NCBI GenBank assembly: GCA_002868865.1
Contig: PKUC01000020.1
Span: 1 to 58,879 of the forward strand
Reading direction: 5' to 3'
Origin: Desulfuromonas sp.
GTDB lineage: Bacteria; Desulfobacterota; Desulfuromonadia; Desulfuromonadales; Geopsychrobacteraceae
Length of the DNA stretch: 58,879 nt
Below, one piece after another: positions 1-58,879 of this stretch. Below the pieces are notes generated by a model. It was not told the DNA's origin, did not search any database, and worked only from the letters and a program-made list of their open reading frames with translations. Every line of letters starts with the position of its first letter. Position 1 is the first letter of the stretch. The translations under genes and the position numbers were made by a program.

Positions 1-1155
1 ACCTACAAGGAGAACGTCACGATCCCCGCTTCGACGGTCATCTCCAGCAGCGACCCGGACGACCCATCCGTTGTCATGGCCACCGTCATCGAGGGCGACG
101 GGACCGGGCCGGTGGTCACCATGAAGCGCGCTTCAACTCTCGAAGGATTTACCATCCAGGGAGGCACCACGGGGATTCTTTTTGAAGGCGAGCACCAGAT
201 CGTCAGCAAAAATCGGATCACCGACAACACCGGCCCCGGCATCAGAGGTCCTGGTTCTGTCGACAGTAATTTCAAATACCTGGCCTATTCAGGCTGGGCA
301 GGCACCATCGTCGACAACGAAATCTTCGCGAACCAGAGTCCCGGCCCCGGCGGCGGTATCTCCATCGCAAGTACCTACAGCTCCATCGGCCGTGACGACG
401 AAATGATCGCCCGCAACAAGATCTACGAAAACTCAGCATCAGACGGTGGAGGCATCTACTGCAAACGGGCGGAGAGCCTGATCACCGACAACAGCATCGA
501 AAAGAATGTTGCCAGCCGGAAGGGAGGCGGGATCTACATCGACGACTTCTCCGCGGCGTCTGCCATCGATAACATCGTCAGCGAAAACAGCGCCACCTCC
601 GACGGCGGCGGCATCTACATCCAAACCTTCTCAGGAAGAATGACCGGCAACGACGTCCTGAACAACAGCAGTACCGCAGGGTCGGGCGGAGGGCTTGCGT
701 TCTTTTGGGGCAGTGGCCAACTCGAAGGCAACGTCTTCAGTGGCAATTCGGCCAACAGATATGGCGGCGGAATCGATGGCTATGAGTTGACCGGCAAACT
801 CGCCGACAACGTGATTCTTGGCAACAGCAGCCGCTACCAAGGCGGAGGCTTTTACCTCAATGCTCTGAAAGGCACCCTCGACGGCAATCAGATCGAAAAC
901 AATCAGGGGAGCAAAGGCGGGGGCGGATACGTCCACAACACCTACCCTGAGAGCGTCATCACAAACAACACTGTCACCGGAAACACAGCCCGGCTCAGCT
1001 GCGGGGGGCTGTATCTGGGGTACACTTGGAGTACCGGTGGGTTGAGTCTAGCGGATTTCAGCGGAAACAGCGTGACAGGGAATACTGTCACCGAACCGGA
1101 AGTCGGGGACAGTACGCCCATCGACATCTGCAACAAATGGGGCGAAAGCTACTAA
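1..1155 (+). CDS. Right-handed beta-helix repeat protein, 5' end outside window
   Basis: The reading frame is open from base 1, so the gene starts before the window and about 384 residues of its C-terminal part are present. The protein is built of imperfect repeats of roughly 20-25 residues with the pattern N-x-I/V-x-x-N-x-A/S-x-x-G-G-G-I/F-x-I/L, rich in Asn, Gly, Ser and Thr. This is typical of parallel beta-helix (PbH1, NosD-like) domains and of extracellular adhesins or polysaccharide-active proteins. It ends shortly after the last coil, with no visible C-terminal anchor or autotransporter barrel. A surface or secreted location is inferred; substrate and function cannot be told. Confidence 0.8.
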   Translation, partial: TYKENVTIPASTVISSSDPDDPSVVMATVIEGDGTGPVVTMKRASTLEGFTIQGGTTGILFEGEHQIVSKNRITDNTGPGIRGPGSVDSNFKYLAYSGWAGTIVDNEIFANQSPGPGGGISIASTYSSIGRDDEMIARNKIYENSASDGGGIYCKRAESLITDNSIEKNVASRKGGGIYIDDFSAASAIDNIVSENSATSDGGGIYIQTFSGRMTGNDVLNNSSTAGSGGGLAFFWGSGQLEGNVFSGNSANRYGGGIDGYELTGKLADNVILGNSSRYQGGGFYLNALKGTLDGNQIENNQGSKGGGGYVHNTYPESVITNNTVTGNTARLSCGGLYLGYTWSTGGLSLADFSGNSVTGNTVTEPEVGDSTPIDICNKWGESY

Positions 1156-1177
1156 AGTAAAAGGGATAGTAAATACA

Positions 1178-1654
1178 ATGAAACCAACAGAAAAACTTCT
1201 CGATTTTCTCGCGCCGCAAATCGGGCAGGAGATCCATGTCGGGCCGTGGTTGACCATCGACCAGCAGCGGATCGATACTTTTGCCGAAGTGACCGGAGAT
1301 CTGCAGTGGATTCATACCGACCCCGAGCGCGCGGCAATCGAGTCTCCTTATGGCACGACGGTCGCCCATGGCTACCTGACCCTGTCGCTGTTGCCGTATC
1401 TGACGGAAAGCAACCACCCCGACTTTTTCCAGAAGAACTATCCGGGGATGAAATACCGGGTCAACTATGGCCTCAACAAGCTGCGCTTCCCCGCGCCGGT
1501 CAAGGCAGGCACCACCATCCGCGCCCGGACAACCATTCAAGCCGCGGAGGCTGCAGGCCCCGGAGTCCAGATCACCTATCTCATCACCGTAGAGATCGAA
1601 GGTGAGGCCAAACCGGCCTGTGTGGCGGAGTTTCTGGCCAGAGTCTACCCGTAG
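1178..1654 (+). CDS. MaoC family (R)-specific enoyl-CoA hydratase-like protein
   Basis: A 158-residue protein with the single hot-dog fold of MaoC-like hydratases. The segment F-A-E-V-T-G-D-L-Q-W-I-H-T-D matches the family hydratase motif, with D41 and H46 as the expected catalytic pair. Family members hydrate trans-2-enoyl-CoA to (R)-3-hydroxyacyl-CoA in the cytoplasm. The length is normal for a stand-alone MaoC protein. It starts at ATG after a GGGATAG stretch, 22 bases after the beta-helix gene. It converges on the DNA ligase gene with only 9 bases between the stops. The exact acyl substrate is unknown. Confidence 0.85.
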   Translation: MKPTEKLLDFLAPQIGQEIHVGPWLTIDQQRIDTFAEVTGDLQWIHTDPERAAIESPYGTTVAHGYLTLSLLPYLTESNHPDFFQKNYPGMKYRVNYGLNKLRFPAPVKAGTTIRARTTIQAAEAAGPGVQITYLITVEIEGEAKPACVAEFLARVYP

Positions 1655-1663
1655 CAGGTCCCC

Positions 1664-3466
1664 TCAATCGACATCGAGTATTCCGAGACGACGCAGGCGG
1701 GTCACCAGCTGCACACCGCTGTCGCTGGCAAAAAAGGTCTGAAGATTCTCCGCCGACCGTGCACTGACTCCGTCGATCGCCGCCAGTCGGGCGGGACCGG
1801 CCAGACGCAGTTCATCGAGTGTCTCAAACTCACGGGCCAGCTTTTGACAGGTCTTGGGGCCAACTCCCGCGACACCGATCGCGCTGAGCAACTGTGCCAG
1901 GTCGGGCCGATTGTTCGCACGCAGCACGGCACCGATCCGTTCTGCCCGCACCGTCCCAAAACCGGGCAGCGCCACCATACGGGGCACCTGCAGCTCAAAA
2001 AACGACGGCAGATCGCCGATCAGTCCCGCCTCGACCAGCTGAGACACCCGCCCCTCGCCGAGCCCGGACAGCCCTAACTGCTGAGCAAAATAGACAGCAC
2101 GGGCAACAAACTGCTGATGACAACCGTCACTATCACTGAAACAGGCACCAACTTCCGGCGGCAGAAGATACTCCGGCGGGATAATCACCCCAGCGTCGCC
2201 TTCGGGACGATCGACAACATCAACGATCTGTGGGACGGTATCACCTTTGAGCGCTACAACCACACGGCAACCGGCCGTGACCCCGAGGCTGCGCAGGGTG
2301 TCGATATGATGAAGGGACGCGCGAGACACCTGAATCCGCCCGATCTTGACCGGATCGAGCAGGGCAATCGGCGTCCGTTTTCCGGTTCGTCCGATGCGCC
2401 ATTCGAGGTCGGTCACCCGGGTGACCGCGGTCGCGGGCGGAAACTTCCAGGCCGCGGCCCAGAACGGAAACCTCTCTCCGAGACCAAGGCGCCGTTGTAG
2501 ATCCAGACGATCAACCTTGATAACGATCCCATCGGCGGCAAAAGGGAGGTCGGCCCGGTGGGCCAAATACTCACGATAGAGGCTACGAACCTGATCCACA
2601 CCTTCGACCACCTCGGTCTGCTCCAAAAGGACAGGAAGCCCCCAGCGCGCCAATCGTTCGAGGCCACGCAGCGCTGAATCCACGTCGAGCACCTCGGCAT
2701 TGACCAGCTCGAACGGAAAAAACCGCAGGGTTTTCAAGGCCCACCCCCGCGGATGTTTGGCCCGCAGGGTCGCCACGGCCAGATGCCGCGGTGACGCATA
2801 GCGATCGTCCTCGTTCTGCTGCGCATTATTTCCTGCGATGAATTCCGGAAGCACTGCATAGACCTCACCGCGCACCACCACCCGCGGCGGAAACGGTGCC
2901 CGCAACATGACCGGAACGCCCTCTATCTCACCGACACGTGCCAAAACATCCTCACCCAACAGCCCATCGCCGCGGGTCGCTGCCGAAACCAGTTTGCCCT
3001 GCACATAGGTCAGTTCGACCGGAAGACCATCGACCTTCGGTTGTGCCAGAAATCGCAGCCGCTCGCCGGGGTTCAGCTGTTCAATCCTTTCAAAAAGGGC
3101 CACCACCGCACTGTCATCCGACGATGAATCGAGACTCAACATCGGCTGAGAATGGGCAACGGTCAGATGTTGCGCTGCGGCACCGCCGACCGACCGGGTC
3201 GGTGAATCAACCGCAGCCAGTGCAGGAAAACAGGATTCGAGCTTCCGGAGCCGGACATGCAGCAAATCGTATTCACTGTCGCTGACGATCGGCTTTGCCT
3301 GTTGGTAATAGAGACGGTCATGAAAACGGATATCATCGCTGATGGATGTCATCTGCCGTTTGACTTCGCCATGGGATAGCGACGGACAACTGTCCACGGC
3401 ATTTGCGGCAGAAACCAGAACCACGATGAGGAATGAAACGAATAGAACAATACGGAATATACGCAT
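1664..3466 (-). CDS. ligB: LigB-type NAD-dependent DNA ligase with signal peptide
   Basis: A 600-residue NAD+-dependent DNA ligase. It has an Ia-like segment (YYQQAKPIVSDSEYD), the adenylation motif K-V-D-G with K144 as the likely AMP-accepting lysine, an OB-fold region, and a helix-hairpin-helix C-terminus. It lacks the Cys4 zinc finger and C-terminal BRCT domain of LigA, which fits the LigB branch. ATG 3466 was chosen because AGGAGG lies just upstream; a longer frame opens at 3562 without such a site. The N-terminus is hydrophobic from about residue 4 to 22 and ends in A-N-A, a credible Sec signal peptide. E. coli LigB also has a signal-like N-terminus. Nicks sealed by this enzyme may lie outside the cytoplasm; this is inference. 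Confidence 0.85.
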   Translation of the reverse strand: MRIFRIVLFVSFLIVVLVSAANAVDSCPSLSHGEVKRQMTSISDDIRFHDRLYYQQAKPIVSDSEYDLLHVRLRKLESCFPALAAVDSPTRSVGGAAAQHLTVAHSQPMLSLDSSSDDSAVVALFERIEQLNPGERLRFLAQPKVDGLPVELTYVQGKLVSAATRGDGLLGEDVLARVGEIEGVPVMLRAPFPPRVVVRGEVYAVLPEFIAGNNAQQNEDDRYASPRHLAVATLRAKHPRGWALKTLRFFPFELVNAEVLDVDSALRGLERLARWGLPVLLEQTEVVEGVDQVRSLYREYLAHRADLPFAADGIVIKVDRLDLQRRLGLGERFPFWAAAWKFPPATAVTRVTDLEWRIGRTGKRTPIALLDPVKIGRIQVSRASLHHIDTLRSLGVTAGCRVVVALKGDTVPQIVDVVDRPEGDAGVIIPPEYLLPPEVGACFSDSDGCHQQFVARAVYFAQQLGLSGLGEGRVSQLVEAGLIGDLPSFFELQVPRMVALPGFGTVRAERIGAVLRANNRPDLAQLLSAIGVAGVGPKTCQKLAREFETLDELRLAGPARLAAIDGVSARSAENLQTFFASDSGVQLVTRLRRLGILDVD

Positions 3467-3651
3467 GGACCCCCCTCCTGCGGAAATAAGACGTGTATTG
3501 CCCCCTAGAATCGCAAACCCACATAAAAAACACAACAAAAAGCGTCTTAAGCCAAAAAACATTGGCCTCCATTGATCGTATTATCTATATTGTTTTTAGT
3601 TTTTTTTTGCGGAAACCTAGGCTGAAATATAAGTTCGGAGGATACTGAACA

Positions 3652-4287
3652 TTGAACAGTGGGATAATCGAGCAATTCGAGCAGGCTCTGCTGGCGATGG
3701 ATCGCATAGAAGCACAACGGATTCTTACCCGCGCCGCAACAAAACAACAGACCCTGCAATATATTGAAGATATTGTCGTTCCTGTCCTGGAACGGATCGG
3801 TCTCAAATGGGAACAGGGACATATCCCACTGGCCCAAATCTACATGAGTGGCCGTATCTGCGAAGAACTGATCGATTCATTCTTGCCCGAAGCATCTCCA
3901 GAGCGCATCTCCCACCCCAAAATAGCCATCGCCATTCTCGATGATCATCACCTGCTCGGCAAATCGATCATCAGTTCGGTACTGCGCGCCAGTGGAGTCG
4001 CCCTTGAAGACTTCGGCACGCAGGATAGTGACGGTCTGGTGGAAGAAACTCTCAAAAAAGACATTGATATCCTTTTGATTTCGGTCCTCATGCTCGCTTC
4101 AGCGCATCACATCACAGACGTAGTGGCCCGCCTCAAAGAACAAAAACCATCGATCCGCCTGATTGTTGGCGGGGCACCGTTCCGTTTTGATACCGAACTG
4201 TGGCGAACCGTTGGAGCGGACGCGACGGGACATAATACCAACGAGGCTATTCAAGCCACCTGGAAAATGATCGAGGAGCTGTCATGA
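3652..4287 (+). CDS. Corrinoid (B12-binding) methyltransferase-type protein
   Basis: A 211-residue protein with the two-part layout of methanol/methylamine corrinoid proteins (MtaC/MtbC/MttC): a helical cap (residues 1-85) and a Rossmann-like cobalamin domain. The B12 signature D-x-H-x-x-G is seen as D98-H-H100-L-L-G103, so H100 is the likely lower axial cobalt ligand. A G-G motif near residue 173 matches the nucleotide-loop site. The start is TTG 3652, preceded by GGAGG with 10 bases of spacing. The stop overlaps the next gene's ATG by four bases, so the two are translationally coupled. No cobalamin riboswitch is visible in the 185-base leader. It should carry methyl groups for, or form a complex with, the next protein. 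Confidence 0.88.
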   Translation: MNSGIIEQFEQALLAMDRIEAQRILTRAATKQQTLQYIEDIVVPVLERIGLKWEQGHIPLAQIYMSGRICEELIDSFLPEASPERISHPKIAIAILDDHHLLGKSIISSVLRASGVALEDFGTQDSDGLVEETLKKDIDILLISVLMLASAHHITDVVARLKEQKPSIRLIVGGAPFRFDTELWRTVGADATGHNTNEAIQATWKMIEELS

Positions 4288-5324
4288 GCACACCGGCGAT
4301 GACGTCCCTTGAACGGGTACTGACCACTCTCGGCCATCAGGAACCGGACAGAGTGCCTCTGTTTCTCCTGCTGACAATGCACGGCGCCAAAGAGCTGGGG
4401 ATGTCGATTCGAGACTACTTTTCACGTGCGGATCATGTCGCCGAAGGACAACTGCGCCTGCGTGAAAAGTATCAACACGACTGCTACTACTCGTTTTTTT
4501 ACGCGCCCCTTGAGGTCGAAGCCTGGGGTGGAGACGTTCTCTACGTGGAAGATGGTCCGCCCAACTCCGGACAGCCGTTTATTCAGCATCCGTCGCAGAT
4601 TGAAAAACTGACCGTCCCGGACATGGACACCCCTTGTCTCCAGAAGGTATTGGACGCAACCGCAACGATAAAAAAAGAGATGCCCAGCGAAGCACCCATC
4701 ATCGGCGTGGTGATGTCACCCTTCTCGCTGCCGGTCATGCAGCTCGGTTTTCCGGCCTATCTGGACCTGATTTATCAGCAGCCCGATCTTTTCAGCAAAC
4801 TGATGGAGATCAATCAGGATTTTTGCGTAGCCTGGGCGAATGCTCAACTCGACGCCGGAGCGACGGCGATCTGTTATTTTGACCCGGTATCTTCACCGAC
4901 TATTATCGATCGCGCCCTCTACCAACGGACGGGCCAGCCCGTGGCACGCGAGACCCTGGCACGGATCAATGGGCCCACGGCAACCCACTTGGCATCAGGG
5001 CGCAGTCTGCCCATTGTCGATGACGTGGCCGCCACGGGATCCGCCGTCATCAGCGCGACGGCTCTCGAATCTTTAGCCGACATGAAAACGGCCAGTCGCA
5101 ACAAGCTCACCGTGCTTGGCAACCTCAACGGTATCGAAATGGCCCGCTGGTCGCCGGAAGAGGCCCGAGCCAAAGTCACGGCCGCCATCGCCGCCGCTGC
5201 GCCCGGCGGGGGGTTCATCCTTTCTGACAACCACGGAGAGATCCCCTGGCAGGTCAGCGATGAAATCCTGATGACAATTTCAGAAACCGTTCGAGAATCA
5301 GGTACATATCCCCTTCTCCCTTAA
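4284..5324 (+). CDS. UroD/MtaA-family methyltransferase-like protein with altered zinc site
   Basis: A 346-residue TIM-barrel protein of the uroporphyrinogen decarboxylase superfamily, in the branch that includes the MtaA/MtbA methylcobamide:coenzyme M methyltransferases. Those enzymes bind zinc through a His-x-Cys pair and a later Cys about 77 residues on. Here the matching positions read H235-L-A237 and N316-H317, so both cysteines are missing. Classical thiol activation is therefore doubtful. It may bind methyl-cobamide without transferring to a thiol, use another acceptor, or act as a sensor partner. It is coupled to the corrinoid protein by a four-base overlap and lies 28 bases before the sensor kinase. 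Uroporphyrinogen decarboxylase (HemE) itself is unlikely in this context. Confidence 0.78.
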   Translation: MSTPAMTSLERVLTTLGHQEPDRVPLFLLLTMHGAKELGMSIRDYFSRADHVAEGQLRLREKYQHDCYYSFFYAPLEVEAWGGDVLYVEDGPPNSGQPFIQHPSQIEKLTVPDMDTPCLQKVLDATATIKKEMPSEAPIIGVVMSPFSLPVMQLGFPAYLDLIYQQPDLFSKLMEINQDFCVAWANAQLDAGATAICYFDPVSSPTIIDRALYQRTGQPVARETLARINGPTATHLASGRSLPIVDDVAATGSAVISATALESLADMKTASRNKLTVLGNLNGIEMARWSPEEARAKVTAAIAAAAPGGGFILSDNHGEIPWQVSDEILMTISETVRESGTYPLLP

Positions 5325-5352
5325 TTGCACAGTCCGGAAGCGCCGATTCATT

Positions 5353-7512
5353 ATGCCGCAGAAACCCAGAATAAAACTGGCCGTTTGTCGAAACTTTATC
5401 CCTGAAGTCACGGCTTGTCTGCAACAGTTAAAACTGAACAACATTCAGGTGCTCCCCTGGGAACCCTGCTGCGAACACCCGCCAAAGTCCTGGCAGTCCG
5501 CTGCGGAACTGATCGAAACCGACTCTTCCGCACCCGTAATGATGATAGGTGGCTGCCTGCCTACGGGGCTGACCGAGCCTCCTGAAGGGTACAAACACCT
5601 TTCCCTTTTTCCTCTGGAAAATTGTTTTCACCTGCTCAGCGGACGAACACAGGTCAATACCTTTGCCAACAACGGAAACTATCTCGTCTCATCGGGCTCA
5701 ATACTTACTTGGCGTAACCGTTTGCACCATTGGGGCTTTAATCAAGAAACCGCCCGTCTTTTTTTCAGAGATACCACTCAAAAAATAGTCCTGCTCGAAA
5801 CCAATATCGACTGCGAATCCAGCCAGGCTCATCTGAAAGAATTTTCAGACTACGTAGATCGCCCCGTTTCAATTGAAAAAATAGGCCTCGACTACCTCAG
5901 CTTTTATCTCCGTTCGATGATCGAGTCAAAAACCAACCAGATCTTGAGTACCCGGATGAAAATGCTCCAGGAGCAGACCGCCAATCAGATGATGGCGCTT
6001 GACCTGTTTGATGCCCTGATCGACAAACCCACCGAAGCGGAGGCCATCGAGGGAGTGTGTGAGCTGTTCCGCACCCTATTTGCACCTCGTGATGTCCGCT
6101 TTTCACACCATTGGGCAACAGGCCAAGACACCTCTTACGATGGAAAACCCTGCAGTTTCGCAGACCGCCTGCGACTGTCGCGAGGCGAAAAGTTTGTCGT
6201 CCACAAGGGGCGACAGGGTTTCAGTCTGACCCTGCAAAGTCAATCTCTCAACATCGGGCACATCGATATCGTTCAGGTCTCCTTCCCCGAGCACCTCAAC
6301 CGTTACCTGAACTTAGCGCTCTCGCTCATCCCCCTGTGCACCCTCGGTATCCATAAAGGACGCATGTCTGAAGACCTGAAACGTGAGATGGATTCCCTTG
6401 TCAAGATGACAAGAGAATTGGGTGAAAGTGAAAAACGCTTCCAACTCGCCTTTATGACCAACCCCGACCCAACTGTCCTGATCCGCTTGGAAGATGGCGC
6501 CCTGCTCCATGCCAACAGAGCTTTCACCGAATCGATCGGCGTGACACCGGCAGGATTGAACGGGCTTGAGTTTGCAACCCTCAATTTCTGGATGCAGCCA
6601 GAAGAACCTGGGAACATTCTCAACCTCCTGCGCAGTGCAGAGGATATTGACCGCATGGAGGTATCAACCAGAAACTGCTCAGGAGAACCGATCGACTACC
6701 AGTTAAGCGCCCGGCAGCTATCGCTCAAAAATGAACCCTGTGGGCTCATTTTTATGCACAACATTACCGCTGAAAAAACGGCCGAACAGATCCTGCGTGA
6801 TTCAAACCGGGTGAAGAACGAGTTCATCTCGATGGCAGCTCACGAACTGCGGACTCCGCTCAGCACGATGATGGGATTTACTGAATTTTTGATGGAACCG
6901 GAAAACTACGGGGGGTTTACCGAAGAGCAGAAGCAGGAGTTTTTAGCCGATATTTACAGCAGGGGGGAATCTCTGAACCGGATCGTCGACGATCTGCTCG
7001 ATGTCAGCCGGATCGAAAGCGGTCGTCCGCTGACCCTCGATTTTCAAACCCACGATCTGAAAAAGATGGTCGAGAAAACCGTCGCAGACTACCAGGTTCA
7101 CAACAGCGGGCATCGGTTCGAAACCAGAATTCAGGACCCGAACTCACCCGCACCATTAAGTTTCGACCTGTACCGGACAAAACAGGTCATCGAAAACCTG
7201 CTGAACAACGCGCAAAAATATTCACCTGAAAATCGACACATCATCGTCAGCGTCCACCAGGCTCAACATGCGTGGGAGATTCAGGTTTCCGACCAAGGAT
7301 TCGGCATGACCCCGGATCAGGTGCAGCGCATCTTTGATAAATTTTACCGGGTCGATTCTTCAAACACGGCCATCCAGGGTCTGGGACTCGGCATGAGTAT
7401 CGTCAAGCAGATCGTCGAAGCCCACGGTGGTGAAATCGATATCGACAGTACCAAAGGCGTCGGCACCAAGGTGACAGTCCGCTACCCTCTGACAGGCACC
7501 AAAAAGGATTGA
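5353..7512 (+). CDS. Sensor histidine kinase with DUF1638-like N-terminus and PAS domain
   Basis: A 719-residue protein without obvious membrane spans, so probably cytoplasmic. Residues about 1-190 resemble DUF1638, a domain often encoded near corrinoid methyltransferases. The stretch G-G-C-L-P-T-G and the following F-P-L-E-N-C and G-N-Y-L-V-S-S-G match its conserved pattern. Residues 200-345 hold an unassigned, possibly GAF-like, region. A PAS domain spans about 365-475, and the HisKA H-box has the phospho-acceptor H497 in A-A-H-E-L-R-T-P. The HATPase N, G1 (D-Q-G-F-G-M) and G2 (G-L-G-L-G-M) boxes follow near 600-715. No response regulator lies beside it. The gene order implies sensing of the corrinoid or methylation state; this is inferred. 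Confidence 0.8.
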   Translation: MPQKPRIKLAVCRNFIPEVTACLQQLKLNNIQVLPWEPCCEHPPKSWQSAAELIETDSSAPVMMIGGCLPTGLTEPPEGYKHLSLFPLENCFHLLSGRTQVNTFANNGNYLVSSGSILTWRNRLHHWGFNQETARLFFRDTTQKIVLLETNIDCESSQAHLKEFSDYVDRPVSIEKIGLDYLSFYLRSMIESKTNQILSTRMKMLQEQTANQMMALDLFDALIDKPTEAEAIEGVCELFRTLFAPRDVRFSHHWATGQDTSYDGKPCSFADRLRLSRGEKFVVHKGRQGFSLTLQSQSLNIGHIDIVQVSFPEHLNRYLNLALSLIPLCTLGIHKGRMSEDLKREMDSLVKMTRELGESEKRFQLAFMTNPDPTVLIRLEDGALLHANRAFTESIGVTPAGLNGLEFATLNFWMQPEEPGNILNLLRSAEDIDRMEVSTRNCSGEPIDYQLSARQLSLKNEPCGLIFMHNITAEKTAEQILRDSNRVKNEFISMAAHELRTPLSTMMGFTEFLMEPENYGGFTEEQKQEFLADIYSRGESLNRIVDDLLDVSRIESGRPLTLDFQTHDLKKMVEKTVADYQVHNSGHRFETRIQDPNSPAPLSFDLYRTKQVIENLLNNAQKYSPENRHIIVSVHQAQHAWEIQVSDQGFGMTPDQVQRIFDKFYRVDSSNTAIQGLGLGMSIVKQIVEAHGGEIDIDSTKGVGTKVTVRYPLTGTKKD

Positions 7513-7542
7513 GCCGCAACGGTTAAGAAAAAAATTCTCCCC

Positions 7543-8181
7543 CTACTGATACAAACGGTCATCCATCATCATCGTTTCAAACACCTCAGCCGGTGAGTGA
7601 TCCCCGTTCTCCGTCAATTCCTTCAAGGTGACATCTCCCGATTCGATCACATACCCCTTGTCGCGCAGATGGTCGATAGCACCCTTGAGGCTAAAATCGA
7701 TCCGCTTGGCCAGCTGTTTCAATGGCATCAGTTCAGCGTGCGGAAACGGTGGATGAACGTCCTGCCCGTCATACCAGCTGCCTTTAAGGGTTTTCCCCAG
7801 ATCCATCACTGAACCGAACGGCACATAACCGACGATACTGCCGTGCAGACAGATCAGACTCAGCACAAGCGCGGCGATAAACTCTTTGCGGAGGGAAAAC
7901 GATCGTTTCAGGCGATCCTTTAGATAGGACAACAAGGCCCGCCAGTTGAAATAGAGGTGAAAGCAGGATCCGACAAAGAAGATCAGGCTCAGGCAGGTGT
8001 GCATGGTCCCCCACTGCTCTTTGTCGAGGGCAAACAGGTGCCACGCCGTCCAGTAGGCGATGCGCCCTTCGGGCATCACGTAGATCACCACCCCGGAAAC
8101 AACCATCGCCAGGCCACTGAAGGTCACCAGCAACGACACAAATCCACGAAAATTGAAAGGAGCCGTTTTACCGTCCTGCAT
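7543..8181 (-). CDS. DUF4405-like membrane protein, possible heme b protein
   Basis: A 212-residue integral membrane protein with three hydrophobic segments (about residues 10-35, 60-82 and 100-125) followed by a soluble C-terminal tail of about 85 residues. Histidines occur at the ends of or inside the helices (A-W-H-L-F, M-H-T-C and C-F-H-L-Y), as in the small cytochrome b-like DUF4405 family, so a heme or electron-transfer role is possible. The soluble tail resembles a small helical domain without clear assignment. The ATG lies inside the end of pgi (14-base overlap), preceded by GGGAG, so translation is coupled to pgi. It converges on the kinase gene 30 bases away. Function unproven. Confidence 0.65.
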
Positions 8182-9820
8182 TGTTTAACTCCCGATAATA
8201 CTTGATCAGACCGGCGGTCGATGGATCGTGGGTATCGGCCGGCGGCCCGGCCTGCAACTCGGGAAGGATCGCTCCGGCCAGCACCTTACCGAGTTCGACC
8301 CCCCACTGGTCGTAAGAATTGATATTCCAGAGCGCGCCCTGGACAAAAATCTTGTGCTCGTACAGTGCGATCAACATCCCCAGCATCTCCGGAGTGAGCT
8401 TGGGAAACAGAAAGCTGTTGCTCGGCCGGTTCCCGGGGAAAACCCGGTGCGGCAATAGCCGCACAATCTCGTCTTCAGCGATACCTGCGGTCTGCATCTC
8501 CTGACGGACCTCCGCAGCGGTTTTTCCTCGCATCAAGGCTTCGGGTTGGGCGAAGAAGTTGGACATCAGGATGCGGTGATGATCACCCAGATCGTTATGG
8601 CTGATCGCCGGGGCAATAAAGTCGGCGGGGACCATCTGCGTTCCCTGGTGAATCAGCTGATAAAACGCATGCTGGCCGTTGGTCCCCGGCTCGCCCCAGA
8701 GCACAGGGCCGGTGGCATGATCGACCACTTCTCCATCGCAGGTGACCCCCTTGCCGTTGCTCTCCATATCGCTCTGCTGCAGATAGGCGGGAAAGCGATG
8801 CAGATACTGGTCATAGGGCAGCACCGCGTGGGTTCTGGCATCGAAGAAGTTGCAGTACCACAGCCCCAGTAGGGCCATGATGACCGGAATATTCTGCTCC
8901 AGTGGAGCGGTGCGAAAATGTTCATCGACCCTGTGGGCCCCGCTCAGCAGGTCCTCAAAACGTTCCATCCCGATCACGAGGGCTATTGCCAATCCAACTG
9001 CCGACCAGAGCGAATAGCGCCCGCCGACCCAGTCCCAGAATTCAAACATGTTGTCCGCATCGATCCCGAACGCCGTCACCCGTTGACGGGCTGTGGACAC
9101 CGCGACAAAATGCTGGCCGACCGCAGCTTCTCCCGCCCCGGAGGCCAGTAGCCAGTCCTTTGCAGAATGGGCGTTACACAACGTTTCCTGGGTTGAAAAG
9201 GTCTTTGACACAACCAGAAAAAGGGTTGTCTCGGGGTTAAGTTCTTTGAGCACCTCGGTGATCTGTGTGCCATCCACATTGGAAACAAAATGCACACGCG
9301 GCGCATCTTTCGCATAGGGCTTGAGTGCTTCGCAGACCATCAACGGACCGAGATCGGAACCGCCGATACCGATATTGACGATATCGCGAATCGGCTTACC
9401 GGTAGACCCGGTCCATGCCCCGCTGCGAACCTTTTCAACAAATCGCCCCATCTGCGCGAGCACCCGGTTGACATCCGGCATCACGTCCTGCCCGTCGACC
9501 AGCATCGGTCGATTGGATCGGTTTCGCAGCGCAACATGCAGCACCGCCCGCTGCTCGGTCAGGTTGATCTTTTCACCACAAAACATCTGTTCACGCTTCT
9601 GCTCCACATCAGCAAAGCGCGCCAACTCGAACAGCAGTGACAACGTCTCGCGAGTTATCCGGTTTTTAGAAAAATCGAACAGCAGATCATCGAGTTGCAG
9701 AGAAAAGGCTGAAAAACGGTGTGGATCGGCGGCAAACAGGTCGCGCATGTGGAGTCCCGCACAAGCGTGGGCATGCGTCTCTAACTGGTGCCAGATGGTC
9801 GATTCGGTCAGACGGGTCAC
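8168..9820 (-). CDS. pgi: Glucose-6-phosphate isomerase
   Basis: A 550-residue enzyme that interconverts glucose 6-phosphate and fructose 6-phosphate in the cytoplasm. Family blocks are present along the whole length: [15 protein letters not shown], the G-I-G-G-S-D-L-G-P phosphate-binding loop, [21 protein letters not shown], and G-E-P-G-T-N-G-Q-H. The length equals the E. coli enzyme almost exactly when GTG 9820 is used. That start follows GGGAGGGG, whereas the longer frame begins with a TTG at 9847. It sits 30 bases after the ferritin-like gene and overlaps the DUF4405 gene. Confidence 0.96.
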
Positions 9821-9850
9821 GGTCCCCTCCCTCAAAAGACAGGTCAAAAC

Positions 9851-10336
9851 TCAGCCGGAGCTCTGGGCAATCCGGTAATCCTCGCTGATCAGTTCCAGAT
9901 GGCGATGGGTCATTTTTGCGTTACTCAGATAAACCTGGCGCACCGCTTCATCGTCGACCTGTTCGGCGATCTTCCGCAGAGCTTCTTCCAGTTCGGCTTC
10001 CCGTCGGATCGCCAGCGCCAGCGCTTTTTCTTCGTCAAAGTCACCCAGCAGCGTTTTTTGCAGCTCGGTCCACCAGGGGGAGTCTGTATCGGGAGGGGCC
10101 GCCATCAGTTCGTCAAACGGCGGCAGATCGTTCCAACGATAGGCATCGTAAAATGAGCGCGCGTGCTCGCGCTCTTCTCGGGACAGCAGCTTGAACGTCA
10201 ACCGCGGGCGCTCGTTGACCACCCGTTCCGCCGCGCAAAGGTAGAAATCCATCGCGTCCTTCTCGGTCTGGATCGAAGATTTAATCGCCTGTTTCAATCC
10301 CTCTTCGTCCAGCCCCGCGCCCTTCTGTCTCCACAT
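9851..10336 (-). CDS. Ferritin-like / rubrerythrin-type domain protein
   Basis: A 161-residue, mainly helical protein of the ferritin-like superfamily. The first helix pair carries E-K-D-A-M-D-F-Y and the E-R-E-H motif typical of one half of a di-iron site. Helix 3 holds R-R-E-A-E-L-E-E. The second ExxH is altered: the last helix reads K-M-T-H-R-H-L-E-L-I, with no glutamate at the usual place. The metal site may be modified or the protein may bind a single metal. There is no C-terminal rubredoxin domain. Family members handle peroxide or iron in anaerobes. The gene lies between the TerB-DnaJ gene and pgi in a minus-strand run. Confidence 0.75.
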   Translation of the reverse strand: MWRQKGAGLDEEGLKQAIKSSIQTEKDAMDFYLCAAERVVNERPRLTFKLLSREEREHARSFYDAYRWNDLPPFDELMAAPPDTDSPWWTELQKTLLGDFDEEKALALAIRREAELEEALRKIAEQVDDEAVRQVYLSNAKMTHRHLELISEDYRIAQSSG

Positions 10337-10373
10337 ACCGATATCCCCAAAAACGCTTATTGCGTTACTCCTG

Positions 10374-11135
10374 TCAGGAGCGCGCCTTCATAACCGCTTC
10401 ATAAGAGGCGTTCAACTCAGCGAGTTTGTCGTTGGCAAAGGCGATAAATTCCGGCGGAAGCCCCTTTCCCTCGATTTTATCCGGGTGAAACTCCGCCGCC
10501 TTTTTGCGGTACGCCTTCTTGATCGCGGCCGTCTCCGCGTCCTCACTGACCCCGAGAATTTCAAAATGCTCACTCAGCCCGGCAGAGGTTTTCCCGGCGC
10601 CGACAAACCGCTCATGCAGCGACCGGTAGACCGAATCGTGCAGTCGAAACGACTGCCTGGCACTGAGCAGCATCTGCTCTTCGCTGGGATGCAGAGTGCC
10701 GTCGGCCATCGCCACTTGAAACAGAAAGCTCATCATGAAGGTGCACATCTGCTGGTCCTGCTGGAACAGTTTGCCGAACTCCCGGGCATAGGTATCAAAC
10801 GAGTCAGCACTATCTTTGGCCTGAGTAAAAACATTGATTGCGTACTGCCGGGTCTGGTCATCCAATCCCAGGGTCTGACGACACACCTGCTGGATCGCCT
10901 CGATCTCGTTTTCGCAGACGCGCCCGTCCGCCTTCGCCAGCTTACCGACCATCGAAAAGGCGGCGGTAAAAAACAGCGCCTGCTTGCGCTCCGCTTCCGA
11001 ATATCCGATCCGGCTGCCGCCGCTGTTCTTCTGGGCACCCATGGTCGAACCGATAGCGGCCCCGATCACGGCACCAAACGGTCCGGCGATCATCGCGCCG
11101 ATGCCGCCGCCGATCATTCCTGAAATCCAACTCAT
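10374..11135 (-). CDS. TerB and DnaJ domain co-chaperone, DjlA-like
   Basis: A 253-residue protein. Residues 1-33 are a glycine/alanine zipper-like hydrophobic segment that may insert in a membrane. Residues about 45-170 form a TerB-like helical domain with the acidic K-A-D-G-R and M-A-D-G-T loops. Residues 187-253 are a C-terminal J-domain with H-P-D at about residue 227. E. coli DjlA has the same order of membrane anchor, TerB-like domain and J-domain, and works with DnaK. AGGAG lies 12 bases before the ATG. It is flanked by the DUF4388 and ferritin-like genes on the same strand. The client is unknown. Confidence 0.85.
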   Translation of the reverse strand: MSWISGMIGGGIGAMIAGPFGAVIGAAIGSTMGAQKNSGGSRIGYSEAERKQALFFTAAFSMVGKLAKADGRVCENEIEAIQQVCRQTLGLDDQTRQYAINVFTQAKDSADSFDTYAREFGKLFQQDQQMCTFMMSFLFQVAMADGTLHPSEEQMLLSARQSFRLHDSVYRSLHERFVGAGKTSAGLSEHFEILGVSEDAETAAIKKAYRKKAAEFHPDKIEGKGLPPEFIAFANDKLAELNASYEAVMKARS

Positions 11136-11169
11136 CGTTTCTTTTTTCTCCTGTTTTTCTTTGTAGCGA

Positions 11170-11679
11170 TCAGACCGGAACCGGCTCGTCCGGTCTGTTC
11201 ATCTCATACATCTTGCGTAACGAATTCATGATCAAACGCCCGGTAGCGATCCGGATCGTCCCCCGGCTAAGGACCGCCGGAAGCACCTCGGTAAAATTAA
11301 ACCGGCACTGCGGATGCGCGACGGTTTCGATCAGAATCAGCTCAGCCAGGCGAATGAGATTTTCGGTAAGCGCTTCACGGGGCAGATGCTGTTCCTCGAT
11401 CAGGTATTGGGTAAAGCAGATGCCACGCTTCTGGCTGTCCACCAGAGCCGACTCAACCTCGAGTTCGCTGAGGCGTCCCCCTTTCGCCAGCACCTCGCCA
11501 AAGCGCTGTCCCGGCTTACTCGAAGAGACGAAGATGATCGACCCGCCCTCGAAATAAAACGACTGGCTGAACCCTTTCCCGGCAACCACCAGTTCGCCCG
11601 ATTTATTGTTCGCCTCAAGCCACTGCAACAGATCGGGCAGGGGCATAAAACGCAGATTTCCGGTCAGTTGTGACTCCAT
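11170..11679 (-). CDS. DUF4388 (PATAN-like) domain protein
   Basis: A 169-residue protein whose first 100 residues match the DUF4388 pattern: a G-N-L-R-F start, L-P-D-L-L-Q-W-L, then K-S-G-E-L-V-V and F-Y-F-E-G-G-S-I-I-F-V. The rest is a helical region ending in L-R-K-M-Y. DUF4388 proteins are common in Geobacter-like and myxobacterial genomes and are linked to signalling or protein interaction, often with response regulators. No enzymatic residues are seen. It is the first gene of the minus-strand run that ends with pgi. GGGGAC lies close to its ATG. Confidence 0.75.
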   Translation of the reverse strand: MESQLTGNLRFMPLPDLLQWLEANNKSGELVVAGKGFSQSFYFEGGSIIFVSSSKPGQRFGEVLAKGGRLSELEVESALVDSQKRGICFTQYLIEEQHLPREALTENLIRLAELILIETVAHPQCRFNFTEVLPAVLSRGTIRIATGRLIMNSLRKMYEMNRPDEPVPV

Positions 11680-11809
11680 GAAAAGTCCCCACAGAAGATA
11701 CTGTTGGCCACCAGCCAGCCCGCTTTCAGGCCGCCATGCAAAGATAGGGGCAGAGACCGAACCTTGTCAAACCCTTTAGGCAAAACCCTCTCCACCAATG
11801 ACACTTTTG

Positions 11810-11838
11810 TTGACGTAAAGGGGCCGATCGTGTAACAC
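11810..11838 (+). promoter_or_regulatory. Sigma-70-type promoter for plsC
   Basis: TTGACG (11810-11815) and TAACAC (11833-11838) are separated by 17 bases, about 90 bases before the plsC start. Confidence 0.5.
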
Positions 11839-11928
11839 CATTAGCAACGAACTGCACCCGGGCGCGGCCGAAGCCATCCGGTTGAACCGACGCTCCCCCC
11901 GCAGGCAGTCTCACACACGGAGTCCCTT

Positions 11929-12567
11929 TTGCAGATCTCTCGCTTTCGCCGTTTTTGGGTCCTGCTCGCCGCCTATATTATCGGCTTTTATGCCTCGATG
12001 CTCAACCGCCTGCAGGTCAGCGGCAGCGAAAACCTGCCCAAAGGCGGTGGCGTATTGCTGGCAGCAAATCACATTTCCGGCTACGACACCGTCTTTATCC
12101 CATGGGCAATTCTTAAAACCTGTCCGTGGCAGATGGTGTGGGCACCGGCCAAGGAAGAGTTGTTCCGTAATCCGCTACTCGGTTTCCTGTTCCGGTCATG
12201 GGGTGCGTTTCCGGTCCGCCGCGGCCGCGACTTGCGCGCCGGAAAGCACCTGGGACAACTGCTGCAATCGGAAAAAGTGATGCTTTTCCCCGAAGGCACC
12301 CGCCACAAAGATGGTCAACTGGGCAAAGGCAACCGCGGAGTCGGCAAACTGATCTACGATCATCGCCCTGTGGTGATCCCGGTCAGCCTGACGGGATTGA
12401 ACAGCTGGCGCTTCCCCGCTCTTAGGCAGCAGGGGGAAATCCACCTCGGCACCGCCGTCGACTTTTCCGACCTGCTCGAAAAAGAGGATTCCAAAGAAAC
12501 CCACCTGCTGATCGTCGAACGCCTGATGTCGGCTATCGCCGAGGGCCTGAAAACGTCTGAGACCTGA
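11929..12567 (+). CDS. plsC: 1-acyl-sn-glycerol-3-phosphate acyltransferase
   Basis: A 212-residue membrane-associated acyltransferase that makes phosphatidic acid from lysophosphatidic acid. The catalytic HX4D motif is H48-I-S-G-Y-D53, preceded by N47 as is usual. The F-P-E-G-T-R substrate-binding motif lies near residue 122, and V-I-P-V-S-L near 150. Residues 8-24 form one hydrophobic N-terminal segment. The TTG start at 11929 is preceded by CGGAG with 7-8 bases of spacing. The gene is followed by slyD-like DNA on the same strand after 95 bases. Acyl specificity cannot be read from the sequence. Confidence 0.9.
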   Translation: MQISRFRRFWVLLAAYIIGFYASMLNRLQVSGSENLPKGGGVLLAANHISGYDTVFIPWAILKTCPWQMVWAPAKEELFRNPLLGFLFRSWGAFPVRRGRDLRAGKHLGQLLQSEKVMLFPEGTRHKDGQLGKGNRGVGKLIYDHRPVVIPVSLTGLNSWRFPALRQQGEIHLGTAVDFSDLLEKEDSKETHLLIVERLMSAIAEGLKTSET

Positions 12568-12662
12568 CGATCTCAGTAAAAAAATCTCATGACCTGTCTG
12601 AACAACAGCAGGTCGACACCACAGCCTTGTACGGCTGATACCCAAGAAAGGAAACCGCTTCC

Positions 12663-13148
12663 ATGGCACAGGCTCAAATGGGCGATGAGGTCCGGATCGA
12701 CTTCACCGGAAAACTCGAAGACGGCACCATCATCGACACCACCCAACCGCAACAGGACGACGACCATCAGAGCCACTGCGAAAACGACGATTGCGGCTGC
12801 TCCGCCCCCGGCCCCATGGCCCTGAAAATCGGCGACGAGGATTTCTTTATCCCCATCGAAGAAGCCCTTGTCGGCATGACTCCGGGAGACAGCAAGACGG
12901 TCGTTATCCCCGCAGAGGATGCCTTTGGCGAATACGACAGCGAAAAGGTCTTTGCGGTCGAGCGCAATCTGTTTCCCGATGACATCTCTCCCGAGGTCGG
13001 GCAGCAGTTCGAAATTGTCGGGGAAGATGACGAGGGGATGCTGGTGACCGTGGTGAAAATCGAGGAAGACCAGATCAGCCTCGATTCCAACCACCCCCTC
13101 GCAGGGGAAGAACTGATCTACGATTTCGAGCTGATCGAAATCCTGTAG
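12663..13148 (+). CDS. FKBP-type peptidyl-prolyl isomerase with His/Cys loop
   Basis: A 161-residue SlyD-like FKBP. The FKBP core (F-T-G-K-L-E-D-G-T-I-I-D, then A-L-V-G-M-T-P-G-D and D-A-F-G-E-Y) is split by an insert at about residues 28-51. That insert is rich in Asp and carries H35, H38, C39, C44 and C46. E. coli SlyD has its metal-binding residues in a C-terminal tail, which this protein lacks. The IF (insert-in-flap) chaperone domain is present at about 90-145. A nickel, zinc or copper binding role for the loop is inferred. It converges on another FKBP gene through a shared terminator. Confidence 0.85.
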   Translation: MAQAQMGDEVRIDFTGKLEDGTIIDTTQPQQDDDHQSHCENDDCGCSAPGPMALKIGDEDFFIPIEEALVGMTPGDSKTVVIPAEDAFGEYDSEKVFAVERNLFPDDISPEVGQQFEIVGEDDEGMLVTVVKIEEDQISLDSNHPLAGEELIYDFELIEIL

Positions 13149-13167
13149 GTCCGCTCTGTGCACAAAA

Positions 13168-13212
13168 AAACGGCGGGAGGTCCCGATGGAGTCGGAGCCT
13201 TCCGCCGTTTTT
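13168..13212. terminator. Bidirectional terminator between two FKBP genes
   Basis: A 10-bp stem (13171-13180 with 13199-13208, one G-T pair) is flanked by an A run on the left and a T run on the right, so it can end transcription from both convergent genes. Confidence 0.85.
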
Positions 13213-13236
13213 ACTGACAACCAAGACCGGTCGAAA

Positions 13237-13662
13237 TCAGACGATCTCCACCAGTTCAATGCTGAAATTGAGGGTTTTACCGGCCATGGGATGGTTGGCG
13301 TCGAGAACCGCTTTGCCGTCCTCTACACTCTTGACCGTTAACACCACCGGGTTCCCTTCCATCTCGACCTGAAACTGCTGGCCGATTTCCGGAACCAGCC
13401 CTTCCTCAAACTGATCCAGCCCGACCTCCATCACCATATCGTCACGGTAAGGGCCGTAGGCTTCTTCCTGCGGCAGGCGGACATCCTTCGACTCGCCCAC
13501 CTTCATGCCGATCAGGGCATCGTCAAACCCGGGGATGACCTGGGCCGCCCCGACCTCAAACTCCATCGGATCGCGCTCGCGGGAGCTGTCAAACACCTCT
13601 CCGTCATCAAACGACCCGGTGTAATGAACTTTGACCTTGTTTCCTTTTACAGCAGCAGACAT
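13237..13662 (-). CDS. SlyD-like FKBP-type peptidyl-prolyl isomerase
   Basis: A 141-residue FKBP with the SlyD layout: an N-terminal FKBP part (V-H-Y-T-G-S-F-D-D-G-E-V-F-D-S-S), the flap core V-I-P-G-F-D-D-A-L-I-G-M, and an inserted chaperone (IF) domain with E-A-Y-G-P-Y at its start. It ends with the conserved N-H-P-M-A-G-K-T-L-N-F block. There is no metal-binding tail or loop, unlike its neighbour at 12663. It catalyses proline isomerisation and prevents aggregation of folding clients in the cytoplasm. AAGGAG lies 6-7 bases before the ATG. It is the last gene of the minus-strand run starting at 17149. Confidence 0.92.
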   Translation of the reverse strand: MSAAVKGNKVKVHYTGSFDDGEVFDSSRERDPMEFEVGAAQVIPGFDDALIGMKVGESKDVRLPQEEAYGPYRDDMVMEVGLDQFEEGLVPEIGQQFQVEMEGNPVVLTVKSVEDGKAVLDANHPMAGKTLNFSIELVEIV

Positions 13663-13717
13663 TCCAACTCCTTAACTGAGGGCACCTCTTAAACCGGGAG
13701 GGTGCACCATGTTCCCG

Positions 13718-14242
13718 TTAATCAGAAAATCGATTCGTATGGATCTTATCCGAAGGCAGTGCCTCGTAGGGGTGCCCCGCCTTTTCCTCGGCCGGGTATC
13801 CCAAGCCGATCACGATCGGCACTTCCTGCGTAGCCGGAATCCCCAGTAGTTCACGGACAAAGTCCGATGCGCTGCGGGTGTCGTCGTGCGGTCGCTGGCG
13901 CAACTGTCCCCAGCAGCTTTTTAGACCCAGCGCTTCTGCCGCCAGCTGAAGAATAATCGCCGCAATCGCGCAGTCTTCGATCCACACGTCGCTGCACTCC
14001 GGGTCGGCGGTGACCACCACCGCCAGCGTCGCGGTCTGCAAAAAAGCGGTGCCATGCGCCTTGCTGTGCGACAATGCTTTGATCGTCTGCCGGTCATCGA
14101 CAAAGACAAACTGGCAGGGTTGCAGGTTGCGGGATGTCGGGGCACGCAGAATCGCCTCACGCAGTTGTGCGACTTTTTCCGGTTCGATCGAGCGGGACTC
14201 AAATTGGCGGATCGACCGCCGCTGCCTTAAGATCTCTAGCAT
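13718..14242 (-). CDS. Nitroreductase family FMN protein
   Basis: A 174-residue protein with nitroreductase-fold motifs: R-Q-R-R-S-I-R-Q-F at the N-terminus (FMN phosphate contacts), R-A-P-T-S-R-N-L-Q-P-C-Q-F near residue 34, D-C-A-I-A-A near 90, and G-L-G-Y-P near the end. Members reduce nitro compounds, quinones or flavins with NAD(P)H. The length is typical of the short single-domain subfamily. Its start overlaps the end of the ybaK-like gene by 7 bases, so they are co-transcribed. The natural substrate is unknown. Confidence 0.88.
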   Translation of the reverse strand: MLEILRQRRSIRQFESRSIEPEKVAQLREAILRAPTSRNLQPCQFVFVDDRQTIKALSHSKAHGTAFLQTATLAVVVTADPECSDVWIEDCAIAAIILQLAAEALGLKSCWGQLRQRPHDDTRSASDFVRELLGIPATQEVPIVIGLGYPAEEKAGHPYEALPSDKIHTNRFSD

Positions 14243-14718
14243 GACGGTTCCTTCATCTGTTCACAAACATCGGCGGGCGCGCCACCGGTCAGATCCTGAA
14301 GTTGATCGTAGGTCACCGGCACCGCGGAATAATCGTTACCACCGGCCGTGTAAACACAGGAAAAACGCTGCATCGAGCAGTCCAGATAGACCGGCAGCTG
14401 TGCCGGCAACAGAAACGGACAGACGCCTCCGGGCGCATAACCGGTCAGCCGCTGAACATCCTCAGCCTGCGGGAGCTTGACCTTGCCCGTCAATCCCGTC
14501 ACCTTTTTCAGCGGCGAGCTCTTCACCTTCATATCACCACAGGTCACCACAGCGACCGGTTGATCGCCGACCAAAAACAACAGCGTCTTGGCGATCTCAG
14601 CCGGTGAGCACCCCACTGCGGCCGCCGCACTTTCGCAGGTCGGTGTCGGCTGCGGATATTCACTCACCGCAATATCGTGCGTGGCCAGATAGGTCTTGAC
14701 CTCTTCGAGAGATGGCAT
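14236..14718 (-). CDS. YbaK/EbsC-type aminoacyl-tRNA deacylase
   Basis: A 160-residue protein with the YbaK/ProX fold. The conserved lysine is in I-A-K-T-L-L-F (K44), and the region V-K-L-P-Q-A-E-D-V followed by G-Y-A-P-G-G-V-C-P-F matches the G-x-x-x-G-G-x-x-P-x-G binding loop of the family, with C in place of the usual final S/G. Family members hydrolyse mischarged tRNA, such as Cys-tRNA(Pro), in trans. It lies 11 bases after the TPR gene and overlaps the nitroreductase gene. Which tRNA it edits cannot be told. Confidence 0.85.
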   Translation of the reverse strand: MPSLEEVKTYLATHDIAVSEYPQPTPTCESAAAAVGCSPAEIAKTLLFLVGDQPVAVVTCGDMKVKSSPLKKVTGLTGKVKLPQAEDVQRLTGYAPGGVCPFLLPAQLPVYLDCSMQRFSCVYTAGGNDYSAVPVTYDQLQDLTGGAPADVCEQMKEPSC

Positions 14719-14729
14719 GCCGCCCCCCG

Positions 14730-16001
14730 TTACGAAGCGCTACGGCTGGCCAGCAGAGCCTCGCCTTCGGCCCGCAGTTCCGGAGCCAGGTTGGGATCGG
14801 GAAGCACGCGACGCAGCAGGTCCAGCCCCTGCTTATCCCATTTCCGGGCAATATAGGTCTGCGCCACGCGTAGCTGCCAGCGGGGGTTGTCCGGCTCCTG
14901 ACGGCAGATCGCATTGAAACTGTCGAGAGCTTTAGCCAGATTTTTATTCTGCCGCAGCCAGAACTCGGCGAGGTAGACATTGGCGCCGCCACCACAGCCA
15001 CCGGCCGACAAGCTGCTGTAAAGCTTTTCGGCCGCTTTGAGTTCGCCCTTCTGCTCCATCATACTGGCAGTGATAAAGATCAGCTGTTGATCCTGACTGC
15101 CCAGGGACAGAGCCTGCTGCGCATGCTCTAGGGCGTGCTCGCGATCACCCAGCTGCATTTTGACCGTCGCCAGCTGGGTATGACAGAACAGCGGATCCCG
15201 CCCCTTTTTCAGCATTTCTTCCAAGCGGGACAGGGCGTCCTGAACCTGGTTACGCGCCACCTGAAGGGTGACCAGGGTCTCCGCCGCCAGCAACAGATCC
15301 GGGTTGGTGTCGAGGGCCTTCTTCAGATACTTAATCGCATCAGGAATCTTTTCCAGGCGACCGTGCAACGAGCCGACCTCGAAATAATAGAGGTCGTCTT
15401 TTTCCTCAGTGGAGACCTCTTTCAACGCCTTCAGAGCCTTGGCCGGCTCCTCCTCATGGGCGATCAAAAATGCCTGTAGAAAGCCGGGGCTCTTGGTCCG
15501 ATACCGCTCCGCCATCTCTGGTGGGTAGGACGCCAGAATCAATTCCACCCGCGAGTCGAAATCGGGCAAATCATCATCTTCAACCTGCAACGGTTCCGTC
15601 GCAGGTGCCGGGCCGCAACTGGCACAGCTGCCGCCAGCAGCCTTTTTTCGCACTGGAGCGGGGGCCACACCGGGAATCGGTTCCTGTTTCAGGGCCTGAT
15701 CGATCTGTTTTATCAGATCATCACTGACAGCCTGTTCACGGGCCAGCTCAAAATGTTCCAGTGCGCGATCAGCATCACCCGAGCGCTGCAACGCCGCGCC
15801 CTCGTCCAGATTCAGCTGGGCGAGACGATCACCGGCCTCGGTGCGTAAGCGGGCAAACTCATCCTGCTCCTCGGCACTGAGCACCTTAGCGTCAATCTCT
15901 ACTGCGATCAGGCGCGCATCGGCAAAACGATGCTGACTGATCGCCTTGCGCAATGCGGGCAAATCGTCCTTACTGCCAAACAGTCTGCCGAACAGACCCA
16001 T
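14730..16001 (-). CDS. Tetratricopeptide-repeat protein
   Basis: A 423-residue protein made of TPR-like helical pairs. The start was set at ATG 16001 because GGGAGG lies 9 bases upstream; the frame also contains a TTG two codons earlier. Residues 1-100 hold one helical block. A Pro/Ala-rich linker with the cysteine cluster G-G-S-C-A-S-C-G follows near 125, then about six TPR units run to the end. A second cluster G-G-C-G-G-G lies near residue 334. It has no signal peptide or membrane span, so it is probably cytoplasmic and scaffolding. The Cys clusters could bind metal, which is unproven. Confidence 0.75.
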   Translation of the reverse strand: MGLFGRLFGSKDDLPALRKAISQHRFADARLIAVEIDAKVLSAEEQDEFARLRTEAGDRLAQLNLDEGAALQRSGDADRALEHFELAREQAVSDDLIKQIDQALKQEPIPGVAPAPVRKKAAGGSCASCGPAPATEPLQVEDDDLPDFDSRVELILASYPPEMAERYRTKSPGFLQAFLIAHEEEPAKALKALKEVSTEEKDDLYYFEVGSLHGRLEKIPDAIKYLKKALDTNPDLLLAAETLVTLQVARNQVQDALSRLEEMLKKGRDPLFCHTQLATVKMQLGDREHALEHAQQALSLGSQDQQLIFITASMMEQKGELKAAEKLYSSLSAGGCGGGANVYLAEFWLRQNKNLAKALDSFNAICRQEPDNPRWQLRVAQTYIARKWDKQGLDLLRRVLPDPNLAPELRAEGEALLASRSAS

Positions 16002-16057
16002 AATCAAAAACCTCCCGTTGGAAAAAGCGTCGTGAACGCCGTTGTGTTTAAACGCAA

Positions 16058-17149
16058 TCAGAATATCCGATCGATAGTGTCAAAATTAAGCTCGGACTCG
16101 GCCAGCTGTTGAACCAGTGCAATCTTCTCGCGATCTTCGGCGCGAATCTTTGAAACATACTCATTGATCGCGGTGAAGGTCTTGGCTGTCGTCGCCGTGG
16201 TCCGCATGTAGGGGATCCCGGCATCATCCAGCACCCGCTGGACGATGGCCGCGACCGGAGACACCCCGGTAATCAACAGACCGGCAATCTTGGGCTGAAA
16301 CTCGGGCAGATGGTAGAGGGTAGCGATCATCACCAGTAATTCATCGCGACTGCTGGTGATAATCAACAATGTCGACGGCAACAGGTTGTCGACGACCCGT
16401 TGGGTCGCCGCCGCACCCAACTGCACATGGTGAGCGATCCGTGCCGCCTGCTCTTCGGTCGCCCGCAGTTTCAGGCCCAGCAGGTCCGCCAGATGGATCA
16501 TGGGCGGATCGGCCAGAATCGGTGAATAGTTAAAGCCACCTATAACGTGAAAGGACTCGTCTTTAAAAGCCAGCTGCAGATAGCGTAGCGTGCGGTCCCG
16601 TTTCTGGGCAATCAACTTATTGGGAAGCACCATCCGCACATCGGCCCCCGCCGAACGGAACAGTGCAAGGTTTAAGCTGATATCGTCTATCACGCTGCCA
16701 ACACCGCCACCGGCGACCAACAGAACCGGGGCATCGAGAGCAGCCGCCACTGTGGCGTTACTCAACCCAAGAACAGCCCCGACGCCAGCATGCCCGGCCC
16801 CCTCGATGATCAGGAGATCGCAGTTCTGCTCTAAATGCAGCACCGCGTTACGAATCGACTGCAGCATGTCGTCCGGATCAAGAAGGCCCTCCAGTGCATC
16901 ACGGGTTGTCCGGGGGTGGATAACAACCGGAGACATCGCCTCCAACTCATTCTGCATGTCGTAGACCTGCGCGATCAGCGCCGCATCCACGTCGATATTG
17001 CGACCGTCGTACTGGGCCATTTTTGGACCGATCGGCTTAATAAAGCCAACCCGCAGATTGCGCCGTCGCGCCAGATGGATCAGCGACAGACTGGTCGTCG
17101 TTTTTCCGCAATGTTGACCGGTTGCAGCAATAAAGATTTTTTTCGCCAC
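16058..17149 (-). CDS. P-loop (BioD-like) and DRTGG domain protein
   Basis: A 364-residue protein. GTG 17149 was chosen as start because GGGAGG lies 8 bases upstream; a longer frame to 17251 lacks support. Residues 1-215 form a dethiobiotin synthetase-like ATPase domain with the P-loop G-Q-H-C-G-K-T-T-T and I-I-E-G-A-G-H-A-G. Residues 215-330 resemble the DRTGG domain. The same architecture occurs in the N-terminus of large phosphotransacetylases (Pta), but the acetyltransferase domain itself is absent. It may be a regulatory or nucleotide-sensing relative of Pta. It heads the minus-strand run ending at 13237. Confidence 0.75.
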   Translation of the reverse strand: MAKKIFIAATGQHCGKTTTSLSLIHLARRRNLRVGFIKPIGPKMAQYDGRNIDVDAALIAQVYDMQNELEAMSPVVIHPRTTRDALEGLLDPDDMLQSIRNAVLHLEQNCDLLIIEGAGHAGVGAVLGLSNATVAAALDAPVLLVAGGGVGSVIDDISLNLALFRSAGADVRMVLPNKLIAQKRDRTLRYLQLAFKDESFHVIGGFNYSPILADPPMIHLADLLGLKLRATEEQAARIAHHVQLGAAATQRVVDNLLPSTLLIITSSRDELLVMIATLYHLPEFQPKIAGLLITGVSPVAAIVQRVLDDAGIPYMRTTATTAKTFTAINEYVSKIRAEDREKIALVQQLAESELNFDTIDRIF

Positions 17150-17279
17150 GAAAGATCCTCCCAGCTCAGCCCCGGCGTTCTTCATCAAGACCGAAAGACC
17201 GTCCGCGCACTGTAAAACGGATTGCCGGCAAGGGCAACCCTCCGCAGCCAAAACCGGTCAGGAAAATTCAGGACAACGT

Positions 17280-17307
17280 TTGCCGGGTGTCTACTCTTTG
17301 ATATAGT
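17280..17307 (+). promoter_or_regulatory. Promoter for the DUF4382 lipoprotein gene
   Basis: TTGCCG (17280-17285) and TATAGT (17302-17307) are 16 bases apart and lie 41 bases before the start codon. Confidence 0.45.
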
Positions 17308-17347
17308 CAGAGCAGTAAGAACATGCCAAACACAAAGGAGCGAGCCA

Positions 17348-18541
17348 ATGCCTACCCAAAAACAGATCCTTTCAAGGGGGCTAAGTCTTCTGAGCCTACT
17401 TTTCCTGCTGGTCGCCTGTGGAGGTACAGACACCCAAACAATCGAAAGTGCCGATCCATCAACCCTTGATCCAGCTCCCGGCAACGGCCTTCTTTCGGTA
17501 CAACTGACCGACGCGCCCCGCCCCGCCGATGAGGCCGTTTACGTCACCATCGACGAGGTTGCTGTCCATTTTGCCGATGAAGACGAAGAAACCGGGTTCT
17601 GGCAGACCGTTGTGTCCGAGAGCCGAACCGTCAACCTCCTCGAACTGGTCAATGGAGTCCTGCTCGACCTCGGGCTCGCGGAACTCCCGGCCGGGCACTA
17701 CACCCAGCTACGGCTGAGGATCGGAGCCACGGCCGACGCCACCACCAATATCCTCGACACATATCACCCGGTCGCCAACTACGTCATAGATGCCGATGAA
17801 ACCATCCATGCCCTGAAAGTGCCCAGCAACACGATCAAACTGGTAAAAGGATTTGAGGTCATCGATGGGGAAACCACCGAACTGATTCTGGACTTCGACG
17901 CTGCCAGATCGGTCGTTCAGGCCGGGAAAAGCGGAAAATGGTTATTGAAACCAACCATCAAAGTGCTCGACACCCGCAGCTACGCCATCGTAAACGGAAC
18001 GGTCCGTAAGGATGAAGCCCCCAATGCGGTCATCAGCGGTGCCCAGGTTCAGATCCAAACCGTTGACGAGGCAACCACAGATGAAACGGTCGCAGTACTG
18101 ACCGTTGGCGCCACCACAACGGACGACACAGGGGCCTATCGTCTATTTGCTGACACCGGCGCCTACGCTCTGGTCATCAACGCGATCGGCTACCAGCCAC
18201 AATGCCAGTGGATCGAACCGGTCGCCGGAACGTCCCTAAGCGGTGACGTTTCACTGGTCGCCGCCGTCGAAGGCGTCACTCTCAGCGGATCTGTCAGCAT
18301 GCCGGAAAGCACAGAAGATCAAGTTGCTCACGTCAGCATCCGGCAAACATTAGACTGCAGCGGCGACGATGTTACGGTCGAACTGACACGGGTTCAGGTG
18401 ACCGACGGTGGGTTTTTCTCGACCTTCTTGCCTGCGGGCGACTATCGACTCATCTCGTGGACCGCAGACCGTGAAACGCGCAGCGACACCGTTGCCCTTG
18501 TTCCCGACACCCCGGAATTGATCGAGATCACCCTCGAGTAG
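17348..18541 (+). CDS. DUF4382 domain lipoprotein
   Basis: A 397-residue lipoprotein. ATG 17348 is preceded by AAGGAG with 8 bases of spacing. A signal peptide of about 23 residues ends in the lipobox L-V-A-C, so the mature N-terminal Cys is lipidated. Residues about 45-200 match DUF4382 (L-S-V-Q-L-T-D-A-P, then V-T-I-D-E-V-A-V-H, and L-P-A-G-H-Y-T-Q-L-R-L). Residues 210-290 form a beta-sandwich like the carboxypeptidase regulatory domain (V-N-G-T-V-R ... D-D-T-G-A-Y), and a second such unit ends the protein. It probably sits on the outer membrane. Role unknown. A hairpin terminator follows the stop. Confidence 0.82.
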   Translation: MPTQKQILSRGLSLLSLLFLLVACGGTDTQTIESADPSTLDPAPGNGLLSVQLTDAPRPADEAVYVTIDEVAVHFADEDEETGFWQTVVSESRTVNLLELVNGVLLDLGLAELPAGHYTQLRLRIGATADATTNILDTYHPVANYVIDADETIHALKVPSNTIKLVKGFEVIDGETTELILDFDAARSVVQAGKSGKWLLKPTIKVLDTRSYAIVNGTVRKDEAPNAVISGAQVQIQTVDEATTDETVAVLTVGATTTDDTGAYRLFADTGAYALVINAIGYQPQCQWIEPVAGTSLSGDVSLVAAVEGVTLSGSVSMPESTEDQVAHVSIRQTLDCSGDDVTVELTRVQVTDGGFFSTFLPAGDYRLISWTADRETRSDTVALVPDTPELIEITLE

Positions 18542-18568
18542 CATCCAGGTCGCATCTTCCTGTTCACC

Positions 18569-18600
18569 GCGGGACGGCAGAAGCCGTCCCGCTTCTGTTT
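18569..18600 (+). terminator. Intrinsic terminator after the DUF4382 gene
   Basis: A perfect 10-bp GC-rich stem (18569-18578 with 18583-18592) with loop AGAA is followed by TTCTGTTTT. Confidence 0.75.
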
Positions 18601-18717
18601 TAGCCGGTTTTCTCTGGTCTTTGCGAGCCGATATGATAAGATCGCCCTCCGAGGCCTGCCTCAAACCCTGAGCCTGACAAATCCAGCCGTGACATTGAAT
18701 GGGGGAGAATGCCAGCC

Positions 18718-19848
18718 ATGGCACTGTTCGCAAAAAAACGGGATCCGGAACCACCACAGCCCGCAGAGGACCAACCTGAACCAACGGTTCAGTCGCAACC
18801 CAGAGGAGAGACCAGCATGGACGTCATCGGAATCGACATCGGTTTCGGCTTTACCAAGGCCGTCAAGGGGCACGAGCGGATCATCTTCAAGTCGATCCTC
18901 GGCGAAGCCGCCGAAATTCAATATACCGAGGCGCTACTCGATGAAGCCGACAAGGATGAATTCCTTCATCTGGAATTCGATGGCACCTCCCATTTTGTCG
19001 GTGAACTGGCTGAACGCCAGAGCAACGTGCGCTTCTTCACCCTCGATCAGGGACAATTCGTCAGTCGCTTCGCCCTCCCGCTGGCACTGACCGCCGTCGG
19101 TCGACTGGCCTCATCCCATGTTCCAGTCAACCTGATGACCGGCCTGCCCATCGGCCACTACCGGCAGCATAAAACCGAGTTCGCCCGCATGCTGACCGGC
19201 AAGCACGCTATTACCATGGTGGGTCGTGACGGCTCACGTGAAGAGAAAACCATCAACATCAACAAGGTGCTGGTGGTTCCGCAACCGTTCGGGTCGCTGT
19301 TCGGAACCATGCTGACCGAAGAAGGAAAACTGAAGGACCGCCGCTTTCTGCAGGACAAAATCGGCGTCATCGATATCGGTTTCCGGACCTGTGACTACAC
19401 CGTGTCGGACAAGATGCGCTACAGTGAGCGTGGCAGTCGCACCACCGAATCGGGCATTGCCCGCGGGTTCAACATCATCGCCAGCAAGCTGCGCGAAAAG
19501 AGTGGCGTCAATGTCGAACTCTACCGGTTGTACGATGCGGTGGAAAAGGGATCGATCAAGATCCGCGGACAGGAGTTCGACCTCAAGTCACTCACCGAGC
19601 AGGTCTTTAAACAGCTGGCGACCACCATCGCCAACGAAGTCGATCGCCTGTGGGCCGACGACTGGGATATGGATGCGATGATCATCACCGGCGGCGGCGG
19701 TAAAGTACTCGAACCGTACCTGCGCTCGCAGTTGACCGGCGAAATCCTCCCGTCACCGGAGCAGAACGAAGACCAGCGCTATCGTAACGTCCGAGGCTAC
19801 GCCAAGTACGGCCGCTACAAGTGGGGCGCTACCGGCGCCAGCGAATAA
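18718..19848 (+). CDS. ParM/StbA-family actin-like ATPase, chromosomal orphan
   Basis: A bacterial actin with phosphate-1 motif D-I-G-F-G-F-T-K, phosphate-2 motif G-V-I-D-I-G-F-R-T and adenosine motif I-I-T-G-G-G-G. ParM proteins form dynamic filaments that segregate plasmids with a ParR adaptor and a parC site. No ParR-like gene or centromere repeat array is visible here. Two starts are possible. ATG 18718 (376 aa) has GGGGGAG 10 bases upstream and gives a Pro/Glu-rich N-terminal tail. ATG 18817 (343 aa) has GAGGAG with good spacing and begins right at the actin fold. The longer form is listed; the shorter is equally plausible. Filament function on the chromosome is unknown. Confidence 0.85.
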   Translation: MALFAKKRDPEPPQPAEDQPEPTVQSQPRGETSMDVIGIDIGFGFTKAVKGHERIIFKSILGEAAEIQYTEALLDEADKDEFLHLEFDGTSHFVGELAERQSNVRFFTLDQGQFVSRFALPLALTAVGRLASSHVPVNLMTGLPIGHYRQHKTEFARMLTGKHAITMVGRDGSREEKTININKVLVVPQPFGSLFGTMLTEEGKLKDRRFLQDKIGVIDIGFRTCDYTVSDKMRYSERGSRTTESGIARGFNIIASKLREKSGVNVELYRLYDAVEKGSIKIRGQEFDLKSLTEQVFKQLATTIANEVDRLWADDWDMDAMIITGGGGKVLEPYLRSQLTGEILPSPEQNEDQRYRNVRGYAKYGRYKWGATGASE

Positions 19849-19861
19849 GCACACATCCCCT

Positions 19862-19913
19862 CTCTACATAACAAAGGCCGGACGCTCCCGCATCCGGCCT
19901 TTGTTATGTAGAG
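19862..19913. terminator. Long perfect hairpin between convergent genes
   Basis: A 21-bp perfect stem (19862-19882 with 19893-19913) with a 10-base loop separates the actin gene from proC. It has no immediate T run on the plus side; a CTCTCTTTTT stretch begins about 10 bases later. It probably terminates both genes. Confidence 0.7.
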
Positions 19914-19949
19914 CACATGCTCTCTCTTTTTAAAAATCTGCGTTATAGA

Positions 19950-20765
19950 CTAACTCTGACCCAGTTCACGGGAGCGGTTGGCGGCGGCGGAGACCGCTTC
20001 CATCAGCGTGGTCCGCAACCCTTTGTTCTCCAGGGTGCTGACCCCGGTAATGGCGGTGCCGCCGGGAGAGCAGACCCGGTCGCGCAGAATCGCCGGGTGT
20101 TCTCCTGTTTCGCGCACCATCAGCGCGGCACCGACCACCGTCTGAACCGCCAGCGCGTGGGCCACATCGCGGCGCAATCCCTCACGAACACCACCGTCGG
20201 CGAGGGCCTCTATGACCGTATAGACGTAAGCCGGCCCCGACCCCGACAGACCGGTAGCGGCGTCCATCTGGCGCTCGTCGATCATCTGGACCTGTCCAAC
20301 CGTCTCAAAGAGATGCCGCACCAGCTGTAAATCCTCCGCTGTCGAATTGCTTCCCGCGCTGATGGTCGACGCCCCCTCGCCTACCAGAGCAGGGGTGTTG
20401 GGCATCACTCGGACTACCCGCGGCGAGCCGACGAGATGGCCTTCGATCATCGCACTTGAGACCCCGGCCAGAATCGACACCAACAATTTATCCTCACCAA
20501 ACTCCAGAGAGATCTCTTCGAGGACCTCTTCAGCGATCTGCGGTTTAATCGACAGTACAACGATTTCACACTGACGGACCAGTTCAAGGTTATCAGGCGT
20601 CGACGCAACACCGTAGGCCTCAGCCAAGTGCTCCCTCCGGGCTTCGCTGGGCTCGGACACCAGCACCCGGTCCACCGGATACTCACCCTGCAGCAGGCCC
20701 TTGATGATCGCCTCAGCCATGTTGCCGCCGCCTAAAAATCCTATCTTCTCTACTGTTCGCATCAT
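19950..20765 (-). CDS. proC: Pyrroline-5-carboxylate reductase
   Basis: A 271-residue enzyme for the last step of proline synthesis, reducing pyrroline-5-carboxylate with NAD(P)H. The N-terminal dinucleotide-binding motif is I-G-F-L-G-G-G-N-M-A. The C-terminal dimerisation and substrate domain holds D-A-A-T-G-L-S-G-S-G-P-A-Y and S-P-G-G-T-A-I-T-G, both ProC hallmarks. ATG 20765 was chosen (AGGAAGG upstream); a second ATG follows directly, and the frame extends further upstream without a good site. It is transcribed alone, divergent from speE. Confidence 0.95.
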   Translation of the reverse strand: MMRTVEKIGFLGGGNMAEAIIKGLLQGEYPVDRVLVSEPSEARREHLAEAYGVASTPDNLELVRQCEIVVLSIKPQIAEEVLEEISLEFGEDKLLVSILAGVSSAMIEGHLVGSPRVVRVMPNTPALVGEGASTISAGSNSTAEDLQLVRHLFETVGQVQMIDERQMDAATGLSGSGPAYVYTVIEALADGGVREGLRRDVAHALAVQTVVGAALMVRETGEHPAILRDRVCSPGGTAITGVSTLENKGLRTTLMEAVSAAANRSRELGQS

Positions 20766-20881
20766 GATTCGCTCACCCTTCCTGTCAGTATCAAAAACTG
20801 TGATCAGCACTGTCTAACATAATCCCGCTGAAAATTCATCAATCCCCGTATCAAAAAGCAGCACGCGTCGGGAAAATCACC

Positions 20882-20910
20882 TTGACAGACGCTGCCCCGG
20901 GGTATACCTA
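20882..20910 (+). promoter_or_regulatory. Promoter for the speE operon
   Basis: TTGACA (20882-20887) is followed after 17 bases by TACCTA (20905-20910), about 57 bases before the speE start. TATACC overlaps as an alternative -10. Confidence 0.5.
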
Positions 20911-20967
20911 GAATCTGATTCTGTGCAGCGCTCAATACCCACACCATAAACGCCCTGAGGAAACCCT

Positions 20968-21813
20968 ATGGACCTGTGGTACACCGAAAAACACACCGAC
21001 CATTCCGGCATCACCCTGCGGATTAAAAAGACCCTGTTCTCCGGGAAAAGTCCCTTTCAACAGCTCGATATCGTCGAAACCGAGGATTTCGGACGGATGA
21101 TGCTGCTCGATGGTCTGGTGATGGTCACCGAACGGGACGAATTTGTCTATCACGATATGATCACGCATCCTGCCCTGTTCACCCACCCCGCCCCGAAGAA
21201 CGTCCTCGTCATCGGTGGTGGTGACGGCGGTTCGATCCGGGAGATCGTCAAGCACCCAGGCGTTGAGCAGGCGGTACTCTGCGAAATCGACGGGCTTGTC
21301 ATCGAAAAGTCGATTGCGCTGCTGCCGACCATGGCCTGCGCCATCGATGGCAGCGATCCCCGTGTCACCCTCCATGTCGATGACGGCATCGCCTACATCC
21401 GTGAGCATCAGAACGCTTTCGATGTGATCCTTATCGATTCAACCGATCCCATCGGCCCCGCGGTGGGCCTGTTTGAGGAAGAATTTTACCGGCTGGTCAA
21501 CGGTGCCCTGAAGGAAGACGGCATCATGGTCGCTCAGAGCGAATCGCCCTTCTACCACGCCGAAATCCAGAGAGCAATGTACCGCAACCTGCGCGCGGTC
21601 TTTCCGATCGTCGAAATGTATCAGGCCTTTATTCCCACCTACCCCAGTGGGCTGTGGAGCTTCGCCTTCGCCAGCAAACGCTATCATCCGGTCGACGATT
21701 TCGACCGACAGCGGGCCGCAAGCCGCCCCTTTGCCACCCGCTACTATAATGAAGATCTGCACCTGGGCGCGTTCATGCTGCCAACCTTCGCCCGGGAGAA
21801 CATCTCAGCATGA
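20968..21813 (+). CDS. speE: Polyamine aminopropyltransferase (spermidine synthase)
   Basis: A 281-residue aminopropyltransferase with an N-terminal beta-strand domain and a Rossmann methyltransferase-like domain. Motifs are L-D-G-L-V-M-V-T-E-R-D-E-F-V-Y-H, V-I-G-G-G-D-G-G and I-D-S-T-D-P-I-G-P-A, which bind decarboxylated S-adenosylmethionine and the amine. It normally converts putrescine to spermidine; agmatine is an alternative acceptor in some bacteria. GAGGAAA precedes the ATG. Its stop overlaps speA by four bases. SpeD is not in the window. Confidence 0.94.
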   Translation: MDLWYTEKHTDHSGITLRIKKTLFSGKSPFQQLDIVETEDFGRMMLLDGLVMVTERDEFVYHDMITHPALFTHPAPKNVLVIGGGDGGSIREIVKHPGVEQAVLCEIDGLVIEKSIALLPTMACAIDGSDPRVTLHVDDGIAYIREHQNAFDVILIDSTDPIGPAVGLFEEEFYRLVNGALKEDGIMVAQSESPFYHAEIQRAMYRNLRAVFPIVEMYQAFIPTYPSGLWSFAFASKRYHPVDDFDRQRAASRPFATRYYNEDLHLGAFMLPTFARENISA

Positions 21814-23720
21814 CCCTGCGCCGCACTCCGCCCTGGTCCCCGAGCAAATCGGCCGAGCTTTACGGCATCCGCCGCTGGGGCCGGGGTCACTTCGATATCG
21901 ACGCGCAGGGTGATGTCGTCGTCAAGGCTGACATCGACGGCAACAGCGTCGCGGTCTCACTGCCGGATATCATCGACGGCCTGAAACAGCGCGGCCACGC
22001 CATGCCCCTGCTGCTGCGCATCGAGAACCTGCTCGACGAACGGATCGCCCTGATCAACGAAACCTTCCGCACCGCCATTGGGCAGGCGAACTACGGTGGA
22101 GAGTACCGCGGGGTATTTCCGGTCAAAGTCAACCAGCAGCGACAAGTGGTCGAAGAGATCGTCCAGTTCGGGCAGCGCTACGGGCTCGGTCTCGAAGCAG
22201 GCAGCAAAGCAGAATTGGTTCTGGCCCTCAGCCTTCTTCCGGAAAACGGTCAGCTGGTTCTCAACGGTTACAAGGATCGTGAGTTTATCGATCTTGGCCT
22301 GTGGGCGACAAAGCTCGGCTACCGCTGTTTTTTTGTCATCGAATCCCCGGCGGAGTTGCCGCTGCTGCTCCAGCGCAGTGCTGAACTGAACATCATTCCC
22401 CAACTCGGCGTGCGGGTCAAAATCTCAGCCCGGGTCGGAGGCCTCTGGACCGAAACCAGCGGCGACCGCAGTAGTTTCGGGCTCAGCACCCCCCAGCTGA
22501 TTACGGTAATCGATCAGCTGAAACAGCAGCAAAAACTGTCCTGGCTGCGCATGCTGCACTGTCACTTCGGCTCGCAGCTGCCCGACCTGGAACAGATCAA
22601 AACCGCCATTCAGGAAGCGGCCTGCATCTATGCGGGTCTTGTGTCTGAAGGGGCACCGATGGACCATATCGACTTCGGCGGCGGGCTGGCCGTCGACTAC
22701 ACCGGCGCGCAGACCAATCATGTCCACTCGCGCAACTACACTCTGGACGATTACTGCACCACACTGGTCACAACCCTGAAAGGCACCTTCGATCCCCTCG
22801 GCGTAGCGCACCCACACATCGTCACCGAATCGGGGCGCGCTACAGTCGCGCACACCTCGCTGCTGCTGTTCAACATCCTTAACGTCATGCCGTTCGAGCC
22901 ACAACCGCAACCAACAGCGAGCGAAGATCCTCCCCCCGAACTGCTCGCCGAACCGCAACAAGACACGACCCGTAGCGAAGCAGATGCGGCCGACATCTAC
23001 CAGCGGTCGCTATCGAGTCGCGACAAAATCCGCCAGGACTTTCGCGACGGCCGAGTCAGCCTGAGACAACGGGCACAGGGTGAAGACCTGTTCCTGCACG
23101 TGGCAGGATCGCTGGCGGCACAGCTTACGGACCAGAGCCAGGAATCGACCACCCTCGCCGCCCTGCGCCGCCAGCTGGCCCATATCTATTACGGGAACTT
23201 CAGCGTTTTTCAATCGCTGCCGGACAGCTGGGCGATCGATCAACTGTTTCCGATCATGCCGATTCACCGCCATTGCCATCCACCGGAGCATGATGCGATC
23301 ATCTCCGACCTGACCTGCGACTGCGACGGCAAGCTCGATCGCTTTATCCTCGGCAACGGTGAAAGTGACACCTTGCCGGTTCATCCGCTAAAAGAGGGGG
23401 AGGAGTACCTGATCGGGGTCTTTCTGATGGGGGCCTATCAGGAGACCATGGGCGACCTCCATAACCTACTGGGCGATACCCACGTCGCCAGCATCCGCAT
23501 CAACAGCGACGGCAGCTTCGATCTGGTCAAGGAGATTTCCGGGGACTGCATCGCCGAGGTACTCAGCTACGTCGAATACCGGCCCGAGGCCCTCCTCGAC
23601 AGGATACGCCAGCGCGCCGAGTTGGGGGTGCGCAACGGACAACTGACCATCGGAGAGCGGCAGCAGTTCCTCGACCAGTTTACCAGAACATTCCGCGGTT
23701 ACACCTATTTTCGGACCTGA
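21810..23720 (+). CDS. speA: Biosynthetic arginine decarboxylase
   Basis: A 636-residue PLP enzyme that converts arginine to agmatine. The PLP lysine is K106 in G-V-F-P-V-K-V-N, and the G-L-E-A-G-S-K-A-E-L motif follows. The H-F-G-S-Q and I-D-F-G-G-G-L-A-V-D-Y barrel motifs are present, and a C-D-C-D-G motif in the second domain matches the usual C-D-S-D-G. Length and order fit SpeA. A typical speA inserts a helical domain near residues 370-460, and one is seen here, with a Glu/Pro-rich stretch before it. It is coupled to speE; no agmatinase or agmatine deiminase gene is seen in the window. Confidence 0.95.
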   Translation: MTLRRTPPWSPSKSAELYGIRRWGRGHFDIDAQGDVVVKADIDGNSVAVSLPDIIDGLKQRGHAMPLLLRIENLLDERIALINETFRTAIGQANYGGEYRGVFPVKVNQQRQVVEEIVQFGQRYGLGLEAGSKAELVLALSLLPENGQLVLNGYKDREFIDLGLWATKLGYRCFFVIESPAELPLLLQRSAELNIIPQLGVRVKISARVGGLWTETSGDRSSFGLSTPQLITVIDQLKQQQKLSWLRMLHCHFGSQLPDLEQIKTAIQEAACIYAGLVSEGAPMDHIDFGGGLAVDYTGAQTNHVHSRNYTLDDYCTTLVTTLKGTFDPLGVAHPHIVTESGRATVAHTSLLLFNILNVMPFEPQPQPTASEDPPPELLAEPQQDTTRSEADAADIYQRSLSSRDKIRQDFRDGRVSLRQRAQGEDLFLHVAGSLAAQLTDQSQESTTLAALRRQLAHIYYGNFSVFQSLPDSWAIDQLFPIMPIHRHCHPPEHDAIISDLTCDCDGKLDRFILGNGESDTLPVHPLKEGEEYLIGVFLMGAYQETMGDLHNLLGDTHVASIRINSDGSFDLVKEISGDCIAEVLSYVEYRPEALLDRIRQRAELGVRNGQLTIGERQQFLDQFTRTFRGYTYFRT

Positions 23721-23733
23721 CAAGGAGAAGAGG

Positions 23734-24051
23734 ATGACAGAGACAGAGCTGAAGAACTTTCACGGTAAAAACGGGCAGCCCGCCTACGTTGCCGTCAGTG
23801 GTGTGATCTATGATGTCTCCGCAAGCCCCATGTGGCAGGATGGCAACCATGTCGACCAGCATCAGGCCGGAAGTGATCTGACCGAAGCGCTCAAGAGCGC
23901 CCCACATGTGCGCTCGTTGATTGAACGTTTTCCGGTGGTCGGTCAGCTGAGCAAAGAAGAGCTCCCGAAGAAGCGCAAATCGTGCACAACCTTCGGCATC
24001 TTCGCCGCGATCGCCATCGTCCTGATCATCGGCTGGCTGTTTCTGTTTTAA
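23734..24051 (+). CDS. Tail-anchored cytochrome b5-like heme-binding protein
   Basis: A 105-residue protein with a cytochrome b5-like domain (residues 3-72). The signature A-Y-V-A-V-S-G-V-I-Y-D-V-S is followed by W-Q-D-G-N-H39 and H43-Q-A-G-x-D-L-T, with H58 in A-P-H; two of these histidines should ligate heme. A positively charged linker (K-K-R-K) leads into a single C-terminal membrane helix (about residues 86-105), so the domain probably faces the cytoplasm. It is 13 bases after speA and 12 before the Nudix gene. The redox partner is unknown. Confidence 0.82.
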   Translation: MTETELKNFHGKNGQPAYVAVSGVIYDVSASPMWQDGNHVDQHQAGSDLTEALKSAPHVRSLIERFPVVGQLSKEELPKKRKSCTTFGIFAAIAIVLIIGWLFLF

Positions 24052-24063
24052 AGGGGAAGGCCC

Positions 24064-24597
24064 ATGGCATCCACCAAGCTGCACGAAGAGCCCATCTACC
24101 GGGGAAAGATCGTTGATCTGGCCCGCGAAACCCACCGCCTGCCCGACGGTCGCGAGGCCGGTTTTGAGGTGATCCGTCATCCCGGTGGCGCAGCGGCCCT
24201 GCCGGTATTGGAGGACGGCCGACTGATCCTTATCCGCCAGTTCCGACCCGCCATTGAGGGTCATCTGCTCGAAATCCCCGCCGGGCGGCTGGAACCGGGC
24301 GAAGATGGCCGCAGCTGTGTCGCGCGCGAGTTGGAAGAAGAGATCGGCTATAAAGCCGGGCGGTTTGAACCCCTTGCAGATATCTACAGCTCGGTCGGAT
24401 TCTGCAACGAGCAAATCTTTATCTATCTGGCAGAGGACCTGCAGCAGACAACCCAGGCGCTGGAGCTCGATGAATTCATCGAGCTCCAGATCATGACCCT
24501 CGACCAAGCCCTCGACAAAATGAACGCCGGGGAAATCCGGGATGCCAAAACCCGGGTGGCGCTGCTGGAATACGCCCTCAAAGCCGGGACCCGCTGA
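24064..24597 (+). CDS. Nudix hydrolase, ADP-ribose pyrophosphatase type
   Basis: A 177-residue Nudix protein. The Nudix box runs from G74 (G-R-L-E-P-G-E) through R88-E-L-E-E-E-I-G, with all catalytic glutamates present. The N-terminal part (E-P-I-Y-R-G-K-I-V-D-L) and R-Q-F-R-P-A-I-E are typical of ADP-ribose and sugar-nucleotide pyrophosphatases (NudF-like). It would clear ADP-ribose or similar compounds in the cytoplasm. Its TGA shares one base with the ATG of nudC (TGATG), so the two Nudix genes are translationally coupled. Confidence 0.88.
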   Translation: MASTKLHEEPIYRGKIVDLARETHRLPDGREAGFEVIRHPGGAAALPVLEDGRLILIRQFRPAIEGHLLEIPAGRLEPGEDGRSCVARELEEEIGYKAGRFEPLADIYSSVGFCNEQIFIYLAEDLQQTTQALELDEFIELQIMTLDQALDKMNAGEIRDAKTRVALLEYALKAGTR

Positions 24598-25463
24598 TGT
24601 CCTTTTTGCCTGCCGGCTACGCGTCCCCCGTCGACCTGCCGTTCAACCGGGCCAGCCTGAAAGATCACTTTAAGCCCGAAGCTCCGGATGCAGATCCCGG
24701 CGGCGCAGGTGTCTGGGTTCTGCTGCAGAAGCAGAGCCTGATCGTTGTCTCCGGCGGGTCTGCACCGACTCTGCCCACAGCAGAGCGTGCACCACTGGAT
24801 GCGGTCTCTTCAGCACAACCCCTCTATATCGGACGCTGGCAGGGGCAACCCTGTCGCCTGCTGGCAGTGTCGCAACAGGTGCCGATTCCACAGCACCTCA
24901 CAGCCGAGCCGCTCCTCGCACGCGATCCCCACCTGACCCTGCCCCTGCTAAGCTTAGGCGGACTCGGGCACATGATCCTCCACTGGGAGACAGTCAGCCG
25001 CCATTGCGGCAACTGCGGCGGCGCAATGATCCACCTCGATGGAGAATGGGGCAAACAGTGCCAGCAATGCCCGGCCACTCATTTTCCGCGCATCCACCCC
25101 TGCGTCATTGTTTCGATCCAAAAAGATGATCAGCTGCTGCTGGTACGCAAGGCCGAATGGCCGGACAACCGTTTTGGTCTGGTCGCGGGCTTTGTCGATT
25201 TCGGAGAGAACTTCGAAGAGGCGGTGGCCCGTGAAGTCCGGGAAGAAACGGGCATCGAGATCTGCAATATCCGCTACATCGGCAGCCAGTGCTGGCCATT
25301 TCCCAGCCAGCTGATGGCGGGATTTGTCGCCGATTACCGTGCGGGAGAACTCGTGCTACAGGACAGAGAACTGTCCGAGGCCGAGTGGTTCGATAAACAG
25401 AATCTCCCCACCCTACCCCCTCAGCGCAGCATCGCCCGCTACCTGATCGATGCAGCCCGCTGA
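24597..25463 (+). CDS. nudC: NAD(H) pyrophosphatase / RNA decapping Nudix hydrolase
   Basis: A 288-residue NudC family enzyme. It has an N-terminal domain, a zinc ribbon with two Cys pairs (C-G-N-C and C-Q-Q-C), a Nudix box (G-F-V-D-F-G-E ... R-E-V-R-E-E-T-G), and the NADH-specificity motif S-Q-C-W-P-F-P (usual form S-Q-P-W-P-F-P, here with C for P). Members cleave NADH to NMNH and AMP and can remove NAD caps from RNA. It ends the speE operon. Pairing with an ADP-ribose pyrophosphatase suggests shared NAD metabolite clearance. Confidence 0.93.
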   Translation: MSFLPAGYASPVDLPFNRASLKDHFKPEAPDADPGGAGVWVLLQKQSLIVVSGGSAPTLPTAERAPLDAVSSAQPLYIGRWQGQPCRLLAVSQQVPIPQHLTAEPLLARDPHLTLPLLSLGGLGHMILHWETVSRHCGNCGGAMIHLDGEWGKQCQQCPATHFPRIHPCVIVSIQKDDQLLLVRKAEWPDNRFGLVAGFVDFGENFEEAVAREVREETGIEICNIRYIGSQCWPFPSQLMAGFVADYRAGELVLQDRELSEAEWFDKQNLPTLPPQRSIARYLIDAAR

Positions 25464-25464
25464 G

Positions 25465-25857
25465 CTACGAACCGGCCGTCACCTCGAACTCCGGTGGATC
25501 AGCAATCACCTTCTTGACCGCACACTCTTCGGTCGCGCGGATGATCGCTTTGCGATATTTGTCGGGGAAGCCATCCGGCAACTGGATATTCATCTTCACC
25601 CGCATCAGTTTTCGGGTTTGCGGATCACGTTCGAAATCGAGAGTTAAACCGAGGCCCTCGGTCGACAGATTGCGCTGCTGGCAGAACCGTAGCGCGAAAA
25701 AACCGGAACAGGTCCCTAACGACGCCAGAAAAAGATCGAAGGGAGATGGCGCTGTGCCCTCACCGCCATTTTGCTCCGGTTGATCGGTCAGGACGTTAAA
25801 ACCATCGATTTCGGCCGCAATCGCAAGCCCTCCGGGAAACGAAATTTTCATCGACAT
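25465..25857 (-). CDS. OsmC family protein
   Basis: A 130-residue OsmC/YhfA-like protein. The family places two reactive cysteines in the conserved helix region; here C50 (G-T-C-S-G) and C59 lie in one segment and C112 (A-T-E-E-C) in the next. C50 and C112 fit the OsmC pair that reduces organic hydroperoxides. The P-S-P-F-D-L-F-L-A-S-L motif is also present. Its stop is one base from the nudC stop, so the genes converge. The helicase gene ends upstream of it at 25881 on the same strand; co-transcription is likely. Confidence 0.88.
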   Translation of the reverse strand: MSMKISFPGGLAIAAEIDGFNVLTDQPEQNGGEGTAPSPFDLFLASLGTCSGFFALRFCQQRNLSTEGLGLTLDFERDPQTRKLMRVKMNIQLPDGFPDKYRKAIIRATEECAVKKVIADPPEFEVTAGS

Positions 25858-25880
25858 CGCATGTCTTCTCCTTTCTCTGG

Positions 25881-27944
25881 CTATGAACAGGGACTCTTGT
25901 CTTCATCGTCCGCAAACAGGCTGTTGATCCCGGCAAAAAAATGGCTGGCTTTGGACTCCTGCTCCTCCTCGGTGCTTGGAGTCAAAGCATCGCGGCCGAG
26001 GCGATTGATCACCCGATCGGGGATTTCGACCAGAAAACGGCTGGGATCACGCTGTTCCAGTTTGCCGAATTTGCGTCGCCGGCTGGCTCCGAGCAGGGTC
26101 AGGTTCCGCTGTGCGCGGGTGATGCCGACATAACAGAGGCGGCGTTCCTCATCGATATCAAACGTCTCATGGATCGATTTGGTGTGCGGCAGATAGCCTT
26201 CTTCCATCCCGGCCAGAAAGACGACCGGAAATTCAAGGCCCTTGCTGGAATGGAGGCTCATCAGCACCACCGCATCTTCGTTGAGCTTTTTCTCTTTTTT
26301 ATCATCACCCGGCGCGACTTCATCGAGCAGTGACACCTTGTCGAGAAAGCCATTCAGGCTGGGATTGTCATCCCGTTCCAGATAGCTGGCCAGCGCGTTG
26401 GTCACCTCTTCGATATTCTCAAGACGCCGGCGGGCGCGACCGAGGTCACCTTCCTGACGGTAGATTTCATCGTCAAATTTCAGCTCTTTGAGCAGATCCG
26501 CCAAGGTCGTCGGCATCTGCTGGGCGTTTTCGAAACGGCCGCGATAGTGCTCCATCATCCGCACAAAATTCTGCACCGCATCGCAGGTTTTCTGACCAAG
26601 ATCTTCGACCAGTTCTGGCTGCTTGAGGATTTGCCAGAGAGGGCGCTCCAACGTTGCCGAAGTGCGGATCAGACGGTCCGCGCTGGTGGTCCCGATCCCT
26701 CTGCGGGGGTAATTGAGAATCCGCAGCAGGTTGACCTCATCGAAGGGATTGGTCAACACCTTGAGATAGGCAATCACATCCTTGACTTCCTTGCGATCAA
26801 AAAACTGCTGACCGCCAATCAGCACAAAGGGAATATTTTCGTAGCGTAACTGCTCCTCGAAAGCACGCGACTGGCTGTTGGTCCGGTAGAGGATCGCAAA
26901 GTCTCGGTAGGCCAGATCCTTGTCGTAGCGCACCGCGTGAATCCGTTCCATCACCTGCCGGGCTTCGTCCTCGTCGTCCTCACACAGCAGGTAATCGATC
27001 GCCGCACCTGACCCGTCCGCGGTCCACAGGGCCTTCTCCTTGCGGTTTGTATTATGCTTGATGACCGCGTTGGCCGCCTCAAGGATATTGCCGGTCGAAC
27101 GGTAGTTCTGTTCCAGCTTGATGATCCGTGTCTGGGCATAGTCATGCTCAAAGTTGAGGATAATGTTCACATCCGCGCCGCGGAAACCGTAGATCGACTG
27201 ATCATCGTCGCCGACCACACAGAGGTTACCGTGGGCCGCGGCGAGCAGTTTGAGCAGGCGGTACTGGACCGGGTTGGTGTCCTGATATTCGTCGACCATC
27301 TGGTAGCGAAATTTCTGCTGGTAATAATCGAGCAGATCGGAATGGTCTTCCAGCAGCCGCACGGTCAACATCAGCAGATCGTCAAAATCGACGGCATTAA
27401 AGGCTTTGAGCTCTTTCTGATAACGGGGGTAGACCTTCGCAGTCCAATGGCTGACCGGATTCAGCCCGGTGGCGCGGAAATCGTGCGGACCGATCAGACG
27501 GTTCTTGGCGTCGGAGATCTGCCACAAAACCTGATCGGCGTCCTTACTAGTAGCATCTGCATGTTCGTCCTTGAGCAGACGTCTGACCAACTGCTGCTGG
27601 TCGGAGGACGCATAGATAGAAAAATTCCGCTTGAATCCGAGCCGGTCGATATGAGCCTTGAGGATCTGCACGCAGAGCGAGTGGAAGGTGGAGATCACCA
27701 TCCCCTTAACCGCGTCGCGGCCAACCATCTCTTCAACCCGCTCACGCATCTCCCGCGCGGCCTTATTGGTAAAGGTCATCGCCAGAATCTGCCCGGCCGC
27801 GACGCCGCGCTGCAGCAGGTGCGCGATACGACAGGTAATCACCCGGGTTTTTCCGGAACCGGCCCCGGCCAGCAGCAACAGGGGGCCATCTGTGTGTTCG
27901 ACAGCAGCACGCTGCTGGGGATTTAAACGATCGATATCAAACAT
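25881..27944 (-). CDS. UvrD/PcrA/Rep-type ATP-dependent DNA helicase
   Basis: A 687-residue SF1A 3'-5' helicase. Motif I is L-A-G-A-G-S-G-K-T near residue 27, the Q motif is L-N-P-Q-Q-R-A-A-V, motif II is D-E-Y-Q-D-T-N, motif III G-D-D-D-Q-S-I-Y-G-F-R-G-A, motif IV L-E-Q-N-Y-R-S, motif V S-S-K-G-L-E-F, and motif VI V-G-I-T-R-A. The order and length fit Rep/PcrA rather than RecB. ATG 27944 was used; a GTG lies five codons upstream. It unwinds DNA in repair or replication restart. The short C-terminus (about 25 residues past the core) lacks an RNA polymerase-binding tail of UvrD length. Confidence 0.93.
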   Translation of the reverse strand: MFDIDRLNPQQRAAVEHTDGPLLLLAGAGSGKTRVITCRIAHLLQRGVAAGQILAMTFTNKAAREMRERVEEMVGRDAVKGMVISTFHSLCVQILKAHIDRLGFKRNFSIYASSDQQQLVRRLLKDEHADATSKDADQVLWQISDAKNRLIGPHDFRATGLNPVSHWTAKVYPRYQKELKAFNAVDFDDLLMLTVRLLEDHSDLLDYYQQKFRYQMVDEYQDTNPVQYRLLKLLAAAHGNLCVVGDDDQSIYGFRGADVNIILNFEHDYAQTRIIKLEQNYRSTGNILEAANAVIKHNTNRKEKALWTADGSGAAIDYLLCEDDEDEARQVMERIHAVRYDKDLAYRDFAILYRTNSQSRAFEEQLRYENIPFVLIGGQQFFDRKEVKDVIAYLKVLTNPFDEVNLLRILNYPRRGIGTTSADRLIRTSATLERPLWQILKQPELVEDLGQKTCDAVQNFVRMMEHYRGRFENAQQMPTTLADLLKELKFDDEIYRQEGDLGRARRRLENIEEVTNALASYLERDDNPSLNGFLDKVSLLDEVAPGDDKKEKKLNEDAVVLMSLHSSKGLEFPVVFLAGMEEGYLPHTKSIHETFDIDEERRLCYVGITRAQRNLTLLGASRRRKFGKLEQRDPSRFLVEIPDRVINRLGRDALTPSTEEEQESKASHFFAGINSLFADDEDKSPCS

Positions 27945-28110
27945 AGGTCCATCGTCCACGGGGCAACCGAAAAATTGGCGCCGTGGCTAACTTATCAAAA
28001 CAAAAGAAAAAAACGACTGATTTCAAAACAACATTCCGGGCTGTTAAAAAAAACGCCGCATGCTGAATTCCCGATTGATTCACCCGACGCTCTCTGTTAG
28101 ATTACGCGCC

Positions 28111-28236
28111 ATGTTTAAAGCAGCTATTCTCCTTATCGGCCTGATCTGGGCATCGCTTCTGTTGATCTCCTGGGGTGGTTCTTCAACCCCGCAAGCCTCG
28201 ACAGAACAGATGGTCGACATATCATCCCGATCCTGA
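28111..28236 (+). CDS. Possible 41-residue membrane or exported peptide
   Basis: A short open frame with a hydrophobic stretch of about 18 residues (A-I-L-L-I-G-L-I-W-A-S-L-L-L-I-S-W) near its N-terminus followed by a polar tail. No Shine-Dalgarno site precedes the ATG. A promoter-like TTGATT (28075-28080) and TAGATT (28098-28103) with 17 bases between would start transcription within a few bases of the ATG, which would make the message almost leaderless. It may also be chance. No homology can be recognised. Confidence 0.3.
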   Translation: MFKAAILLIGLIWASLLLISWGGSSTPQASTEQMVDISSRS

Positions 28237-28291
28237 TTTCCCCTTCGGAACATTCTTTGAAGCGGTTCGCCGCTTGTACGCCCCCCTTGTC

Positions 28292-29212
28292 TCAATCGGC
28301 CTGAAAACAAGCCCCCTGCGCTGTCCCGCGGCGTGCCAGTTCGTCGTCGATGGCGTTTAACACTTCCCACTTGTTCATCGACCAGAGCGGTGCCAGCAGA
28401 ATATCACGAGGTCCGTCACCCGTCAGCCGCTGGATCAGGGTCTGCGGCGGCAGCCGTTCGATGACATCGACCGCGAGTTCAACATATTCCTGCAGCTCGA
28501 GGATCGGCACCTGACCCTGTCGATACAGGTCTCCCAGCGGAGTGCCATCGAGCACGTGCAGCAGATGCAATTTGACTCCATCGACACCGAGCCGCGCCAT
28601 CTCATCGGCCGTCGCCAGTATGTCTTCACGGGATTCGCCGGGCAGCCCGAGAATGAGGTGAACACAGACCTGCAAGCCACGTTCTTTCGCCTCTTGATAC
28701 GCGCGCAAAAAGCAGGCGTAATCGTGGCCGCGCTGCAAGTATGACAGGGTCCGGTCATGAATCGTCTGCAGGCCCAGCTCCAGCCAGAAATAGGTGCGCC
28801 GGTGGTAGGTTTCGAGCAGATCGAAGATCTCGGGCGAAAGACAGTCCGGACGGGTCCCGACCGCAAGGCCGACCACGTCCTTTACCGCCAGCGCCTGATC
28901 GTAACACTCGCGCAGGTAAGGAACCGGAGCGTAGGTATTGGAATAAGGCTGAAAGTACGCGATAAACCATTTCGCCCGGTACTTGCGGCTCATGATCTCT
29001 TTAGCGGTTTCCAGCTGCCTGGCAATGGTTTCACCCCGCGCAATCCCGGTCGATCCCGATCCACCTGGATCACAAAACAGACAGCCGTGCCCCTGACGCC
29101 CCCCTTCACGATTGGGACAGCCGAATCCCGCATCGATGGAGATCTTGTGAACCCGTCCGCCGAAGCGCTGTTTCAAATAGCTCGAATAGAGATGAAAAAC
29201 TTTCTTTCGCAT
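28292..29212 (-). CDS. YhcC-type (TIGR01212) radical SAM protein
   Basis: A 306-residue radical SAM protein when started at ATG 29212 (M-R-K-K-V-F-H); the frame continues upstream to a TTG at 29248, and no clear Shine-Dalgarno site decides. The cluster motif is C-x12-C-x-x-C (G-C-P-N ... G-C-L-F-C), with the wide first spacing typical of TIGR01212. Y-F-Q-P-Y-S-N-T-Y, G-T-R-P-D-C and L-G-L-Q-T follow. Family members are related to Elp3 and coproporphyrinogen-type radical SAM folds. The substrate is unproven. Confidence 0.85.
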   Translation of the reverse strand: MRKKVFHLYSSYLKQRFGGRVHKISIDAGFGCPNREGGRQGHGCLFCDPGGSGSTGIARGETIARQLETAKEIMSRKYRAKWFIAYFQPYSNTYAPVPYLRECYDQALAVKDVVGLAVGTRPDCLSPEIFDLLETYHRRTYFWLELGLQTIHDRTLSYLQRGHDYACFLRAYQEAKERGLQVCVHLILGLPGESREDILATADEMARLGVDGVKLHLLHVLDGTPLGDLYRQGQVPILELQEYVELAVDVIERLPPQTLIQRLTGDGPRDILLAPLWSMNKWEVLNAIDDELARRGTAQGACFQAD

Positions 29213-29301
29213 GCGCGGCACTATGCCAGTTCGATCTTCCGGGAGCAAGCAGAGAACAGCGGCAGCCCCTCCACCTCAGGGCTCATGACCCCAGATTCGA
29301 A

Positions 29302-29331
29302 TTGACAGCCCACCTCAACTTCTCGTATACA
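29302..29331 (+). promoter_or_regulatory. Promoter for the pilin-like gene
   Basis: TTGACA (29302-29307) and TATACA (29326-29331) are 18 bases apart, about 90 bases before the pilin ATG. Confidence 0.5.
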
Positions 29332-29421
29332 GGTTTAAATTCAGCAAGATAGTTCATTCAACGGGTGGGAACAACAGTCGGACCATCCACTGCAACCCAG
29401 ACAAACGAAAGGACGAAGCAG

Positions 29422-29799
29422 ATGCTTTCACGGCAAGACGGTTTTACCCTGATAGAACTGGTCATGGTCATCGTGATCCTCGGAGTCATGGCGGCGGTCG
29501 CCATCCCGCGCTTCTACAACCTCAGCCCCGAAGCCAAGCAATCTGCAGTGGACGGCATCGCCGGCGCTCTCGGTTCTGCCTCGGCCATCAACTACGCTGT
29601 CCGCAGCCAGAAAGCGACGAACGGCTCGGCCATTGCGGACTGCGACGATGTCCCCCTCGCCCTTGAAGGGGGCATCAACACCACTGTTTATGAAATCGTC
29701 CCGGCGGCCATCGCCAATGGCACAACCGCTACCTGTACGGTACGCCGCAAAGATGACACAAGCATCGCTCAAAACTTTGTCGGCCACGGTATCTCCTGA
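29422..29799 (+). CDS. Type IV pilin-like protein (MshA-like prepilin)
   Basis: A 125-residue prepilin. The leader is very short (M-L-S-R-Q-D-G) and is cut after the glycine before F-T-L-I-E-L, leaving N-methyl-Phe and the hydrophobic helix V-M-V-I-V-I-L-G-V-M-A-A-V-A. The conserved glutamate at mature position 5 is present. Two cysteines near the C-terminus (D-C-D-D and A-T-C-T) could form the pilin disulfide loop. ATG 29422 follows AAAGGA with 9 bases of spacing. No other pilus genes adjoin it, so it is an orphan pilin. A strong terminator follows. Confidence 0.82.
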   Translation: MLSRQDGFTLIELVMVIVILGVMAAVAIPRFYNLSPEAKQSAVDGIAGALGSASAINYAVRSQKATNGSAIADCDDVPLALEGGINTTVYEIVPAAIANGTTATCTVRRKDDTSIAQNFVGHGIS

Positions 29800-29823
29800 T
29801 TTTCATATCAACAGTTCAACGCA

Positions 29824-29868
29824 ACAGGGGCGATCGGATCTGATATCCGGTCGCCCCTGTTTTTTTTG
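29824..29868 (+). terminator. Intrinsic terminator after the pilin gene
   Basis: A 10-bp stem (29824-29833 with 29851-29860), extended inward by a 5-bp stem across a G-T pair, precedes a run of eight T. Confidence 0.9.
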
Positions 29869-29880
29869 TGGCTCGCCGCG

Positions 29881-30168
29881 CTACTTATCGCGTAGGCGAT
29901 CAAGATACTCCTGCCATTCGATCGGCAGCAGCGAGCGTTTCTGGTTGTTGCACACCTTACAGGCCGGCACACAGTTACCCTTGGTGCTGCGTCCCCCCCG
30001 CGCCACCGGAACGATATGATCCAGAGTCAACTCCTTGGGCGGAAACGACTCCCCGCAATAATGACAGACCCCCTGAGCAATGCGATTACGCCACCAGTTC
30101 TGCTTGCGCAGCTCCCGGGCCTTTTGCCGTTCCCGGCGCATGCTCTCTTCGCTGACTTCAATCTCCAC
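29881..30168 (-). CDS. HNH endonuclease family protein
   Basis: A 95-residue protein with an HNH motif: C-H-Y-C near residue 36, L-D-H-I-V-P near 49, N-x-x-x-A-C-K-V-C-N-N near 68. The two CxxC pairs bind zinc and the D-H pair is the catalytic core of McrA-like HNH nucleases. The length is typical of the small stand-alone form found in many bacteria. It is isolated between the pilin and trkA, so neither phage nor restriction context is present. The target is unknown. Confidence 0.85.
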   Translation of the reverse strand: MEIEVSEESMRRERQKARELRKQNWWRNRIAQGVCHYCGESFPPKELTLDHIVPVARGGRSTKGNCVPACKVCNNQKRSLLPIEWQEYLDRLRDK

Positions 30169-30309
30169 CTCTAGACTCCCTTATAGCACGGCGCTAAAAC
30201 GTCAAGATGTGGCGATTATTGCACATTTCTGCCATTTATGCGACAGTACGGGGCTTGCCCTGCAGAACCGCTGCTTCTGGCAGCGCAACCAGGAACCGGG
30301 AACAACCCT

Positions 30310-31674
30310 ATGAAAATTCTGATCATCGGCGCCGGACAGGTCGGCTACTTTCTGTGTGACCGTCTCTCCCAGGAGGGGCACGAAGTCACCCTTATCGACC
30401 AGAGTGAAGAAAAGATCGAACGGGCCCAAGACCGCCTCAACGTCATGGGCGTCACCGGCAATGGTGCCAGCGCCGAAATCCTCGAGCAGGCCGGCATCAC
30501 CGATACCGATATTTTCATTGCCGTCACCGATTTCGACGAAGTCAATATCCTCGCCTGCCTGCTGGCCCGCGAATATCAGGTCTCCACCCGTATCGCCCGG
30601 ACCAAAAGCATCGAATATCAGGCGCAGCAGGCGGTTCTCTCCAAGGAAAAGCTCGGCATCGACCTGCTGATCAACCCGGAAGACGCCGTCGCCGCAGAAA
30701 TGATCCGCATCACCTGCAGTTCGGGCACCTTTGATGTCGCCGAATTCGCCGAGGGGCAGATTCAGTTCCACGGTTACCGCATCGACCAGGACAGCCCGCT
30801 CTGCAACCTGTCCCTCATGGAATTAGGCGAGCTGCGCGGGATCTATCGCTTCGTAGTCGTCGCCATCCACCGCAAGGAAGAGACCATCATCCCCCACGGC
30901 GAGGACGTTATCCAGGCCGGCGACCGCATCTACCTGTTTGCCCACCAGAAAGACCTCCCCGCCATCCAATATATGCTGCAAACCAACACGGCGGAAACAC
31001 GACAGGAAAAACGGCGGGCGCGCCGCTCCTTCATCCTCGGCGGCGGACGAATCGGGCTGCAGATCGCCCAGGGTCTCGAATCCCTGAATTTTCAGGTTAA
31101 ACTGATCGAGCGCAATGAGGACCGCTGCCAGAAACTGGCCGAAAAACTGGACAAGACCGTCGTCCTGCACGCCGAGGGGAGCGACATCCAGACCCTCAAG
31201 GATGAGGGCATAGAAAATTCTGATGTCTTTATCGCCGTCACCGATAATGACGAAACCAATATCCTCACCTGCCTGCTGGCCCGGCAGAACGGGGTGCAGC
31301 GCACCCTGGCGCTGGTCAGCCAACCGGAACTGATCGATCTGGCCTCCGACCTCGGCATCGATGCGTGTATCTCGCCGCGACTGGCCGCCGCCGCGACGAT
31401 TCTGAAGTTTATCCGCAGGGGAGATATCATCTCTCTGGCGACCATTGAGGGGAGCAACTCGGAAGTTTTTGAGCTGCAGGTCCGCGAACACAGCGGCATC
31501 CTCAACACCCCGCTGCGCGATCTTCACTTCCCGCGGGGCGCCCTTATCGGTGCGATCGTCCGCGGCAGCGCCTATGAAATCCCGACGGGTGAAAGCGTCC
31601 TGCTGTCCGGCGATCGGGTCGTCATCTTTGCTCTTCCGGGCGCACTGGCAAAAGTGGAGAGGTTTTTCGACTAG
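30310..31674 (+). CDS. trkA: Trk potassium uptake regulator TrkA
   Basis: A 454-residue cytoplasmic regulator of TrkH. It is a duplicated RCK protein: two NAD-binding TrkA-N domains (I-L-I-I-G-A-G-Q-V-G near residue 3 and S-F-I-L-G-G-G-R-I-G near 240), each followed by a TrkA-C domain. ATG 30310 starts right at the first Rossmann strand; the frame extends to 30238 but that would add an unlikely tail. The trkH ATG follows directly, with no base between. Binding of NAD(H) and ATP gates potassium uptake in this family. Confidence 0.95.
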   Translation: MKILIIGAGQVGYFLCDRLSQEGHEVTLIDQSEEKIERAQDRLNVMGVTGNGASAEILEQAGITDTDIFIAVTDFDEVNILACLLAREYQVSTRIARTKSIEYQAQQAVLSKEKLGIDLLINPEDAVAAEMIRITCSSGTFDVAEFAEGQIQFHGYRIDQDSPLCNLSLMELGELRGIYRFVVVAIHRKEETIIPHGEDVIQAGDRIYLFAHQKDLPAIQYMLQTNTAETRQEKRRARRSFILGGGRIGLQIAQGLESLNFQVKLIERNEDRCQKLAEKLDKTVVLHAEGSDIQTLKDEGIENSDVFIAVTDNDETNILTCLLARQNGVQRTLALVSQPELIDLASDLGIDACISPRLAAAATILKFIRRGDIISLATIEGSNSEVFELQVREHSGILNTPLRDLHFPRGALIGAIVRGSAYEIPTGESVLLSGDRVVIFALPGALAKVERFFD

Positions 31675-33120
31675 ATGAACCTGATTCTCACCCTGAGGAT
31701 ACTGGGCGCCCTGCTCATCTGCCTGTCCGGCACCCTGCTGCTGCCGATCCCCTTTTCTCTGTTTTATAAGGACGGTGCCTGGACCGCCTTTCTCTTTTCC
31801 GCACTGATCAGCCTGATCATCGGCAGCCTGCTCTTCTATCGCTGCCAAAGTCGCAAGGACATGTCGGTGCGGGAAGGGTTTGCCATCGTCACCTTCGGTT
31901 GGAGCTTTTTTGCACTGTTTGGGGCGCTACCCTATCTGCTGTCCGGTGCAATTACAGCCCCGATCGATGCGATCTTCGAGACCATGAGCGGGTTCACCAC
32001 CACCGGCTCGACCATTTTAACCCAGATTGAAGGCTTCCCCCCGAGCCTGCTGTTCTGGCGGGCGCTGACCCACTGGATGGGCGGCATGGGGATTATCGTC
32101 CTATCGTTAGCGATTTTGCCGATGCTGGGCGTCGGCGGTATGCAGCTGTTCAAAGCCGAAGTACCCGGCCCCACCGCCGACCGACTGAAACCACGTATTC
32201 AGGACACGGCGACGCTGTTGTGGGGGGTCTACCTGCTGCTGACAGTCCTGGAAACGTTCCTGCTGATGCTCGGCGGCATGAGTTTCTTCGATGCCATCTG
32301 TCACGCCTTCGCCACCCTGGCCACCGGTGGATTTTCCACCCGCGATGCCTCCGTGGCCGCGTACGACAGCGCCTACATCGACGGGATTATCACCCTGTTC
32401 ATGTTTCTTGCCGGAGTCAACTTCACCCTCCATTTTCAAGCATTGCGCGGCCGGTTGCGCGATTTTCACCGCAACGAAGAGTTCCGCTGTTATCTCGGCA
32501 TCACCCTGTTTGCGACCCTGCTGCTGCTGATATTCAACTGGAGCGGCGGTATCTACCAATCGTTCGGCGACAACCTGCGCTACAGCCTGTTTCAAGTTTG
32601 CTCGATCCTCACCACCACCGGCTTTGGCACCGCCGACTACGAACTCTGGCCGGTCATTACCCAATATATTCTGGTGCTGCTGATGTTTATCGGTGGCTGC
32701 GCCGGCTCCACAGGTGGCGGCATCAAGGTCGCTCGGGTTCTGCTGCTGTTCAAGCATGCTCAGGTGCAACTGTTTCGCCTGATCCATCCCCGCGCCGTAC
32801 GCCTGGTAAAACTCGGGACCCGACCCGTCGATCGCGAGGTCATTCACGCAATTCTCGGCTTCTTTGCTCTTTTTATCGGGGTCTTCGTCACCGCGTCATT
32901 ACTGATGGCGGCCTGCGGGATGGACCTGATTTCGGGCGGGGCGGCTGTCGTCGCCTGTCTCTCCAATATCGGCCCCGGGCTCGGAACCGTGGGACCGACA
33001 GACAACTACGCGCACATCCCGGTGCTTGGTAAGAGCGTGCTGATTTTCTGCATGCTGATGGGACGGCTCGAACTGTTCACCGTGCTGGTGCTGTTCTTCC
33101 CCTCCTTCTGGCGCAAATAA
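31675..33120 (+). CDS. trkH: Trk potassium channel subunit TrkH
   Basis: A 481-residue membrane protein with about ten hydrophobic segments, arranged as four M1-P-M2 repeats. The selectivity filter signatures are visible as M-S-G-F-T-T-T-G-S, A-T-G-G-F-S-T, T-T-T-G-F-G-T and S-N-I-G-P-G-L. It translocates K+ across the inner membrane together with TrkA, which is encoded immediately upstream. Start and stop context is tight and no gene lies between. A stem-loop follows the stop. Confidence 0.95.
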   Translation: MNLILTLRILGALLICLSGTLLLPIPFSLFYKDGAWTAFLFSALISLIIGSLLFYRCQSRKDMSVREGFAIVTFGWSFFALFGALPYLLSGAITAPIDAIFETMSGFTTTGSTILTQIEGFPPSLLFWRALTHWMGGMGIIVLSLAILPMLGVGGMQLFKAEVPGPTADRLKPRIQDTATLLWGVYLLLTVLETFLLMLGGMSFFDAICHAFATLATGGFSTRDASVAAYDSAYIDGIITLFMFLAGVNFTLHFQALRGRLRDFHRNEEFRCYLGITLFATLLLLIFNWSGGIYQSFGDNLRYSLFQVCSILTTTGFGTADYELWPVITQYILVLLMFIGGCAGSTGGGIKVARVLLLFKHAQVQLFRLIHPRAVRLVKLGTRPVDREVIHAILGFFALFIGVFVTASLLMAACGMDLISGGAAVVACLSNIGPGLGTVGPTDNYAHIPVLGKSVLIFCMLMGRLELFTVLVLFFPSFWRK

Positions 33121-33149
33121 AATCAACAGAGTCCAGCCGTAAAACCAGA

Positions 33150-33186
33150 AGGCCCCCATCTTCCTTATTAAGAAAGATGGGGGCCT
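33150..33186 (+). terminator. Stem-loop after trkH
   Basis: A perfect 13-bp stem (33150-33162 with 33174-33186) with an 11-base loop lies 30 bases after trkH. It is not followed by a T run, so termination strength is uncertain. Confidence 0.55.
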
Positions 33187-33333
33187 CCCCCCTCCTGGTC
33201 CCCCTAAAAGGGATCGGGTTCGTCTCATTGAAGTGTGTACAGCATACAGGTTGATTCTGACATTTTTCTGAGCAGGGTATCTATTTCACGAAAAAAGCAG
33301 AAAAAAGATGATTAGTTTTCCCCATCAGCTGCC

Positions 33334-33365
33334 GCACAAGATGTTACTTTTGTAACATCTTGTGC
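33334..33365. repeat. Perfect 14-bp inverted repeat
   Basis: GCACAAGATGTTAC (33334-33347) and its exact inverse (33352-33365) are separated by TTTT. It lies outside genes, next to but distinct from the pgeF terminator, and lacks a T run on either strand. Confidence 0.8.
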
Positions 33366-33397
33366 ATAAAAAAAAGGGGCCCACCCGGGACCCCTTT
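33366..33397 (-). terminator. Intrinsic terminator after pgeF
   Basis: On the minus strand a 7-bp AAAGGGG/CCCCTTT stem (33391-33397 with 33373-33379) with a GC-rich loop leads into a T run (A run at 33368-33375 on plus). Confidence 0.8.
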
Positions 33398-33423
33398 CAG
33401 GTTCTTCGCTGAACAAACGACCG

Positions 33424-34218
33424 TTAACGCAACATGATAAAGCCCATCTGTCGGCCGGTAACGCCCTGATCGCGGCGATAGGAAAAGAACAGCTCCTGAT
33501 GACAGCAGGTACAGTCTTCAGCCGCTTCGATAGAAGACGCCGCCAGACCCGCCTGCTCCAGTTGAAGCCGGCAGCTGAGCTGAAGATCGAGATGCCAATA
33601 TCCGAGACGAACCTCGCTGGAGATATCGTCCCAGAAACCGGTCCCCTTCCGGAAGGCTTCACGCACTGGCCGGTCAACCTCAAAGCGGTGGGCCCCGATG
33701 CCCGGACCGATCGCGGCGCGGATCTGATCACTGCGGCAGTGAAAATGCTGAACCATGGCGCGGATCGCCTTACCGATCAGCCCATTGGCGGCACCGCGCC
33801 AGCCGATATGGATTGCAGCGATGACCCTTTTATTGGGATCCCACAGCAGAACCGGAAAACAATCGGCGACCAGCACGCCGAGCATGATACCCGGCTGGTT
33901 GGTCACGATGCCGTCCGCTTCGACCGTTAAAAAATGACTGAGATCTGGGTTTGGCTCGTCGATCAGCAACAGGTCGTTGCCATGCACCTGATTCACTGTC
34001 AGCAGACGGTGCAGCGGAACATCGAACGCCCGACAGAAGGTCGAACGGTTGCCTTCAACGTGGGCCTTCAGATCGTCGGTATTGAGGCCAAGGTTCAACG
34101 AATGATAAGGGGGGCGGCTCACCCCGCCGTTACGGGTGGTAAAACCGGCTACCAGCCCTTGGCTCATATCCGGATCGGGTTGCAGATAGGTCACTTTTTC
34201 CTGTCGGGACTGCTTCAT
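33424..34218 (-). CDS. pgeF: Peptidoglycan editing factor PgeF (polyphenol oxidase family)
   Basis: A 264-residue YfiH/PgeF family protein. Conserved metal-binding and catalytic motifs are V-H-G (N-Q-V-H-G-N-D), A-D-C (V-A-D-C-F-P-V) and H-x-G-W-R-G (H-I-G-W-R-G), with C-C-H near the end. YfiH-type proteins are described as multicopper laccase-like enzymes; the E. coli homologue is reported to remove non-canonical residues from peptidoglycan precursors. It lies 27 bases after the RluD-type gene and ends the minus-strand operon. Confidence 0.9.
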   Translation of the reverse strand: MKQSRQEKVTYLQPDPDMSQGLVAGFTTRNGGVSRPPYHSLNLGLNTDDLKAHVEGNRSTFCRAFDVPLHRLLTVNQVHGNDLLLIDEPNPDLSHFLTVEADGIVTNQPGIMLGVLVADCFPVLLWDPNKRVIAAIHIGWRGAANGLIGKAIRAMVQHFHCRSDQIRAAIGPGIGAHRFEVDRPVREAFRKGTGFWDDISSEVRLGYWHLDLQLSCRLQLEQAGLAASSIEAAEDCTCCHQELFFSYRRDQGVTGRQMGFIMLR

Positions 34219-34245
34219 TGTTCTGCTCCGTCGACGGGTTGGCTC

Positions 34246-35220
34246 TCAGGCCAGCCCGGAATATTTTTCGTCGAGATAGGTTACGATATCCTGAAATGCC
34301 GGTGGCGGATCGCTCACCCACTCCATATAGATATCGGTCTCGGGATGAATCAACCCGAGCAGGCGCGCGTGCAGGGCTTGGCCGGGTAGCTCGGCGGCTC
34401 GCTTTCGCAGCGCTTCATCGGGCAGAGCCTGCAGCCGCCCGCGCCCGCCGTACATCGGGTCGCCCAGCAGTGGAAACCCCAGCTCCGACAGATGGGTCCG
34501 GATCTGGTGGGTCCGACCGGTCTCCAATCGCAGCTCGACCAGAGTCAGTCGATCCTGCGGATAACTGCGCAACACACGCCAATGGGTCACTGCCCGCTTG
34601 GCCTGACGCGACAGGCTGCTCATCTTACGCCGATGAGTCGGGTGGCGGCCGATCGGTTGATCAACGGTCCCCTGTTGCTGCGGCAACAGCCCGTGCAGCA
34701 AGGCGAGGTAGCGGCGATTAACGCTGTGCGCCTTGAACTGGGCGGCCAGATGCAGATGGCTGGCGTCATTTTTGGTCGCAACCAGCAGCCCGGAGGTATC
34801 CTTGTCGATACGGTGGACAATTCCCGGACGCAGCTCTCCCCCGATTCCCGCCAGATCATCACAGTGGTACAGCAGCGCATTCACTAGGGTTCCGGCACTG
34901 TGCCCGGCAGCGGGATGTACAACCATCCCGGCCGGCTTGTCAACAACGATAAGCTGCTCGTCCTCATAGAGGATTGTCAGGGGGATATCTTCCGGCTGTG
35001 CTTCCAGCGGTACCGGTTCGGGAAGGGTCAAACGCAGGGTCTCACCGCCACGCAATTTGCATGATGCCTTGGCGGGAGACATGTCGAGCAGCACCTGACC
35101 CTCATCGATCAATCTTTTCAACTGGGTCCGGCTCAACTCCGGAAGACACTCCGCCAGAAACCGGTCAAGGCGCTCCGGAGTGCGGTCTTCGGGAAAAACC
35201 AGCTGGCGGTCATGCTCCAT
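34246..35220 (-). CDS. RluA/RluD-family pseudouridine synthase
   Basis: A 324-residue tRNA/rRNA pseudouridine synthase of the RluA/RluD group. Residues 12-75 form an S4 RNA-binding domain (R-L-D-R-F-L-A, then S-R-T-Q-L-K-R-L-I). The catalytic motif H-R-I-D-K-D-T-S-G-L-L-V lies near residue 139, with the aspartate after R-I being essential. G-R-T-H-Q-I-R-x-H-L follows near 250. RluD converts three uridines in helix 69 of 23S rRNA, and the S4 domain favours that assignment over RluA. The start directly abuts the previous stop. Confidence 0.9.
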   Translation of the reverse strand: MEHDRQLVFPEDRTPERLDRFLAECLPELSRTQLKRLIDEGQVLLDMSPAKASCKLRGGETLRLTLPEPVPLEAQPEDIPLTILYEDEQLIVVDKPAGMVVHPAAGHSAGTLVNALLYHCDDLAGIGGELRPGIVHRIDKDTSGLLVATKNDASHLHLAAQFKAHSVNRRYLALLHGLLPQQQGTVDQPIGRHPTHRRKMSSLSRQAKRAVTHWRVLRSYPQDRLTLVELRLETGRTHQIRTHLSELGFPLLGDPMYGGRGRLQALPDEALRKRAAELPGQALHARLLGLIHPETDIYMEWVSDPPPAFQDIVTYLDEKYSGLA

Positions 35221-35490
35221 TTACCAGATTGAACTCTCGATTTTCCCCGCCTGTTTGATCATCACGTCAACGATCGCCCGATCAAACATATTGTCGCGGT
35301 TGGGCAACTCCGGAGATACGCGCGTGTAAAAATGCTCGCGTCCCTCCTCCAGTTCATCTTCCATCAGTTCGAAAATCGAGTCGTTCTGGATCCCCTCGGT
35401 CACCTTGTCCTGATTGTACAGAGCGACATCGGACACGATGGCTCGTGCCAAGCGGTACGCCAATGCCGGGTTTTCAACCTGTCTCGCCAT
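35221..35490 (-). CDS. Unknown 89-residue protein
   Basis: A small soluble protein, acidic in the middle and with an evenly helical pattern (A-L-A-Y-R-L-A-R-A-I near the N-terminus, then E-L-M-E-D-E-L-E-E-G-R-E). No known motif, cysteine cluster or membrane span is visible. It starts at ATG 35490 and its stop directly precedes the RluD-type ATG, so the genes are co-transcribed. The even codon use and tight junction support a real gene. It may be conserved in related Desulfuromonadales, but this could not be checked. Function unknown. Confidence 0.7.
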   Translation of the reverse strand: MARQVENPALAYRLARAIVSDVALYNQDKVTEGIQNDSIFELMEDELEEGREHFYTRVSPELPNRDNMFDRAIVDVMIKQAGKIESSIW

Positions 35491-35680
35491 CCTGAAGCCT
35501 CCAGTCAGATTATCGCCTCGGTAAAGCCATGCCCAACAAAACCTTGATCGGGTTCAAAAAAACTCTGCCGATTCTAGTAGTTTCACCGCTGATCGGCAAG
35601 TACATATTCCGAAAACCCCTTGCAGCACTGAGGCGTCAAGCGATTTTCGACCAATCTGCTAGCGTTCCACGTGGAGACCG

Positions 35681-36424
35681 TCACCCACGGCCAGGCAGAT
35701 GCTCTTGTAAAAAAGAGAGCAGTTCCAAGTGGTTGCCACGATAATCGCTCGGCCATCGCCGACCGGGGCGTTCCACCAGATAGGTATCGACCAGATAGGT
35801 GGTCATCCCCGCCCCCATCGCCGCCAGATCATGATTGCTGTCGTTGCCGACCATCAGACACTGCTCCGGCGCGATACCGATCGCCGCCGCAACTTCGCGG
35901 TAGTAGTGCAGGCTTGGCTTGCAATAGCGACTGTTTTCATAGCTGGTGACATGGTCGAAGCACACCTCTTCAAGCCCCGACCAGCGGCGCCGTGCATCGA
36001 CCATAAACAGCGGGAACACTGGATTAGTCGCCAGCACGGTCTTCTGGCCGAGCCGTCGGCACAGATCCACCAATTCGGCGGCAGCCGGAATCGGTGCGGT
36101 CATCTCCGCCAGATCTTCGACACGCTGCTGGCGATACTGTTCCATCTGGGCCCGAAAAAAATCCGCCTCGATCCCCAACTGCTCGTTCAGAAACCTCAAC
36201 AGGCGCATCTCGTTGGTCGACTCCCCTTCCGGCTCGGCGATCAACGCCCGGACCCCTTCGAGAAAGACGGATCTGAACCGCTCCGGTTCGGCATGCCCCG
36301 AGAAGTACTCCGCCACCCCCGCGACATAGCGCGGAATAAACAGCGACATCCTCACCTGCAGCAGCGTCCCATCAAGATCGAACAGAACCGCTCTGATATG
36401 TGCCAGATCGACCTTTTTTCTCAC
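35681..36424 (-). CDS. HAD-superfamily hydrolase
   Basis: A 247-residue haloacid dehalogenase-like phosphatase. Motif I is F-D-L-D-G-T-L, with both nucleophile and acid/base aspartates. Motif II is A-T-N-P near residue 138, motif III K-P-S near 168, and motif IV G-N-D-S-N-H-D near 192. GTG 36424 is used; TTG 36427 lies one codon earlier and AGGAG precedes both, while the frame extends upstream without a site. The substrate cannot be told. It is divergent from the XRE-cupin regulator. Confidence 0.85.
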   Translation of the reverse strand: MRKKVDLAHIRAVLFDLDGTLLQVRMSLFIPRYVAGVAEYFSGHAEPERFRSVFLEGVRALIAEPEGESTNEMRLLRFLNEQLGIEADFFRAQMEQYRQQRVEDLAEMTAPIPAAAELVDLCRRLGQKTVLATNPVFPLFMVDARRRWSGLEEVCFDHVTSYENSRYCKPSLHYYREVAAAIGIAPEQCLMVGNDSNHDLAAMGAGMTTYLVDTYLVERPGRRWPSDYRGNHLELLSFLQEHLPGRG

Positions 36425-36634
36425 CAATTGTGGCTCCTGCTGAGTGCCTGGGACAGAAGGAAAAACAGAACGATGCCTCTTTCTAAAGGTACCACACACC
36501 GCTCCCTCGGGCTACACGGTGCCCGCATCCCTCATCCCACCTGCACAGTGGCGCAAATTCCCTTGACTCTCCATGTTGCTGACGATAAAAAGTTGTTTCA
36601 CCCTACCAATCCGCACAGGAAGGCCACAGAGCAC

Positions 36635-37228
36635 ATGGATGAATTCAGAGCAGAGGTCAAAGAGCTTCAGATCGGGCAACAGATCCGCGGACTGCGTCAG
36701 AACCGCCGCATGACCCTGCAGGATCTGTCGGAGCAGACCGACCTGTCAAAACCCCTGCTGTCACAGATCGAAAATGACCAGGTCATCCCGCCACTGGCCA
36801 CCCTGCTGCGAATCTCCAAAGCACTCAACATCCCGCTCCACACCTTCTTCCAGGAAGAAGACAACACCCAGAAATGCCTGATCGTCCGGGCCGGCGAGGT
36901 CGGCCCCACCAATCGCCGCCCCAAGCTCGAAGGACCGCCCCAACCGTACCACTATCAGTCTCTGGCCTACGGCAAAAAGCACAAACATATGGAACCTTTC
37001 CTGATGGAGTTTGAGCCTCAGCAGACCGAGCATGTCAGTCAGGTTCAACACGCCGGTGAGGAATTCCTCTACCTGCTGGAAGGAAACGTCGAGCTCTGCT
37101 ACGGCGATGAGACCTACCGGCTGAGCGCGGGGGATTCCGCCTACTGGGACTCCAACGAGCCCCACAGCCTCAAAGCGGTCGGAGAGCGCCCCGCCCGCGG
37201 AATCGCCATCTTCTATTCCAGAAATTGA
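36635..37228 (+). CDS. XRE-type regulator with C-terminal cupin domain
   Basis: A 197-residue HTH-cupin regulator. Residues about 14-68 form an XRE helix-turn-helix (I-R-G-L-R-Q-N-R-R-M-T-L-Q-D-L-S ... S-K-P-L-L-S-Q-I-E). Residues 105-195 form a cupin-2 domain (H-A-G-E-E-F-L-Y-L-L-E-G and G-D-S-A-Y-W-D-S-N-E-P-H). Such proteins bind DNA and sense a small ligand, often an amine, sugar or amino acid derivative. ATG 36635 was set by AGGAAGG and the HTH start. A much longer frame upstream is only a shadow of the HAD gene. TTGACT (36563) and a -10 about 16 bases later could be its promoter. Confidence 0.88.
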   Translation: MDEFRAEVKELQIGQQIRGLRQNRRMTLQDLSEQTDLSKPLLSQIENDQVIPPLATLLRISKALNIPLHTFFQEEDNTQKCLIVRAGEVGPTNRRPKLEGPPQPYHYQSLAYGKKHKHMEPFLMEFEPQQTEHVSQVQHAGEEFLYLLEGNVELCYGDETYRLSAGDSAYWDSNEPHSLKAVGERPARGIAIFYSRN

Positions 37229-37241
37229 CTCCGGGCTGCGC

Positions 37242-37269
37242 TTGACATAAGCAGTTAAGATTCTATCCT
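37242..37269 (+). promoter_or_regulatory. Promoter for the ElbB-like gene
   Basis: TTGACA (37242-37247) and TATCCT (37264-37269) are 16 bases apart and 67 bases before the start codon. Confidence 0.6.
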
Positions 37270-37336
37270 TGCTGTGCAGCAATACGGATTATCTCAGTCA
37301 CAGATCCCTTTTTGCATCCCCTCAAGGAGGTTCCCC

Positions 37337-37996
37337 ATGGCAAAAGTCGGTGTTGTTCTGTCGGGCTGCGGTGTTTACGACGGCAGCGAAATTCACGAAG
37401 CGGTCTGTACTTTACTGGCGTTGGATCGCGCCGGTGCGGAAGCGATCTGCATGGCCCCCGACGTTGATCAGGCGGTAGTAAACCACCTGACCGGCGAAGA
37501 GATCCCCGGAGCCAGCCGCAATGTTCTTGAAGAATCGGCCCGGATCGCCCGCGGCAACATCCGCAACATTACTGATGTTAAAGCCGGTGATCTCGACGCG
37601 CTGATTTTTCCCGGCGGTTTCGGTGCGGCCAAAAGCCTCTGCTCATTCGCCACCAAGGGCACAGAGTGCACCGCCAACCCCGATGTCGCGCGGTTGGTGC
37701 GCGAAGTCGTCGCCGCGAACAAGCCGCTGGCAGCAATCTGCATCGCCCCGGCACTGATCGCGCGCATTCTCGGCGATGATAAACGTGCCCCTTCGTTGAC
37801 CGTCGGCACCGACCCGGCCACCGCGGAGGCCCTCGAAACCATGGGGGCACAGCACGTCAACTGCCCCGTCACAGAGTTCGTTGTCGACAAAGACAACAAG
37901 CTGGTTTCAACCCCGGCCTATATGCTTGCCGGCAGCATCAAAGAAGCGGCCGAAGGGATCGAGAAAACCGTGCAGGCGGTCCTCGATCTGATCTGA
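37337..37996 (+). CDS. elbB: ElbB/DJ-1 family glyoxalase-like protein
   Basis: A 219-residue DJ-1/PfpI superfamily protein of the ElbB (isoprenoid biosynthesis protein) group. The nucleophile elbow reads A-I-C-I-A-P, with the reactive cysteine near residue 135. G-C-G-V-Y-D-G-S-E-I-H-E at the N-terminus and F-P-G-G-F-G-A-A-K follow the family pattern. E. coli ElbB shows glyoxalase-like activity. AAGGAGG lies 6 bases before ATG 37337. It is a single gene from its own promoter. Confidence 0.9.
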   Translation: MAKVGVVLSGCGVYDGSEIHEAVCTLLALDRAGAEAICMAPDVDQAVVNHLTGEEIPGASRNVLEESARIARGNIRNITDVKAGDLDALIFPGGFGAAKSLCSFATKGTECTANPDVARLVREVVAANKPLAAICIAPALIARILGDDKRAPSLTVGTDPATAEALETMGAQHVNCPVTEFVVDKDNKLVSTPAYMLAGSIKEAAEGIEKTVQAVLDLI

Positions 37997-38028
37997 GCAC
38001 AGGACCAAAACAAGAAAGATAACCGGCC

Positions 38029-38057
38029 TTGTCATATATTTCAGCGTCTGCTACTAT
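38029..38057 (+). promoter_or_regulatory. Promoter for rubredoxin-lipB-lipA
   Basis: TTGTCA (38029-38034) and TACTAT (38052-38057) are exactly 17 bases apart and lie 34 bases before the rubredoxin ATG. Confidence 0.6.
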
Positions 38058-38090
38058 CCAAGCTCCTAACTTTTCGTCAAGGAGGACACC

Positions 38091-38249
38091 ATGGAGAAGT
38101 ATCGCTGCATCATCTGTGATTACATCTACGATCCGGAAAAGGGAGACCCGGACCACGGGATCGCTCCCGGGACACCCTTTGATCAGCTCCCCGAGGACTG
38201 GGTGTGCCCGCTGTGCGGCGTCGACACATCCAACTTCGAACCGCTGTAG
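38091..38249 (+). CDS. Rubredoxin
   Basis: A 52-residue rubredoxin with a single Fe(SCys)4 centre: C6-x-x-C9 and C39-x-x-C42. Y-D-P-E-K-G-D-P near residue 13 and L-P-E-D-W-V-C-P are standard for the family. It carries one electron between flavin and heme proteins or peroxide-reducing enzymes in the cytoplasm. AAGGAGG precedes the ATG, and the gene is too short to be found by simple length filters. It heads the lipB-lipA operon, possibly only by co-transcription. Confidence 0.96.
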
Positions 38250-38272
38250 CCCCTGACCCACCGGATCTTCCC

Positions 38273-38950
38273 GTGTCACGAGGGTTTTACACCATCAGGC
38301 CCGGACGGCTGTCATACCGTGCGGGCCTTGCCCTGCAGCAACACTACCTCCGCGCAGAAAACCGCCCGGACGCTGACCTGCTGATCCTGACCGAACACCC
38401 GCCGACCATCACCCTCGGCCGCAAAACAGACCCGCGCCATCTGCTGACCTCCGCCGATGAGCTGCAAAAAAAAGGGATCGAAATCCATCAGAGCGCCCGC
38501 GGCGGCAGCATCACCTACCACGGCCCCGGACAGCTGGTTGGCTATCCACTGATCGATCTGACACGGCACAAAAGAGACCTGCATCTCTTTCTGCGCACGC
38601 TAGAAGAGGTGCTGATCGCGGTCCTGCGTCGCTGGGATATCCCCGCCAACCGCAGAGAGCAAAGCACCGGAGTCTGGGTCGGTAACAAAAAAATTGCCTC
38701 CATCGGAATCGGGGTACAGGGCTGGGTCAGCTGGCACGGCTTTGCCCTCAACGTCTCGACAGATCTGAACCTTTTTCAGCACATCGTCCCCTGCGTACTG
38801 CAAAACGTGCAGATGACCTCGATGCAACAATGCCTGGGCACCGCCCCCGTCCCCGAGACCCTCGAAGACGCCCTGATCCGGCAGTTCGCCGACAGCTTTG
38901 CGGCAAGCCACATGGGAGACTATGAAAAACAAACCACTACGCAAGCCTGA
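38273..38950 (+). CDS. lipB: Octanoyltransferase (lipoate biosynthesis)
   Basis: A 225-residue LipB that moves octanoyl from acyl carrier protein to lipoyl domains. Motifs R-G-G-S-I-T-Y-H-G-P-G-Q and G-V-W-V-G-N-K-K-I-A-S-I-G hold the family substrate and lysine residues, with H-G-F-A-L-N following. The catalytic C is in I-V-P-C. GTG 38273 is used as start because it lies just after the rubredoxin stop and just before R-G-F-Y; earlier ATGs overlap rubredoxin. Its stop lies inside lipA, overlapping it by 29 bases. Confidence 0.94.
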   Translation: MSRGFYTIRPGRLSYRAGLALQQHYLRAENRPDADLLILTEHPPTITLGRKTDPRHLLTSADELQKKGIEIHQSARGGSITYHGPGQLVGYPLIDLTRHKRDLHLFLRTLEEVLIAVLRRWDIPANRREQSTGVWVGNKKIASIGIGVQGWVSWHGFALNVSTDLNLFQHIVPCVLQNVQMTSMQQCLGTAPVPETLEDALIRQFADSFAASHMGDYEKQTTTQA

Positions 38951-39809
38951 CTGGTTGAAGGTGCGTTTTTCGGCGGGCGACCGATTCACAGCCATAGACC
39001 GCTACCACCGCCGCCAGGGCCTCAACTCCGTCTGCCGCAGTGCGGCCTGTCCCAATCAGGGAGAGTGCTGGAGCCGCGGAACCGCGACCTTCATGATCCT
39101 GGGCAACGTCTGCACCCGCTCCTGCCGATTCTGCAATGTCTCATCGGCCACGCCCGGGTCCGTCGATCCGGCCGAGCCACGTAAAGTTGCACAGGCGATC
39201 GCCGAACTCGATCTGACACATGCCGTCATCACCTCGGTGACGCGCGATGATCTCACTGACGGCGGCGCGCAGCAGTTCGTCCACACCGTCAGAGAAATCC
39301 GAAACCGCGCGCCTCGCTGCCGGATCGAACTGCTGATCCCGGATCTGCAGGGAGATCAGAACAGCCTCACAACAATCCTCAGCTACGCGCCCGACATCCT
39401 CGGCCACAACCTCGAAACCGTTCCACGTTTGTACCCACAGGTTCGGCCAGAGGCCATCTACGAACGCTCTCTCAAACTGTTACGCCGGGTCGCAGACAGT
39501 ACCCCGCTCATCATCCGCAAATCCGGGCTGATGCTGGGGATGGGCGAAACCCGGCAGGAGCTGCTTCAGAGCCTGGAAGATCTGCACCGCGCCGGCTGTC
39601 AGATCATCACCCTGGGACAATATCTGGCACCGACCAGAGACCACGTCGCCGTCGAACGCTATCTGCCCCCCGCAGAATTCGCTGAGCTCAAAACCCTCGC
39701 AGAGGAAATCGGATTCGATCATGTCGAGTCGGGACCGCTGGTCCGCTCCTCTTACCACGCCGAAGAGCAGCTGCACAGCCGCACGGCAAAACAATCACAG
39801 GGGAAATAA
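38922..39809 (+). CDS. lipA: Lipoyl synthase
   Basis: A 295-residue radical SAM enzyme that inserts two sulfurs into octanoyl chains to form lipoyl groups. Two iron-sulfur motifs are seen: the auxiliary cluster C-x4-C-x5-C (C-R-S-A-A-C-P-N-Q-G-E-C) and the radical SAM C-x3-C-x2-C (C-T-R-S-C-R-F-C). It is slightly short of E. coli LipA (321 residues). The final R-S-S-Y conserved motif is present. ATG 38922 follows GGGAG and overlaps lipB by 29 bases. Its product feeds the sucB lipoyl domain encoded close by. Confidence 0.96.
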   Translation: MKNKPLRKPDWLKVRFSAGDRFTAIDRYHRRQGLNSVCRSAACPNQGECWSRGTATFMILGNVCTRSCRFCNVSSATPGSVDPAEPRKVAQAIAELDLTHAVITSVTRDDLTDGGAQQFVHTVREIRNRAPRCRIELLIPDLQGDQNSLTTILSYAPDILGHNLETVPRLYPQVRPEAIYERSLKLLRRVADSTPLIIRKSGLMLGMGETRQELLQSLEDLHRAGCQIITLGQYLAPTRDHVAVERYLPPAEFAELKTLAEEIGFDHVESGPLVRSSYHAEEQLHSRTAKQSQGK

Positions 39810-39813
39810 ATCG

Positions 39814-40170
39814 ATGGACAACTTTACCCTGGTGCGCCCCGAGCACCTCAACCATCACGGCTACCTGTTCGGCGGTGTTCTGCTCAAGTGGGTCGACGAA
39901 AACGCCTGGATGGCGGCCTCCCGCGACTACCCCGGCTGTACTCTGGTCACGGTCGCCATGGACGACATCCGCTTCAGCAAACGGGTCGATAACGGCTCCA
40001 TCCTCCGCTTTCAAATTCAACAACAGGAGCGAGGACGTTCCTCAGTCACCTACCGCGTCGATGTTTTTGCCGACGCACCGGGCGCGCCCACCGAGACCGA
40101 AGTGTTTAACACACAGGTCACTTTCGTCCAGGTGGACGGTAGCGGCAGACCCTGCGCACTGCCCCGATAA
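39814..40170 (+). CDS. Hot-dog fold acyl-CoA thioesterase
   Basis: A 118-residue hot-dog protein like YciA-type acyl-CoA thioesterases. The N-H-H-G-Y-L-F-G-G motif and L-L-K-W-V-D-E-N-A-W hold the likely catalytic aspartate. Family members hydrolyse short to long acyl-CoA in the cytoplasm. ATG 39814 is preceded by GGGGAAAT, 4 bases after the lipA stop. A longer frame opens at 39721 inside lipA and was rejected. Why it accompanies lipoate genes is unclear; supply of octanoate is a guess. Confidence 0.85.
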   Translation: MDNFTLVRPEHLNHHGYLFGGVLLKWVDENAWMAASRDYPGCTLVTVAMDDIRFSKRVDNGSILRFQIQQQERGRSSVTYRVDVFADAPGAPTETEVFNTQVTFVQVDGSGRPCALPR

Positions 40171-40195
40171 GCGGGGCGCACATGCCGCGCAAGGT

Positions 40196-40224
40196 TTGCG
40201 CCGGCAGAGAATTTACTCTATAAT
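40196..40224 (+). promoter_or_regulatory. Promoter for sucA-sucB-lpdA
   Basis: TTGCGC (40196-40201) and a perfect TATAAT (40219-40224) are separated by 17 bases, about 62 bases before sucA. Confidence 0.7.
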
Positions 40225-40286
40225 TTCTGTGGTTTCGCCAGCATCTTCGACTCAACACACGACATCCTCCAGCACCGGATCGCCTC

Positions 40287-42977
40287 ATGAGCATAGACAG
40301 CAATGTCAGCCCGCAATGGCTGGAAAACCACTATCAGCTCTGGACAGAAAGCCCCGAACAGGTGTCGGCCGAATGGCAAGCATTTTTTCAGGGGTTCAAC
40401 CTCGGTCAGAGTCGCCCACCGGTCTCACCCACAGAAAATAAAGCCGCAGCGGTACAGGCCCTCATTCACCGTTATCGCGACATCGGCCACCTGCTGGCCT
40501 GTGTCGATCCACTGACGCCTTGCCAGCTCTCTCCCCCGGCACTGCAGCTCGATGAGTTTGGTCTGAGCGATGATGACCTCGATACGGAATTTACCGTCGA
40601 TCATTTCGTCGTCCCCCGCGCGCCTCTCAAACAAATCGTCGACACCCTCAGCGAAACCTACTGTCGGCACATCGGGGTTGAGTTTACCCATATCCCCATC
40701 CTCGAAGAGCGCCAGTGGCTACAAAAACGGATGGAAGAGAGCCGCAACACCCCGCGCCTCTCAAAAAATCAAAAACTCAAAACCCTGCAAAAGCTGCAGG
40801 AGGCCACCAGTTTTGAGCACTTTCTCCATAAAAAATTTCTCGGACAAAAACGGTTTTCTCTCGAAGGAGCCGAATCCCTCATCCCCCTGCTCAACCACGT
40901 TATGCGCCGCGGCGCCGCCCTGGGGATGAGCGATATCATCATCGGCATGCCGCATCGTGGCCGGCTGAACGTCCTCGCCAACATCTTCGGCAAGCCCCTC
41001 GAAAATATCTTTGCCGAATTTCAGGACAACAGTGAATTCAACTTTGTCGGGGAAGGCGACGTCAAATACCACAAAGGCTTCTCCGCCGACCGCACATTTT
41101 CCGACAACAGCCGCATCCACATGTCGCTGACGTCCAACCCCAGCCACTTAGAAGCCGTCGACCCGGTGGTCGAAGGCAAGGCCCGGGCACGACAGGACGG
41201 CAGTGGCCCCGGAGGGCTGCGACAGATCCTGCCACTGTTGATTCACGGTGACGCCGCCTTCGCCGGGCAGGGGGTTGTCGCCGAAGTCCTCAACCTGTCG
41301 CAGCTGGAAGGCTATCGCACCGGCGGCACCCTGCATATCGTCGTCAACAACCAGATCGGCTTTACCACATTGCCGGTCGATGCCCGGTCAACCTGCTACC
41401 CCACCGACATGGCAAAGATACTGATGGCGCCGATCTTCCACGTCCATGGCGACACCCCGGAGGCTCTGCTGCAGGCCGCCGACCTGGCGCTTGAATTCCG
41501 CCAGACCTTCAAGAAGGATGTCGTCATCGAAATGATCTGCTACCGCAGACATGGCCACAATGAAGGGGACGAACCGTTCTTCACCCAGCCGCAGATGTAC
41601 GACACGATCAAAAATCATCCCCCCGCGGTGGACCTTTACCGCCAGCAATTGATCGATGAAGGGATTCCGGCCGCAGATCTCGACAAACAGCAGGCACAGA
41701 TCGATCAACAGCTCACCGCGGCCCTCGGCCGTCCGCAGCAGAAGACAGAAGAGGGTTTCCTGCTGAAATGGGCCGAAATTACACGCGCCTACAGCCACAC
41801 GCCGGTCGCTACCTCCGTCGAAAAAGACCGGCTCATCGCTCTGGCGACGGCGGCCTCCGACCTCCCCGCCGGATTCGCGCCGCATAAAAAAATCGCCGCG
41901 CTGCTGGAGAAGAGGCGCCAGGCGGTCAAAAATGACCGAGTCCTCGACTGGGGCACCGCGGAAAATCTGGCATTCGCATCCCTGCTCGAAGACGGAATCA
42001 ACGTCCGCGTCTCCGGACAGGATTCGCGCCGTGGAACCTTCAACCATCGCCACGCCGCACTCATCGACAGAAACGACGGCCGCACCCACATCCCCCTGCA
42101 CCAACTGGCTGAACGACGGGGCAGCCGCTTCCAGATTTTCAACAGCATGCTCTCTGAATTTGCCGTGCTCGGTTTTGAGTACGGCTACTCGGTCGAAACA
42201 CCCGGAGATCTCACCATCTGGGAAGCCCAGTTCGGCGACTTTGCCAATGGGGCACAGGTCATCATCGATCAGTTTATCGCCAGCAGCCTAACCAAATGGG
42301 ATCGGGGCAGCGGGCTGGTCATGCTCCTGCCTCACGGCTACGAAGGACAGGGCCCGGAACATTCCAGCGCGCGGATAGAGCGCTACCTGCAGCTGTGCGC
42401 CGATGACAACCTGCAGGTCGTCAATCCGACGACCCCGGCGCAACTGTTTCACCTGCTGCGTCGGCAGGTCATGCAGGCCTTCCGCAGACCGTTGATCGTC
42501 TTCACCCCCAAAGGGCTGCTGCGTCATCCTTTGTGCACCTCCTCACGGGACGAGCTTACCGACGGCAGCTTCCAGAACATCATCGCCGACACCCTGCCTG
42601 CGGACGGCATCAAAAAGGTGCTGCTGTGCAGCGGCCGCATCTACTACGATCTGCTGCAGGAACGCACCGATCGCGGCTGTAGCGATACGGCGCTGATCCG
42701 CATCGAGCAGCTCTATCCGCTACACACCGAGCTTCTGACGCGAATCATGGCTCCCTACGGCGCCGATACCGAAGTCTGCTGGGTCCAGGAGGAGCCCGCC
42801 AACGGCGGCGCCTGGCACCACCTGCTGCAACCACTGACCGCACTGTTGGGCCGTCAGCCGCGCTATATCGGCCGCAGAGCCTCGGCCAGCACAGCAGTCG
42901 GCTCGCACCGCCTGCACAAACAGGAGCAACAACAGATTCTTGACCACGTTTTTTCCTCGACAGAGAGAGAGGACTGA
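40287..42977 (+). CDS. sucA: 2-Oxoglutarate dehydrogenase E1 component
   Basis: An 896-residue thiamine-diphosphate enzyme that decarboxylates 2-oxoglutarate and passes succinyl to the E2 lipoyl arm. The N-terminal E2-binding segment (P-Q-W-L-E-N-H-Y) is present. The TPP motif G-D-A-A-F-A-G-Q-G-V ... N-N-Q-I-G-F-T-T lies near residues 347-385, and H-P-G/H-N-E-G-D-E-P-F and R-R-G-S-R type blocks follow. Length fits the family (E. coli 933). It heads a three-gene operon from a good promoter. Many close relatives use 2-oxoglutarate:ferredoxin oxidoreductase instead. Confidence 0.96.
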   Translation: MSIDSNVSPQWLENHYQLWTESPEQVSAEWQAFFQGFNLGQSRPPVSPTENKAAAVQALIHRYRDIGHLLACVDPLTPCQLSPPALQLDEFGLSDDDLDTEFTVDHFVVPRAPLKQIVDTLSETYCRHIGVEFTHIPILEERQWLQKRMEESRNTPRLSKNQKLKTLQKLQEATSFEHFLHKKFLGQKRFSLEGAESLIPLLNHVMRRGAALGMSDIIIGMPHRGRLNVLANIFGKPLENIFAEFQDNSEFNFVGEGDVKYHKGFSADRTFSDNSRIHMSLTSNPSHLEAVDPVVEGKARARQDGSGPGGLRQILPLLIHGDAAFAGQGVVAEVLNLSQLEGYRTGGTLHIVVNNQIGFTTLPVDARSTCYPTDMAKILMAPIFHVHGDTPEALLQAADLALEFRQTFKKDVVIEMICYRRHGHNEGDEPFFTQPQMYDTIKNHPPAVDLYRQQLIDEGIPAADLDKQQAQIDQQLTAALGRPQQKTEEGFLLKWAEITRAYSHTPVATSVEKDRLIALATAASDLPAGFAPHKKIAALLEKRRQAVKNDRVLDWGTAENLAFASLLEDGINVRVSGQDSRRGTFNHRHAALIDRNDGRTHIPLHQLAERRGSRFQIFNSMLSEFAVLGFEYGYSVETPGDLTIWEAQFGDFANGAQVIIDQFIASSLTKWDRGSGLVMLLPHGYEGQGPEHSSARIERYLQLCADDNLQVVNPTTPAQLFHLLRRQVMQAFRRPLIVFTPKGLLRHPLCTSSRDELTDGSFQNIIADTLPADGIKKVLLCSGRIYYDLLQERTDRGCSDTALIRIEQLYPLHTELLTRIMAPYGADTEVCWVQEEPANGGAWHHLLQPLTALLGRQPRYIGRRASASTAVGSHRLHKQEQQQILDHVFSSTERED

Positions 42978-42979
42978 GG

Positions 42980-44191
42980 ATGGAGATCAAAGTCCCGGAA
43001 ATCGGAGAATCGATCGTCGAAGCTGTCATCGGCCAGTGGCTGGTTGCCGACGGCGACACCGTCTCTGAAGATCAGCCCCTGCTTGAGCTGGAGACCGACA
43101 AGGTCAATCTGGAGATTCCGGCCGAAAGCAGCGGGACGGTTCAGATTCTCGTTCAGGAGGGTGAAACCGTCCGCATCGGCGCGGTGATCGGTGAGCTGAC
43201 GGCGAATTCTGCCCCGGAGCAGATCACACCGCAGGAACTGCCAGCAGAGGACGAAGAGCCTCCTGCTGCGACCGGGGTCGTCGCGGTCAACCCCGCCGTG
43301 CCGAAGATCGCTGCGGAACGTCACGTCGATCTCAAAACAGTCACCGGCAGCGGCCGCGACGGACGGATTCTGGTCGATGATCTGCCCGCAGCCACAGGCG
43401 TGGAACCGGCCACGGAGCCCACCGCGCCGCCTCCCCCTCAAGAGCCAGCAGCGCCGGCAACGACCGCAGAGGTAACAGTCCCCGCAAACGATGATCGCAG
43501 CGAACGGGTGCCGATGACCCCGATCCGCAAGCGGATTGCCGAGCGACTGCTGTCGGTCCGCCAGAAGACTGCAATGCTCACCACCTTCAACGAAATCGAC
43601 ATGCAGCGTTTGATTCAGCTGCGCAGCAATCATCAGGACGCCTTCCAGAAAAAACATGGCGTCAAGCTCGGCTTCATGTCCTTCTTCGTCAAGGCCTGCG
43701 TTGAATCGCTGAAAGACTACCCCGAAGTCAACGCCCGCATCGACGGCGACGACATTGTCTATCAACATTTTTACGACATCGGCATCGCCGTCGGTGGCAA
43801 ACGCGGGCTGGTGGTCCCTGTCATCCGCGCCGCCGAACGACTGCATTTTGACGAGATAGAAAAAACGGTGCGCGACTTCGCCGAACGAGCCGGCAAAAAC
43901 CGGCTGACTCTCGATGAACTGCAAGGCGGCACCTTCTCGATCAGCAATGGCGGCATCTATGGCTCAGTCCTTTCGACTCCACTGCTCAATCCGCCGCAGA
44001 GCGCCATCCTCGGGATGCACGCCATCCAGGACCGCGCCGTAGTCCGCGACGGCCAGATCGTCATCCGCCCGATTATGAACGTGGCGCTGAGCTACGATCA
44101 CCAGATCATCGACGGCAGTCAGGCGGTCGGGTTTCTCAAACAGATCAAAACCTACATCGAAGACCCGGAAGAGATGCTGCTCGAGCTTTAA
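42980..44191 (+). CDS. sucB: Dihydrolipoyllysine succinyltransferase E2 component
   Basis: A 403-residue E2 of the 2-oxoglutarate dehydrogenase complex. Domains in order: lipoyl domain 1-75 with the lipoyl-lysine in E-T-D-K-V-N (K43), an Ala/Pro-rich linker, a peripheral subunit-binding domain near 100-135 (N-P-A-V-P-K-I-A-A-E), a second linker, and the catalytic core 170-403 with H-Q-I-I-D-G-S in place of the common H-R-x-V-D-G. It starts two bases after the sucA stop. The SucB core motif K-R-G-L-V-V-P-V-I is present. Confidence 0.96.
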   Translation: MEIKVPEIGESIVEAVIGQWLVADGDTVSEDQPLLELETDKVNLEIPAESSGTVQILVQEGETVRIGAVIGELTANSAPEQITPQELPAEDEEPPAATGVVAVNPAVPKIAAERHVDLKTVTGSGRDGRILVDDLPAATGVEPATEPTAPPPPQEPAAPATTAEVTVPANDDRSERVPMTPIRKRIAERLLSVRQKTAMLTTFNEIDMQRLIQLRSNHQDAFQKKHGVKLGFMSFFVKACVESLKDYPEVNARIDGDDIVYQHFYDIGIAVGGKRGLVVPVIRAAERLHFDEIEKTVRDFAERAGKNRLTLDELQGGTFSISNGGIYGSVLSTPLLNPPQSAILGMHAIQDRAVVRDGQIVIRPIMNVALSYDHQIIDGSQAVGFLKQIKTYIEDPEEMLLEL

Positions 44192-44217
44192 TCCGGCCAT
44201 TTAAGGAGACCCAATTC

Positions 44218-45630
44218 ATGCCAGAACAGAGCTATGACCTGATCGTTATCGGTGCCGGCCCCGGCGGCTATGTCGCCGCGATCCGTGCCGCACAACTCGG
44301 TTTTAACGTCGCGGTCATCGAACAGCGTGATGCCCTCGGCGGGGTCTGTCTCAACGAAGGATGCATCCCCAGCAAGGCGCTGCTCGAATCGAGTGAGCGC
44401 TACCAGCAGGCCTGTCATGGCATGGAGGTCCATGGCGTCGAGATCGATCCGCCCCGACTCAATCTGGCACGGATGATGGAGCGCAAGCAGGAGATTATCG
44501 ACAAACTGACCGGCGGCATCGCCGGGCTCTTCAAAAAGAACGGCATCAGCCATATCGCGGGCCGCGCGCGCCTGCTATCACCAGGGGACGAGTTCCCGCG
44601 GGTTGCGGTGGAGCAACGCGGAGAGACCATCGAGCTGCAGGCCAAGCATGTCCTGCTCGCCACCGGCAGCCGCGCCGCCGAACTGCCCCACATCCCCTGC
44701 GACGGAGAGAGGATCTTCACCGCCCGCGAGGCCCTGTCCCTGCCGGAGGTTCCTCAGCACCTGCTGGTGATCGGCGGCGGCGTCATCGGACTGGAACTTG
44801 GCTCCGTATGGCGGCGCCTCGGCGCCGAGGTCACCGTCGTCGAGATGCTCCCGCAGATTTTACCGCAGACCGACAAGCAGATGGCCCAACTGCTGCAGCG
44901 CACCCTGAAAAAACAGGGGGTCAACATCCTGATCGACACCAAAATCGATGCGGTCGCGACAACAGACAGCGGCCTGCGCGCCACAGTCACCGACAAAAAA
45001 GGGGAGCAGCAGATCGACTGCGACCGGATCCTGGTCGCAACCGGACGCCGTGCCAACAGTGAAGATCTCGGGCTGGAGCGGGTCGGGCTCACGGTCAATT
45101 CAACCGGCCAACTGGAGATCGACGAAAATTACCGTACCGCCGTCGCGGGCATTTACGCTATCGGTGATCTGGTCGCCGGTCCGATGCTGGCCCACAAAGC
45201 CAGCGAAGAGGGCGTGGTCTTCGCCGAGCGTCTCGCCGGGCAACAGTCCCGTGTCGATTACGGTGTCATTCCTGCCGTCACCTATACCGCCCCCGAGGTC
45301 GCCTCGGTCGGCCGCAGCGAAGACGGCCTCAAGCGCGACGGCATCGACTACCGGGCCGGTAAATTTTACTTTGCGGCCAGCGGTCGGGCCCTCTGCCACG
45401 GCGACAGCGACGGATTCGTCAAAGTACTTGCCTCCCCCGACACCGGTCGCATCCTCGGTGTCCACATCATCGGCCCCCACGCCTCGGAACTGATCGCCGA
45501 GGCCACCACGGTGCTCTCCTTCGGCGGCAGTGTCCATGATCTGGCCGTCACCTGTCACGCGCACCCGACCCTCGCGGAGGCTCTGAAAGAGGCGGCACTG
45601 GCCGTCAACAAGGAGGCGATCCACGCCTGA
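44218..45630 (+). CDS. lpdA: Dihydrolipoyl dehydrogenase E3 component
   Basis: A 470-residue flavoprotein disulfide reductase that reoxidises the dihydrolipoyl arm with NAD+. The FAD motif G-A-G-P-G-G-Y lies at residue 13, the redox disulfide G-G-V-C-L-N-E-G-C-I-P-S-K near residue 42, and the NAD motif G-G-G-V-I-G-L-E near 183. The C-terminal active-site dyad H-A-H-P-T-L-A-E is complete. It is 26 bases after sucB in the same operon and could also serve pyruvate dehydrogenase or glycine cleavage if present elsewhere. Confidence 0.97.
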   Translation: MPEQSYDLIVIGAGPGGYVAAIRAAQLGFNVAVIEQRDALGGVCLNEGCIPSKALLESSERYQQACHGMEVHGVEIDPPRLNLARMMERKQEIIDKLTGGIAGLFKKNGISHIAGRARLLSPGDEFPRVAVEQRGETIELQAKHVLLATGSRAAELPHIPCDGERIFTAREALSLPEVPQHLLVIGGGVIGLELGSVWRRLGAEVTVVEMLPQILPQTDKQMAQLLQRTLKKQGVNILIDTKIDAVATTDSGLRATVTDKKGEQQIDCDRILVATGRRANSEDLGLERVGLTVNSTGQLEIDENYRTAVAGIYAIGDLVAGPMLAHKASEEGVVFAERLAGQQSRVDYGVIPAVTYTAPEVASVGRSEDGLKRDGIDYRAGKFYFAASGRALCHGDSDGFVKVLASPDTGRILGVHIIGPHASELIAEATTVLSFGGSVHDLAVTCHAHPTLAEALKEAALAVNKEAIHA

Positions 45631-45651
45631 CGAACGGGGGCTGTTATGCCC

Positions 45652-45680
45652 TTGACAAAAGACCGGTGTCGATTGACAAT
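45652..45680 (+). promoter_or_regulatory. Promoter for the M23 peptidase gene
   Basis: TTGACA (45652-45657) and GACAAT (45675-45680) are 17 bases apart. The predicted transcript begins near 45687, which rules out the GTG at 45666 as start. Confidence 0.5.
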
Positions 45681-45731
45681 TCGTCTTTCGCGAACCCGTT
45701 TTTTATCACACCAGACAGAGAAGGATCCCCC

Positions 45732-47042
45732 TTGAAACCGTTTAAAAAACTGCTGTTGCTTCTGCTCCTGTTCGGCCTGATCGCCGGGGGCATTTTCTAT
45801 TTTCGCGACACCGACGCTCCGCAGGTCAGCCTCATCCCCGGCAGCGGACCGATCTCGGCAACAACCGAACTGTCTCTCGCAGTGAACGACACGTTGAGTG
45901 GCCTGAAGGATCTCAGCGTCACCCTGGTGCAAGAGGGCGGGCGCATTCCGCTGGCAACCCAGCATTTTGAACCCGGCAGCGAAGCGTTCACCACCGCATT
46001 CAACCTCAAAGGAAAAAAACTCAAGAACGGCCCGTTTCAAATCGAAATCGTCGCCGGTGATCAATCGATCTATCGACTGGGCAAGGGAAATCAGAGCAAA
46101 ACGACCTTCGACCTGACTTACGACACCCGCGCACCGATCATCTCGATCCTCAGCAAGGCACACAACTTCAACAGGGGCGGCAGCGGCCTGGTCCTTTATC
46201 AGCTTTCTGAAGAGACCAGCAAACACGGCGTCATCGTCGGCGACCGATTTTTCCCCGGCTACCAGCAAGACTCCGGTCAGTACGCCTGCCTGCTGAGCTA
46301 CCCGTACGACCTCAAAGAGGCTGAGTTTATCCCGCGCATCGTCGCGGTCGATCTGGCTGGCAACGAACGTCAGGCCGGTATCTATTACCGCAGCAAGGGC
46401 AAAACGTTCCGCCAGCGCAGAATCACTCTCAGCGACAATTTTCTGCAGATGAAGACTCCGGAGTTCGAAGCGCTGGTTCCAGAGGTCACCGACCCCCTCG
46501 ACATCTTCCTTTACGTCAATGGTGAAATCCGTCAGCAGAACCGCGCCAAGATGGCTGAACTGGGCCTTCAGACCTCGCCGGTCCCGCTCTGGAACGGCGC
46601 GTTTCTGCGGCATCCCAATTCATCGACCGTGGCCTTTTTTGCCGATCATCGCGGTTACTACTACAACGGCAACAAGGTTGACGAGGCAACCCACTTGGGG
46701 TACGACCTCGCGTCAGTGGCCCAGGCCGAAATTCCTGCGGCCAACGCCGGTGATGTCCTGTTCGCCGACTACCTCGGCATCTATGGACTGTGCGTCGTCA
46801 TCGACCACGGCCTCGGCCTGCAGACCCTGTATGCCCACATGAGTCAACTGGACGTACTGGCCGGCGACAGGGTCTCACGCGGGCAGATTATCGGCCGCAG
46901 CGGCGCTACCGGCATGGCCGGTGGCGACCACCTGCACTTTGGCGTATTTGTATCGGGTCAGGCGGTTGAACCGAAGGAGTGGTGGGACAACCACTGGCTG
47001 ACCGACAATATCAACAGCAAGCTTGAACTGCTGACACACTAG
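45732..47042 (+). CDS. M23-family peptidoglycan peptidase, membrane-anchored
   Basis: A 436-residue protein. TTG 45732 follows AAGGAT at 7 bases; the GTG at 45666 lies within the promoter. Residues about 8-26 form one membrane anchor or signal, and the rest is periplasmic. A beta-rich region (35-290) precedes the LytM/M23 domain (about 315-425). The zinc motifs H-x-G-Y-D (T-H-L-G-Y-D) and D-H-L-H-F-G are complete, as is Y-A-H-M-S. It should cut cross-links in peptidoglycan. It may be read through into the transporter operon 43 bases downstream. Confidence 0.88.
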   Translation: MKPFKKLLLLLLLFGLIAGGIFYFRDTDAPQVSLIPGSGPISATTELSLAVNDTLSGLKDLSVTLVQEGGRIPLATQHFEPGSEAFTTAFNLKGKKLKNGPFQIEIVAGDQSIYRLGKGNQSKTTFDLTYDTRAPIISILSKAHNFNRGGSGLVLYQLSEETSKHGVIVGDRFFPGYQQDSGQYACLLSYPYDLKEAEFIPRIVAVDLAGNERQAGIYYRSKGKTFRQRRITLSDNFLQMKTPEFEALVPEVTDPLDIFLYVNGEIRQQNRAKMAELGLQTSPVPLWNGAFLRHPNSSTVAFFADHRGYYYNGNKVDEATHLGYDLASVAQAEIPAANAGDVLFADYLGIYGLCVVIDHGLGLQTLYAHMSQLDVLAGDRVSRGQIIGRSGATGMAGGDHLHFGVFVSGQAVEPKEWWDNHWLTDNINSKLELLTH

Positions 47043-47085
47043 CGTCACCCGTGGAAATCATCGATCGGCACAGAAAGGGAGACTG

Positions 47086-48195
47086 ATGAAGAAGCTCATC
47101 CTGCTGGTTATTGCCATGCTACTTCTTGCTCTTGGCTGCAGCAAACAGGAAGAAAATTCGAAAACACAGCCTGTGGCTGCGGATAAAGACTCATCAACAC
47201 AGATCAAAGCCGGCTTTATCTATGTCGGGCCAGTGGGTGATGCAGGCTGGACCTATGCCCATGATCAAGGCCGCATCGAAATGGAAAAACTGCCGTTTGT
47301 CGAGCCGTCAACCTACATCGAATCGGTCCCAGAAGGGGCCGAATCGGCCCGCGTCATCACCGGTCTGGTGCAGAAAGGAGCTAATCTGGTCTTCACCACC
47401 AGCTTCGGCTACATGGACGCCACCCTCGACGTCGCCCGCCGATTCAAAGACGTCACCTTCATGCACTGCTCTGGATTCAAAAGCGCGGAGAATGTCGGCA
47501 ACTACTTCGGGAGAATGTATGAACCCCGCTATCTCTCCGGCATCGTCGCCGGCAAGATGACCAAGAAAAACGTCATCGGCTACGTGGCCGCCTTCCCGAT
47601 CCCGGAAGTCATCCGCGGTATCAACGCGTTCACCCTCGGGGTCCAGAGCGTCAACCCGGAAGCTGAAGTCAAAGTGGTCTGGACCCAGACCTGGTTCGAT
47701 CCGGGCGTCGAGCGTGACGCCGCCGACAGTCTGCTCGATGTCGGTGCCGACGTGCTGGCCATGCACCAGGACGCGCCTGCCACGATGCAGGCCGCCGAGG
47801 CTCGCGGTGCTTACGTGATCGGCTACAACTCCGACATGCGTAAATTTGCCCCCAACGCGTTTCTCACCGCCCCGGTCTGGAACTGGGGTGCGCTCTACAC
47901 CAAGGTCGCCCAACAAGTGGCGGATGGCAGCTGGGAATCCTCTGCTATCTGGTGGGGGATGAAGGAAGGGCTGGTTGAACTGGCGCCGATGAACCCCAAG
48001 GTCCCCGCAGAAGTCAAAGCTCTGGTTGCCCAAAAAGCGGCTGAAATCAAAAAGGGAACGCTGCACCCCTTCGCCGGACCGATTAAAAACCAGCAGGGAG
48101 AGACTGTCGTCGCCGCTGGATCCATCCCGGCAGACGGCGATCTGCTCGGCATGAATTACTTCGTCTCAGGCGTTCAGGGCACGATCTCGAACTAA
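47086..48195 (+). CDS. BMP-family substrate-binding lipoprotein
   Basis: A 369-residue lipoprotein with signal peptide and lipobox L-A-L-G-C18. The mature protein follows the basic membrane protein (BMP/PnrA) pattern (G-F-I-Y-V-G-P-V-G-D-A-G-W, then F-G-Y-M-D and H-C-S-G-F-K). Members bind purine nucleosides or related compounds. It is followed by an ATPase and two permeases, so it is the extracytoplasmic receptor of this importer. The downstream xpt gene favours a purine ligand. Start ATG with AAAGGGAG upstream. Confidence 0.92.
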   Translation: MKKLILLVIAMLLLALGCSKQEENSKTQPVAADKDSSTQIKAGFIYVGPVGDAGWTYAHDQGRIEMEKLPFVEPSTYIESVPEGAESARVITGLVQKGANLVFTTSFGYMDATLDVARRFKDVTFMHCSGFKSAENVGNYFGRMYEPRYLSGIVAGKMTKKNVIGYVAAFPIPEVIRGINAFTLGVQSVNPEAEVKVVWTQTWFDPGVERDAADSLLDVGADVLAMHQDAPATMQAAEARGAYVIGYNSDMRKFAPNAFLTAPVWNWGALYTKVAQQVADGSWESSAIWWGMKEGLVELAPMNPKVPAEVKALVAQKAAEIKKGTLHPFAGPIKNQQGETVVAAGSIPADGDLLGMNYFVSGVQGTISN

Positions 48196-48286
48196 GACTC
48201 CGGCGGTCAGTCGGTGGTTTTCGGAGGCATGGTTCATCACCTGCTGCAGAAAGCCACCGGCTGCCGCCATCGAAAGACCCTCCCCT

Positions 48287-49789
48287 ATGCTTCAGATCGA
48301 GAAAATCCGCAAAACCTTTCCCGGCGTCGTCGCTCTCGACAGTGTCTCCTTCTCCATCGCTCCGGGGGAGATCCACACCCTGCTCGGTGAAAACGGCGCG
48401 GGCAAAAGCACCCTGATGAATGTCCTCACCGGACTCTACCGCCCGGAGAAAGGACAGATTCTGCTGGACGGCGCACCGGTCACGTTGAATTCGCCGCGCG
48501 ATTCCCTCGGGCTGGGGATCGGCATGGTTCACCAGCATTTCATGCTGGTCCCCGCCCACAGCGTCTTCGAAAACATTCTGCTGGCCCTCGACAATATCCC
48601 TCACTTTTTTTCCCGTAAAACGCTCAAAAAAAAGATCGGGAACGTCATCAGAGAATTTGATCTCGACCTTGATCTGGATGCACCGGTGTGGCGACTCTCC
48701 ATCGGTGCCCAGCAGTGGATCGAACTGATCAAACTGCTGATGCGCAACTGTCGCCTGTTGATCCTCGATGAACCAACTGCAGTGTTGACTCCGCAGGAAT
48801 CGAAGCGTCTCTTTATCGTCCTGGGAAAACTGAAAGAACAGGGCAAGAGCATTATCTTCATCTCCCACAAAATGCGCGAGGTGATGGAGATCTCCGATCG
48901 GGTTACGGTGCTGAAAAAAGGGCGCAGCCTGACAACCCTGCAACGCGGTGATTTTGACGAGAAGCGACTGGCATCGCTGATGATCGGTGAAGATCAGATT
49001 CCACAGTGGGAAAAACAAACGCACGTCGTCGATGATGATGTGGTCCTACAGATCGAAAACCTCTCCGTCCACAACGATCGGGGCCTGTCCGATCTGGAAA
49101 ATTTTGACCTCAGCCTCAAACGGGGAGAGATCCTCGGGATCGCCGGCGTTGCCGGAAACGGTCAAAAGGCACTGGCTGAAGTCCTGACCGGGCTAAAAAC
49201 TGCGACCGCCGGGAAAATTCTTGCCGGAGAGGATGACATCACCGACAGCACCGCAAAACGTTCCTATATCGCCGGGATCGCGCACATACCCGAAGACCGC
49301 AAAAGCATCGGCATCGCGCCCGACATGACGGTGGACGACAACCTGATCATGAAGAGCTTTAAGAGCAGAGCGTTCCGCAACTGGATTTTTCAGGACAGAA
49401 AAGCGATCCGGAGCAACGCCGAAGCAAAGATCGACCAGTTTGCCATCAAAGCCGGTCCGGCCGGCAATCCGGTCCGCTACCTATCGGGAGGCAACATCCA
49501 GAAAGTCATCATCGCCCGCGAACTGTCGGAGCGCCCGGCGGTGCTGGTCGCCCTCTATCCGACCCGCGGCCTCGACATCGGCAGTGCCGAATATGTTCAC
49601 AAGGTCATGGCCGACGGTGCCGCCGACGGAATGAGCACCCTGCTGATCTCGGAAGACCTGGACGAGCTGCTGAAAATTTCCGACCGGATCGCGGTGATGT
49701 TCCGTGGACGGTTGATCGGCTGCGTCGATCCGCTCAAGACTTCGCGGGAGGAGATCGGACTGATGATGAGCGGAGAGGGGGCACCATGA
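48287..49789 (+). CDS. ABC transporter ATPase, nucleoside/sugar type
   Basis: A 500-residue protein with two ATP-binding domains. The first has an intact Walker A G-E-N-G-A-G-K-S-T (residue 34-42), signature L-S-I-G-A-Q-Q, and Walker B L-L-I-L-D-E-P-T. The second has a degenerate Walker A (G-V-A-G-N-G-Q-K) and signature L-S-G-G-N-I-Q-K. This layout is standard for BMP/nucleoside importers. It overlaps the first permease by four bases. An ATG start is near a 91-base gap after the receptor gene. Confidence 0.93.
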   Translation: MLQIEKIRKTFPGVVALDSVSFSIAPGEIHTLLGENGAGKSTLMNVLTGLYRPEKGQILLDGAPVTLNSPRDSLGLGIGMVHQHFMLVPAHSVFENILLALDNIPHFFSRKTLKKKIGNVIREFDLDLDLDAPVWRLSIGAQQWIELIKLLMRNCRLLILDEPTAVLTPQESKRLFIVLGKLKEQGKSIIFISHKMREVMEISDRVTVLKKGRSLTTLQRGDFDEKRLASLMIGEDQIPQWEKQTHVVDDDVVLQIENLSVHNDRGLSDLENFDLSLKRGEILGIAGVAGNGQKALAEVLTGLKTATAGKILAGEDDITDSTAKRSYIAGIAHIPEDRKSIGIAPDMTVDDNLIMKSFKSRAFRNWIFQDRKAIRSNAEAKIDQFAIKAGPAGNPVRYLSGGNIQKVIIARELSERPAVLVALYPTRGLDIGSAEYVHKVMADGAADGMSTLLISEDLDELLKISDRIAVMFRGRLIGCVDPLKTSREEIGLMMSGEGAP

Positions 49790-50856
49790 GGCTGATCGCC
49801 GAAAAACGGGAGAACAGTTCCCGCCTGTTTCGCTTCAGCGCCCCCTTCGTCTCGGTGCTGATCGCTCTGTTCGTCGCCGGATTTCTGCTGATATTCGCTG
49901 GCGTCAACCCCGGTGAAGCCTATGTGGAGATCTTCCGTGAAGCCCTCGGGTCGAGCTATGGCCTCTCGGAGACCCTGGTCAAAACAACGCCGCTGATCTT
50001 CGCTGGCCTCGGGGTCTCGCTGGCCTTCCGGATGCAGATCTGGAATATCGGCGCCGAAGGGCAGATCTACATGGGGGCCATGGGAGCATCCTGGGTGGCG
50101 CTGTTCTCCGGCATTCAGAACCACTGGATAATGCTCGCGGCGATGTTCTCCGCTGCCTTCTGCTGCGGCGGCCTGTGGGCCGGGGTGGCCGGTTTTCTGC
50201 GCGCCAAGTGGCGGGTCAATGAGGTCATCATCACCCTGCTAATGAATTACATCGCCATCCTCTGGGTCGATTACCTGGTCTACGGGCCATGGAAGGACCC
50301 CAAGGGGTTCAATTTTCCGCTCACCGCGCAATTTTCTGATGCTGCTCGTTTCAGCGAATATTTCGACACCCGCCTGCACAGCGGCTTCTTTCTCGCCCTC
50401 TTTTGCGCTCTACTGATCTACCTGTTTATGGAGCGCACCATCTGGGGCTACGAGATCAAGGTCATCGGCAGCAATCCCAAGGCCGCCCAGTACGCCGGGA
50501 TGAAGACCGGCATGGCGATCTTTCTGGTGCTGTTTTTGAGCGGGGCCATCGCCGGAATCGCCGGATTCAGCGAAGTTGCCGGTTTACAGCACCGCCTGCA
50601 GCACGGCATCTCCCCCGGCTACGGGTACACCGCCATCATCATCGCCTGGTTGGCCAAACGCAGTGCTCTCGGCGTGGTCATCGTCTCTTTTCTGATGGGC
50701 GTGCTGCTGGTCGGCGGTGACAGTTTGCAGATCAGCTGGCAGCTGCCGGTCGCCTTTGTCTACGCCTTTCAGGGATTGATTCTGTTCTTTCTGCTGGCGT
50801 CCGACTTCTTTATCCAGTACCGGGTTCGCTTAAAAGGAGGCCGCGCAAATGGTTGA
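49786..50856 (+). CDS. ABC transporter permease, YufP-like
   Basis: A 356-residue inner membrane protein with about eight to nine hydrophobic segments. It resembles the YufP/BmpB permeases that partner with BMP-type ATPases, with conserved cytoplasmic loops I-G-A-E-G-Q-I and G-S-N-P-K-A-A-Q-Y-A-G. It overlaps the ATPase by four bases and the second permease by eight. It should form a heterodimer with the next gene product. Confidence 0.9.
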   Translation: MRLIAEKRENSSRLFRFSAPFVSVLIALFVAGFLLIFAGVNPGEAYVEIFREALGSSYGLSETLVKTTPLIFAGLGVSLAFRMQIWNIGAEGQIYMGAMGASWVALFSGIQNHWIMLAAMFSAAFCCGGLWAGVAGFLRAKWRVNEVIITLLMNYIAILWVDYLVYGPWKDPKGFNFPLTAQFSDAARFSEYFDTRLHSGFFLALFCALLIYLFMERTIWGYEIKVIGSNPKAAQYAGMKTGMAIFLVLFLSGAIAGIAGFSEVAGLQHRLQHGISPGYGYTAIIIAWLAKRSALGVVIVSFLMGVLLVGGDSLQISWQLPVAFVYAFQGLILFFLLASDFFIQYRVRLKGGRANG

Positions 50857-51769
50857 GATCCTGCTCGACGCTACGGTGCGTGCCGGCACCCCGATCCTGT
50901 TCGCCACCTTAGGGGCCATCATCAACGAACGGGCAGGAATCATCAACCTCGGCATCGAAGGGTTGATGCTGATCGGCGCCCTGGCCGGGTTTGCCGCAAC
51001 CAGTCTGAGTGGATCGCTGCTGATCGGTGTGATCGCCGCCTTTGTCGCGGCGCTGCTTGCGGGGAGTGTACACGGCTTTATCACCGTACAGCTGCGCGGC
51101 AACCAGATCGTCAGCGGCCTGGCGCTGACCATGTTCGGTATCGGCATCACCGCCCTGTTCGGTCGCAGCATGGTCGGACTCACCATCGCAGGATTCGAGC
51201 GCCTGACGATTCCGGGCCTGAGCATGATCCCGGTAATCGGCAAGCCGTTCTTCAATCAGGACGCGCTGATCTACCTGAGCTTTGTGCTGGTGTTTGCCAT
51301 CGCCTTTTTCTTCTATCGAACCCGCTGGGGCCTGGCACTGCGGACCGTCGGTGAAAACCCGGCCGCGGCAGATACCTGCGGCGTTCCGGTCAATCTCTAC
51401 CGTTTTCTGGCAGTCAGTATCGGCTCCGGAATCGTCGGTATCGGTGGCGCGTATTTAAGTCTCGCCTCCACTCCGATGTGGATTGAGAACATGTCCGCCG
51501 GTCGCGGCTGGATCGCCGTGGCGCTGGTCATCTTCGCCAGTTGGTCGAGCTACCGCGCCCTGGCCGGTGCCTACCTGTTCGGCGGCATCACCGCCATGCA
51601 GCTCCGTTTTCAGGCGATGGGCACCACCATCTCCGCCCACATCCTGCAGATGCTGCCCTACATCTTCACCATCCTCGTGCTGGTCATCTCAACCGTGCGC
51701 CTCGCCAAAGGCGCCTCCCAGCAGCCGGAAAGCCTAGGTCAACCTTACGACCGGGAGGACCGCAAATGA
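50849..51769 (+). CDS. ABC transporter permease, YufQ-like
   Basis: A 306-residue inner membrane protein with about eight hydrophobic segments, the shorter second subunit of BMP-type importers. The cytoplasmic loops E-R-A-G-I-I-N-L-G-I-E-G and G-E-N-P-A-A-A-D-T match the family. The extended frame overlaps the xpt ATG by four bases. Substrate range cannot be read directly; purine-type compounds are inferred from the operon. Confidence 0.9.
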   Translation: MVEILLDATVRAGTPILFATLGAIINERAGIINLGIEGLMLIGALAGFAATSLSGSLLIGVIAAFVAALLAGSVHGFITVQLRGNQIVSGLALTMFGIGITALFGRSMVGLTIAGFERLTIPGLSMIPVIGKPFFNQDALIYLSFVLVFAIAFFFYRTRWGLALRTVGENPAAADTCGVPVNLYRFLAVSIGSGIVGIGGAYLSLASTPMWIENMSAGRGWIAVALVIFASWSSYRALAGAYLFGGITAMQLRFQAMGTTISAHILQMLPYIFTILVLVISTVRLAKGASQQPESLGQPYDREDRK

Positions 51770-52290
51770 CAGACGCCGCACAAGCCCTGCTGCACCGGAT
51801 TAAAACCGATGGCGCGGTCGATGGTCAAATCATCAAAGTCGACACCTTCCTCAATCACATGGTCGATCCCACGCTGATGCGCGTCCTCGCCCAAGAGATC
51901 GCGGGTCGCTTCGCCGATCAGCAGGTCGATAAAATTCTCACCGCAGAAACCAGCGGCATTATGCTCGCCCAGGCCGTGGCCGAAGAGTTGAACGTCCCCT
52001 TCATCTACGCCAAAAAGAAGAAACCGCTGACCATGACCGGCTCCTACGCGGCGGCCAGCTATTCCTTCACCAAACAGGAAACGACCACCCTCTATGTCTC
52101 TCAGGAGGTGCTCTTCCCCGCAGAGCGGATCCTGTTCATCGACGACTTTTTCGCCAAGGGATCGACCCTCAAAGCGATCGAGGAGATCGTCTCTCAGGCG
52201 CGTGCAGTACTGGTCGGCAAGGCGGTGATCATCAACAAAGGAGTCCGGGAGGACGTACATTCGATTCTGACCATGGAAGACCTGCGGTAA
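51766..52290 (+). CDS. xpt: Xanthine phosphoribosyltransferase-like enzyme
   Basis: A 174-residue type I phosphoribosyltransferase. The PRPP-binding motif I-L-F-I-D-D-F-F-A-K-G-S-T is present, and residues T-A-E-T-S-G-I near 58 match the Xpt family. Members convert xanthine to XMP in salvage. It is the fourth gene in the transporter operon, overlapping the permease by four bases, which suggests immediate trapping of an imported base. Xanthine as substrate is the family default; guanine or a different base cannot be excluded. Confidence 0.85.
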   Translation: MTDAAQALLHRIKTDGAVDGQIIKVDTFLNHMVDPTLMRVLAQEIAGRFADQQVDKILTAETSGIMLAQAVAEELNVPFIYAKKKKPLTMTGSYAAASYSFTKQETTTLYVSQEVLFPAERILFIDDFFAKGSTLKAIEEIVSQARAVLVGKAVIINKGVREDVHSILTMEDLR

Positions 52291-52320
52291 ATCTATCCCT
52301 TTCGATCGGACACCATACAG

Positions 52321-53652
52321 GTGCAGGAAAAATCCCTCAACAGACAGATTCTCAGCCTCGCGATACCGACCATCATCGGTTTTCTCGGCATCATCCTCTT
52401 TGAAGCGATCGACATCTTCTGGATCGGCAGACTCGGCCCAAACGCGGTCGCAGCAGTGGGCAGCGCGTCCTTCATTCTCTGGACGCTCTATGCGCTGATG
52501 AACCTGACCAACACCGGCACCGCAACATTGATCGCACAGTTCTGGGGTTCCGGCGACCGCGAGGCACAACATCGGGTGGTACGCGAAGCTTTCTGGTACA
52601 TACAGATCTTCTCGCTGATCGCCATTGTTTGCCTGCATTTCACCATCGACGACATACTGCGACTGATGGGGCTGGACCAGAAAACGCAGCAACTGGCACT
52701 CGACTACTTCCGCGTCTACCTGTACGGCCTGCCGATGATCTACCTGTTCAATCTGCAGGGCCAGATCCTCAACGCCCAGGGCGCAGTCAGGTTACGGACC
52801 GTCATCATGCTCTTTTCACTGGGGCTGAACATCGTCCTTGACCCGTTGCTGATCTTTGGTTACTGGGGTTTTCCTGCACTGGGAATCAGCGGCGCTTCGA
52901 CGGCAACCCTGATCAGCGAATCGATCGGCGTGCTGATCAGTATCCATGCCATGCGACGCTGGGGCTACATCGGCCGGTTGCGGCACTTCAAACAGATTTC
53001 GTGGGTCTATCTGAAGCGACTGCTCGCAATCGGCCTGCCCTCGGCGGCAACCAACGTGACCTGGACCATCGTCTTTCCGCTGCTGACTGTGGTCATCACC
53101 ACATTCGGTATGGAACCGCTGGCCGGGCTGAACATTGCCAACCGCTGGGAAGGGTTCCCCTACTTCTTCGGCGTCGGCTTTTCGGTGGCCATCAGCACTC
53201 TGGTCGGCCGCAGCATCGGCCGCGGTGACCAGGCACATGCCAGACGCATCGCCCTCCGCGGAACAGGGCTGGCAACTCTGGCGCTGGCACCGTTCTCGCT
53301 GATGTTCATCATCATCCCCGAACAGCTGATCGGCCTGCTGAATAACGATGCCGACGTCATCCGTCACGGCGCCGAATATCTACGGATTGTCGGGTATTTT
53401 GAATTTTTCCTCGCCTGGGAGCTGGTCCTCGAGGGTGCGTACAATGGCATCGGCAACACCCGTCCCTACATGTGGGTGCGGATTCCCCTGACCCTCGGAC
53501 GCGTGCCACTGGCGTGGCTGCTGGCGATCAATCTGAATATGGGCGTGGCGGGTGTCTGGTGGGCTATCAGCATCACGACACTCCTCAAGGGAGGGCTGCT
53601 GATGCTTGTTTATCTTCATCAGGTCAACAGAAAAACCCTCTATACTGCCTGA
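52321..53652 (+). CDS. MATE-family efflux transporter
   Basis: A 443-residue protein with about twelve hydrophobic segments in two homologous halves, typical of MatE/NorM transporters. Motifs near residue 33-60 and near 250-290 repeat the family pattern (G-P-N-A-V-A-A-V-G-S and G-L-N-I-A-N-R-W-E). It exports drugs or metabolites by Na+ or H+ antiport. The start is GTG 52321, 30 bases after the xpt stop, with no strong Shine-Dalgarno site. It could remove excess purine analogues; this is inference from context. Confidence 0.88.
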   Translation: MQEKSLNRQILSLAIPTIIGFLGIILFEAIDIFWIGRLGPNAVAAVGSASFILWTLYALMNLTNTGTATLIAQFWGSGDREAQHRVVREAFWYIQIFSLIAIVCLHFTIDDILRLMGLDQKTQQLALDYFRVYLYGLPMIYLFNLQGQILNAQGAVRLRTVIMLFSLGLNIVLDPLLIFGYWGFPALGISGASTATLISESIGVLISIHAMRRWGYIGRLRHFKQISWVYLKRLLAIGLPSAATNVTWTIVFPLLTVVITTFGMEPLAGLNIANRWEGFPYFFGVGFSVAISTLVGRSIGRGDQAHARRIALRGTGLATLALAPFSLMFIIIPEQLIGLLNNDADVIRHGAEYLRIVGYFEFFLAWELVLEGAYNGIGNTRPYMWVRIPLTLGRVPLAWLLAINLNMGVAGVWWAISITTLLKGGLLMLVYLHQVNRKTLYTA

Positions 53653-53701
53653 ACCGCACTGCTGCGTTCACCTGAAAAAACAGGCATTTATCGAGTGATG
53701 A

Positions 53702-53730
53702 TTGCTCCGAGCGGTGATCCCGTATACTAT
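53702..53730 (+). promoter_or_regulatory. Promoter for the DUF4019 gene
   Basis: TTGCTC (53702-53707) and TACTAT (53725-53730) are 17 bases apart; TATACT overlaps as an alternative -10. Confidence 0.4.
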
Positions 53731-53778
53731 GTGCCACATCTTGATGAGATTAGAACTGTAAACAGGAGGTCCTGAACC

Positions 53779-54216
53779 ATGTTCAGAAAATTCCGTCTTC
53801 ATGCCGTACTTATCGTTGCCTGTGCCATCATCATCGTGTTTCCCATGCTGCGCGAAAAGCCTGCCCCGGAAAAAGCCGAGGTCGCCACCCGGGTCGCCAA
53901 CGATTTTTTCGCCCTGATCGATGTCGATCGGTTTGAGGCCAGCTGGGACAGCGGTTCGAGCTTACTCCAACAGAAAACTTCGCGAAAAGACTGGGTGAAG
54001 AATCTGACAACGATACGCAAGCAGTTCGGTCCTCTCATTGACCGCGCCCAGGCCAAAAGCCGCTACACCACATCGGCCAAAGACAGCCCCGACGGGGAAT
54101 ACATCATTCTCGATTACGCGTCCCAGTTCAAAAACCATCCCGACGCCAAAGAATCGATCATCGTCACCTTTGAAAAGGATAACGTCTGGCGCGTCGCCGG
54201 CTACCACCTCCAATAG
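53779..54216 (+). CDS. DUF4019 domain protein
   Basis: A 145-residue protein with an N-terminal membrane anchor or signal (residues about 8-24) followed by a domain similar to DUF4019. Its conserved pattern includes F-F-A-L-I-D-V-D-R-F-E-A-S-W-D and the D-W-V-K-N-L segment, then Y-A-S-Q-F-K near 110. It is probably periplasmic. No catalytic motif is clear. CAGGAGG lies 7 bases before the ATG. It is an isolated gene. Function unknown. Confidence 0.72.
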   Translation: MFRKFRLHAVLIVACAIIIVFPMLREKPAPEKAEVATRVANDFFALIDVDRFEASWDSGSSLLQQKTSRKDWVKNLTTIRKQFGPLIDRAQAKSRYTTSAKDSPDGEYIILDYASQFKNHPDAKESIIVTFEKDNVWRVAGYHLQ

Positions 54217-54248
54217 CCGCCACGGGTCGGTACGCCCCATGCTGCGGC

Positions 54249-54278
54249 TTGACAGCGCCGCCGCCTTGTTGCTAGATT
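54249..54278 (+). promoter_or_regulatory. Promoter for serA-hisZ-purA
   Basis: TTGACA (54249-54254) and TAGATT (54273-54278), 18 bases apart, lie 60 bases before serA. Confidence 0.55.
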
Positions 54279-54337
54279 GCGACCCTTGTTCGTAGCACGT
54301 CCTTCGGGGCTTTTCTTCTCACTGTCCGGTAGTCACT

Positions 54338-55966
54338 ATGACGCAAAAAGTACTGGTCGCAGACCGATTGTCCCAGCCTGGGCTTGATATTTTCAAGCAG
54401 GCGGACGGCATCGAACTGATCTACCAACCGGATCTGACCCACGAACAACTGCTCGCCGCCGTTGCCGATGTCGAAGCGCTGGTGGTTCGCAGCGGAACCC
54501 ACCTGACCGGAGACGTTTTCAGGGCGGCTCCGAAACTACGGGTCATCGGCCGGGCCGGAATCGGCACCGAAAATATCGACCTCAATGCCGCCAACCGCAA
54601 GGGCCTTGTGGTGATGAATACCCCCTTCGGCAGCGCCATCACCAGCGCCGAACATACCATCGCCATGCTGCTGGCGCTGGCACGCAATATCCCCCAGGCC
54701 ACCCGATCGATCAAACAGGGCCGCTGGGAAAAAAATCTCTTTTTAGGCATCGAAATTTCAGGAAAAACCCTCGGCGTCATCGGTGCCGGGAAAATCGGAC
54801 AACTGGTCATCGAGCGAGCCCTCGGCCTGCGCATGCGGATTCTGGTTTATGACCCCTACCTGTCAACCGAAGCGGTTCAACAACTCGGCGCAGAACAGGT
54901 CGAACTGGACGCACTGCGGCAACAAGCGGACTTCATTACCCTCCATGTCCCGCTGACACCGGAAACCAACAACCTGATCGATTGCGACTTTCTGGCACAC
55001 GTCAAACCGGGCTGCCGAATCATCAACTGTGCGCAGGGCGGCCTGGTCGACGAAACCGCGCTGGAGGAAGCGATCAAAGCAGACCAGGTTGCTGGTGCCG
55101 CACTGGACGTCTTCAGCAAAGAGCCGCCACCGGCCGACCTGAGCCTGCTACAGATGGAACAGGTCATCTGCACCCCCCACCTGCGGGCAGCCAGCTCGGA
55201 CGCCCAGGTCAACGTCGCTGTACAAATCGCCCATCAGATCGTCGATTTTCTCCAGCACGGGATCATCGTAAACGCACTGAACATGCCGTCTGTCAGCGCC
55301 GACCTGCTCGCCGAGGTCCGTCCTTATCTGCAATTAAGTGAACGGATGGGACACTTCATCGAGCAGTACTGCGCCTGCGGCCTCGAAGCCGTCACCCTCG
55401 AATATTCGGGCGGCATCGTCGACCACCCCACCGGCTCGATGACCGCAGCATTCCTCAAAGGGCTGCTCTCCCCGATGCTCGGTGACGATGTCAACTATGT
55501 CAACGCCGCGCTGCTCGCTGAAGAGCGGGGCATCCGCGTCACCGAAGCACGCTCAAAAACCGCAGACGAATTTGCCAGCATGATTCGTGTTCGCGTCACC
55601 GGCAAGACCGGAGAGCACAGCATCAGCGGTGCGGTCTTCGGCGAGACAGACTATCGCCTGGTGCGCATCGACAGCTACCCGGTCGAAGCCGTCCCGGCGG
55701 GGCCGCTGCTGGTCCTGCACAATCAGGATCAACCCGGTGTCATCGGCGGAGTCGGACAGGTCCTGGCAGAGGCTGGGGTGAACATCGCGATGATGAATCT
55801 ATCGCGTCGCAAAATCAACGGCCGCGCCATCTCGCTGATCGGTCTGGACGGAGCAATCTCAGAAAACGTCATGCACCAACTCGAAGCCTTACAGGGAGTT
55901 ATCTCTGCCGTTCTGGTCACCCTGCCGGACGTCGAAGACACCGACACACCATCCCGGAGTTTATAA
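54338..55966 (+). CDS. serA: D-3-phosphoglycerate dehydrogenase
   Basis: A 542-residue enzyme of serine synthesis, oxidising 3-phosphoglycerate with NAD+. Substrate-binding and NAD domains form residues 1-310, with G-A-G-K-I-G near 150 as dinucleotide motif and a T-P-H-L catalytic histidine near residue 280. An intervening domain follows, and an ACT domain ends the protein (L-L-V-L-H-N-Q-D-Q-P-G-V-I-G). The long form with an extra domain is the type I form seen in many bacteria. It is 4 bases before hisZ. Serine feedback through the ACT domain is inferred. Confidence 0.96.
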   Translation: MTQKVLVADRLSQPGLDIFKQADGIELIYQPDLTHEQLLAAVADVEALVVRSGTHLTGDVFRAAPKLRVIGRAGIGTENIDLNAANRKGLVVMNTPFGSAITSAEHTIAMLLALARNIPQATRSIKQGRWEKNLFLGIEISGKTLGVIGAGKIGQLVIERALGLRMRILVYDPYLSTEAVQQLGAEQVELDALRQQADFITLHVPLTPETNNLIDCDFLAHVKPGCRIINCAQGGLVDETALEEAIKADQVAGAALDVFSKEPPPADLSLLQMEQVICTPHLRAASSDAQVNVAVQIAHQIVDFLQHGIIVNALNMPSVSADLLAEVRPYLQLSERMGHFIEQYCACGLEAVTLEYSGGIVDHPTGSMTAAFLKGLLSPMLGDDVNYVNAALLAEERGIRVTEARSKTADEFASMIRVRVTGKTGEHSISGAVFGETDYRLVRIDSYPVEAVPAGPLLVLHNQDQPGVIGGVGQVLAEAGVNIAMMNLSRRKINGRAISLIGLDGAISENVMHQLEALQGVISAVLVTLPDVEDTDTPSRSL

Positions 55967-55970
55967 ACAG

Positions 55971-57257
55971 ATGCGTTTTACCGATACCACCCCGGAAGCC
56001 GCCCTGCCCAAAGGGGTCAAAGACTTTCTTCCGCTCAAGGCCGCCAAGGGAGAATTCCTGCAACAGCAACTGCGTCAGGTGTTTTCAGCCTGGGGGTTCC
56101 GCCCCGTTATCCCTCCGCAGCTCGAATTTGTCGATGAACTGGACAAGAGCCTGGGCGACGACCTGCGTGAGCGTGCTTTTCGCTTCGACGACCGTCAGAG
56201 CGGTCGACTGGTTGCATTTCCGCCCGATATGACCCCGCAGGTCGCACGGATTGTCGCCACCCGGATGAAAGAAGCCCCCCTGCCGCTGCGCCTCTGCTAC
56301 AGTGGACGGGTTCTTCGTCATGCCGAAGAGCAGGCCGGCAAGGATCGCGACATCTTTCAAACCGGTGTCGAACTGATCGGCCTGGACAGCCCGGAGGCCG
56401 ATGCAGAGATGATCGCCATGGCGGTGGAATGCTTAAGCGCCGTTGGTGCGCAGCAATTCACCATCGATATCGGTCAGGTCGATTTCTTCCGCGGCGTCAT
56501 GGACGGCGTACCGCTAACCGGCATCCTCGCCGGACAGGTCGCCGCCGCCATCGACCGCAAAGACAGCTCGGAGCTTCAGACGCTGCTGCAGACCATCGAC
56601 ATCGACGACCGAACCAGAGAAGAAATCCTCGCATTACCGCGCCTGTTCGGTGGCTGCGATGTCCTCAACATTGCCGAAAAAACGGTGCGAAACGACCGCT
56701 CCAGGCGGGCTCTGGACAACCTGTCCCACGTCCTGAAAACCCTTGACGTCTACGGCGTGCTTGAACATATCACCCTTGATCTCGGTGAACTGCGCGGCCT
56801 CAATTACCATACCGGAATCACCTTTCAGGGGTTCCTGCCCGGCATCGGGCGTGCGGTATGCAGCGGTGGACGCTACGACAACCTCACCGAACAGTACGGC
56901 TATCAGGTCCCTGCCACCGGCTTTACCTTCGACGTTTTAAACCTGCTGTTTGCCCTCGACAAGAACCTGGATAAGCAGGTCTCCCTCGGCAGCGATGCGT
57001 TGATTTTTGCCAGCGGTTCTGACCTACAGCCGGCTCAGAAGCTGGCGCAGGTGCTCCGCAGACAGGGGCTGTCTGTTGCCCGCGACATCTACGATCGCTC
57101 TCTGCAGGAGGCCAGAGAATACGCCCGTAAGGTCAACTTCAACACACTGCTGGTGGTCAACGGCGAACAGGACGAGGTACAGATCATCCGCCTCAACGAC
57201 GCAACAGAAGAGTTCAAGCCCTACAACGCCCTGCTCACAGAACAATTCAAGATCTAA
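55971..57257 (+). CDS. hisZ: ATP phosphoribosyltransferase regulatory subunit HisZ
   Basis: A 428-residue histidyl-tRNA synthetase paralogue that activates the short form of HisG, the first enzyme of histidine synthesis. It keeps the class II fold (L-P-K-G-V-K-D-F-L-P near the start and R-P-D-M-T-x-Q-like block P-P-D-M-T-P-Q-V-A-R) but lacks tRNA-binding features at the C-terminus. It also has the L-N-Y-H-T-G-I-T-F block and G-G-R-Y-D-N near 300. The hisG gene is not in the window. It lies between serA and purA in one run. Confidence 0.92.
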   Translation: MRFTDTTPEAALPKGVKDFLPLKAAKGEFLQQQLRQVFSAWGFRPVIPPQLEFVDELDKSLGDDLRERAFRFDDRQSGRLVAFPPDMTPQVARIVATRMKEAPLPLRLCYSGRVLRHAEEQAGKDRDIFQTGVELIGLDSPEADAEMIAMAVECLSAVGAQQFTIDIGQVDFFRGVMDGVPLTGILAGQVAAAIDRKDSSELQTLLQTIDIDDRTREEILALPRLFGGCDVLNIAEKTVRNDRSRRALDNLSHVLKTLDVYGVLEHITLDLGELRGLNYHTGITFQGFLPGIGRAVCSGGRYDNLTEQYGYQVPATGFTFDVLNLLFALDKNLDKQVSLGSDALIFASGSDLQPAQKLAQVLRRQGLSVARDIYDRSLQEAREYARKVNFNTLLVVNGEQDEVQIIRLNDATEEFKPYNALLTEQFKI

Positions 57258-57284
57258 TACTGCGAAACATATAGACAGGAGTGA

Positions 57285-58586
<1,302 letters not shown>

Positions 58587-58616
58587 TCGGTGCTGAAAAA
58601 AAGCGGCAAAAAAGGG

Positions 58617-58645
58617 TTGACGCCCCCAAACGAATAACGTATAAA
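58617..58645 (+). promoter_or_regulatory. Promoter for the tRNA genes
   Basis: TTGACG (58617-58622) and TATAAA (58640-58645) have exactly 17 bases between them and lie 14 bases before the tRNA-Lys 5' end. Confidence 0.75.
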
Positions 58646-58659
58646 GGCCTTCTTTTTGT

Positions 58660-58735
58660 GGGCCGGTAGCTCAGTCGGTAGAGCATCTGACTTTTAATCA
58701 GATGGTCGTGGGTTCGATCCCCCCCCGGCTCACCA
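58660..58735 (+). tRNA. tRNA-Lys (anticodon UUU)
   Basis: A 76-base cloverleaf. The acceptor stem GGGCCGG pairs with CCGGCTC (one G-T pair), the D-arm is AGCTCAGTCGGTAGAGC, and the anticodon loop CTTTTAA places TTT at 58693-58695. The T-loop is TTCGATC, and the genomic CCA end is encoded. Confidence 0.98.
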
Positions 58736-58788
58736 CAAAACTTTGGCACCGCGGAGTCATTTTCCGCAGGGTACCTGATTCAATATAG

Positions 58789-58866
58789 GTCCCTATCGTC
58801 TAGCCTGGCCCAGGACACCGCCCTTTCACGGCGGCGACGGGGGTTCGAATCCCCCTGGGGACGCCA
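58789..58866 (+). tRNA. tRNA-Glu (anticodon UUC)
   Basis: A 78-base cloverleaf. The acceptor stem GTCCCTA pairs with TGGGGAC. The anticodon stem CCGCC/GGCGG encloses CTTTCAC with TTC at 58825-58827. The T-loop is TTCGAAT and the CCA end is encoded. It is 53 bases after tRNA-Lys, likely in one transcript. Confidence 0.97.
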
Positions 58867-58879
58867 AACTTAAAAACGC

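Follow-up and report, generated by a model that had tools for sequence, protein, structure and literature searches.

What does a sensor histidine kinase read when its gene lies in one run with the genes of a corrinoid protein and a URO-D-like protein? The question is raised by a trio of genes in the window, by which we mean the whole stretch of Desulfuromonas sp. DNA analyzed here (58,879 nucleotides). The earlier note on this DNA had read the corrinoid pair as the likely input part of a sensory system. Open reading frames and domain searches confirm the three genes and their spacing as the note had given them (Table 1): the corrinoid and URO-D genes share four bases (ATGA at 4284–4287), and 28 bases (5325–5352) separate the URO-D gene from the kinase gene. 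The gene 3′ of the kinase (7543–8181, DUF4405) is convergent, so that, as the note had also said, no response regulator gene adjoins the kinase gene in the window. Promoter-like matches in the scan numbered 3 against 2.8 in shuffled sequences and terminator-like matches 13 against 4.4, but the latter are scattered inside genes.

Table 1. Features of the corrinoid–URO-D–kinase trio, in positions of the window.
Feature	Position	Strand	Details or basis
Trio span	3652–7512	+	corrinoid protein gene, URO-D-like gene, sensor histidine kinase gene; open reading frames
Shine-Dalgarno-like GGAGG	3637–3641	+	10 bases 5′ of the corrinoid-gene TTG; sequence
Corrinoid (methylcobamide-carrying) protein gene, 211 aa, TTG start	3652–4287	+	PF02607 helical cap, PF02310 Rossmann B12-binding
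D-x-H-x-x-G cobalt-ligand motif, residues 98–103	3943–3960	+	sequence
URO-D (PF01208) superfamily gene, 346 aa, ATG start	4284–5324	+	domain search
H235-x-A237, at the MtaA zinc motif H-x-C (His retained, Cys to Ala)	4986–4994	+	alignment
N316-H317-G318-E319, at the second MtaA zinc Cys (PGCG; Cys to His)	5229–5240	+	alignment
Sensor histidine kinase gene, 719 aa, ATG start	5353–7512	+	DUF1638, coiled coil, GAF, PAS, HisKA, HATPase_c
DUF1638-type input domain, residues 1–180	5353–5892	+	homologous sensors
GAF domain with flanking helices, residues 206–346	5968–6390	+	AlphaFold2 model and structure comparison
PAS-like domain, residues 374–473	6472–6771	+	PF13426, E=1.4e-5, slightly below gathering score
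HisKA dimerization/phosphoacceptor domain, HELRTPL motif	6814–7023	+	domain search; sequence
HATPase_c catalytic domain	7174–7494	+	domain search

The same arrangement recurs far beyond this genome. GTDB genomes were scanned with the window URO-D protein as query, and hundreds of relatives were found across phyla and in methanogens, in hosts that are mostly anaerobic judging from record titles. The cassette hosts are Desulfobacterota, Nitrospirota, Chloroflexota, Bacteroidota, Proteobacteria and methanogens. Because the order corrinoid, URO-D, sensor is retained in 65 of the 71 URO-D copies that have enough flanking sequence on either side, far more than chance would give, the arrangement is not accidental.

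Signaling genes, present near 55 of 83 loci, are the only strongly recurrent neighbors, and response-regulator genes lie directly 3′ of the sensor gene, overlapping it in many homologues. Substrate methyltransferases are nearly absent: among the loci compared, MttB lies beside the cassette at one and MtaB at none, and among 44 cassette genomes MttB is missing from 34 and MtaB from 41. Thus, when related genomes are compared with and without these genes, the check that had been proposed for this locus, the three-gene order holds and the methyltransferases are mostly missing. That no substrate-specific methyltransferase accompanies the trio had been seen before; the absence extends to the whole host genome, where a search found neither MttB nor MtaB (the Methanosarcina acetivorans control gave matches), so that by this measure no MtaABC- or MttB-type pathway is encoded. 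Besides the cassette copies, the host genome has only one URO-D protein, HemE-like, and only one corrinoid-cap protein, MetH-like. A clear methanol-oxidation context was seen at only one compared locus, that of Azoarcus, whose copy sits in a PQQ-methanol-dehydrogenase/formylmethanofuran cluster. Two loci with a stand-alone DUF1638 (L012 and L014) were considered as metabolic trios and rejected: the next gene encodes a PAS-HK-receiver protein, so these too look sensory.

The sensor itself is richer than had been described. It is a two-component histidine kinase, as the earlier note had it, with the HisKA phosphoacceptor histidine and HATPase_c, but a DUF1638 domain and a GAF domain, revealed by homologues and by modeling, had been overlooked. 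Residues 1–350 of the window kinase have no Pfam match, and DUF1638 (PF07796) gives none at E≤0.1, short of its gathering score; by contrast, 51 of 55 full-length orthologous sensors pass Pfam for DUF1638 (E≤0.001), aligned over the same residues. AlphaFold2 models the GAF region with a pLDDT of 91, and the model matches solved GAF domains with VIA-align Z up to 16.6. The DUF1638 region is also modeled confidently (pLDDT 93); no solved structure resembles it above Z 6.0, hence its fold gives no function. Weak PDB-sequence matches of the sensor N-terminus to Spx (E 0.005) were taken as chance. Several cassettes have a sensor with the GAF half and without DUF1638, indicating that DUF1638 is not always required in cis.

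Behind this input, the output is interchangeable. Counted per locus, the output is a histidine kinase at 49, a Cys-rich C..CK tail at 10, GGDEF at 9, and both kinase and GGDEF at 2, where a GGDEF sensor is accompanied by a separate kinase gene; the 55 full-length sensors include 39 with HATPase_c and 10 with GGDEF. At least eight output changes map onto the URO-D tree. It had been argued that homologues always located beside a substrate methyltransferase, with the kinase absent or variable, would speak against signaling. They are not so located, and although the kinase does vary, other signaling outputs replace it, which favors a sensor. Mean pairwise identity falls from URO-D (62%) through the corrinoid protein (50%) and DUF1638 (32%) to GAF (29%), the gradient that would be expected for a constant ligand and a free output. 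The window kinase is of the lineage-native type, suggesting that the input module was probably acquired and then coupled to a local output.

The corrinoid protein joins a PF02607 cap to a PF02310 domain with D-x-H-x-x-G, the combination of MtbC/MtaC-like proteins, and the motif is present in 79/79 cassette corrinoid proteins. Against NCBIfam TIGR02370 it scores 66.1 bits (curated cut-off 215.3); judged by sequence, it is related to the methyltransferase-cognate (MtbC/MtaC-like) type, outside that curated subfamily. Its partner, described earlier as MtaA/UroD-like, has the URO-D fold but is not a true MtaA. The cassette URO-D proteins form their own subfamily, with 58–69% identity across phyla. 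They share with the methylcobamide methyltransferases MtaA, MtbA and CmuA (TIGR01463) the fold, a methyl-type corrinoid partner and a nearest solved structure, 4ay7, that is MtaA-type; by contrast, the window protein scores 94.8 bits against TIGR01463, far below the curated cut-off of 235.4, and alignment against Methanolobus MtaA/MtbA-like proteins reveals that both zinc cysteines are lost in the family. Where MtaA and CmuA have H-x-C ... C, it reads H-x-A ... NHGE (H235 and A237 each in 82 of 83 proteins, N316 and H317 each in 81, G318 and E319 in all 83). With these cysteines gone, the protein could have ceased to be a methyl-group transferase.

The order conserved across phyla, the exchanged outputs, the signaling neighbors with their response regulators, the near absence of MttB and MtaB beside the cassettes and in the host, and the lost zinc cysteines together support the corrinoid pair as sensory input. 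Starting from these features of sequence and comparison, we infer a ligand, a methyl transfer, a docking of the corrinoid protein on DUF1638 and target genes. We lean toward a single sensory system. In it, the conserved barrel pocket of the URO-D protein would take up a small molecule, a methyl or C1 donor being the most likely, and the URO-D protein would then methylate the corrinoid protein or change the state of its cobalt in some other way. Once loaded (or unloaded), the corrinoid protein may dock onto DUF1638, whose relatives in methyltransferase systems act together with such proteins. DUF1638 would convey that state by way of the coiled coil and the GAF domain, and the kinase would phosphorylate a response regulator encoded elsewhere. 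Our best guess for the signal is a methyl or C1 donor read via the corrinoid. We put at just short of an even chance that this amounts to a new sensing principle, a stand-alone corrinoid methyl-transfer couple serving as a chemical probe rather than in metabolism: the couple would react with the donor, and the cobalt state would be relayed via DUF1638 to exchangeable outputs, kinase or cyclic-di-GMP, in archaea as well as bacteria.

Alternatively, the presence or oxidation state of the corrinoid (Co I, II or III, apo or holo) might be sensed with no methyl donor, the URO-D protein acting as a chaperone or pocket cap and four DUF1638 cysteines reading redox, which we consider rather unlikely. 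The missing MtaA-type zinc cysteines fit this account, as do the mostly anaerobic hosts (again by record titles) and Cys 12, 40, 68 and 91 of DUF1638, nearly invariant among homologous sensors; Cys 12, 68 and 91 are also conserved in stand-alone DUF1638 proteins. DUF1638 and RamA are genetically linked to corrinoid reactivation (PMC5764234). Yet the URO-D protein is the most conserved of the parts, with invariant pocket-like residues (D200, S204, H235, H317 and E319), suggesting that it binds a particular small molecule and is not just a passive partner, and no cobalamin riboswitch was found 5′ of the trio, the RNA matches in the window being two tRNAs only. It is improbable that the URO-D-like protein instead senses tetrapyrrole supply by binding a precursor of the uroporphyrinogen or corrin type. 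Its motif NHGEIP is closer to LGHGILP of HemE than to PGCGIAP of MtaA, and solved HemE structures are among its sequence-profile matches, but its best solved match and its top NCBIfam scores are MtaA-type rather than HemE, and its constant partner is a corrinoid protein of the methyl type with D-x-H-x-x-G.

The URO-D superfamily includes the substrate methyltransferases CmuA and MecE (PMC9768040), and a catabolic enzyme of that type, or an O-demethylase, might merely be co-transcribed with its regulator. This is very improbable: beside the window trio there is no second methyltransferase, dedicated activase or pathway gene, the pair stays constant while the sensor output swaps, and the recurrent neighbors are signaling genes; we rejected it as the main reading because MttB and MtaB are missing from the host genome and almost always from the surroundings of its homologues. 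The mec cassette for dichloromethane is instructive here. It comprises the kinase MecA, the corrinoid protein MecB, the URO-D proteins MecC and MecE and the receiver MecD, a catabolic set with MT-II and a transporter whose expression is tied to dichloromethane (PMC9768040). As in the trio, corrinoid protein, URO-D proteins and two-component kinase are encoded together. However, MecA senses by PocR and not by DUF1638-GAF, and the trio has no catabolic partner and a kinase gene that is part of the conserved unit; no PocR match was found, and no MT-II or transporter gene lies beside the trio. A CarH-like B12-dependent light sensor with the corrinoid protein as photoreceptor is scarcely credible and was rejected, since, although B12-binding domains fused to GGDEF, GAF or MEDS have been proposed as photoreceptors, the adenosylcobalamin signature of CarH-type photoreceptors, W-x9-EH (PMC11796333), occurs in 0/79 cassette corrinoid proteins, 55 of which have W-x9-[VI]Y in its place, and light sensing would leave the conserved URO-D partner without a role.

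Returning to the sensory system that we favor, DUF1638 has a history with B12. Co-fitness ties a DUF1638 gene to a split B12 methionine synthase (PMC5764234), and DUF1638 proteins occur in split methionine synthase and glycine betaine systems of Phaeobacter and Ruegeria (PMC5764234, PMC12478193). There, as in the trio, DUF1638 is encoded with a corrinoid protein; it is a stand-alone metabolic helper in those bacteria, whereas in the trio it is fused to GAF and a signaling output. A cousin unit (L089) that includes a RACo/RamA activase points to cobalt redox cycling, and the setting of the Azoarcus copy also fits the favored system. CarH-type photoreceptors likewise employ a B12-binding domain in regulation, but the trio lacks their light-sensing signature and has a separate corrinoid protein with a URO-D partner. 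MsmS is a Methanosarcina sensor kinase tied to methyltransferase systems, and in this tie it and RdmS resemble the trio kinase. Both rely for sensing on GAF/PAS domains of their own, through heme or thiols, and we know of no corrinoid/URO-D input pair shown for either. No published account of corrinoid/URO-D sensors or of DUF1638 in signaling was found in our search, which many subscription papers lay outside; the sensor system of which the trio is a member is widespread and, it appears, undescribed.

For annotation, corrinoid and URO-D genes need not mean methylotrophy. If our reading is true, B12 methyl chemistry would join the known ways in which microbes sense small molecules, and DUF1638, a domain of no known function, could be tested as the part that reads a corrinoid protein. 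Hundreds of genomes, from sediment anaerobes, cable bacteria and magnetotactic bacteria to methylotrophs and methanogens, may then detect methanol or some other C1 compound while being unable to consume it by the usual corrinoid pathways.

The first two genes of the trio overlap at ATGA and 28 bases precede the third, as the earlier note had read them, and domain scans identify a B12-binding cap and fold, a URO-D protein and a PAS-HisKA-HATPase kinase. The corrinoid gene starts with TTG, with GGAGG 10 bases upstream. Because the 3' neighbour is a convergent DUF4405 gene, probably encoding a membrane cytochrome-b-like protein, the trio forms a self-contained transcription unit without an adjacent response regulator, in line with the earlier note. 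The window also encodes an NAD-dependent DNA ligase whose N-terminus is hydrophobic and resembles a signal sequence; it has no match to a BRCT domain.

Positions of the trio, its neighbours and comparison units (L-numbers, loci in other genomes; G000, host genome)
Feature	Location	Strand	Remark
Corrinoid protein	window 3652-4287	+	
URO-D-like protein	window 4284-5324	+	
Histidine kinase	window 5353-7512	+	719 aa
DUF4405 protein	window 7543-8181	-	convergent with trio
DNA ligase	window 1664-3562	-	LigA/LigB type
Cassette + hybrid response regulator	L008:7297-12446		Azoarcus sp. KH32C plasmid pAZKH
Second-clade units	L014:4738-9153; L012:2547-7316; L010:5705-9986		corrinoid, URO-D, DUF1638, then output
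Tandem corrinoid sensory units	L089:2567-9259 and 9120-11630		Hyphomicrobiales MAG
Host's only RACo/RamA-like activase	G000:C107:7027-7773 (L095)		beside alanine-racemase-like gene

Kinase residues 1-350, for which a Pfam scan returned no match, are a two-domain input, DUF1638 followed by GAF. DUF1638 (PF07796) is matched by 51 of 55 orthologous sensors, and its cysteines 12, 40, 68 and 91 are nearly invariant in the sensor alignment. An AlphaFold2 model of the input (57 orthologues in the alignment; pLDDT 91) runs from DUF1638 through a long helix into a GAF domain that matches solved GAF domains with Z up to 16.6 (139 residues, 2.2 Å). Modeled by itself, DUF1638 reached pLDDT 93 and found no close relative among solved structures (best Z 6.0). 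Some cassette loci lack DUF1638, and in L084 it and the GAF-kinase are separate genes.

The D-x-H-x-x-G motif, kept in all 79 cassette corrinoid proteins, leads us to expect a methyltransferase-type cobalt ligand. Conservation is highest in the URO-D protein (mean identity across cassettes 62%, against 50% for corrinoid, 32% for DUF1638 and 29% for GAF), which suggests one constant ligand. By contrast with Methanolobus MtaA/MtbA-like proteins, which carry H-x-C and PGCG, nearly all 83 cassette URO-D proteins carry H-x-A and DNHGE; judged by these motifs, the protein cannot be classed as an MtaA and is unlikely to activate thiols through the usual zinc site, although H235 and H317 could hold a metal. 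A Phaeobacter DUF1638 gene shows cofitness with a split B12-dependent methionine synthase and the activase RamA (PMC5764234), and in Ruegeria, DUF1638 and RamA increase on methylated compounds (PMC12478193). We lean towards a mechanism in which a methyl or C1 donor is read through the corrinoid and DUF1638; its main rival is a cobamide or redox sensor. Only the Azoarcus copy hints directly at what is sensed: it sits between genes of the formylmethanofuran pathway and a cluster for a PQQ methanol/ethanol dehydrogenase.

A second, distant URO-D clade (L012, L014, L010) follows the same plan with DUF1638 split or fused and PAS-kinase-receiver or PAS-HD outputs; two of its three units belong to the same order and class as the window. 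The first L089 unit adjoins a cassette and combines a RACo/RamA activase, a fused corrinoid-URO-D protein, DUF1638 and a PAS-kinase-receiver; its RamA suggests that the cobalt has to stay in a reduced state, as it does during catalysis.

A profile search of genome contigs with the URO-D alignment alone, corrinoid and sensor genes being excluded from the query, confirmed at least 313 relatives, and 80 loci were retained. Their hosts are Desulfobacterota, Nitrospirota, Chloroflexota, Bacteroidota, Firmicutes, Alpha-, Beta- and Gammaproteobacteria, Riflebacteria, Verrucomicrobia and, among archaea, Methanomicrobiales and Methanolobus. The three-gene order, which the earlier note proposed to seek in related genomes, is kept, corrinoid 5' and sensor 3', in 65 of the 71 URO-D copies that have enough flanking sequence on either side. 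Electrothrix accounts for three of the six exceptions, its copies having additional or rearranged URO-D genes, and a fourth (L071) is an artefact of ORF calling. In the Electrothrix loci L035, L051 and L052 (cable bacteria), URO-D genes are duplicated or rearranged inside the cassette. The trio was likely gained horizontally, since only 1 of 136 genomes of the window's order has the URO-D gene, the window copy clusters with Nitrospirae rather than Geobacter copies, and GC is lower in the trio (53.1%) than in the window (57.7%).

The sensor output varies: 49 loci end in a histidine kinase, ten in a C..CK tail and nine in GGDEF, a further two have both GGDEF and a separate kinase gene, and parsimony on the URO-D tree requires at least eight changes. 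In ten sensors (L009, L024, L026, L031, L033, L034, L037, L041, L042, L056), the kinase is replaced by a short Cys-rich tail (P.C..CK.IR.D.G.W ... C..C), which might be a metal-binding output. The window's kinase half is closer to another kinase of the same genome and to kinases of relatives (~339 bits, 46% identity) than to other cassette sensors (at most 107 bits), from which we infer an acquired input fused to a lineage-native kinase type. Many homologues encode a response-regulator-domain protein directly 3' of the sensor, the two genes often overlapping by 4 bases; these proteins themselves carry PAS, kinase or GGDEF-EAL domains.

Histidine kinases and response regulators are the only widely recurring neighbour family (55 of 83 loci). 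In Blast searches with MttB, MtaB and RamA seeds, one locus (L020) had MttB as a neighbour, two had RamA and no locus had MtaB, so the homologues do not always sit beside a substrate methyltransferase; MttB is absent from 34 and MtaB from 41 of 44 cassette genomes. Searches of the host genome found neither, extending the absence first reported near the trio. These signalling neighbours and missing methyltransferases argue against a catabolic gene set. The host has two URO-D proteins (HemE-like and the cassette copy) and two corrinoid-cap proteins (the cassette copy and a MetH-like 864-aa frame on contig C49, which the RACo-like activase may well serve).

Two-component sensing as such is already known, and the nearest described arrangement, the dichloromethane mec cassette, differs from the trio in sensor domain and purpose; the searchable literature yielded no description of a corrinoid/URO-D/DUF1638 sensor system. 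Gene order, outputs, signalling neighbours and the lack of a catabolic partner together give strong support to the earlier note's proposal that the corrinoid pair and kinase form a sensory system, and a sensory role for the trio is highly probable.
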